Below, in pieces: positions 1 through 36,437 of a DNA stretch of 36,437 nucleotides; within the stretch, counting starts at the first letter, position 1, and each line of letters begins with the position of its first letter. A program made the translations under genes and the position numbers. The DNA is from Nitrospira sp. (GTDB taxonomy: Bacteria > Nitrospirota > Nitrospiria > Nitrospirales > Nitrospiraceae), in the NCBI GenBank assembly GCA_021323395.1, contig JAJONL010000015.1, positions 1-36,437 of the forward strand. The letters run 5' to 3'. The notes beneath the pieces are model-generated. The model did not search any database, was not told the DNA's origin, and saw only the letters and a list, made by a program, of their open reading frames with translations.

Positions 1-98
1 TGATCAGCCCCATCGCCATGGATCAGGGCCTGCGCTTCGCGGTGCGCGAGGGCGGCAAAACCGTCGGCTCCGGCGTCGTCACCGAAATTCTAGCCTAG
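1..98 (+). CDS. tuf: Elongation factor Tu, C-terminal fragment
   Basis: The window opens inside a gene whose last 31 residues, read from base 3, include [20 protein letters not shown] and stop at TAG 96-98. This is the highly conserved end of domain 3 of EF-Tu, the GTPase that carries aminoacyl-tRNA to the ribosome. Only the 3' end is present, so nothing can be said of its start or GTPase motifs. It lies 40 bases before rpsJ, the usual tuf-rpsJ arrangement of the str-S10 junction. Confidence 0.93.
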
Positions 99-138
99 GG
101 ATGTTCCGGTCATCAGGCCGGCATGTGAGGAGTAGAGC

Positions 139-450
139 GTGAAAGTCGATCAAAGAATTCGTGTGAGGTTGCGCGGGTTTGATTATCGCGTGCTTGATCA
201 GTCGGTGGTGGAAATTGTTGAGACCGTGCGGCGAAGTGGGGCAAGAGTCGTGGGTCCGATTCCATTGCCGACAAGAATCGAGAAGTTTACGGTTCAACGG
301 TCGACTCACGTCGATAAGAAGTCCAGAGAGCAATTCGAAATCCGCACGCACAAGCGGCTGCTCGATATCATGGAGCCCACTCCAGAGACGATGGATTCGT
401 TGATGAAGTTGAATTTGGCGGCGGGTGTAGATGTGGAGATTAAGCTTTGA
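139..450 (+). CDS. rpsJ: Ribosomal protein S10 (NusE)
   Basis: This 103-residue protein matches the usual S10 length. It carries the conserved C-terminal segment [16 protein letters not shown] at about residues 62-77. S10 sits in the head of the 30S subunit and, as NusE, pairs with NusB in transcription antitermination. The start is GTG at 139, preceded by GAGGAG at 127-132. It is the first gene of the S10 block, 40 bases after tuf. Confidence 0.97.
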
Positions 451-491
451 CGGTCTGGCTCGGCCGACTCTTTTGAGCTGACAGGAAGACG

Positions 492-1112
492 ATGACAAAC
501 GGATTGTTGGGCAAAAAATTGGGGATGACCCAAATTTACGACGAAAGCGTGTTGGAGTCGGTGACGGTCATTGAGGCCGGTCCCTGTCGAGTCGTCGCGA
601 TTAAGACGAAAGAGCGAGACGGGTATGAGGCGATACAGCTTTCCTTCGGTGAGGTCAAGGATCGCAAATTGTCCCGTGCCGAGCTTGGTCACCTGAAGAA
701 GCAGCAGGCTCCGGCCAGTCGCGTGCTGCGGGAATTCCCGAAAGTCGGGGACGTCGCTGTGGGCGAAACTGTCAAGGTAGATATGTTTAAGAAGGGTGAC
801 TGGGTCGACGTAGTGGGGGTGTCCAAGGGAAAGGGCTTCCAGGGAGTCATGAAGCGTCATAATTACTCCGGCGGGCCTGAATCGCACGGCTCAATGTTCC
901 ATCGGGCGCCGGGATCGATTGGGGCCAGTTCGTATCCGTCGAGGGTATGGAAGAACAAGGCCTTGCCTGGACATATGGGAGATGAGCGTGTGACCGTTCA
1001 GCGTTTGAAGGTCATTGATGCTCGTCCTGAAGAAAACCTGTTGTTTGTCCGCGGAGCAGTGCCTGGTGGTCAGAATGGGCTGCTGATCGTGCGGAAATCG
1101 AAGAAGAGTTGA
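492..1112 (+). CDS. rplC: Ribosomal protein L3
   Basis: This 206-residue protein has the L3 signature. It starts with a [15 protein letters not shown]-type N terminus, and its glycine-rich central loop (about residues 113-160, with [14 protein letters not shown] and [16 protein letters not shown]) reaches towards the peptidyl transferase centre. It is an early-assembly 50S protein. The ATG at 492 follows an AGGAAG-type ribosome binding site. rplD begins three bases after its stop, so the two are probably translationally coupled. Confidence 0.97.
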
Positions 1113-1115
1113 GCT

Positions 1116-1739
1116 ATGCCGACCGTTGACGTGATTGATTCCAAGAAGAAAAAAGTTGGTACGGTGGACTTGCCGAATGAGGTGTTCGGGTGTAAGCCCC
1201 ATGTCACTCTCGTCCATGAAGTGGTCGTGATGCAGCGTGCCTGTGATCGTCAGGGTACCGCATCGACCTTGCGCCGAGGTGAAGTGAGTGGTTCCGGCAA
1301 GAAGCCGTGGAAGCAAAAGCATACCGGTCGCGCTCGCGCGGGGTCGCTCCGTTCGCCTGTGTGGAGGCACGGAGGGACGGTGTTTGGTCCCAAGCCACGG
1401 AGTTACGCTTTTGGAATGCCGAGAAAGAAATATCGGGCGGCTCTGCAAAGCGCATTGTCGGCCAAGGTGCTTGAGGGAAGTGTGGTCGTGGTGTCAGATC
1501 TCACGATCGCCCAGGCGAAAACCAAGCTGCTGGCCAAGGCTCTGGCGGAACTTGGGATTACAGGCAGCACCTTGCTCGTCATTGGCGATACCGGTTCACA
1601 CCTTGTGCAGGCCGGAAAGAATCTTTCTAGCGTGACCGTGCTCCGCCCTGAAGAGTTGAATGTCTATGACATCGTTCGGTGCAACTCTATTGTCATCCCT
1701 CAACGTGAACTGGATCGGGTCCGGGAGGTGTGGTCATGA
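1116..1739 (+). CDS. rplD: Ribosomal protein L4
   Basis: This 207-residue L4/L1e-family protein contains the long basic loop (about residues 56-92, GSGKKPWKQKHTGRARAG) that lines the peptide exit tunnel. In enterobacteria L4 also represses the S10 operon; no such leader can be judged here. Its stop overlaps the start of rplW (ATGA). Confidence 0.97.
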   Translation: MPTVDVIDSKKKKVGTVDLPNEVFGCKPHVTLVHEVVVMQRACDRQGTASTLRRGEVSGSGKKPWKQKHTGRARAGSLRSPVWRHGGTVFGPKPRSYAFGMPRKKYRAALQSALSAKVLEGSVVVVSDLTIAQAKTKLLAKALAELGITGSTLLVIGDTGSHLVQAGKNLSSVTVLRPEELNVYDIVRCNSIVIPQRELDRVREVWS

Positions 1740-2029
1740 AGGGCGACCTCCATCAGGTGCTGATCCAGCCGCTGTTGACTGAGAAGCTTACGGCCTTGCG
1801 AGAGCAGACCAATACGGTCGGCTTTCTGGTTCACCCGCATGCCAATAAGATCCAAATCAAACAGGCAGTCGAAACACTTTTGAAGGTGAAGGTCTCCCGA
1901 GTCAATGTGGTGAATATTCGCGGGAAGATGAAGCGATTGGGACGATTCGTTGGGAAACGATCGGATTGGAAGAAGGCATTCGTTACCTTGAAAGAAGGCG
2001 AGAAACTGGAGCTGTACGAAGGCGTGTAG
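1736..2029 (+). CDS. rplW: Ribosomal protein L23
   Basis: This L23 protein has 97 residues when started at ATG 1736, which overlaps the rplD stop codon as ATGA. An in-frame GTG two codons earlier is possible but less likely. The N terminus (VLIQPLLTEKLTALRE) and the basic hairpin with KVKVSRVNVVNIRGKMKRLG are typical. L23 lies at the tunnel exit and is the docking site for trigger factor and SRP. Confidence 0.95.
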   Translation: MKGDLHQVLIQPLLTEKLTALREQTNTVGFLVHPHANKIQIKQAVETLLKVKVSRVNVVNIRGKMKRLGRFVGKRSDWKKAFVTLKEGEKLELYEGV

Positions 2030-2062
2030 CGTGCCGTTGTCTCGATAGAGTGAGAACTAGCT

Positions 2063-2890
2063 ATGGCATTGAAGGTGTATAAGCCCACTTCCCCTGGCCG
2101 TCGTGGTATGACCGCGATCCAGGGCGAAAAGCTCACGAAGAAGAAGCCCGAGAAGGCTTTGACGGGGTTTCACCTCCGCACAGGCGGAAGAAACAATGAT
2201 GGCCGCCAAACCATTCGTTTCCGTGGCGGGGGCCATAAGCGCCTCTATCGACAGATTGATTTTCGTCGTGACAAGGTAGATATCCCAGCTAAGGTAGCGG
2301 CGATTGAATATGATCCCAACCGGTCGTCGCGTATTGCTTTATTGCACTACAAGGACGGTGAGAAGCGCTATATCCTGGCTCCTGTAGGGCTTGCGGTGGG
2401 TGACGATGTTGAGGCTGGTGCCAGCGCAGAGGTTCGACCGGGTAATGCGCTTCCGCTTCTTAATATGCCCCTAGGAACTACGATTCATAACATTGAATTG
2501 AAGCCAGGAAAAGGTGGGCAGTTGATTCGAAGTGCTGGTGGTTCTGCTCAGGTCATGGGTCGGGATGGCGCCTATGTGCAGATTCGCCTCAAGTCAGGTG
2601 AAATGCGGAAAGTGTTGTCGACGTGCGTGGCCACCGTCGGACAGGTCGGAAATGTCGACCATGAGAATGTGGTGGTAGGTAAGGCCGGGCGAACGCGATG
2701 GAAGGGGAAGCGTCCTCATGTTAGGGGAGTTGTCATGAACCCCGTTGATCACCCGCACGGTGGGGGTGAGGGTAAGTCCGGACAAGGTAACCCTCATCCT
2801 GTATCTCCCTGGGGCACGCCGGCCAAGGGTTATAAGACCAGGAAGAACAAGGCGACGGACAAGTTCATCATCGCACGCAGAAAGAAGTAG
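2063..2890 (+). CDS. rplB: Ribosomal protein L2
   Basis: This 275-residue L2 matches the family length. The near-invariant [13 protein letters not shown] segment at about residues 226-238 includes the conserved histidine near the peptidyl transferase centre. L2 is needed for subunit association and tRNA binding. It is followed after ten bases by rpsS. Confidence 0.98.
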
Positions 2891-2900
2891 GAGAGGACTT

Positions 2901-3188
2901 ATGCCTCGTTCAGTGACAAAGGGTCCGTTTGTTGATGATCATCTGTTGAAAAAGGTCGAGCAGATGAACCATACGAAGGACCGGAAGCTCATCAAGACCT
3001 GGTCTCGGCGATCAACCGTCGTCCCGGATATGATCGGGCATACCTTCGCGGTTCATAACGGCAAAAAATTCATCCCCGTGTTTGTCACGGAAAATATGGT
3101 CGGCCATAAGCTGGGAGAATTTGCTCCGACCCGGTTCTTTAAGGGGCACGGGCAGGCAAAGACTGAAAAGGCAGTGGCGCTTAAGTAA
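2901..3188 (+). CDS. rpsS: Ribosomal protein S19
   Basis: This is a 95-residue S19. The ATG at 2901 is chosen because GGAGAGG lies just upstream and [15 protein letters not shown] is the expected N terminus. Longer in-frame readings would run back into rplB. The motif [16 protein letters not shown] is characteristic. S19 sits in the 30S head and contacts S13 and the A-site region. Confidence 0.97.
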
Positions 3189-3230
3189 TTGTTGGCCGGT
3201 TAAGGACCGGCAGGTGTGGTGGGGTCAGCT

Positions 3231-3572
3231 ATGGCAGAAGCAAAAGCAAATTTACGGTTTGTGCGGGTGACGCCACGAAAGGCACGCGTCGTGATCGACA
3301 TGATTCGTGGCCAGCAAGTTCCTAAGGCCCTTGCCATGCTGAGGCATACTCCGAAGCATGCGGCGCGGGTGATCGAAAAGCTCCTCAAGTCAGCGGTGGC
3401 GAATGCTGAGCAAAAGGAGCTGGGCGATACCGATGACATGTGGGTGTCGCAAGCCGTTGTGAACTGCGGTCCAATCTACAAACGGTTTCGCGCCAGGTCA
3501 ATGGGGCGGGCCAACTCGATTCAGAAGCGCACGAGTCACATCACGATTGCGGTCGCCGCTCCCGGCGCGTGA
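3231..3572 (+). CDS. rplV: Ribosomal protein L22
   Basis: This 113-residue L22 starts at ATG 3231 (MAEAKANLRFVRVTPRKARVV). A GTG five codons upstream is the alternative start. The C-terminal hairpin (RFRARSMGRANSIQKRTSHITI) forms part of the exit tunnel constriction and is a known site of macrolide-resistance changes; nothing unusual is seen in it here. Confidence 0.96.
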   Translation: MAEAKANLRFVRVTPRKARVVIDMIRGQQVPKALAMLRHTPKHAARVIEKLLKSAVANAEQKELGDTDDMWVSQAVVNCGPIYKRFRARSMGRANSIQKRTSHITIAVAAPGA

Positions 3573-3614
3573 CGAATTGCAAAAGTTTTACACCTAGACT
3601 GAGGTTGATTTTCA

Positions 3615-4283
3615 ATGGGTCAGAAGACACATCCAATTGGTTATCGGATCGGCTATAACTACACTTGGAGCTCCCGCTGGTACGCCGATAAGGACTACGC
3701 CAGGCTTCTCCATCAGGATATTAAAATTCGAAAGATGGTCAAAGCCAAGCTGTATCACGCTGGGGTGGCCAAGGTGGAAATAGAGCGGTCCGGCGACCAA
3801 ACCAGAGTCATCATCCACACGGCCCGCCCCGGCATTATCATCGGCCGTAAGGGAGCTGAAGTCGACAAGCTCAAGGCCGCCCTGGAAAAGGAATACTCCG
3901 GTCAGGCCTATATTACCGTGAAGGAAATCAAGAAGCCGGAATTGGACGCGCAGTTGGTCAGTGAAAATGTCGCCACGCAATTGGAAAAACGAGTGGCCTT
4001 TCGTCGGGCCATGAAACGTAGCGTGCAGTCGGCTCTGCGTTTGGGTGCGCAGGGAATCAAAATTATGGTCGCCGGGCGTTTGGGTGGTGCGGAAATCGCG
4101 AGGACCGAATGGTATCGCGAAGGTCGCGTTCCTCTGCATACGCTGCGCGCTGACGTGGACTACGGGTTTGCCGAAGCCCACACCACGATGGGTCAGATCG
4201 GGGTGAAGACGTGGATTTATAAGGGTGAACTTCTGCCGGCCATTCAGCTCAAGCCGGATTCAGCGCTGGGCCGACTTGGTTAA
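3615..4283 (+). CDS. rpsC: Ribosomal protein S3
   Basis: This 222-residue S3 has an N-terminal [13 protein letters not shown] motif and a KH RNA-binding domain with GRKG at residues 77-80. S3 forms part of the mRNA entry site on the 30S subunit. The length and the C-terminal domain ([10 protein letters not shown]) are normal. It lies between rplV and rplP as in most bacteria. Confidence 0.97.
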
Positions 4284-4311
4284 AGAATCTCGATAAGGAA
4301 AAGGTGGGTTT

Positions 4312-4728
4312 GTGTTAGCGCCAAAGAAAGTCAAGTTTAGAAAAATGCAGAAGGGGCGAATGCGAGGGAAGGCCTACCGCGGGGGCGAGATCACGCTCGG
4401 TGAATTCGGCTTGAAGGCCCTTGAACCAGGCTGGATCACCAGTCGTCAGATCGAAGCCGCCCGCATCGCCATTACTCGATTCGTGAAGCGTGGTGGGCAG
4501 GTATGGACCAGAATATTTCCCGACAAGCCCATTACCAAGAAGCCGGCCGAAACCCGTATGGGTAAGGGCAAAGGAAACCCCGAGTATTGGGTAGCCGTCG
4601 TGAAGCCTGGACGAATCATGTACGAGATGGGGGGAGTGGCTCCGGATGTGGCGAAGCAAGCCTTGAAATTGGCGGCTTATAAGCTTCCCATTGCGACGAA
4701 GTTTGTTGCGCGCGGTGAATTTCTGTAA
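4312..4728 (+). CDS. rplP: Ribosomal protein L16
   Basis: This 138-residue L16 starts with GTG at 4312 behind an AAGGTGGG-like site. Conserved features include [14 protein letters not shown] near the N terminus and [19 protein letters not shown] about residues 83-101. L16 organises the A-site tRNA region of the 50S subunit. Confidence 0.97.
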
Positions 4729-4755
4729 CCTGTAGCAGGTGTGAGTGGTGATCTG

Positions 4756-4977
4756 ATGGATGTGAAGGATCTGAGCGGGCTCACGGTCGACGAATTGTCT
4801 GAAAAAGAAAAGCAGTTGCGGCAGGAACTGTTCAATTTTCGGTTCCAGCTTGGCACTGGTCGACTCGAGAATCCAATGCAAGTGCGGAATACAAAGCGCG
4901 ATATTGCCCGGCTCAAAACGGTGAGACGGCAATTGGAATTGCTCCAGACACAATCCGGCCACCCCGGCGGGAAGTAA
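4756..4977 (+). CDS. rpmC: Ribosomal protein L29
   Basis: This 73-residue L29 is two antiparallel helices with the family motif [20 protein letters not shown] and [14 protein letters not shown] 4756 was preferred over an in-frame GTG at 4741, because the latter has no convincing ribosome binding site and would make the protein longer than usual. L29 lies beside L23 at the tunnel exit. Confidence 0.93.
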
Positions 4978-4991
4978 GTGAGAAGAGGCGT

Positions 4992-5261
4992 ATGAAGGAA
5001 GGCCAACAGCATCGTCGTGAGTGGTACGGTCGCGTCGTCAGCAACAAAATGAGCAAGACGGTCGTGGTTGCCGTGGAGCGGTCGGTGATCCATCCGGTCT
5101 ATAAGAAAGTTCTCCGTCGCGTGACCAAGCTTAAAGCCCATGATGAGGGCAATGTGTGCAAGGTGGGAGATCGGGTTCAGTTGGCAGAGACCCGGCCGCT
5201 CAGCAAAGACAAGCACTGGCGTGTGGTACGCGTCATGGTGAAGGGGCAGCCTGAAAAGTAA
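4992..5261 (+). CDS. rpsQ: Ribosomal protein S17
   Basis: This 89-residue OB-fold protein has the S17 motifs [18 protein letters not shown] and [21 protein letters not shown]17 is a primary 16S rRNA binder in 30S assembly. The start ATG follows AGAAGAGG. The 14-base gap from rpmC suggests joint translation. Confidence 0.96.
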
Positions 5262-5325
5262 CTCCGGAACACACTTGAAAGCCAAAGGGACTGTTCCTTT
5301 TCGGCAGGGTGAGTAGGGCAGGGGC

Positions 5326-5694
5326 ATGATTCAGAATTACACATACATGGATGTAGCCGATAATTCCGGCGCGAAGCAAGTGATGTGTTTCCATGTGCTG
5401 GGCGGGACCCGGCGCCGGTATGGATCATTGGGAGACATTGTCGTCGTTGCAGTGAAGGAAGCGATCCCGCAGGCCGGTGTGAAAAAAGGCGACGTGAGTC
5501 GAGCGGTTATTGTGCGCACGACGAAGGAAGTTCGGAGGGATGACGGTTCCTACATCAAGTTCGATCGCAACGCGTGTGTGCTGATCAACGCTCAGGGCGA
5601 ACCGGTGGGGACTCGAATCTTCGGGCCAGTAGCCCGTGAGTTGCGCTGGAAAAAGTTCATGAAGATCATCTCGCTTGCGCCGGAAGTCTTGTAG
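5326..5694 (+). CDS. rplN: Ribosomal protein L14
   Basis: This 122-residue L14 is of canonical length. Its motifs are [16 protein letters not shown] near the N terminus and [20 protein letters not shown] in the middle. L14 sits at the subunit interface and is the binding site for the silencing factor RsfS. A 64-base spacer precedes it. Confidence 0.97.
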
Positions 5695-5720
5695 GTGGAG
5701 AAAGAAAGGTTCTAGTAGGG

Positions 5721-6047
5721 ATGGCACGAATCAAAACGAAAATTCGCAAAGGCGATACCGTTGTAGTGATGACTGGTCGTGAGCGGGGAAAGTCCGGCAA
5801 GGTCCTATCGGTTGATACCGTCAACGGAAAAATTGTCGTGGAAAAGCTCAATATGCTTAAGCGCCATACGAAACCGAATCAGAAGCTTCGGCAGGGTGGC
5901 ATTCTTGAGCGAGAGGCGCCGTTGGCCGTATCTAATGTCATGTTTTTATGTCCGGTGACGAAGAAACCAACTCGGTTGGGCATCACGCGCAAGGATGACG
6001 GTGGACGCGCAAGACTGAGTAAAAAATCAAAAGAAATCGTCGAATAG
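5721..6047 (+). CDS. rplX: Ribosomal protein L24
   Basis: This 108-residue L24 carries an N-terminal KOW motif (KGDTVVVMTGRERGKSGKV, residues 10-28), followed by LKRHTKPNQK and EREAPLAVSNVM. L24 initiates 50S assembly. It lies between rplN and rplE as expected. Confidence 0.97.
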   Translation: MARIKTKIRKGDTVVVMTGRERGKSGKVLSVDTVNGKIVVEKLNMLKRHTKPNQKLRQGGILEREAPLAVSNVMFLCPVTKKPTRLGITRKDDGGRARLSKKSKEIVE

Positions 6048-6068
6048 TCGGAACAGGGAAAGACGTTC

Positions 6069-6722
6069 ATGGCAAAAGTAGAGAAGGGTAAAGGCGGCAA
6101 GGGTGCAACGCCAAGGTCCTCGGCAAAAAGGGAAGCTGCCGCACCTGAGGTGTCCCAGGATTCTGGAAGCGAGCATCAGTTCATCCCGAGGTTGAGAGAG
6201 ACTTATCGGGAGCAAGTCGTGCCGGCTCTCATGAAAGAGTTTGGATATGGGAACCTGATGCAGGTGCCTCGGCTGGAGAGAATCGTACTGAATGTGGGGA
6301 TGGGCGAGGCTATTCAGAACGTAAAACTGTTGGAAAGCGCATCTGCTGAGTTGGGTATTATTACCGGGCAAAAGCCGGTCACCACCAGGGCGAAAAAAGC
6401 GATCGCGGGTTTCAAGCTGCGGCAAGGTATGCCGATCGGAGCCAAAGTTACGCTTCGCAGCCGGCGTATGTGGGAATTTCTCGATCGGTTGATTTCCCTC
6501 GCGCTTCCACGCATTCGTGATTTTCGAGGCATCTCACCAAAGGCGTTCGATGGACGGGGGAACTATACCCTGGGATTGAAGGAACAATTGATCTTCCCTG
6601 AAATCGAATATGATACGGTCGCTTCCATTCATGGGATGGATATTACCATCGTCACGACGGCCCGTACGAATGATGAAGGCAAGGCCTTGCTCAAGCATTT
6701 GGGTATGCCATTCAGGGCCTAG
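6069..6722 (+). CDS. rplE: Ribosomal protein L5 with basic N-terminal extension
   Basis: The L5 core begins near residue 40 ([20 protein letters not shown]) and is complete, with the typical [20 protein letters not shown] segment and the family C terminus. L5 binds 5S rRNA in the central protuberance. The protein has 217 residues, against roughly 180 for typical L5. The extra ~38 residues are low-complexity, rich in K, G, A and S. No plausible internal ATG or GTG near residue 40 would remove the extension, so it appears real. Confidence 0.95.
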
Positions 6723-6779
6723 TCGATGGTCTGATGGGCGATCGCATTGCTGCGGTCATAACTTAGCAAGGGGGATTGC

Positions 6780-6965
6780 GTGTCTAGATTAGCGCTTAAG
6801 AACAAAGCTGCCGCGAAGGCAAAGTTCCCGTCCCGTGAATACCATCGATGTGGACTTTGCGGTCGTGTCCGCGGGTTTCTTCGTCGCTTTCGGATGTGCC
6901 GAATCTGTTTCCGTTTTCTCAGTCTTAAGGGAGAAATCCCTGGAGTCAGAAAGTCAAGTTGGTAG
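6780..6965 (+). CDS. rpsN: Ribosomal protein S14, zinc-binding type Z
   Basis: This 61-residue, short zinc-ribbon form of S14 has CxxC pairs at C24/C27 and C40/C43. The start is GTG 6780. Length and cysteines separate it from the ~100-residue cysteine-free form used by many proteobacteria. It sits in the 30S head near S3 and S10. Confidence 0.95.
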
Positions 6966-7010
6966 GACCGCGGTGCCATGCTTGCCGGTGCAAGCGCAGA
7001 AGAGGATTGC

Positions 7011-7406
7011 ATGATTACTGATCCGATTGCCGATTTGTTGGTGAGATTGGGAAATGGCGCTAGTCGCCGTCAGGAGGTCGTGAAGGTCCCGATGTCTAAG
7101 GTCAAGCGCCAGATCCTGAATATACTTGGGAAAGAAGGATTCATCCAAGGATACGGTGAAATGGAGGTTGACGGGCATCCCTTTTTCTCCGTTCAGCTTC
7201 GCTATGTTGAGGATTCGCGCCCTATGATCACCGGCATGCGACGAATCAGCAAGCCTGGACGTCGTGTGTATGTAGGGAGAGACGACGTTCCCAAGGTGCG
7301 AAACGGCATCGGTGTCGCTGTCATTTCCACGTCGAAGGGTCTTATGACCGACAGTGAGTCCAGGCGGTCAGGTTTAGGTGGGGAAGTGCTCTGCTCCGTC
7401 TGGTAA
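7011..7406 (+). CDS. rpsH: Ribosomal protein S8
   Basis: This 131-residue S8 starts at ATG 7011 (MITDPIADLLVRLGNG); an in-frame upstream start would add eleven atypical residues. The C terminus has the conserved motif GIGVAVISTSKGLMTD. S8 binds helix 21 of 16S rRNA and in E. coli represses the spc operon. Confidence 0.96.
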   Translation: MITDPIADLLVRLGNGASRRQEVVKVPMSKVKRQILNILGKEGFIQGYGEMEVDGHPFFSVQLRYVEDSRPMITGMRRISKPGRRVYVGRDDVPKVRNGIGVAVISTSKGLMTDSESRRSGLGGEVLCSVW

Positions 7407-7466
7407 CGAACGTCGGCCGAGGGGACGCAGTATTAATTAGAATCGTAGAAACGTAACGGGGTTCGC

Positions 7467-8003
7467 ATGTCGCGGATAGGACGAAAACCAATTCCAGTTC
7501 CAACGGGAGTCGATATTAAGGTTTCCGGTCAGGTTGTCTCGATCAAGGGACCAATGGGCAAACTTGATTGGCGGTTGACCGAAGGCATGAGCGTAGGTGT
7601 GACCGACGGTCAACTCCTCGTGACCCGATCGGGGGATGCTCGGCAGTTGCGTGCGATGCACGGATTAGTGCGTGCGGAGCTTAGCAACATGATCCAGGGT
7701 GTGACCAAAGGCTACGAGAAGGCCATGGAAATTACCGGGGTGGGTTACAAAGCGCAACTCCAGGGACGAGAAATGAGTTTTAACGTGGGCTATATCAATC
7801 CTGTGAACTATACGGTTCCGCAAGGCATTGATGTGAAAGTCGACAAGCAAACGCTTATATCTATCCGTGGCGTGGACAAGCGCCTCGTGGGTCAAGTGGC
7901 GGCCAACATTCGCTCGATCAAGCCCCCTGACGTGTACAAGCAAAAAGGAATTCGATACGCCGGTGAAGTCTTGCGGAAAAAGGCAGGCAAGACCGGGAAG
8001 TAG
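7467..8003 (+). CDS. rplF: Ribosomal protein L6
   Basis: This 178-residue L6 has two repeated domains and the signature KPPDVYKQKGIRYAGE at about residues 151-166. L6 lies near the sarcin-ricin loop at the factor-binding site. The N terminus MSRIGRKPIPVP is typical. rplR follows after nine bases. Confidence 0.97.
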   Translation: MSRIGRKPIPVPTGVDIKVSGQVVSIKGPMGKLDWRLTEGMSVGVTDGQLLVTRSGDARQLRAMHGLVRAELSNMIQGVTKGYEKAMEITGVGYKAQLQGREMSFNVGYINPVNYTVPQGIDVKVDKQTLISIRGVDKRLVGQVAANIRSIKPPDVYKQKGIRYAGEVLRKKAGKTGK

Positions 8004-8012
8004 AGGCCTCTC

Positions 8013-8378
8013 ATGAATACCCAAGAAAAAAATCGAAAACTAGAGCGCCGCAAACGGCGTGTGAGGAAAACGGTGATCGGGACGAACGATCGCCCGCGTT
8101 TGAATGTATTTCGGAGCCGTTCCCATATTTACGCGCAAATTATAGACGATCTCCGAGGGCATACCGTTGCGGCGGCCTCGACTTTGGATGAAGTGTTGCG
8201 TAAATCCGTGAAATCTACCGGTAGCATCGAGGGTGCGAAGGCCGTCGGTAAATTGATCGCCGAGCGCGCCAAAGCGGCCAAAGTATCAATGGTAGTGTTT
8301 GATCGTGGCGGCCGCCAGTATCACGGGCGTGTGAAAGCCTTGGCCGAGGCATCACGTGAAGGCGGCTTGCAATTTTAA
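8013..8378 (+). CDS. rplR: Ribosomal protein L18
   Basis: This 121-residue L18 has a basic N terminus ([14 protein letters not shown]) and the conserved [16 protein letters not shown] and [18 protein letters not shown] segments. It binds 5S rRNA together with L5. The 74-base spacer to rpsE holds no recognisable gene. Confidence 0.97.
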
Positions 8379-8452
8379 ACCTGACTCACCTCAGGGCCGC
8401 GTGCTCGATGCTTGTGTAACCAACATGCGACGACTTAGAGGAGAATGACGTT

Positions 8453-8956
8453 GTGCGAGTCAATCCCGAAGAATTGAGTCTCAAAGACAAGGTGGTGTTT
8501 ATCAACCGTGTCGCCAAGGTCGTCAAGGGCGGAAAGCGCTTCAATTTTTGCGCGCTGGTTGTTGTAGGGGATGGCCAAGGTTACGTCGGCATCGGGAAAG
8601 GTAAGGCGGCAGAGGTCCCCGTCGCAATATCGAAAGCTGTCGAGCAGGCCAAAAAACATTTGGTGAGAGTTCCTATCAAGGGCGGAACAATTCCCCATGA
8701 AGTTCACGGACTATTTGGGGCGGAACATGTCCTTTTGAAGCCCGCCGCGGATGGAACGGGGATCATTGCAGGAGGCGCTGTTCGGGCAGTCGTTGAGTTG
8801 GCGGGTGCTCACAATATCATCGCGAAAACGTTGGGCCGCGGGAATCCATTCAATACGGTACGGGCTACCCTTAACGGACTCCAGCAACTGTGTGATCCGC
8901 AAGAAGTCATGCGGCTGCGACGAAACCCTGGAGTCGAAGCGCAGGTACATATCTAA
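8453..8956 (+). CDS. rpsE: Ribosomal protein S5
   Basis: This 167-residue S5 starts with GTG 8453 after an AGGAGAA site. An N-terminal double-stranded-RNA-binding-like domain ([19 protein letters not shown]) is followed by the C-terminal S5 fold. S5 acts in translational accuracy and mRNA unwinding. Its stop overlaps the ATG of rpmD (TAATG). Confidence 0.97.
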
Positions 8957-9165
8957 TGGCTAACGAAAAGAAAGCAGCGAGTTCAGTGTCGGGTTATCGA
9001 ATTACGCTCAAGCGCAGTCCTATCGGGACTCCGTACAAGCATAGGCTGGTCCTGCGTGGGTTAGGGCTTCGGAAAATGCATGCCACGGTATTGCGCCCCG
9101 CAAGTGATCAAGTCAAAGGTATGATTTCCAAGGTGGGGTATTTACTGGAAGTGAGTCCTCAATGA
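8956..9165 (+). CDS. rpmD: Ribosomal protein L30
   Basis: This 69-residue L30 contains YRITLKRSPIGTPYKHRLVL and the GLGLRKMHATVLRP motif. It overlaps rpsE by one base and rplO by four (ATGA), so translation of the three is very probably coupled. L30 is a small 50S protein absent from some lineages. Confidence 0.94.
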   Translation: MANEKKAASSVSGYRITLKRSPIGTPYKHRLVLRGLGLRKMHATVLRPASDQVKGMISKVGYLLEVSPQ

Positions 9166-9611
9166 AGTTACACGATCTCTCCCCTTCAAAAGGGGCTAAG
9201 CATAAGAGAAAGCGAATCGGGCGAGGTCCTGGATCCGGTCACGGCAAGACCTCCACCAAGGGTCATAAGGGTCTCAAGGCCAGGTCTGGCGGTGGGAAAC
9301 GACCAGGTTTTGAGGGTGGACAAATGCCCTTGGTTCGCAGGATTCCAAAGTACGGCTTTGCGAATCAGTTTCGCACCGAATACACCATCGTCAATTTAAA
9401 AAGCTTGGCTGAACTGGAGACGACAGAAGCCATTACGCCCCAACTCTTGATGAACGAAGGCCTTGTGCGACGAAAGGGACAGCTGATCAAGATCCTGGCT
9501 CAGGGAGACATCACGAAACCCCTCGTGGTCCAGGCTCATAAGTTCAGCAAGTCCGCGGAGGCGAAGATTCAGGCAGCTGGGGGGAGGGCTGAGGTTATTC
9601 GCGGTGTTTGA
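9162..9611 (+). CDS. rplO: Ribosomal protein L15
   Basis: This 149-residue L15 has the glycine-rich N-terminal stretch (RIGRGPGSGHGKTSTKGHKG) and the KPLVVQAHKFSKSAEAKI segment near the C terminus. It is a late-assembly 50S protein. Its 3' end overlaps secY by eight bases. Confidence 0.97.
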   Translation: MKLHDLSPSKGAKHKRKRIGRGPGSGHGKTSTKGHKGLKARSGGGKRPGFEGGQMPLVRRIPKYGFANQFRTEYTIVNLKSLAELETTEAITPQLLMNEGLVRRKGQLIKILAQGDITKPLVVQAHKFSKSAEAKIQAAGGRAEVIRGV

Positions 9612-10917
9612 GCGGCTCCTGACCAGTTTTCAGAACATCTTCAAGATACCGGAGTTGAGGACCCGCGTGTTATTCACGTTGGGGATGCTCGTCGTCTATC
9701 GTGTCGGCGCGCACATTCCAACCCCCGGTATCAATGGAGAAGCTCTATCGGAATTCCTCCAAAAACAGGGCGGTGCGCTGCTCGGATTTTTGGATATCTT
9801 TTCGGGAGGATCACTCTCGAGATTGACGATTTTTGCGCTGGGCATTATGCCCTATATCAGCGCGTCGATTATTCTGCAGCTCTTGACGGTAGTGATTCCC
9901 CATCTGTCAAAGTTAGCGAAAGAGGGTGAGCGCGGCAGAAAAAAGATCATTCAATACACTCGATTCGGCACTATCGTCATCGCGTTGATCCAGGGATTCG
10001 GGATCGCGGTCGGCCTTGAGCAAATGAATCAAGGCGCATTTGTCCTCAGCCCTGGTTGGGGATTCCGGTTTATGACCGTTATCACGCTCTGCGCGGGCAC
10101 CGGATTTCTCATGTGGCTGGGTGAGCAAATAACCGAACGCGGGATCGGTAATGGAATTTCCCTGATCATCTTTGCCGGGATCGTTGCCCGTCTGCCTGCG
10201 GCAGTGGCTCAGACGTTTGATCTCTACAAGGTGGGACAACTTAGCTTCCCCCTGTTGGTCGTCCTGACCTTGGTTATGTTTGCGGTGGTTGCGGCCATTG
10301 TTTTTCTGGAAAGCGGAAGACGGAAAGTGCCCGTTCAATACGCGAAACGGGTTATCGGACGAAGGGTGTACGGGGGGCAAAGCACCCATATTCCACTGAA
10401 AATCAACACGGCCGGTGTGATTCCGCCCATTTTTGCTTCGTCGATCATCGCGTTTCCTGCAACGATCGCCGGCTTCTTCGAGACTCCGTGGATCAAAGAG
10501 TTTGGATCGCAACTGGCTCCCGGGTCACTCCTGTATACCTTGATGTATGTGGGGCTGATCGTGTTTTTCTGCTTTTTTTATACGGCAGTGGTGATGAATC
10601 CCGTTGATATGGCGGATAACCTGAAGAAATATGGCGGCTTTGTGCCCGGAATACGTCCTGGCCAACGCACCTCCGATTATATTTATTCTGTGCTCACCAA
10701 GATAACGTTCGCCGGCGCTATCTATCTTGCAATTGTGTGTGTCATTCCGGAATTTCTCATCTACAAGCTCAACATGCCGTTTTACTTTGGCGGCACCTCG
10801 CTCTTGATCGTCATTGGTGTGGGATTGGATACAGCGCAACAAATCGAGTCTCATCTCTTGAACCGCAATTACGACGGCTTTCTTCAAAAGGGTCGGCTTC
10901 GTGGTCGAACGACATAA
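9604..10917 (+). CDS. secY: Protein translocase channel subunit SecY
   Basis: This 437-residue inner-membrane protein has the pattern of about ten hydrophobic helices. It carries the plug-region motif LGIMPYISASIILQLL, the cytoplasmic loop with GQSTHIPLKINTAGVIPPIF, and RPGQRTSDYI. SecY forms the Sec pore with SecE and SecG, through which signal-peptide proteins such as the PilQ and LptA encoded here would pass. The start is GTG 9604, inside the end of rplO, which points to translational coupling. Confidence 0.97.
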   Translation: MFERLLTSFQNIFKIPELRTRVLFTLGMLVVYRVGAHIPTPGINGEALSEFLQKQGGALLGFLDIFSGGSLSRLTIFALGIMPYISASIILQLLTVVIPHLSKLAKEGERGRKKIIQYTRFGTIVIALIQGFGIAVGLEQMNQGAFVLSPGWGFRFMTVITLCAGTGFLMWLGEQITERGIGNGISLIIFAGIVARLPAAVAQTFDLYKVGQLSFPLLVVLTLVMFAVVAAIVFLESGRRKVPVQYAKRVIGRRVYGGQSTHIPLKINTAGVIPPIFASSIIAFPATIAGFFETPWIKEFGSQLAPGSLLYTLMYVGLIVFFCFFYTAVVMNPVDMADNLKKYGGFVPGIRPGQRTSDYIYSVLTKITFAGAIYLAIVCVIPEFLIYKLNMPFYFGGTSLLIVIGVGLDTAQQIESHLLNRNYDGFLQKGRLRGRTT

Positions 10918-10926
10918 GGCCATTTG

Positions 10927-11583
10927 ATGCGATTGGTATTTCTAGGAGCCCCGGGGGTCGGAAAAGGTACTCAGGCCGATCGGGTGACCGCACAGTTTGG
11001 ATGGCCGAAGATTTCGACCGGCGATCTATTGCGAGAGGCGGTGAGGAACCAGACTTCCTTAGGACTCGAAGCCAAAAAAAGCATGGACGCGGGAAAACTT
11101 GTCCCGGATATTGTGGTCATCAACATGGTGCGCTCAAAGCTTGATGAGCCGCTCTGTCAACGTGGATTTATTTTGGATGGATTTCCAAGAACCGTACCGC
11201 AGGCAGAAGAGTTGAATCGCATGCTGAGTGACGGCGGGATCAAGCTCGATCGGGTCATTAATTTTCGAGTGTCGCGCCATGATATCGTCGCGCGCCTGAG
11301 CGGTCGGCGTAGTTGCTCGAATTGCCAAAGTGTTTTTCATCTAGACTTTGCTCCTCCGAATGTCAGCGGCCAATGTGACCGGTGCGGGGGAGCATTAGTT
11401 CAACGAAACGATGACAAGCCCGAGACCATTGAAGCGCGCCTCAAGGTCTATGATGAGCAAACGGCTCCTTTAATCGCCTATTACGACGCGAAGCAGATGG
11501 TGAGCCATTTGGACGGGTCCGGGGATATGACGCAGGTGTCCGAGCGGTTAGTGAGCGTGCTCCGCGGACTTGGGGCGGCATGA
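10927..11583 (+). CDS. adk: Adenylate kinase, zinc-LID type
   Basis: This 218-residue enzyme interconverts ATP + AMP and 2 ADP. The P-loop GAPGVGKGT is at residues 7-15 and the AMP-binding DGFPRT at about 84-89. The LID has four cysteines (C130, C133, C150, C153) expected to bind zinc, as in Gram-positive and many thermophilic adenylate kinases. ATG 10927 was chosen over a TTG one codon earlier. Its stop overlaps map (ATGA). Confidence 0.97.
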   Translation: MRLVFLGAPGVGKGTQADRVTAQFGWPKISTGDLLREAVRNQTSLGLEAKKSMDAGKLVPDIVVINMVRSKLDEPLCQRGFILDGFPRTVPQAEELNRMLSDGGIKLDRVINFRVSRHDIVARLSGRRSCSNCQSVFHLDFAPPNVSGQCDRCGGALVQRNDDKPETIEARLKVYDEQTAPLIAYYDAKQMVSHLDGSGDMTQVSERLVSVLRGLGAA

Positions 11584-12335
11584 TTGTGTTCAAAACGCCC
11601 TACGAGGTTGCGCTGATGGCGCAAGCATCGCAGGTGGTCGCGGAAGTATTGGAGGTGCTCAAGGGAAAGGTGGCACCGGGGATTACCACCGATGATCTGG
11701 ACCGCATGGCTGAAGAGGGCATCAGAAGTCGGGGCGCGATTCCTGCGTTCAAGGGCTACCGAAACTACCCTAAGACACTTTGCGCTTCCGTGAACGAACA
11801 GGTTGTACATGGCATTCCGTCCAAACGTCGACTGAAAGAGGGCGATATCATCGGGCTCGATCTCGGTGCAGTGGTGTCTGGGTTTTACGGAGATTCTGCC
11901 GTGACCGTGCCGGTGGGATCCGCAAGCAGCGAGGCCCGGCGCTTAATTCAGGTGACCGAAGAAGCGCTGTATCGCGGGATCACCCAGGCAGTCGTAGGAA
12001 ATCGATTGTCCGACGTTTCTCATGCTGTCCAAACTCACGTCGAGCAAGCCGGGTTTGCGGTCGTCACCGAATTTGTCGGTCATGGGATCGGACGACAACT
12101 CCATGAAGAACCGCAAGTGCCCAATTACGGTCGTCCTGGACAGGGACCACGGTTGCAAGTGGGCATGGTGTTAGCAATCGAACCAATGGTGAACATGGGC
12201 ACGGCGGCCATCAGGATTCTTGAAGATCGCTGGACGGCCGTGACGCAGGATGGATGCTGGTCGGCTCACTTTGAGCATACGATCGCCATACAGCCGAGCG
12301 GCCCCGCGCGGGTCCTTTCGCAGTTATCACATTAA
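11580..12335 (+). CDS. map: Type I methionine aminopeptidase
   Basis: This 251-residue metalloenzyme removes the initiator methionine from nascent proteins. All five metal ligands are visible: D94, D105, H168, E201 and E232. H77 is in the substrate position. The adk-map-infA order is the standard end of the spc block in many phyla. The start overlaps the adk stop. Confidence 0.97.
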
Positions 12336-12354
12336 GACGGAGGCGTACCGATAC

Positions 12355-12573
12355 GTGCCAAAAGAAGATGTCATAGAAGTGACGGGCACGGTGGCTGAGA
12401 CACTTCCAAACGCAATGTTTCGCGTGGAATTGGAACATGGGCATAGGATTTTAGCGCACATCTCGGGGAAAATGCGGATGCACTTCATTCGCATTCTACC
12501 CGGCGATAAGGTGACGGTCCAATTGTCGCCCTATGATCTGACAAGAGGCCGTATCACCTATCGTTTCAAGTAG
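12355..12573 (+). CDS. infA: Translation initiation factor IF-1
   Basis: This 72-residue OB-fold protein has exactly the usual IF-1 length when started at GTG 12355, behind a GACGGAGG site. Motifs are [11 protein letters not shown] and [14 protein letters not shown], ending in [18 protein letters not shown]-1 occupies the A site of the 30S subunit during initiation. An upstream in-frame start inside map is rejected on length and sequence. Confidence 0.96.
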
Positions 12574-12591
12574 CGGAGAAATGGAATTGCT

Positions 12592-12705
12592 ATGAAGGTC
12601 AAGTCATCAGTCAAGCCGATTTGTGCAAAATGCAAAGTCGTCCGCAGGCGAGGGGTCGTGCGGGTATTGTGTGCGAATCCACGTCACAAGCAGCGACAGG
12701 GCTAA
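12592..12705 (+). CDS. rpmJ: Ribosomal protein L36, zinc-ribbon form
   Basis: This 37-residue gene begins [15 protein letters not shown] and ends [10 protein letters not shown]11, C14, C27 and H32 form the zinc ribbon of the C+ type of L36. It lies between infA and rpsM, its conserved place. It is easily missed because of its size. Confidence 0.96.
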
Positions 12706-12797
12706 TCGCTATCCTGGCTGTTGGTTCTAGGACCACGGTCGCACGGGCCTTTCACACATCTCGCGATGCGATGAAGGGATAGAATGAGGGGGAAATT

Positions 12798-13187
12798 ATG
12801 GCGCGTATCTCGGGTGTGGATTTGCCAAAAGACAAACGGATTGATATCGGCTTGACCTATGTGTTCGGAATCGGTCGCGCAGCCGCTCAGGCCATTCTGA
12901 AGAAAGCCGGGGTTGATGGCTCCATCCGCGTGAAAGACGTGAGCGAAGACAAGATCGTCAAGATGCGCGAAGTCATCGAACGTGACTATCGGGTCGAGGG
13001 TGACTTACGCAAAGAAGTGTCGATGAACATCAAGCGACTTGTGGATACCGGAACGTTCCGTGGACTCCGGCATCGCAAGGGGTTGCCCGTTCGCGGACAG
13101 CGGACCAAAACAAACGCGCGCACCCGCAAGGGAAGACGCTCGGGCGTGGGCAGCAAACCGCAGAAGCCCGCTGGTTCAAGAGCATAA
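12798..13187 (+). CDS. rpsM: Ribosomal protein S13
   Basis: This 129-residue S13 has [20 protein letters not shown] at the N terminus, a helix-hairpin-helix ([14 protein letters not shown]), and the basic tail [21 protein letters not shown]13 contacts the P-site tRNA and the 50S subunit. The start has a strong GAGGGGGAA site. A 92-base gap without a recognisable gene precedes it. Confidence 0.97.
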
Positions 13188-13228
13188 GAGGCTAGACTGA
13201 GCAGGCGCCATGCGCTGAGGGAGATGCT

Positions 13229-13612
13229 ATGAGTGTGAAGAAGGGTAAAAAGAAGGAACGGAAGATAATCCAGAGCGGCGTGGCTCACGTTCAAGCGTCG
13301 TTCAACAACACGATCGTGACCATCACCGATATGGGCGGCAATACGGTTGTATGGGCCAGTTCAGGGAATCAAGGATTTAAGGGCTCACGGAAGAGCACTC
13401 CGTTTGCGGCCCAGCGCGCGGGAGAGGCAGCGGCGAGGAAGGCGATGGAAAACGGGATGCGCCAAGTCGATGTGTATGTGAACGGACCGGGCGCCGGACG
13501 AGAATCAGCCATTCGCTCGCTGCAAAGCGCCGGGTTACGCATCAATCTCATCCGCGACGTGACGCCCATCCCGCATAACGGGTGTCGCCCCCCGAAGCGA
13601 CGGCGTGTATAA
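13229..13612 (+). CDS. rpsK: Ribosomal protein S11
   Basis: This 127-residue S11 has [16 protein letters not shown] and the C-terminal signature [16 protein letters not shown]. It forms part of the 30S platform near the Shine-Dalgarno helix. The ATG at 13229 follows GAGGGAG. Confidence 0.97.
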
Positions 13613-13691
13613 CAGCCTGTCATGCATTGAGATACATGGTAATCGCTAGTGAGTCGGACTTGAGTCGTTGAGGTAGAGGAGGGGTAGGAGC

Positions 13692-14318
13692 GTGGCAAAA
13701 TACAGTGGACCTGTCTGCCGGTTGTGTCGGAGAGAGGGCGAGAAGCTCTTCTTGAAAGGGTCTCGGTGCATGACCGAAAAGTGCGCCATCGAGCGCCGGA
13801 GTTATCCGCCGGGGCAGCACGGTCAGGCTCGTCAGCGAACCTCAGATTACAGCTTGCAGTTACGTGAGAAGCAGAAACTGAAGAGGATCTATGGTCTGCA
13901 AGAGTGCCAATTCCGCGGCATTTTTGAACGGGCAGAGCGGCAAGCCGGCGTGACCGGCGATACCCTGCTTCGCTTGCTGGAATGCCGATTGGACAACGTA
14001 GTGTACCGGCTCGGTTTTGGCGCGTCACGCAAGGAGGCGCGGCAGTTGATCAATCATGGTCATATGTTGATCAATGGTCGCAAGGTGAAAGCGCCCGGCG
14101 CGCTCGTCAAGGCAGGCGATTCGGTGGAGGTGCGGCAAAAGAGCCGGGAGATGGTCCCTATTCAAGGCGCGCTCTCGGCGGTTGATGGGCGTGGTATTCC
14201 TGAATGGCTTGAGCTGGATAGAGGGGCCTTCAAAGGGACGATTCGCTCATTGCCGACCAAGGACCACATTGTTCTCCCAGTGAATGAACAAATGGTCGTC
14301 GAATTGTACTCGCGTTAA
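13692..14318 (+). CDS. rpsD: Ribosomal protein S4
   Basis: This 208-residue S4 starts at GTG 13692 after GAGGAGGGG. An S4 RNA-binding domain runs from about residue 98 to 160 (RLDNVVYRLGFGASRKEARQLI). The N-terminal part carries CRLCRREGEKLFLKG and CMTEKCAIERR; the four cysteines suggest a zinc-binding form. S4 nucleates 30S assembly and in E. coli represses the alpha operon. Confidence 0.97.
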   Translation: MAKYSGPVCRLCRREGEKLFLKGSRCMTEKCAIERRSYPPGQHGQARQRTSDYSLQLREKQKLKRIYGLQECQFRGIFERAERQAGVTGDTLLRLLECRLDNVVYRLGFGASRKEARQLINHGHMLINGRKVKAPGALVKAGDSVEVRQKSREMVPIQGALSAVDGRGIPEWLELDRGAFKGTIRSLPTKDHIVLPVNEQMVVELYSR

Positions 14319-14402
14319 ACGATTGTGGCTGGGGCAGCGCTCGATGCGCCTCACCATGGCTGAACGATAGATGGGCTCACATGAGTTAATGAAGGGGGAG
14401 TC

Positions 14403-15404
14403 ATGATTAAAGCGATGAAAGACTTTCAAATCCCCATGCGGGTGGAAGTCGACAAGGACACTCTTTCCCCGACATTCGGCAGATTTACGACAGAGGCCTT
14501 CGAGCGAGGATTTGGCACCACGGTTGGGAACTCGCTGCGCCGTGTGTTGTTGTCCTCCTTGACAGGGGCAGCAGTGACGACCGTCAAGATCGAAGGAGTG
14601 TTGCACGAATTCTCCACGATTCCCGGCGTGACGGAAGATGTGACTTCTATCATCCTGAATGTGAAAAGCCTCCGGTTGGCTCTGCAAGGTGAGAAGCCGA
14701 AGACCATTCGGTTGAAGAAAAAGGGGCCGGGAGAAGCGAAGGGGTCGGATATTACCCATGACGGCGATGTCACCATTCTGACTCCGGATCTCCACATTGC
14801 CACGCTGGATAAGGATGCGTCCTTGGATGTAGAGATGACCATCAAGCACGGACGTGGTTTTGTTCCCGCCGAACGAAACAAGGAAGAAGGATTGCCCATC
14901 GGTGTGATCGCGGTGGATTCAATTTTTTCGCCGATCAAACGCGTGAATTTCCACGTCGAAAATGCCCGCGTCGGGCGAATGACCGATTACGACAAGCTGA
15001 CACTGGAAATCTGGACGGATGGAACCATCTCTCCCCGTGATGCCTTGTCCAACGCCGCCGGCATCCTCCGCGAGCACCTGGACATCTTCATCAATCCCGA
15101 GGAGCGTTCAGATGCGAAGCCGGTTGCCGGCAGTGAAGATCTTTCCGATGAGGTCAACAAGAATCTGTACCGTAGCGTGAATGAGTTGGAGTTGTCGGTT
15201 CGCGCGGCCAACTGTCTGAAGAATGCGAATATTAAGACCATTGCTGATTTGGTGCAAAAAACCGAAGCTGAGATGCTGAAGACCAAGAATTTCGGAAAGA
15301 AATCACTCAACGAAATCAAGGAAATCCTGACCGAAATGGGACTGAGCCTTGGCATGAAGGTCGACGCCTTGCCTTCAGGCGATGCGGGTGTGCGGTCAGA
15401 GTAA
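14403..15404 (+). CDS. rpoA: RNA polymerase alpha subunit
   Basis: This 333-residue alpha subunit has the N-terminal assembly domain ([17 protein letters not shown] at about residues 37-53, the conserved dimer/beta contact). The C-terminal domain (about 255-320) ends with [12 protein letters not shown]-type and [10 protein letters not shown] sequences that bind UP elements and activators. ATG 14403 follows AAGGGGGAG; a second ATG four codons in is an alternative. Confidence 0.97.
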
Positions 15405-15422
15405 GAAAGGAACAGGACTACT

Positions 15423-15869
15423 GTGCGCCACAAAAAGAAGGGTCGACAGCTCGGACGTCAAACAAAACATCGCTGGGCGTTGTTTCGGAGTCTCGTGACC
15501 TCGTTGCTGGAACATGAGCGAATTGAAACGACGGAAGCCAAGGCAAAGGAAATCCGAGGTTTTACGGACCGAATGATTTCGCTGGGTAAGGACGGCAGCT
15601 TGCCCGCCCGTCGTCGTGCCCTCAGTTTCTTGCGCAGCAAGGCCGTGGTGTCCAAGTTATTCAGTGATGTGGCAGAGCGGTTTCGTGATCGCTCTGGTGG
15701 ATATACGCGCCTTATTCGCACCCGCCGTCGAGTCGGCGATGCGGCGGAGATGGTGGCCATGGAATTGGTCGCTCGACCGGCGGCGCCTGCGACTGCTTCG
15801 TCAAAAGACGCGGTATCGGCCCAGAACAAAGACGCCTCGGCACAAAGTTCCGCTCCTGCGGGAGCCTAA
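15423..15869 (+). CDS. rplQ: Ribosomal protein L17 with alanine-rich tail
   Basis: The conserved L17 core is present (MRHKKKGRQLGRQTKHRWAL, then HERIETTEAKAKEIR and the RRRVGDAAEMVAMELV end) in a 148-residue protein. The last ~28 residues are a low-complexity A/S/K tail beyond the usual ~120. The start is GTG. This is the last gene of the ribosomal super-operon, followed directly by a terminator. Confidence 0.96.
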   Translation: MRHKKKGRQLGRQTKHRWALFRSLVTSLLEHERIETTEAKAKEIRGFTDRMISLGKDGSLPARRRALSFLRSKAVVSKLFSDVAERFRDRSGGYTRLIRTRRRVGDAAEMVAMELVARPAAPATASSKDAVSAQNKDASAQSSAPAGA

Positions 15870-15871
15870 AA

Positions 15872-15919
15872 GGCTGAATGCCACGATTGCCATTCCGGGT
15901 GGTCGTGGCATTCCGAGCC
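15872..15919 (+). terminator. Intrinsic terminator after rplQ
   Basis: An 11-bp perfect inverted repeat, GAATGCCACGA (15876-15886) with TCGTGGCATTC (15903-15913), is flanked by GGCT and AGCC, which extend the stem beyond a two-base bulge. A short T-rich stretch (TTCTTC) follows. It begins three bases after the rplQ stop, the right place to end the ribosomal operon. Confidence 0.7.
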
Positions 15920-15980
15920 TTCTTCATCCCGCTGCTCATTCCCTGCCATCGCCCATCTCATTCGCCATTGTTCCGGTAGG

Positions 15981-16009
15981 TTTACTTGGCCTAGATGGAA
16001 TGCTACTAT
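15981..16009 (+). promoter_or_regulatory. Candidate sigma70 promoter for lptC-rapZ
   Basis: TTTACT (15981-15986), a 17-base spacer and TACTAT (16004-16009) match four of six bases at each box. Transcription would start near 16016, giving a leader of about 45 bases before lptC. It lies just after the rplQ terminator, where a new unit is expected. Confidence 0.5.
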
Positions 16010-16060
16010 CGTGCCACACATTTAAGAATAAAGAAGCTCTAAAAATAAGGAGCTTTTGGC

Positions 16061-16633
16061 ATGTGGGAACGTTGGTTTCGTCGTGGGCTGTTGGCTCTGA
16101 GTGTGGTTCTTGCCAGCTTTCTTGGATATCTCCTCGTCACTCGATCCAATCCAGGCGCTTCCACCCGTTCGGTCACAACAGTGGGTGCCGAGTCTGCCGA
16201 CGCTCGTATCCAGGACTTCACTTACACCCAGACCAACGGCGACATTGTGCAATGGAAAGTTCAGGCCGAACAGGCTCGTCTATTTGAAAAAGACAGCCAA
16301 GCGATCCTGAGCAATGTGCAGGTCACGCTCTATGGGAAGCAAGGGCAAGAACTGACGCTGTCGGGCGATGAGGGCATGCTTGATACGCAAACGAAAAACT
16401 TTCAGCTCTCCAACCGCGCGACCCCCATCGTGGTGGAAACGCAGAGCGGCTACACGATTCATACCAATCACCTCCTGTGGACCGATGCCCGGCATGAAAT
16501 CCAAACCGCAGACCATGTCACGATCAATGGGCATGGACTGCAGGTCACTGGAATGGGGTTGCTTGGGAAAATGGACACCGAAGAATTTCAGGTGCTGGAT
16601 GATGTTCGTGTGGATGTGGTGCCTGCTTCTTAA
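16061..16633 (+). CDS. lptC: LPS export protein LptC
   Basis: This 190-residue protein has one N-terminal membrane helix (about residues 10-27, LLALSVVLASFLGYLLV) and a periplasmic beta-rich domain typical of the LptC/OstA-like fold. LptC takes lipopolysaccharide from the LptBFG transporter and passes it to LptA. The order lptC-lptA-lptB supports the call more than the sequence alone. The AAGGAG site at 16047-16052 is partly enclosed in a small hairpin. Confidence 0.85.
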   Translation: MWERWFRRGLLALSVVLASFLGYLLVTRSNPGASTRSVTTVGAESADARIQDFTYTQTNGDIVQWKVQAEQARLFEKDSQAILSNVQVTLYGKQGQELTLSGDEGMLDTQTKNFQLSNRATPIVVETQSGYTIHTNHLLWTDARHEIQTADHVTINGHGLQVTGMGLLGKMDTEEFQVLDDVRVDVVPAS

Positions 16634-17207
16634 TGCCGGTGTGTGGTTTGTTGTTCCCCTCGTGCATGCTTCGGAACTACGGGCGTCAAAACCGGCGGGG
16701 AGTGAGCCGGTTTCGACGACGATCACCTCTCGAACCATGACCGTCAACAATCATGAAAATACCGCGATCTTTGATGGATCAGTCGTGCTCACGCGAGGAC
16801 CGTTGGTCGTACATTCCGATCATATGGTTGTTACGTTCAATGCGAGTAGTGACGGCGCCCAAGCGCAAGCGGCGCCGAGTGCGGACAAACCACTTGCGAG
16901 TTCTGGCGGAAAAAGACCTCTTACCCATGGACGCGAGGCGACGCCCACCGTGTCCGACCGCAGCATTCGCATGCTCGAAGCCACCGGACGCGTGAAAATC
17001 GAGAAAGAAGATGGTCGTGCCACATGCCGGAAGGCCGTATATTATGAAGCAGAGAAAAAAATCATTCTCACCGGTGATCCGGTTGCTTGGCAAAAAGGGA
17101 CGCGCGTCTCAGGCAAGCGAATCATTATGTTTTTGGAAGAAGATCGCAGTATCGTGGAGGGCGACTCTCAGGTGGTCATCGAGGGGGAAGGCGGGAGCAC
17201 GCGGTGA
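16602..17207 (+). CDS. lptA: LPS transport periplasmic protein LptA
   Basis: This 201-residue protein starts at ATG 16602 (AGGTG seven bases upstream), inside the end of lptC. ATG 16614 is the alternative. A signal peptide of about 23 residues ends in VPLVHA. The mature part has the OstA/LptA pattern: [32 protein letters not shown], then [19 protein letters not shown]. LptA bridges the periplasm between LptC and LptD. A variable A/S-rich insert lies in the middle. Its stop overlaps lptB (GTGA). Confidence 0.87.
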
Positions 17208-17986
17208 TTGACACGTCTTTGGCAGCGCAATCAAAGGTTTCTCATACGGGGCAGTATCGAGAGGCGGATTGTCTGGCTGCAACCGGTTTGGTGAAGAGCT
17301 TTCGAAGTCGCAAGGTCGTCAAGGGCGTCTCGCTTGACGTGCGGGCGGGCGAGGTGGTCGGATTGCTGGGTCCGAACGGAGCCGGAAAAACCACCATTTT
17401 TGACATGATGGTGGGTATTTGCCAGCCCGACGAAGGTCAGATTACGTTAAGCGGTCATGACATGACCGACCTGCCGATGTATAAGCGGGCTCGCCGCGGC
17501 ATCGGTTACCTGCCGCAGGAATCATCAGTGTTTCGTCGTCTGTCGGTGGAGCATAATATCCTTGCGATTCTGGAGATGCTGGGCTATTCGAGAAGTGAGC
17601 GGGCAGTGCGTGTGGAAACATTGCTGAAAGAACTCGATCTGGTGCATATTCGCACAAGTAAGGCGTATGCCTTGTCGGGAGGAGAACGTCGGCGATTGGA
17701 AATCACCCGGGCGTTAGCCACGAGTCCCTCGTTCATGTTGCTCGATGAACCATTCGCAGGCATCGATCCCATAGCGGTCGCCGATATTCAGCAGATCATC
17801 ATTCGTTTGAAACAGCGGAACATCGGGGTCTTGATCACCGATCATAATGTCCGAGAAACGCTGTCGATCACCGATCGAGCCTATATCATCAATGAGGGAT
17901 TGATCTTGGAAGCGGGGCCCCCGGGGGTGATCGAAAAAAGTGAAATGGCAAGGGCCGTGTATCTCGGTGAAGGATTCCGCCTTTAG
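17204..17986 (+). CDS. lptB: LPS export ABC transporter ATPase LptB
   Basis: This 260-residue ABC ATPase has Walker A GPNGAGKT (residues 56-63), the signature [11 protein letters not shown], Walker [14 protein letters not shown] and a switch histidine in DHNVRET. LptB powers LPS extraction from the inner membrane with LptFG, whose genes are not in this window. The GTG start at 17204 overlaps the lptA stop and has a GGGGGAAGG site. About 24 residues precede the ATPase core, more than in E. coli LptB, so a later start cannot be excluded. Confidence 0.93.
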
Positions 17987-18007
17987 ACAGCAGGAAGCGG
18001 GTGTGCG

Positions 18008-19525
18008 ATGAAGTTGCGACTGGATCTCAGGCTCAGCCAAAAACTCATTATGACGCCGCAGTTGCAGCAGGCGATCAAACTACTGCAATTGTCCCGGTTA
18101 GAGCTTCAGCAGAGCCTGCAGCAGCACCTGATGGAAAATCCGTTGTTGGATGAGTTAGTGGCAGAGACAGAGGAAAATGAAGAGGCTGCGACGGCCGATC
18201 GTGAACAATCAGAAGCGCCGCCGACCGCCTCCAGTGATACGGGGAGCGAGAGCGACGACAAGCCGGCTGAGAGCGGAGAGAATGCCGAAGAGTTCTCGGC
18301 CTCAAGCTGGGAAGATTATTTTGATACCGATATGCGTCGAGGGGAAACGGACTACAGTGCTTCGTCCAAGGAAGAGTTTCCCTCCTATGAACAAACCGTG
18401 GCGAAGTTTACCTCGCTGGAGGATCATCTTGTCTGGCAGCTGTCCTTGTCAGGGATGACCGATCGGGAAAAGGCCATTGGACGGCTCATCATCGGCAATT
18501 TGGATGACGACGGTTATCTTCGAATGACACTTGAGGACTTGGTGTCAGGAACGCCCTATTCCGTGGCGGAAGCTGAGTCGGTACTGAAAGATGTACAAGG
18601 TTTCGATCCAAACGGTGTGGCAGCGAGAGATCTGCCTGAATGCCTTCTCCTCCAGCTTAAATTCTTGGGCCGGAGCCAAATCGGCTCGCTGGGCTCCCGC
18701 CCAGGGGTGCTGAAGGGATCGGTGCTGGAAGCCATCGTGCTGCACCACTTGAAGGATCTCGAAAAAAAGCAATACAGCCGGATAGCCAAGGCGTTAACTA
18801 TCTCGATGGAGGACGTGTTTCAGGCGACTCGCATCATCGAAGGCTTGGAACCGAAACCTGGACGGCCGTTTTCCAACACTCAGAATTATGCCATCGTGCC
18901 GGACGTATTTGTGGTGAAGAACGAAGGCGAGTGGGAGGTCTTGCTCAATGATGACGGTCTGCCGCGCATGCGCATCAGCCCCTACTACAAGCAGCTCATG
19001 TCGTCCGGGCAGTCCGGGACGGCGGAAACCAAGGCCTATTTGGATGATAAACTCCGAGCGGCGCAGTGGGTGATCCGGAGCATCGAACAACGCAACAAAA
19101 CGATTGTGAAAGTTGTTTCGAGCATTGTGAAGTTTCAAGAAGGCTTTTTCGAACGCGGCATCCAATATTTGAAACCGCTGGTCCTCAAGCAAGTCGCCGA
19201 GGATATCGGGATGCATGAATCGACCATCAGTCGCGTGACCGCCAATAAGTACATGTATTGTCCGCAGGGCATGCTGGAGCTCAAATTTTTCTTTAATGCG
19301 GGTCTCCAGCGAGCCGACCAGCCGATGGACATGCTGTCGTCGTTGACGGTGCGCGAGATGATTCGGAAGATGGTGGAAGCAGAAAATCCAAGCAAGCCAC
19401 TGAAGGATGAGGAAATCGCCGCGAAACTTCGCACCCAGCAAGTCTTGATCGCTCGGCGGACGGTGGCCAAATATCGCGCGGAGGACAACATTCCATCGGC
19501 GACTCAACGAAAACGGTTCTTTTAG
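18008..19525 (+). CDS. rpoN: RNA polymerase sigma-54 factor
   Basis: This 505-residue RpoN has the Q/L-rich activator-interacting region I (residues 1-50, KLIMTPQLQQAIKLLQL), an acidic linker (about 55-110), the core-binding domain, a helix-turn-helix (ESTISRVTANKYMYCPQG), and the C-terminal RpoN box ARRTVAKYRA at about 482-491. Sigma-54 needs AAA+ activators and often serves nitrogen, pilus and flagellar genes. It lies between lptB and hpf as in many Gram-negatives. No clear -24/-12 site was seen in this window. Confidence 0.97.
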   Translation: MKLRLDLRLSQKLIMTPQLQQAIKLLQLSRLELQQSLQQHLMENPLLDELVAETEENEEAATADREQSEAPPTASSDTGSESDDKPAESGENAEEFSASSWEDYFDTDMRRGETDYSASSKEEFPSYEQTVAKFTSLEDHLVWQLSLSGMTDREKAIGRLIIGNLDDDGYLRMTLEDLVSGTPYSVAEAESVLKDVQGFDPNGVAARDLPECLLLQLKFLGRSQIGSLGSRPGVLKGSVLEAIVLHHLKDLEKKQYSRIAKALTISMEDVFQATRIIEGLEPKPGRPFSNTQNYAIVPDVFVVKNEGEWEVLLNDDGLPRMRISPYYKQLMSSGQSGTAETKAYLDDKLRAAQWVIRSIEQRNKTIVKVVSSIVKFQEGFFERGIQYLKPLVLKQVAEDIGMHESTISRVTANKYMYCPQGMLELKFFFNAGLQRADQPMDMLSSLTVREMIRKMVEAENPSKPLKDEEIAAKLRTQQVLIARRTVAKYRAEDNIPSATQRKRFF

Positions 19526-19621
19526 GCCTCGGCATGGAACGTCATGAGACGCTTCAGTATGAAAATCATCTCAACGGACTCGAATGCATCTGGCGTGTTG
19601 AGCCCGAGAAATGAGGATGGC

Positions 19622-20173
19622 ATGCGACTGATGATCACGGGACGGCATGTGGCGGTGACCCCGGCTTTGCGGGAGTATGTCGAAACCCGCATGGAGCGAC
19701 TGGATCGGTACGGATTGAGACTGGGGACATTACAGATCCTTCTGAGTTTGGAAAAGTTTCACCATGTGGCCGAAGTCGTGGGTGTCGTCCAGGGGCGGCG
19801 CCTCCAAGCGAAGACGTCCACAGAAGAAATGTATGCTTCGATCGATGAGGTGGTGGATAAGCTCGGGGCGCAGTTGCGAAAGTTGAAGGAGCGGCGAGCC
19901 AATCACAAATTTGGAGATCAGCCTCGCGTGCGGGCGTTGGTGCGCAGGGTTCCCAGTCGGGACCAGAGCGAGATCGAAGTGGTCCGTCCAACTCTCAAAA
20001 CCATGACTGTGGAGGATGCCGTGACTGCGCTGCATGCTTCCCAGGAGAGTATCTTCATGTTCATGAATGCCTCTTCAGGGAATGTGCAGGTTCTTCAACG
20101 GTTATCCGATGGGAAAGTGTCGCTCATCGATCCGGCGCGCGGTCGCGCTCGTGCCTCCCATGGCCGCGCTTAA
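19622..20173 (+). CDS. hpf: Long-form ribosome hibernation promoting factor
   Basis: This protein has 183 residues from ATG 19622, which has GAGG six bases upstream and gives the expected MRLMITGRHVAVTPALREYV start. An in-frame ATG at 19544 would add 26 atypical residues. The N-terminal S30AE domain (about 1-100) blocks the decoding site. The C-terminal domain (about 128-178, MTVEDAVTALHASQESIFMF) is that of long HPF, which pairs 70S ribosomes into 100S dimers. Confidence 0.92.
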   Translation: MRLMITGRHVAVTPALREYVETRMERLDRYGLRLGTLQILLSLEKFHHVAEVVGVVQGRRLQAKTSTEEMYASIDEVVDKLGAQLRKLKERRANHKFGDQPRVRALVRRVPSRDQSEIEVVRPTLKTMTVEDAVTALHASQESIFMFMNASSGNVQVLQRLSDGKVSLIDPARGRARASHGRA

Positions 20174-21026
20174 TTTGGTCGTCATCAGCGGCCTTTCCGG
20201 CTCCGGAAAGAGCCATGCCTTGAAGGCCTTCGAAGACGCGGGTTATTTCTGCGTTGACAACCTTCCGCCGACCCTTCTTCCCACCTTTGTCGAATTGTGT
20301 CATCAACAAGGCGGCGAAATTAAGAACGTCGCCCTGGGCATCGATATTCGTGAACGCGTATTTTTTGGAGACCTCGCGAAGGTCTTAGGCGAATTGAAAG
20401 CGCAGGGGCATGCGCTGCAGCTTGTGTTTCTCGAAGCGCGCGAAGAAGTTCTGGTTCGCCGATTCTCAGAAAGCCGCCGCCCGCACCCCTTGTTGCCCGA
20501 TATGCCGGTGGTGGAGGGAGTACGGTTCGAGCGCGAGCGACTCAGCGAACTCCGGAAGCATGCCGATCGAGTCATCGATACATCCAGTATCACGGTGCAT
20601 GAATTGCGTGAACTTCTGATCAGGCAATTTCGTCAGGATGCTGCCGCTCGCCGAATGACCATCTCACTGGTCACGTTTGGATATAAGTTCGGCGTCCCGT
20701 ACGACATCGATCTGCTCTTCGATGTTCGGTTTATTCGAAATCCATTCTTCGTGCCGGAGTTGAAATCATTGACCGGTGAGGATGCTCGGGTGCAGCAATA
20801 TATCTTCGGGGATCCGGCCGCCGGCCAATTCCTTGAACATCTGGAACGATTGTTTACCTTCCTGATTCCATTATTTGAGCGGGATCAACGCAGTTACCTC
20901 AGTATCGGGCTCGGTTGTACCGGAGGACGCCATCGATCCGTGACGATGGCATTGCGCCTACAGGAACGATTCGCCGCTCTCGGCTATGACGTGTCTATCA
21001 CGCATCGAGACCTCCAAAAATCCTAA
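20160..21026 (+). CDS. rapZ: RapZ-type nucleotide-binding protein
   Basis: This 288-residue protein has Walker A GLSGSGKS at residues 11-18, followed by ALKAFEDAGYFCVDNLPPTL. The conserved C-terminal GLGCTGGRHRSV is also present. In E. coli RapZ is an RNA-binding adaptor controlling GlmS; in other bacteria the role is less clear. The start (ATG 20160 or GTG 20151) lies inside the end of hpf. Proteobacterial clusters usually have ptsN between hpf and rapZ; here it is absent. Confidence 0.94.
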   Translation: MAALNLVVISGLSGSGKSHALKAFEDAGYFCVDNLPPTLLPTFVELCHQQGGEIKNVALGIDIRERVFFGDLAKVLGELKAQGHALQLVFLEAREEVLVRRFSESRRPHPLLPDMPVVEGVRFERERLSELRKHADRVIDTSSITVHELRELLIRQFRQDAAARRMTISLVTFGYKFGVPYDIDLLFDVRFIRNPFFVPELKSLTGEDARVQQYIFGDPAAGQFLEHLERLFTFLIPLFERDQRSYLSIGLGCTGGRHRSVTMALRLQERFAALGYDVSITHRDLQKS

Positions 21027-21080
21027 CGTTTCCCGCTCCGTCGGCGTTTTGCCACCTTCGTCTCATCCCTGTCCGCTTTC

Positions 21081-21108
21081 TTGACAGGTGGACTATACCA
21101 ACTATACT
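21081..21108 (+). promoter_or_regulatory. Strong sigma70-type promoter before merR-like gene and pil operon
   Basis: A perfect TTGACA (21081-21086), a 16-base spacer and TATACT (21103-21108, five of six bases). The predicted start of transcription near 21115 leaves about 45 bases before the GTG at 21160. It is one of the best promoter matches in the window and probably drives the regulator together with pilMNOPQ. Confidence 0.7.
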
Positions 21109-21159
21109 TAAATTCGTGTGCTCGAACTGTACGATTTTGGGCGTCATTTGAGGCGGTGC

Positions 21160-21372
21160 GTGAAGAAAGTCAACGATGTCTCCAAAAAGAAATTGTTCAA
21201 GACCAATGAGGTCTGCGAGATGTTCGATATCTCGCGCGCCACGTTGTTTCGCTGGGAGAGGGAAGGGTTGATCTCCCGCCCGCCGCGCGATTGGCGGAAT
21301 TGGCGCCTGTATACCGCCGAGAATGTCGAGCAGATCAGGCACGCGATGGAAGGTCGAAAAGAGGTTGCGTAG
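21160..21372 (+). CDS. Small MerR-type helix-turn-helix protein
   Basis: From GTG 21160 the protein has 70 residues. That start has GAGG six bases upstream, whereas an earlier in-frame GTG at 21118 would lie almost on the predicted transcription start. Residues 12-60 form a MerR-like winged helix: FKTNEVCEMFDISRATLFRW then EREGLISRPPRDWRNWRLYT. There is no effector domain. It stands 12 bases before pilM in the same direction, so it is likely co-transcribed and may control the pilus genes or its own promoter; this is inference. Confidence 0.8.
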   Translation: MKKVNDVSKKKLFKTNEVCEMFDISRATLFRWEREGLISRPPRDWRNWRLYTAENVEQIRHAMEGRKEVA

Positions 21373-21384
21373 AGAGGGTGTGGC

Positions 21385-22482
21385 ATGATGGATTCGTTGA
21401 AGAAACTCACCAATTTGGATTTTCTCTCTCTGTTCTCTCCTCAACGACAGCTCTTGGGTCTCGATATCGGCTCAAGCAGCATCAAACTGGTTCAAATCAA
21501 GGAGCAGCGAGGGCGGTACACCCTGCAAAAGTTCGGCGTGAAGGACCTGGAACCGGAAGTGATCGTCGACGGCACCGTGATGGACGAAGGGCGTGTCGTC
21601 TCGGCCATCAAAGAATTGCTGGCGGAACACAATGTCAAGTTGAGGCAGGTCGCCATTTCCATCTCAGGACACGCGGTCATCGTCAAAAAAATCAGTCTTC
21701 CACCCATGCCGGATGAGGAGCTCGATGGACAGGTGAAGCTGTCGGCCGAGCAATATATTCCGTTCGACATTAATGAAGTGAATCTGGATTTCCATGTGTT
21801 ACCCCCATCCGAGAACGGCGGTGAACAGGACGAAATGTCCATTGTGCTGGTGGCGGCCAAAAAGGACAAGGTCAACGAGTTGACCGAGCTGGTGAAAGCG
21901 GCTGGATTGATCCCTCTCGTGATGGATGTCGATGCCTTTGCCGTTGAAAATATGTACGGCGTGACGTGCCCCGCTTCCCAGGAAGACACCACCACCTTGG
22001 TGAACATCGGCGCCAGCGTGATGAATGTGAATATCGTACGCGGCGGCGTCTCACTGTTCACTCGGGATATTCCGCTGGGAGGAAATCGATACTCCGAAGC
22101 GGTGCAGCGCGAGATGGGTGTGTCCTTCGAAGAAGCCGAGCAATTGAAGAAGACTGATCGCGATGGCGATCAGACGCTGGCGGCCGTGATGGAAAGTGTC
22201 AACGCGGAGGTGGCGTCTGAGATCGCGCGCACGATCGATTATTTTAGAACGACCTCTTCAGAAAGCGAGATTGCGCGTGTGTTGCTGTGCGGTGGGGGAG
22301 CCAAAGTCAAAGGCCTGGCTCAACAACTTCGCGATCGAATGCATGTGGAAGTAGACATCGCGAACCCCTTCAATGAGATCGACACTTCCCTATGCGAGGT
22401 CGATCCCGATGTTCTGGCAGAGATGGGGCCGCTTGCGGCAGTGGGAGTAGGCCTCGCACTTCGGACAGTGGGGGATCGATGA
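21385..22482 (+). CDS. pilM: Type IV pilus inner-membrane platform protein PilM
   Basis: This 365-residue actin-like ATP-binding protein has the phosphate-1 motif LLGLDIGSSSIKLVQIK at about residues 22-38 and the pattern LCGGGAKVKGLAQQL near residue 300. PilM is cytoplasmic and recruits the N terminus of PilN, linking the pilus motor to the alignment complex. The start is ATG 21385 or 21388. Its stop overlaps pilN (ATGA). Confidence 0.95.
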   Translation: MMDSLKKLTNLDFLSLFSPQRQLLGLDIGSSSIKLVQIKEQRGRYTLQKFGVKDLEPEVIVDGTVMDEGRVVSAIKELLAEHNVKLRQVAISISGHAVIVKKISLPPMPDEELDGQVKLSAEQYIPFDINEVNLDFHVLPPSENGGEQDEMSIVLVAAKKDKVNELTELVKAAGLIPLVMDVDAFAVENMYGVTCPASQEDTTTLVNIGASVMNVNIVRGGVSLFTRDIPLGGNRYSEAVQREMGVSFEEAEQLKKTDRDGDQTLAAVMESVNAEVASEIARTIDYFRTTSSESEIARVLLCGGGAKVKGLAQQLRDRMHVEVDIANPFNEIDTSLCEVDPDVLAEMGPLAAVGVGLALRTVGDR

Positions 22483-23033
22483 TTAGAATCAACTTACTTG
22501 CAACCGGACCCAAGGCCAGGAAGGCCAAACCGCAGTGGGACGTTCGCGCCGAGACCTTGCTTGGGGTAGGCGTGCTCCTGATTACGCTGACGGGATGCTG
22601 GTACTACGCGTCCTCCCTCGATGAGGAGATTGAAGCGAAACAGAGTGAGAAGCTCACCAAGGATACGCAGGTGGTCAAGCTCAAAGAGCAGGTGAAGGCA
22701 GTCCAAGACTTCGAAGAGAAGAAAAAACAGCTCGAGGCGAAGAATCGTATCATCGATGAATTGGAAAAGAGCCGAACTGGCCCGGTGAAAGTGCTGGATC
22801 ATGTCAGTCAAAGTCTCAACCCTCTCAAGGTCTGGCTTGTCCGGATGTCTTTGAAGGGCCAGAACGTTGAGTTAGAAGGACGGGCAATGACGAACGACGA
22901 TGTGGTTGAATTCGTGAATAATCTTCGGCGGACCGAGCAGTTTGGGACGATCAAGCTGATGGAGAGCCGAGCCGGACAAGACAACAAGATGAATACCTAC
23001 CAATTCAAACTTGATCTGTCGATGAAAGGCTAA
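22479..23033 (+). CDS. pilN: Type IV pilus assembly protein PilN
   Basis: This 184-residue protein starts at ATG 22479, overlapping the pilM stop. It begins MIRINLLATGPKARKAK, containing the INLL motif that binds PilM. One membrane helix (about 27-47) is followed by a long coiled coil (about 48-103) and a small periplasmic ferredoxin-like domain. It forms dimers with PilO. Confidence 0.93.
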   Translation: MIRINLLATGPKARKAKPQWDVRAETLLGVGVLLITLTGCWYYASSLDEEIEAKQSEKLTKDTQVVKLKEQVKAVQDFEEKKKQLEAKNRIIDELEKSRTGPVKVLDHVSQSLNPLKVWLVRMSLKGQNVELEGRAMTNDDVVEFVNNLRRTEQFGTIKLMESRAGQDNKMNTYQFKLDLSMKG

Positions 23034-23034
23034 C

Positions 23035-23658
23035 ATGAGTCTGCATGCGATGAGTCTGGACGGTCTCCGCAGTATTCCGACGGGTCAAAAAGTCGCACTG
23101 CTTGGGTTGCTGGTAGCGGCGATCTTGGTCGGATTCTATTTCTATGTTGTCGACCCCAAGAGTGCCGAATTGGCCACGGTTCAGGGGCAGGTGGCACAAT
23201 TGGATGCGGAGATCCAGAATCTCACCCTGAAAGTAAAGCATCTGGACGAACTCGTGGCGGCAAACAAACAGCTTGAGATTGAACTGGCAGCCAAGAAGGA
23301 ACGCCTCCCGCCGGAAGAAGAAGCGGTGATGTTGCTGAAACAAGTGTCAGATCTTGGGCTGCGACTAGGGTTAGATGTCCGCCTATGGAAGCCCGGCGCT
23401 CAGGCCGAAGATCCCTCAAAGTTATTCATCCGAATGCCGATCAACGTAGAAGTCGCGGGCGGCTACCACACAGCGGCTATCTTCTTTGATCGAATCAGCA
23501 AGCTGTCCCGCATCGTGACGGTTCAGGATGTGCGGATTGGGGCGCCCCGTGTGGACCAAGGACGGGTGGTGACGCAAACGGTCTTTGATCTGGTGGCGTA
23601 TGCCGCTCCGCAGGAAAAGAAAGCGGCCGTGCCGGTAGCACCGGTAAAGCCGAAGTGA
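23035..23658 (+). CDS. pilO: Type IV pilus assembly protein PilO
   Basis: This 207-residue protein has one membrane helix (about 20-40, VALLGLLVAAILVGFYFYVV), a coiled coil (about 45-90) and a periplasmic domain with GGYHTAAIFFDRISKLSRIV, typical of PilO. It follows pilN by one base and overlaps pilP or runs right up to it. It belongs to the PilMNOP alignment complex. Confidence 0.93.
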   Translation: MSLHAMSLDGLRSIPTGQKVALLGLLVAAILVGFYFYVVDPKSAELATVQGQVAQLDAEIQNLTLKVKHLDELVAANKQLEIELAAKKERLPPEEEAVMLLKQVSDLGLRLGLDVRLWKPGAQAEDPSKLFIRMPINVEVAGGYHTAAIFFDRISKLSRIVTVQDVRIGAPRVDQGRVVTQTVFDLVAYAAPQEKKAAVPVAPVKPK

Positions 23659-23696
23659 AGGGAGCCCGGCTCACGTTCAACGCGAGGGGAAGCATC

Positions 23697-24308
23697 GTGA
23701 AGATACCAATATCGCGGACTAGGTGGATGAAAGTGATGAGTATCGGAATGATGCTGGTGGTGGGCGGAACCGCCTTGCCTGGCGAGTCACGAAGTCTTTC
23801 CCACCTCCGCCAAGTGGGCTCTATGCGCCCGGCGGACTCCCTCAAGGTGATGCCGCAGCCCGACCAGCAAAGGCCTGCGCCGGAGGTGGAATCGCCGGCC
23901 CCATCGATTGCCGGTGCGGTCTCACAGCCGGCTGATTCCTTATCGCTGGAATTTTCCGGGGTCTCGTACGATCCGTCCGGCCGTCGCGATCCCTTCTTGC
24001 CGATGTTTCAGCCTGGCCAACAGGTTGAGTTGGATTCCAATCTTCCTCCTCTGCAGCGTGTCGGTCTCACGGAACTGAGTTTGATCGGTGTGCTCTGGGG
24101 AAATTATGGTTACACGGCCATGGTTCAGACGCCGGACGGCAAAGGATACAGCATTCGCCGCGGAACCAGGATCGGGCCGAACAATGGGGTGGTCAGTTCA
24201 ATCACCGAACGAGGAATCATCGTTCAAGAGCGGTTCACGGACGTGTACGGGAACAAACAGGAGCGAGAATATGTGAAACTCCTGCACCCGAAAGAGGGCA
24301 CAGAATGA
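23697..24308 (+). CDS. pilP: Type IV pilus protein PilP, without lipobox
   Basis: This protein has 203 residues from GTG 23697, chosen because GAGGGGA lies six bases upstream and the signal-like segment MKVMSIGMMLVVGGTALPG is then well placed. A GTG at 23655 overlapping pilO is the alternative. The middle is proline-rich. The C-terminal domain has SGRRDPFLPMF then LSLIGVLWGNYGYTAMVQ, typical of PilP, which contacts the PilQ secretin. The whole protein has no cysteine, so it cannot be a lipoprotein as in Pseudomonas or Neisseria. Confidence 0.88.
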   Translation: MKIPISRTRWMKVMSIGMMLVVGGTALPGESRSLSHLRQVGSMRPADSLKVMPQPDQQRPAPEVESPAPSIAGAVSQPADSLSLEFSGVSYDPSGRRDPFLPMFQPGQQVELDSNLPPLQRVGLTELSLIGVLWGNYGYTAMVQTPDGKGYSIRRGTRIGPNNGVVSSITERGIIVQERFTDVYGNKQEREYVKLLHPKEGTE

Positions 24309-26299
24309 AACAAACACAGGTTGGTGTTCATCCGCTGTTAAGTGTGACTGTGATTGCCGGATTGTTGGGATTTGCCGGCTATGGACAGGCTGCCACGTCC
24401 GTTGACCCCGCGGGATTGCCCGGCTTCACCCAGGCTGCCGATCAGGGCGCCGCGGCTATGGTTACCGGCGCCGTCCTCGACACAGCGCACACACTGGTGA
24501 CCGGTTTCACGGCGACGATACTATCCAAGGTCGAAGCGAAACCGGAAGGAGATCGGATAGCCCTGGTCCTGACCGGTAACGGTATCCTGTCCCATACGGT
24601 GAAGATGATCGGGAATCGCCGAATGGTCCTGGATATGCCGCATATCCAGTCGGAAGCGCACCAGTCGCAATTAGTCGTCGGCCACCGACTGCTGACCAAG
24701 GTCCGCTTCGGGTACCATCCTGATAAGGTGCGATTAGTGCTTGATTTGACGCAATCCGTGGAGCACGCCATCGACTCGATGGATGGTCGACTGATCATCA
24801 CGCTGGCGCCAAAGTCAGTCGCCGCCGCCAACGAGGCGGCATTTGCCGAAACAGGCCTCACCCCATTGTCCGAGCAGCCGGTCGAACGTTTTGAAGGATT
24901 GGACAGACGAGGGAGTACAACTCCGCTGATACTGGTCACCCATAAGTCTCCCAAAGCCTTATTCCATATTCAGCCCATCCAACTGAATGCCGAGTCATTT
25001 CAGAAGGACGAAAAGAGAACCGACTCGAATGAAGTGGTGCACGGATCCTCACGGTTTATGGGCCGGCGTATTTCTCTCGATTTTCAGCAGGCCGACATCA
25101 GCAATGTCTTGCGGTTGATCGCCGAGGTCAGCGGCTTTAATATCGTGGTCGGCGAGGGTGTCAAAAACAAAGTCACCATGAAGCTGGCAAATGTGCCCTG
25201 GGACCAGGCGCTCGAAATGCTCCTCAAGATGAATGCGCTGGGCATGATTCGGCAGGGAAATATCGTCTGGGTAGATACGCTGCAAAACATCGCCAAGCAG
25301 CAGGACGAAGAGGCGCGCGCCAAGGATTCTAAAGCGAAGGCGGAACCCATCGTCACCCGAGTGTTCTATATCCGCAATCTCAATGCCCTGGAAGTACAAA
25401 CGTCCCTTCGTCAAAACCTGAGTCCGCGCGGCACCATGACGGTCAGCGCCGCAAGTAATGCCTTGATCATTAGCGACACGGAATCGAAGTTGGAAGTGCT
25501 GCGACAGTTGCTGGACGGCGTAGATCTCGAGGTGCCGCAAGTGCAGATTGAGGCGAGAATCGTCCAGGCGGACACAACCTATACGCGTTCCCTCGGTGTG
25601 CAGTGGGGAATTCAAAACGTCAACCAGCTGGGAAGCACGAGTGGAACGTCCGCTTTCAAAACCGGAACCACGGGGGCATTCGGCGCTCAGGTGTCCGACT
25701 TCCTGATCAACTTACCGGCCAATCCAGGATTGCCATCCGTGCCAGGAGCTGGATTTTCGATCGGGAAAACCGATGGCGCCATGTTGGACGTGCGGCTATC
25801 AGCCGGTGAGTTGTTGGGGTTGACCAAAGTCATCGCAGCGCCGAAGATTACGACCCTGGACAAACGGGATGCAAAGATTGCGCAGGGTGAATCCATTCCC
25901 TTTCAAACGACGTCCTTGCAGGGCACACAGACCACGTTCGTGGATGCGAATTTGGAGTTGAACGTGACTCCGCAGATCACCTCGCGTGATCCAAAGGAAA
26001 TCGGCAAGCAGATTCTCATGAAAGTACGCGCCACCAGAAATGCCGTCGGAGCGCGGAGCAATCCCGCCGGGCCGAGCATCGATCGTCGCGAGGCGACTAC
26101 GCAGGTCCTGGTCCGTGATGGGGAGACGATGGTCATCGGCGGTGTCTTCGTCGATACGCAATCGAACAATGTGGCTGGCATCCCGTATCTGTCACGTATC
26201 CCCGTCTTGGGATGGTTGTTCAAGAACAAGACGGAGAACGTTTCCAAGCAGGAGCTGTTGATCTTCCTGACGCCGACAATCGTTCGATCCACAACTTGA
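24305..26299 (+). CDS. pilQ: Type IV pilus outer-membrane secretin PilQ
   Basis: This 664-residue protein has a signal peptide (about residues 1-30), one AMIN domain (about 70-165, peptidoglycan binding), an STN/N0 domain (about 258-320, ISLDFQQADISNVLRLIAEV), an N1 domain (about 350-420) and the secretin barrel. The barrel includes the C-terminal VAGIPYLSRIPVLGWLFKNK and KQELLIFLTPTIV. It forms the pore for the pilus, or for DNA uptake. The start overlaps the pilP stop (ATGA). It is the last pil gene here; pilus motor and pilin genes must lie elsewhere. Confidence 0.96.
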   Translation: MKQTQVGVHPLLSVTVIAGLLGFAGYGQAATSVDPAGLPGFTQAADQGAAAMVTGAVLDTAHTLVTGFTATILSKVEAKPEGDRIALVLTGNGILSHTVKMIGNRRMVLDMPHIQSEAHQSQLVVGHRLLTKVRFGYHPDKVRLVLDLTQSVEHAIDSMDGRLIITLAPKSVAAANEAAFAETGLTPLSEQPVERFEGLDRRGSTTPLILVTHKSPKALFHIQPIQLNAESFQKDEKRTDSNEVVHGSSRFMGRRISLDFQQADISNVLRLIAEVSGFNIVVGEGVKNKVTMKLANVPWDQALEMLLKMNALGMIRQGNIVWVDTLQNIAKQQDEEARAKDSKAKAEPIVTRVFYIRNLNALEVQTSLRQNLSPRGTMTVSAASNALIISDTESKLEVLRQLLDGVDLEVPQVQIEARIVQADTTYTRSLGVQWGIQNVNQLGSTSGTSAFKTGTTGAFGAQVSDFLINLPANPGLPSVPGAGFSIGKTDGAMLDVRLSAGELLGLTKVIAAPKITTLDKRDAKIAQGESIPFQTTSLQGTQTTFVDANLELNVTPQITSRDPKEIGKQILMKVRATRNAVGARSNPAGPSIDRREATTQVLVRDGETMVIGGVFVDTQSNNVAGIPYLSRIPVLGWLFKNKTENVSKQELLIFLTPTIVRSTT

Positions 26300-26325
26300 C
26301 AGGTCCTAGCGCGGCAAGCTAATAA
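26296..26325 (+). promoter_or_regulatory. Candidate promoter at the pilQ stop, facing aroB
   Basis: TTGACA (26296-26301) overlaps the pilQ stop codon and is followed, after 18 bases, by TAATAA (26320-26325). If active it would give the aroB-antiterminator unit an untranslated leader of about 340 bases. This is only a pattern match; the -10 box fits four of six bases. Confidence 0.35.
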
Positions 26326-26675
26326 TCGCCTCCATTGATGACGGTACGCTGTCGCAATGGGGGCGAATCCCGCGGAATGTGTCTCCTCGCTGCCTTACAA
26401 GACGCTCCCTCCGGGCTTTCTCCTACTACAGACAGAGTCAACGCCGGGTGACTTTCCCCTCCGAAAATGGTTATGCGTGTGGCGCGGCCTCCTGGATGCA
26501 GGCCGTATGTCGCGCTCCTACGAGGTCCCAGGGCAGCTGCCGATTGCTGGCAGAGACGGCGTCGGGTGACCAGCCTTACCATCAAGGGATGGCAGATTCG
26601 CTAACATGCGCGTGAATGTGTCCGCATCTTTTACCTGTAGAGTGGGATCAGCGCTGACCTTCCGCCCTGAGTGAT
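26300..26675. other. Gene-free stretch between pilQ and aroB
   Basis: No open reading frame here has a credible start, ribosome binding site or family resemblance. There is a perfect palindrome GGCAGCTGCC (26532-26541), and several short GC-rich hairpins are possible. There is no hairpin with a T-run, and no riboswitch class could be recognised by eye. It may be the leader of aroB if the promoter at 26296 is real. Confidence 0.6.
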
Positions 26676-27833
26676 ATGACAACCCTTGAGCGCGACAGCC
26701 CTCGCCAAACCATTCGCGTAGACCTTGGAGCGCGAAGTTATCCTATCTTCATTCAGCGAAACCTATTGGAGTGCCTGGGCAAAGAGCTGAGGAAGCTCGG
26801 GCGCGTAGGAAAAGTTGGAATCGTCACCGACCGACATCTTGCCGGTCGCTATCTCAAGCCGGTGAATCGCGTTTTGAAAGCGGCCGGTTACACGGTCCTT
26901 CCGATCGTGTTTCCCCCAGGAGAACGGACCAAAACTCTCCGGTCCATTTCAACGATTATGAACATGTTGGTAGATGCCAGATTCGAGCGCACATCGACGT
27001 TGCTGGCTCTGGGCGGCGGGGTGATCGGTGATCTGACGGGATTCGCGGCGGCGATTTACCAGCGTGGCATTCCCTTCGTGCAGGTCCCTACCAGCTTGGT
27101 GGCGCAGGTTGATTCCAGTGTCGGCGGGAAGACGGGCGTGGATCACCCGAAGGGAAAGAACCTTATCGGCGCGTTTAATCAGCCGCGTGCGGTTCTGATC
27201 GATCCGGCGACGCTGACGACCCTGCCGGCGCGTGAATGGAAGGCGGGGCTTGGAGAGGTCATCAAGTATGGCGTGATCGCAGACGAGGCCTTCTTTGGAT
27301 ATGTGGAGAGCCAGATCGAGCCCATCCTGAAGTTGGAGGGTGCCGTGGTGACGCATATCGTAAAACGATCCTGTGAAATCAAAGCGCAGGTCGTGTCCGA
27401 AGACGAACGCGAGTCGGACCGGCGTCGGATCCTGAACTTTGGTCATACGATTGGCCATGCACTCGAATCGTTAGGAGGATACCGAGGATTGATCCATGGC
27501 GAAGCCGTCGCGATCGGCATGATCTATGAATCAGACCTGGCGAGGCATCTGGGACTGTGTGATGAAGGCGTTGTCGTCCGTCTCAGAACATTGATACAGG
27601 CAATCGGCTTGCCGACATCTCTGCCTCAAGTCACCTTTAACGCGCTCTGGCGCGCCATGCAGCAGGACAAGAAAGTATCGGGGGGGACGGTGTACTGTGT
27701 ATTGCCCGAACGAATCGGCTCGGTCCGGATCGTTCCCCTGGAGAAGGACGCCACCCGCGCATGGTTTGATGCGACCCGCGCGCGCCCGCCCCGGCGGGGA
27801 AAGAATAGCACGACCACACCACGTTTCCGGTAG
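26676..27833 (+). CDS. aroB: 3-dehydroquinate synthase
   Basis: This 385-residue enzyme of the shikimate pathway turns DAHP into 3-dehydroquinate with NAD and a divalent metal. The NAD-binding LALGGGVIGDLTGFAA runs from about residue 110. Metal ligands E194, H257 and H274 are in place (GLGEVIKYG, NFGHTIGHALE, IHGEAVAIGM). A basic ~20-residue tail follows the domain. It lies six bases before the antiterminator gene, so the two are probably co-transcribed; the link in function is not evident. Confidence 0.96.
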   Translation: MTTLERDSPRQTIRVDLGARSYPIFIQRNLLECLGKELRKLGRVGKVGIVTDRHLAGRYLKPVNRVLKAAGYTVLPIVFPPGERTKTLRSISTIMNMLVDARFERTSTLLALGGGVIGDLTGFAAAIYQRGIPFVQVPTSLVAQVDSSVGGKTGVDHPKGKNLIGAFNQPRAVLIDPATLTTLPAREWKAGLGEVIKYGVIADEAFFGYVESQIEPILKLEGAVVTHIVKRSCEIKAQVVSEDERESDRRRILNFGHTIGHALESLGGYRGLIHGEAVAIGMIYESDLARHLGLCDEGVVVRLRTLIQAIGLPTSLPQVTFNALWRAMQQDKKVSGGTVYCVLPERIGSVRIVPLEKDATRAWFDATRARPPRRGKNSTTTPRFR

Positions 27834-27839
27834 GAGAGC

Positions 27840-29099
27840 ATGGCAGCGAAGCGGACGGTTACCCAGGTAGAGCAGGCCTTGCGAGAAAAAACGCGCGAGG
27901 TGGACGTGCTGCATCGCATCAGCGAGTCGATCAGCAACACTCTGGATCTGGAGTCTGTGCTACGGCATATCGTCGATATGGTCGTAGAAGTGACGAAAGC
28001 CGATGCCTGCCTGCTCTACCTGATCTCCGACGGCAGGGACGAGCTAATCCTGAGAGCCTCTAAAAATCCCCATCCCAAACTGATCGGACGCATCACCATC
28101 GGGTTGGGCGAAGGGATCACCGGATGGGTAGCTCGCGAACGGACCCGTGTGGTGATTCCGAACAGCGCGAGCGACGATCCCCGGTTCAAGTTTTTTCATA
28201 ATCTTCCTGAAGATCGCTACCAGGCGTTTGTCTCGGTTCCCATTACGACCAAACAGGAGGTCGTCGGGGTCATCAATGTGCAGCATAAGCGGTCGCGCCG
28301 GTATCGTCCGGACGAATTGGCATTGCTGTCGACGATCGCCACGCAGGTGGGTGGGGCCATTGAGAATGCTCGGCTGTACGATCAGATGACACGCAAGGCC
28401 CTACAACTCGATACGCTGTCGCAGGTGTCGGAAACGGTGTCGTCGAATCGATTGATCGAGGATGTGTTGCAATTGATTGTGACGATGACGGCGCAAATGA
28501 TGGGATCCAAGATCTGTTCCATCATCTTGTTGGACCAGGCGACGGGTGACCTGCGCATCGCAGCCACGCAAAGCTTGAGCGAACAGTACCGGCGGAAACC
28601 CAACGTCAAGATCGGCCAGAGTATCAGCGGGCGCGCCGTTCAGGACCGTCGGCCGATTATTGTGCTGGACGTCACGAAAGACAGCACGTATGTGTATCCC
28701 GATATGGCAGCGAAGGAAGGCCTCTGCTCCCTCTTGTGCGTGCCGATGCTGGTGCGTGAGAAGGCGATCGGGGTCATTAACACCTATACGTCCAAGCCGC
28801 ATACGTTCACGGCGGAGGATGTGAAGCTGATGCAGGCGATCGCCAATCAGGCTGCGATTTCCATCGAGCACACGACATTACTGGAAAAGTCGTTTGAGAT
28901 GCAGGAAGCGTTGCAAGTGCGTAAGCTGCTGGATCGAGCCAAGGGATATCTCATGCGGGCGAAGCGGCTCTCGGAAGAGGACGCCTTCAAACTGATCCAG
29001 CGCCAAAGCATGGATCTTCGCAAGTCCATGCGAGAGATTGCCGAAGCCATTCTGCTGGCAGGCGAAATCGAAGATCGGGCCGATAAAAACCGGGCATAA
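27840..29099 (+). CDS. GAF-GAF-ANTAR RNA-binding antiterminator
   Basis: This 419-residue cytoplasmic sensor has two GAF domains (about residues 25-180 and 195-350; the second has VPMLVREKAIGVINTYT, the first VPITTKQEVVGVINVQH). They are followed by a short helix and an ANTAR domain (about 356-405, RKLLDRAKGYLMRAKRLSEE then EDAFKLIQRQSMDLRKSM). ANTAR proteins such as NasR, AmiR and EutV bind paired hexaloop hairpins in leader RNAs and prevent termination. GAF domains bind small molecules or dimerise; the ligand here is unknown. A matching RNA target lies 1.1 kb downstream in the porin-urt leader. No receiver domain is present, so a partner kinase is not required. Confidence 0.93.
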   Translation: MAAKRTVTQVEQALREKTREVDVLHRISESISNTLDLESVLRHIVDMVVEVTKADACLLYLISDGRDELILRASKNPHPKLIGRITIGLGEGITGWVARERTRVVIPNSASDDPRFKFFHNLPEDRYQAFVSVPITTKQEVVGVINVQHKRSRRYRPDELALLSTIATQVGGAIENARLYDQMTRKALQLDTLSQVSETVSSNRLIEDVLQLIVTMTAQMMGSKICSIILLDQATGDLRIAATQSLSEQYRRKPNVKIGQSISGRAVQDRRPIIVLDVTKDSTYVYPDMAAKEGLCSLLCVPMLVREKAIGVINTYTSKPHTFTAEDVKLMQAIANQAAISIEHTTLLEKSFEMQEALQVRKLLDRAKGYLMRAKRLSEEDAFKLIQRQSMDLRKSMREIAEAILLAGEIEDRADKNRA

Positions 29100-29102
29100 C
29101 TG

Positions 29103-30068
29103 TTACGGCGTGCGGTCGGAAGGTCGAACGGGACGTGGCTGCCTTGACGGCGCATTGCTCCGGCTGTTCCGTTGCTCACTCAATTCACGTTTGATGTCCT
29201 GAAGTTCCTTTCTCAATTCCTCGACTTCTGAATCCTTCTTTTTCAAATCTTCTCGAATGGCCCGAAGATCGGTGTCGGTTTCCGTCGGCTGAGCCGGCGG
29301 TGGCGGAAATGCCTGAATCTTCTCGGTGGGTAGACTTGTGACGGGTGCTGTAGGTGACGAAGCGGGGAGTTTTGCCAGCAGGTCATAATCGATGATCAGG
29401 ACGTTCGCCGGGTCTTCCGAAAATGCCGGGGCGAATTGATCGGAACGCAGGGCTTCCGCTGGCACGAACAAGACTTGCCGATTCAGAAGGCCGCTTGGCT
29501 CGGGCAGGCGGCGGTTCGGCATGTTCACGGTATCAGGCTCGTCTCGGCGTTGCCGGTATTCGGTCAGATAAATATACAATGACCGACCGTACGCAAATAC
29601 CTGCCCGCTCGTGGTTTCTGGGAATGAATGCCGCAGGGGTGGTTCCGAGGAGCCGACCGCTGCTCCCGCCCGCCCGCGATAGCCGCCGTCGCTTGCCTGA
29701 AGCAGTCTGAACCCAACCTGCTGATCCGACGCGGCCTGTTTCAATCCTTCTGCGATAGCGGGCGCGAGAAAGGCAATCTCCGTTTCTGAAAAGACGGGCG
29801 CGGTCGGCTTTCGACTGGAGGCCAGAGCGCGCAGAAGTCCGGTTTCTTCACGGATCATCATGCCCTGTAAGCTGCGCGCGATCAGGGTCTGGTCGAGTCG
29901 AATGGGATGGCTGGCCTGAAATTGACGATCAGGAAGACGATCCAGATATACCGTGCCTTGCGCGGTGTCACGGACGAGCAGGTCGACTCGCGAACCGGTC
30001 GTACAGCCGACTGCCAGCAGGCCCCAGGCCAATGCCGATGCCAATGTGACCGACCGGTAGAACTGCAT
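29103..30068 (-). CDS. Unrecognised lipoprotein with C-terminal coiled coil
   Basis: This protein has 321 residues when started at the ATG whose complement is at 30066-30068. Its N terminus MQFYRSVTLASALAWGLLAVGC is a lipoprotein signal with the acylated cysteine at residue 22. The body has no family I recognise. The last 60 residues form a charged coiled coil (DLKKKDSEVEELRKELQDIK) after a proline-rich linker. It is the only minus-strand gene here, convergent with the antiterminator gene (three bases between stops) and divergent from the porin. A cell-envelope role is inferred from the signal only. Confidence 0.8.
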   Translation of the reverse strand: MQFYRSVTLASALAWGLLAVGCTTGSRVDLLVRDTAQGTVYLDRLPDRQFQASHPIRLDQTLIARSLQGMMIREETGLLRALASSRKPTAPVFSETEIAFLAPAIAEGLKQAASDQQVGFRLLQASDGGYRGRAGAAVGSSEPPLRHSFPETTSGQVFAYGRSLYIYLTEYRQRRDEPDTVNMPNRRLPEPSGLLNRQVLFVPAEALRSDQFAPAFSEDPANVLIIDYDLLAKLPASSPTAPVTSLPTEKIQAFPPPPAQPTETDTDLRAIREDLKKKDSEVEELRKELQDIKRELSEQRNSRSNAPSRQPRPVRPSDRTP

Positions 30069-30160
30069 ACGAGATGATTCCGTTTGCTGAGGGCAGCCTG
30101 TGCTCGGCGTAGTGTAACACAGAGAAAATCGGGAGCGCGAAAAACGCGCCGGTCGGTTGC

Positions 30161-30190
30161 TTGACAGCGTTGCATTCAAAAGCGTATACA
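30161..30190 (+). promoter_or_regulatory. Sigma70-type promoter of the porin-urt operon
   Basis: A perfect TTGACA (30161-30166) is followed after 18 bases by TATACA (30185-30190, five of six). Transcription would begin near 30197, just before the hairpin pair at 30205-30276. The 18-base spacer is one longer than ideal. No -24/-12 sigma-54 pattern was found. Confidence 0.65.
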
Positions 30191-30204
30191 CCCCACCTGT
30201 GTGC

Positions 30205-30276
30205 GTCAGAGGGCCGGACAACGACGTCCTGACTTCGTCGCAGACATCAAGAGCGCAGAGGACAATGACGTCCTTT
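30205..30276 (+). promoter_or_regulatory. ANTAR-type two-hairpin antiterminator RNA
   Basis: Hairpin P1 has stem GGAC (30216-30219) with GTCC (30226-30229) and loop AACGAC. A lower helix GTCA/TGAC (30205-30208 with 30230-30233) may add to it across an asymmetric bulge. Hairpin P2 has stem AGAGGAC (30257-30263) with GTCCTTT (30270-30276) and loop AATGAC. Both loops have six bases with A at 1 and G at 4, as known for ANTAR targets. The 3' arm of P2 shares bases 30272-30276 with the terminator stem, so P2 and the terminator exclude each other. Confidence 0.8.
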
Positions 30277-30311
30277 TGGTCCGATGGTTGGACCGGAAGG
30301 GCGTTTTTTTT
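30272..30311 (+). terminator. Leader terminator of the porin-urt operon
   Basis: CCTTTTGGTCC (30272-30282) pairs with GGACCGGAAGG (30290-30300) in an uninterrupted 11-bp stem containing two G-U pairs, with loop GATGGTT. After GCG come eight T (30304-30311). It stands 61 bases upstream of the porin start codon, so it acts on the operon's own transcript and would stop it unless the P2 hairpin forms. Confidence 0.85.
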
Positions 30312-30371
30312 GCGCGCTGGCTCCTCCGGTCTGGTTCCTTCCAATCGTATGTAACCAGGAGGGCAATCAGG

Positions 30372-31742
30372 ATGAGTGCACGACTATCAGGAGGACTCGT
30401 GCTGGGAGTGATCATGATGATGATTGTTGCCGGCACGACCCCGGTCAGAGCAGAGGAACAGAGCGCCGGAGAAGCGGCTGGAGCCGGTCGCCTAAGCCGC
30501 GAAGTGGAAACCCCCCCGGCGGTGATTTGCGGCGGCTGTGTCATGCCCACCTTTGCGGGCGAAGGCAAGGGCAGTATCGTCCCCTATGGGCGAATCGAGT
30601 TGGATGCGATCTATAGTAATCGAAATACGAACCCCCTCGACCCCGGTCAGTTCAACGGCTATGCGACCGCTGCCGGTAAGAGCAGCAATGCCTCTTCCAC
30701 CCTCAACCCTCGCTATAGTGTGTTCGGCCTACGAGCTGACCGCACAGATGGGAAACACACCCTCACCGGCGTCGTCGAAGCCGATTTTTACAGCCAGACC
30801 GACAATGCCGGAAATATTTCGCCCCGTTTACGGTTGGCCAACGTCAAATACTCACCGAACAACAGTCGAACGACTATTACGGCAGGTATGGATTGGACGC
30901 CCATCATGTCCTCCCATCCGAACCTGATCGATTTTTCGATCATGGGCTATAACGGCAACCTGTGGCAGCGTCTTCCACAGATCACCGTGAAACACCAATT
31001 TACCGACAACGTCAATGGTCTCTTGACGGTCATGCGATTTGAACGCGGGTTGTCGGCCATTCAACCGCAGACGCAGCGACGAACCTTCCAAGGGGCCGGC
31101 GCGGCAGCGGCGGCGCCCGGTAGTTGCGGAAGCAGCGGGTTTGCCTGTTCTGAAAACGCCTTCAACGATCCGGTACAGATGCCCTATGTCGGGACCCGAT
31201 TTGCCTATACGGGGACGGGTGATCGCGCCGGCTTTTTGGTGGCGCTGAACGCCGCCTTTCGCCATTATCGATCCGCGCCCACGGCCGGAGGCATCCCCGC
31301 GGGCAACGATATCAATTCGTACCTGGTAGGGGCGGAACTCGCCGTGCCCTTGACCAACCGACTGAAATTTACCGGCGAGATCGCCTATGGGCAGGCGTTG
31401 GGAGTTGAATTTTTCCGGTACGGCCAGGAGCGTAATCTGGGCACAGGAAAGGCGATTCGGACCATCGTCGGGTGGGGAGAGTTGGATTATGCCTATGATC
31501 GGCGGCTTACCCTCATTGCCGGGTATGGGTTTGACAATCCACTGAATTCCGATCTGCGCGGCACGACCGCCGGGCCGGATACTCAGTATGTGCTCAACCA
31601 TCGAACCTACCTGACGGCCGTCCGCCATATTTGGGGCGACTTGTACGCGTCACTGGAATGGAATCACCTCATGAGCGAATGGTCGACCGGGGAACATTTT
31701 GCAGGCGATAACTTTATGCTCTCAACTTGGTATAACTTTTAG
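30372..31742 (+). CDS. Outer-membrane porin-like protein of the urea operon
   Basis: This protein has 456 residues from ATG 30372, behind AGGAGGG (30357-30363). Longer in-frame readings run into the regulatory leader and lack this site. A signal peptide of 27 residues ends TTPVRA. The mature protein is rich in alternating polar/aromatic strands, ends in phenylalanine (STWYNF) and resembles trimeric-porin-like beta barrels. Near the N terminus is a CGGC pair (C53, C56); a second cysteine pair lies in a central loop (GSCGSSGFACSENAF). A porin next to urt genes is known from Nitrospira (from memory), so urea passage through the outer membrane is the likely role. Confidence 0.85.
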   Translation: MSARLSGGLVLGVIMMMIVAGTTPVRAEEQSAGEAAGAGRLSREVETPPAVICGGCVMPTFAGEGKGSIVPYGRIELDAIYSNRNTNPLDPGQFNGYATAAGKSSNASSTLNPRYSVFGLRADRTDGKHTLTGVVEADFYSQTDNAGNISPRLRLANVKYSPNNSRTTITAGMDWTPIMSSHPNLIDFSIMGYNGNLWQRLPQITVKHQFTDNVNGLLTVMRFERGLSAIQPQTQRRTFQGAGAAAAAPGSCGSSGFACSENAFNDPVQMPYVGTRFAYTGTGDRAGFLVALNAAFRHYRSAPTAGGIPAGNDINSYLVGAELAVPLTNRLKFTGEIAYGQALGVEFFRYGQERNLGTGKAIRTIVGWGELDYAYDRRLTLIAGYGFDNPLNSDLRGTTAGPDTQYVLNHRTYLTAVRHIWGDLYASLEWNHLMSEWSTGEHFAGDNFMLSTWYNF

Positions 31743-31772
31743 CCCAGCGACAATGGCGAAAGGAGTCTAACG

Positions 31773-33027
31773 ATGAGCTCTCAGAAACCCCAGGATGTGG
31801 AGGACACGATATTCGGTTCGACGCCCGAGCCGCCTTCCTCGCGGCGCGAATTTTTGGTGCATGGTTCTCGAACCGCGGTCGGCCTGGGGGTCGCGGCATT
31901 GCTGGGAAACCTGGGGCACTGGGCCCTTTCCTACGGGGCCGACAAGGAGCCGATCAAGATCGGCGTGTTGCATTCGCTGAGCGGCACGATGGCCATCAGC
32001 GAAGTGTCCTTGAAGGATGTCGTCTCGATGGCGGTCGAAGAAATCAACGCGAAGGGCGGGCTGTTGGGACGCCAGCTGAAACCGGTTATCGTCGATCCGG
32101 CTTCGAACTGGGACTTGTTTGCGGAAAAGGCCAAACAATTGTTGGTGCAAGATAAGGTCGCGGTGGTCTTCGGTTGCTGGACGTCGGTCAGCCGGAAGTC
32201 GGTCTTGCCGGTGTTCGAAAAGAATAATGGATTGCTCTTTTACCCCGTCCAGTATGAAGGGGAAGAATGTTCACGGAACGTATTCTACACGGGTGCGGCG
32301 GTCAACCAGCAGGCGGTGCCGGCGGTAGAATATCTGATGAGTAAAGAAGGAGGCGGATTTAAAAAGTTTTATCTGCTTGGAACCGACTACGTGTATCCAC
32401 GGACGACGAACAAGATTCTCCGCGCGATGTTGCTGGCCAAGAAAGTGTCCGCAGCCAACATCATGGAGGAATACACCCCTTTCCACCATCAAGATTATCA
32501 AACCATTGTCGGAAAGATTAAGAAGTTCGCCGCCGGTGGTGGCGCCTGCGTCATCAGCACGATCAATGGAGACAGCAATGTGCCGTTCTATAAGGAATTT
32601 GCCAATCAGGGGTTGCGTTCAGAAGACGCGCCCATCATGGCGTTCAGCGTCGCGGAGGACGAGCTGCGTGGAATGGACAAGACGGCCTTGGTCGGCCATC
32701 TGGCGGCCTGGAATTATTATCAGAGCGTTGACACGCCGCAGAACAAGCAGTTTGTGGCCAACTTCAAGGCCTACTGCAAAAAGAATAATTTGCCGGACGG
32801 TGACAAGCGCGTCACCGACGATCCAATCGAGGCCGCCTATTTTGGCGTGCATGTCTGGAAGCAGGCCGCACAAGCCGGTCCTGATCGGCGAAATTCTCAA
32901 GGATGGCCAATTCAAAGTGGTATCGCGCTCAAAAGGCCTGGTTAAACCAGAACCCTGGAGCGAATACACAAACCCAGAAAAAGGATGCGATTGGGTAAAA
33001 CATCAAGGAACCTATAAGAAGGCCTGA
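31773..33027 (+). pseudogene. urtA: Urea ABC transporter substrate-binding protein UrtA, frameshifted
   Basis: The gene reads well as UrtA from ATG 31773: a Tat signal with SRREFL (residues 23-28), then IKIGVLHSLSGTMAISEVSL and DDPIEAAYFGVHVWKQAAQA. At about 32869-32879 the frame changes. The original frame runs on to a stop at 32945 with unrelated residues. The correct C terminus (HKPVLIGEILKDGQFKVV, ending GCDWVKHQGTYKKA) continues in the next frame to 33027. Compared with family members about 30-40 residues are missing at the junction, so this is a deletion, not a single-base slip. As read, no normal UrtA could be made. Confidence 0.8.
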
Positions 33028-33052
33028 CGAGGATAGTCGCTCAGACGCCGGT

Positions 33053-34482
33053 ATGAATGAAAGTACGCTGCGAATGAATCTCGTCGTAGGGATGCTGTTG
33101 GTCTGGTGCTGGGTGGCATTGGGCGTGAATGATGGGTTGGCGGGGGAGGCGCTCACCAGCGCGTCTCCGCCGTTTCAGCTTGAGCAGGCGTTCAAAGACT
33201 TGGCGAGTGACGAGGAATCGACGCGCGAGCAGGCGATTGGCCTGCTGATCGAAGAGGGAAACGCGACTTCACTGGCACGGCTGGAGGAGTTGCGGGTCAA
33301 TGCGGATCGAAGCCTGCGCATGGCGATCAAGCCGGTGGCCGATGCCTGGCGACAACGCGCCAATCTGGCCAGCCCGGATCCCGACCAGCGGCGATCGGCG
33401 GCGGCCGACCTGGGAAGCAGTGGACGGACAGTGGCCATCCCTTGGCTGGAGGCTGCGGCCCGCTCCGAATCCCACCGGTGGGTTCGTTATGCGATGGACG
33501 AGTCGACGCAGTTGCTGAAGCTCGCCTCAGCCGATCCTGCCGTAAAGGCTCAGGCTGCCGCGAAATTGGGCGAGATGCGCAGCCAGAATGCGGTTCCGGC
33601 ACTGAAAGAACTGGTGCAAGCCGCCGATGACCCGAAGGGCACCGAACAGCAAAAGACCGTCGCGCCGGCTGCCGCCGCCGCCATCAATCAAATCGAAACC
33701 TGGAATGTCTGGTCCACGGCGATTGAAACCTTGTTTCGCGGCATCAGCCTCAGTTCCATCCTGCTGATCATGTCCGTGGGTCTCGCGATCGTGTTCGGCC
33801 TGATGGGCGTGATCAACATGGCGCATGGCGAACTGATGATGATCGGCGCCTACGCCACCTTTGTGATGCAGGAATGTTTTAAGCTCTATGTTCCTCCGGC
33901 TTGGTTTGACGCCTACTACCTCGCGGCCCTTCCGGCCTCGTTTCTGGCCGCGGCCCTATTCGGATTGTTCCTGGAGGCGACGGCGGCGCGCAGGTCATGG
34001 TAGGCGTGTTCCTGCCTTTCAACCGCCTGTTCATCATCGGGCTCTCCATTCTCTGTGTCACCGGGATTTATGGCTTGCTGTTCCGCTCGAGTGTGGGCCT
34101 GCGGGTGCGGGCCGTCATGCAGAACCGCAACATGAGTGCCTGTCTGGGAATTCCCACCAGGAAGGTGGACGCCTACACTTTTGCCTTCGGTTCCGGTCTG
34201 GCCGGCATCGCGGGCTGGGCCTTGACCCTGGTCGGGAATGTGGAGCCGGGACTCGGGCAAAACTACATTGTGGACTCATTCATGGTAGTAGTGACGGGGG
34301 GGGTTGGAAAACTTGCCGGGACGATCATTGCCTCGCTGGGGATCGGCGGCTTGAATAAACTCATGGAGCCGAGTCTTGGAGCGGTCTATGGAAAGGTGTT
34401 GATCCTCGTGCTGGTCATTCTCTTCCTGCAGTGGCGACCCTCGGGGCTGTTTGCGGTCAAGGGGCGCCACGCCGAGGGGTAA
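33053..34482 (+). pseudogene. urtB: Urea ABC transporter permease UrtB, frameshifted
   Basis: The first part (to 34003) has a signal-like helix, an alanine-rich helical-repeat periplasmic domain (about residues 45-220) as in long UrtB proteins, then membrane segments with GLAIVFGLMGVINMAHGELM. After FLEATAAR (about 33990) the frame is lost. The rest (VMVGVFLPFNRLFIIGLSIL to FLQWRPSGLFAVKGRHAEG) continues in another frame to 34482. Roughly 50 residues expected between them, including the stretch usually containing YGRPLETLLATWG, are absent. Either a true internal deletion or an assembly fault. Confidence 0.8.
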
Positions 34483-34498
34483 GTAGAGAGCAGGGAGA

Positions 34499-35647
34499 AT
34501 GGAAGAACCGTTGACACCACAGTCGAAGGTTGAGCGAAACGAAGGAACCATCTTTTGGGTCGTCGGGTTCGTGCTTCTGTTTGTCCTGCCGGTGCTGAAC
34601 GTGTTGCCTGCGGAAGATTCCTGGCTGCATCTGTCCGATTTTGCGCTGAACCGTTTCGGGAAGTTTCTGGCCTTTGCCATCCTGGCGCTCGGCCTCGATT
34701 TGATTTGGGGCTATGCCGGTATCCTCAGTTTAGGACAAGGGGTCTTCTTTGGCCTCGGCGCCTATTGCATGGGAATGCACCTCATGCTCACGATCGGAAG
34801 CGAGAGTGTCTACGGCAGCGCCTTGCCGGACTTCATGGTGTGGAATCAGGTCACTGGATTGCCGTTTTTCTGGAAGCCCTTTTACAGCTTCACGGCTGCC
34901 GTATTCGCCGGTCTGCTGGTGCCGGCAGCCTTTGCGCTCTTGTTTGGGTTTCTCGCCTTCCGCAGCCGAATCCGCGGGGTCTATTTCGCCATTATCACCC
35001 AGGCGCTCGCGCTCATGGCTTGGCTGGTCTTCAATCGGAATGAAACGAATCTTGGAGGGACCAACGGCCTGACGGATTTCAAGACGATCCTGGGCTTTCG
35101 GTTGTCTGAGCCGGGGACGCAACTCGCGCTCTATGTCATCACGGTGTTGTGTCTGGGAGGAGCCTATCTGCTCTGCCGTTGGATCATCGTCTCGCGGGCC
35201 GGGCGAGTTCTGATTGCCATTCGTGACAGCGAACAACGAGTTCTGTTTTCCGGCTACTCGCCGGCCAATTACAAACTGTTCGTCTTCGTGGTGTCGGCCG
35301 CGCTGGCGGGTCTTGCGGGCATTCTCTATGTACCGCAAGTGGGGATCATTACCCCGGCGCAAATGGGTGTGCTGCCCTCGCTCGAAATGGTGATTTGGGT
35401 GGCGGTGGGAGGCAGGGCGACCCTGGTTGGAGCGATTGTCGGAGCGGTGGGCGTCAACCTGGGCCGCAGCCTTCTCACGAACCATTTTCCAGAATTATGG
35501 CCATTTTTTCTGGGCGGACTGTTCGTCGCTGTCGTGCTGCTGTTCCCTGATGGAGTCATGGGCATCACGAGAAAGCTGAGCGAGAAGGTTGCGAATCGGA
35601 CCGCCCCCCTGCGTAAAACCTCCGCGGTCGAGGAGGAACAGGTATGA
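34499..35647 (+). CDS. urtC: Urea ABC transporter permease UrtC
   Basis: This 382-residue LivM-type permease has about nine to ten membrane segments, with LDLIWGYAGILSLGQGVFFGL (one residue run of the family signature) and RDSEQRVLFSGYSPANYKL in the cytoplasmic coupling loop. UrtC and UrtB form the channel for urea. It is complete, starts at ATG 34499 after CAGGGAGA, and overlaps urtD (ATGA). The intact state contrasts with the broken urtA and urtB just upstream. Confidence 0.95.
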   Translation: MEEPLTPQSKVERNEGTIFWVVGFVLLFVLPVLNVLPAEDSWLHLSDFALNRFGKFLAFAILALGLDLIWGYAGILSLGQGVFFGLGAYCMGMHLMLTIGSESVYGSALPDFMVWNQVTGLPFFWKPFYSFTAAVFAGLLVPAAFALLFGFLAFRSRIRGVYFAIITQALALMAWLVFNRNETNLGGTNGLTDFKTILGFRLSEPGTQLALYVITVLCLGGAYLLCRWIIVSRAGRVLIAIRDSEQRVLFSGYSPANYKLFVFVVSAALAGLAGILYVPQVGIITPAQMGVLPSLEMVIWVAVGGRATLVGAIVGAVGVNLGRSLLTNHFPELWPFFLGGLFVAVVLLFPDGVMGITRKLSEKVANRTAPLRKTSAVEEEQV

Positions 35648-36411
35648 CGGAACATGGCTCCATCATCTATTTGGAAGGCGTGACCGTCGACTACGACGGT
35701 TTCAAGGCGTTGAACAATTTGAACTTCATCGTCAACCATCGCGAACTGCGCGTGGTGATCGGGCCGAACGGCGCCGGCAAGACGACGTTGCTCGATGTGA
35801 TCTCAGGCAAGACCAAGCCGGCGGCTGGACGCGTGATCTTCGGCAAAGACACGGATCTCATCGGCATGCGGGAGTATGAAATTACCCAGCTTGGGATCGG
35901 GCGAAAATTTCAGGCCCCCTCGATCTATAACAATCTCACCGTGTGGGAGAACCTGGATCTTTCGTTGAGCCGTCCCAGCAAAGGCGTGTTATCCACGTTG
36001 AGAGGCCAGTCCACCGCGGCAGAGCGGAAGCAAATCGACGAGGCTCTCGAGACCATCGGACTCACGGAGCAGGCGCCTCTGCGCGCAGGTTCCCTGTCCC
36101 ATGGCCAGAAACAATGGCTTGAAATCGGCATGGTCATTTTGCAAGATCCCGAATTGCTGCTGGTCGATGAACCGGTGGCCGGCATGACGGATGAAGAGAC
36201 CGCACAAACCGGTCGGCTGCTCCAGTCGCTGGCGGAGAAACATGCCATCGTCGTCATTGAGCACGATATGGAGTTTGTCCGGCAAATCGCCCGGACCGTG
36301 ACGGTGCTGCATGAGGGGACCGTCATCTGCGAGGGACTGGTGGAAAAGGTTCAGGCCGATCCCCGGGTGGTCGAAATTTATCTTGGCAGACAGAAAGTGG
36401 CGCACATTTAG
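35644..36411 (+). CDS. urtD: Urea ABC transporter ATPase UrtD
   Basis: This 255-residue LivG-type ATPase has Walker [10 protein letters not shown], the UrtD/LivG motif GIGRKFQAPSIYNNLTVWEN, signature LSHGQKQWLEIGM, Walker B LLLVDEPVAGM and H-loop EHDMEFV. It powers urea import with UrtE. urtE is expected just beyond the window; the last 26 bases hold only an ATG at 36417 that does not read like its usual start. Confidence 0.95.
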   Translation: MTEHGSIIYLEGVTVDYDGFKALNNLNFIVNHRELRVVIGPNGAGKTTLLDVISGKTKPAAGRVIFGKDTDLIGMREYEITQLGIGRKFQAPSIYNNLTVWENLDLSLSRPSKGVLSTLRGQSTAAERKQIDEALETIGLTEQAPLRAGSLSHGQKQWLEIGMVILQDPELLLVDEPVAGMTDEETAQTGRLLQSLAEKHAIVVIEHDMEFVRQIARTVTVLHEGTVICEGLVEKVQADPRVVEIYLGRQKVAHI

Positions 36412-36437
36412 CCCACATGAAGCGCAAAACGTATTTC

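Follow-up and report, generated by a model that had tools for sequence, protein, structure and literature searches.

A probable ANTAR-controlled antitermination switch in the leader of a porin-urea transporter operon of Nitrospira sp., one site of a putative multi-operon regulon

Organization of the locus and its leader RNA

The window, which is the whole stretch of 36,437 nucleotides analysed in this study, carries an operon for a porin-like protein and a urea ABC transporter. Its leader contains two small hairpins and an intrinsic terminator, and a gene coding for a GAF-GAF-ANTAR protein is located upstream on the same strand. The features considered below are as follows.

26676–27833, + strand: aroB-like gene, immediately 5' of the ANTAR gene
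27840–29099, + strand: GAF-GAF-ANTAR protein of 419 aa (Pfam GAF and ANTAR), the proposed antiterminator
30161–30190, + strand: promoter box (TTGACA at 30161–30166, 18-base spacer, TATACA at 30185–30190)
30216–30229, + strand: hairpin P1, with the loop AACGAC at 30220–30225 and an outer stem extending to about 30209–30236
30259–30274, + strand: hairpin P2 (putative antiterminator), with the loop AAUGAC at 30264–30269
30267–30311, + strand: intrinsic terminator (up to 18 pairs, then eight T) that cannot coexist with P2
30372–31742, + strand: porin-like gene, the first of the operon, with no Pfam match
31773–36411, + strand: urtA, urtB, urtC and urtD (urea ABC transporter)

The porin-like gene is preceded by a Shine-Dalgarno sequence (AGGAGG, 30357–30362), 46 bases past the T run of the leader. 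Relative to their counterparts in related genomes (454 aa and 513–529 aa, respectively), urtA (31773–33027) and urtB (33053–34482) are each split by one frameshift, and both frameshifts are probably assembly indels in the draft genome. Judging from position and strand, the aroB-like gene is probably co-transcribed with the ANTAR gene; we take its product to be 3-dehydroquinate synthase, a name given by the look of the sequence and not by a family search. A lipoprotein without a Pfam family is encoded at 29103–30062 on the − strand, divergently from the leader, and its paralogs flank several of the putatively ANTAR-controlled operons in relatives.

The initial annotation had described two 15-base copies in the leader, each folding into a hairpin with a six-base loop, and both statements were borne out: the window sequence contains GGACAACGACGTCCT at 30216–30230 and GGACAATGACGTCCT at 30260–30274, and each copy folds into a GGAC/GUCC stem with a hexaloop (AACGAC in P1 and AAUGAC in P2) that has A at position 1 (A30220 and A30264, respectively) and G at position 4. 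The terminator with eight T that overlaps P2 was likewise found, whereas its claimed length of 11 bp was too short: the stem (30267–30305) comprises up to 18 pairs, counting G-U, and the T run lies at 30304–30311. P2 and the terminator exclude each other because the end of the P2 loop and the 3' arm of P2 are common to both.

Folding of the leader, which had been proposed as a check, gave a structure more stable than those of shuffled sequences (−64.2 vs −46.3 kcal/mol; z −4.6). When a growing transcript was folded, P2 appeared from about 30278 and the terminator took its place from about 30302; during the brief time between these points, a bound protein could determine which structure prevails. 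The full architecture, in which a pair of A1/G4 hexaloop hairpins is combined with an overlapping stem and its T run, was found once in the window and in none of 60 random windows with the same dinucleotide make-up. An Rfam search of the leader gave no family match above chance. The exact 12-base motif was no commoner in this genome than its reversed control, and thus single hairpins are meaningless without a second hairpin and a terminator. Set against the definition of ANTAR dual-hexaloop RNAs, the leader has the two hexaloop hairpins, A1 and G4 in both loops, and the overlap between P2 and the terminator, and the genome encodes an ANTAR protein. The distance between the hairpins is not eut-like (44 nt from loop to loop vs 24), a mismatch that we do not weigh in assigning the leader to the family, whose definition permits linkers of variable length (Ramesh 2012).

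Transcription likely starts near 30197, as judged from the promoter box. In 16 aligned leaders of the same operon, GCTTGACA is invariant and GCGTATA[CG]A is near-invariant. A standard promoter scan missed this box, since it applied a strict rule on the final T, which TATACA does not have. A start downstream of 30311 had been named as an observation that would speak against the switch; by sequence, the sole conserved promoter box lies upstream of P1, and no conserved box was seen downstream of the terminator in the aligned leaders.

Conservation of the leader and its association with the ANTAR gene

We aligned 26 leaders from relatives. Like the set of 16, they had been picked by a motif; because it fixes the inner pairs and the bases of the loops, loop invariance is partly by construction, and unbiased evidence comes solely from the terminator and the outer pairs. 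In this alignment, five of the seven P1 stem pairs and 11 of the 15 terminator pairs counted were changed on both sides, and the covariation of P1 and the terminator was far above that of shuffled and slid controls. For the structure formed by P1 and P2, 92.6% of cells were paired, compared with approximately 50% for slid versions. The P2 stem is nearly invariant, as expected from the fact that its bases serve two structures. Relatives therefore conserve both hairpins, the terminator and the upstream promoter box; the opposite had been regarded in the initial annotation as evidence against the switch.

A covariance model (R1) was used to search the genomes of the genus and family. Among the distinct leaders of the model-derived set, 84 of 112 have two strict A1/G4 hexaloops, and many of the remaining ones have G at loop position 1 with G4 kept. 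An automatic choice of the P2 loop by the best hairpin score was noisy, and we base no claims about P2 on it. The G1 loops agree with the crystal structure of EutV, where the protein contacts G4 but not A1 (PMC8934654). In leaders of several genera (loci L187–L192), the P2 loop before nadE is GAUGAC or GAAGAC, which offers natural variants for testing whether A1 is needed. The loop-to-loop spacing of 44 nt in the window falls within the range of 30–52 nt in relatives. A linker hairpin was predicted in most leaders by folding with no control; it may shorten the path between the loops, or the protein may tolerate more distance.

The GAF-GAF-ANTAR protein that had been assigned to 27840–29099 was confirmed by Pfam matches to GAF and ANTAR, the latter scoring 66.6 bits against a gathering cut-off of 27.3. 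Its gene, located 1.1 kb upstream of the leader, is the single ANTAR-domain gene of this genome, and one ANTAR gene per genome was found in all 29 genomes of the genus. Among 38 orthologs, the residues matching R142, K143, K149, E160, Y164 (as F), M172 and R175 of EutV are invariant or nearly so, and the RNA-contacting residues of EutV are thus largely retained; R168 and R177 are replaced by Q and S, respectively, in the Nitrospira protein. The predicted model contains a three-helix ANTAR domain (pLDDT about 90), into which a long helix extends from the second GAF domain; the arrangement of the domains was disregarded because the pTM of the model is 0.49. In a fold search, tandem-GAF proteins ranked first and the GAF domain of nitrogen-PTS enzyme I was the best single-domain match; by both sequence and fold, GAF 1 is most like this domain, for which glutamine binding has been described in other bacteria (PMC4848567). 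This likeness may offer a faint lead to the signal, and the protein probably senses nitrogen status.

The pairing of this protein with this leader, put forward in the initial annotation as an inference, gained support from the single ANTAR gene of the genome and from the distribution of gene and leaders over the family, where 138 of 147 genomes have either both or neither (Fisher 8e-27, a value that ignores shared ancestry). Both were present in 98 genomes and neither in 40; the nine discordant genomes comprised one with the gene only and eight with leaders only, and six of these eight are assemblies less than 90% complete. The corresponding numbers for near-complete genomes were 72 with both, 34 with neither, one with the gene only and two with leaders only. 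Almost all of the listed genomes with neither belong to one genus. In 16 of 18 genomes inspected more closely, nearly all of them without an ANTAR match, urtA is kept, and in the genomes without an ANTAR match the model found no convincing leader around urtA or 4 kb upstream. Where the ANTAR gene is absent, urtA is thus mostly retained without the switch; the leaders track the ANTAR gene and not the operon. In N. moscoviensis (locus L020, 8001–13000), the ANTAR gene lies beside urtA and urease genes, and no switch was found within 17 kb; control may be different in this species, or the leader may have diverged.

Switch sites and target operons in the genus and family

In each of the 29 genomes of the genus, model R1 detected one to eight switches; where the contigs show the distance, most lie no more than about 40 kb from the ANTAR gene. 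The genome studied here has three, of which one is the urt leader and two are arranged in tandem before nirC-cynS-nirA. The urt leader appears to be one site of a multi-operon regulon and not a private switch of urt. The tandem switches lie between glnA and nirC-cynS-nirA (locus L145, contig G000:C53, 1012–1214), and the second of them has a poor P1.

Throughout the genus and family, nitrogen-assimilation genes are located downstream of 96 of 117 sites, with gene names taken from NCBIfam and Pfam. The target classes are as follows.

porin-urtABCD
nadE-amt-glnB-glnD or porin-amt-amt-glnB-glnD
nirC, cynS and nirA with a CBS-domain gene, often behind a tandem pair 3' of glnA (an ABC transporter intervenes in one case)
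amt alone
porin-ureABC

A similar promoter box is present upstream of 66 of the 117 sites, mostly 15–50 bases away, whereas about 0.7 would be expected by chance over all sites (0.006 per 148 bp). The switch lies directly 3' of the ANTAR gene and 5' of nadE and glnD in several genera as well as in deep Nitrospirales; in the latter, the ANTAR gene is followed by the promoter box, the switch, nadE and glnD, and P1 is often non-canonical. From these sequences, the sites look like a lineage-wide nitrogen regulon under one GAF-GAF-ANTAR protein.

The non-nitrogen sites mainly concern a lipoprotein gene behind a tandem pair, next to a two-component system; the lipoprotein gene at 18756–19676 of locus L153 lies behind its own tandem switch. 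Model matches before a Band-7 gene (loci L160 and L161) were rejected, as they scored 24–29 bits and had no T run. Several individual loci show further features. At 6122–6231 (− strand) of locus L155, three ANTAR-like hexaloop hairpins in tandem and a terminator precede a gene for a 200-aa protein annotated without a function, with efflux genes nearby. From about 434 (+ strand) of locus L185, a 191-aa protein encoded behind a switch combines a signal-like N-terminus with a cyanate lyase C-terminal domain and, by its sequence, is possibly an exported cyanase. A carbonic anhydrase encoded behind a switch at about 4160–5020 (− strand) of locus L210 could supply bicarbonate for cyanase.

Proposed mechanism and comparison with known ANTAR systems

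The element could be an ordinary terminator accompanied by two small hairpins that are similar by chance, with no protein control. A strong intrinsic terminator is certainly there, but it separates a conserved promoter box from the operon that it would silence; P1, which lies outside the terminator, covaries; and the architecture, absent from random windows, recurs within genomes at several sites and follows the ANTAR gene in its distribution. We regard this explanation as very improbable and the least probable of those considered. Hardly more probable is a real switch operated by a different RNA-binding factor, with the GAF-GAF-ANTAR protein as a mere neighbor. A histidine kinase and LuxR-type regulator pair does lie beside some sites in relatives, and other regulators are thus available; however, the genome has a sole ANTAR gene, and gene and leaders are jointly present or absent in 138 of the 147 genomes.

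Alternatively, the RNA may be bound by the ANTAR protein with a main effect on translation or RNA stability, or the protein may promote termination. Among the predicted ANTAR RNAs of actinobacteria, most have no terminator, and overlap with the ribosome-binding site is frequent (PMC8164766). In the present leaders, however, the terminator has P2 bases in common and covaries, the Shine-Dalgarno sequence lies well beyond the T run, and the protein is an antiterminator in known terminator-type systems, making such an effect quite improbable, if slightly less so than the two explanations above. We conclude that the urt leader is very probably an ANTAR-controlled antitermination switch served by one protein that also serves other nitrogen operons. 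The ANTAR leader logic first proposed for it is thus supported by conservation, covariation, the single ANTAR gene and co-occurrence; the parts of the switch, their mutual exclusion and the nature of the target genes are backed by sequence in the same way.

We infer RNA binding, the direction of control, the start site and the signal, and propose the following course of events. Transcription would begin near 30197 from a sigma-70-type promoter. By default, P1 would form, followed briefly by P2, which the more stable terminator would displace, and transcription would stop at the T run before porin-urt. When active, the GAF-GAF-ANTAR protein would bind the loops of P1 and P2 while P2 exists (about 30278 to 30300) and keep P2 closed; formation of the terminator would be prevented, allowing synthesis of the porin and the urea transporter. 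Leaders of like build before the amt/PII/GlnD operon, the nitrite transporter/cyanase/nitrite reductase operon and others would respond to the same protein, which would set the read-through of nitrogen-assimilation genes. A more far-reaching possibility, which we consider unlikely, is that the protein is the master regulator of nitrogen assimilation throughout Nitrospirales, with an internal nitrogen metabolite (glutamine being the first candidate) sensed directly by the GAF domain that resembles that of nitrogen-PTS enzyme I, and with responses graded by single and tandem terminators. If this were true, two successive gates would control the use of nitrite and cyanate.

Nitrospira are major nitrite oxidisers, include complete ammonia oxidisers and are hard to manipulate. 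To our knowledge, their control of urea, ammonium, nitrite and cyanate uptake is largely undescribed. A short RNA signature now marks most of their nitrogen-assimilation operons and is recognisable in any metagenome; together with the one protein that probably reads it, it constitutes a directly testable regulatory circuit, and the tandem switches and natural G1 loops are ready variants for studies of ANTAR-RNA recognition.

The switch type itself is already known. The EutV mechanism has been established experimentally (PMC3369931, PMC8934654), and the eut leaders of Enterococcus faecalis resemble those described here in having two A1/G4 hexaloop hairpins, the second of which overlaps an intrinsic terminator, and in that one protein serves several leaders (PMC3369931, PMC8934654). 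EutV, however, is a REC-ANTAR response regulator of ethanolamine genes, whereas the Nitrospira protein has two GAF sensor domains. The loop spacing of eutP, calculated from the quoted loop positions, is 24 nt, compared with 30–52 nt in Nitrospira leaders, and a linker longer by 20 nt abolishes antitermination by EutV; spacing beyond that of eutP and the changes at EutV R168 and R177 count against EutV-like action. NasR of Klebsiella and its nasF leader are similar in that a one-component sensor-ANTAR fusion acts in nitrogen assimilation through a hairpin and a terminator (PMC7496416), but NasR has a nitrate-sensing NIT domain and controls a single operon, in contrast to the GAF-GAF protein and its multi-operon regulon.

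Our literature search yielded no report of ANTAR control in Nitrospira. Ueki and Lovley are said to have described, in 2010, ANTAR control (GnfR) of nitrogen genes in Geobacter. The initial suggestion that such control over urea transport may be new could still hold for Nitrospira but not for the type of target, as ANTAR leaders had been predicted in other bacteria before genes for PII, ammonium and urea transporters, nitrite reductase and glutamine synthetase (Ramesh 2012). The predicted nitrogen regulons of Desulfotomaculum acetoxidans, with 13 matches in six units and hence several per operon, and of Pelobacter are similar to that of Nitrospira but belong to other phyla (Ramesh 2012). Compared with these and with the GnfR regulon, the Nitrospira regulon differs in its nadE, cyanase and outer-membrane porin targets, in the tandem switches before nirC-cynS-nirA, and in the joint absence of gene and leaders from part of the family; within the literature searched, the lineage-wide regulon, these targets and the tandem arrangement appear to be undescribed.
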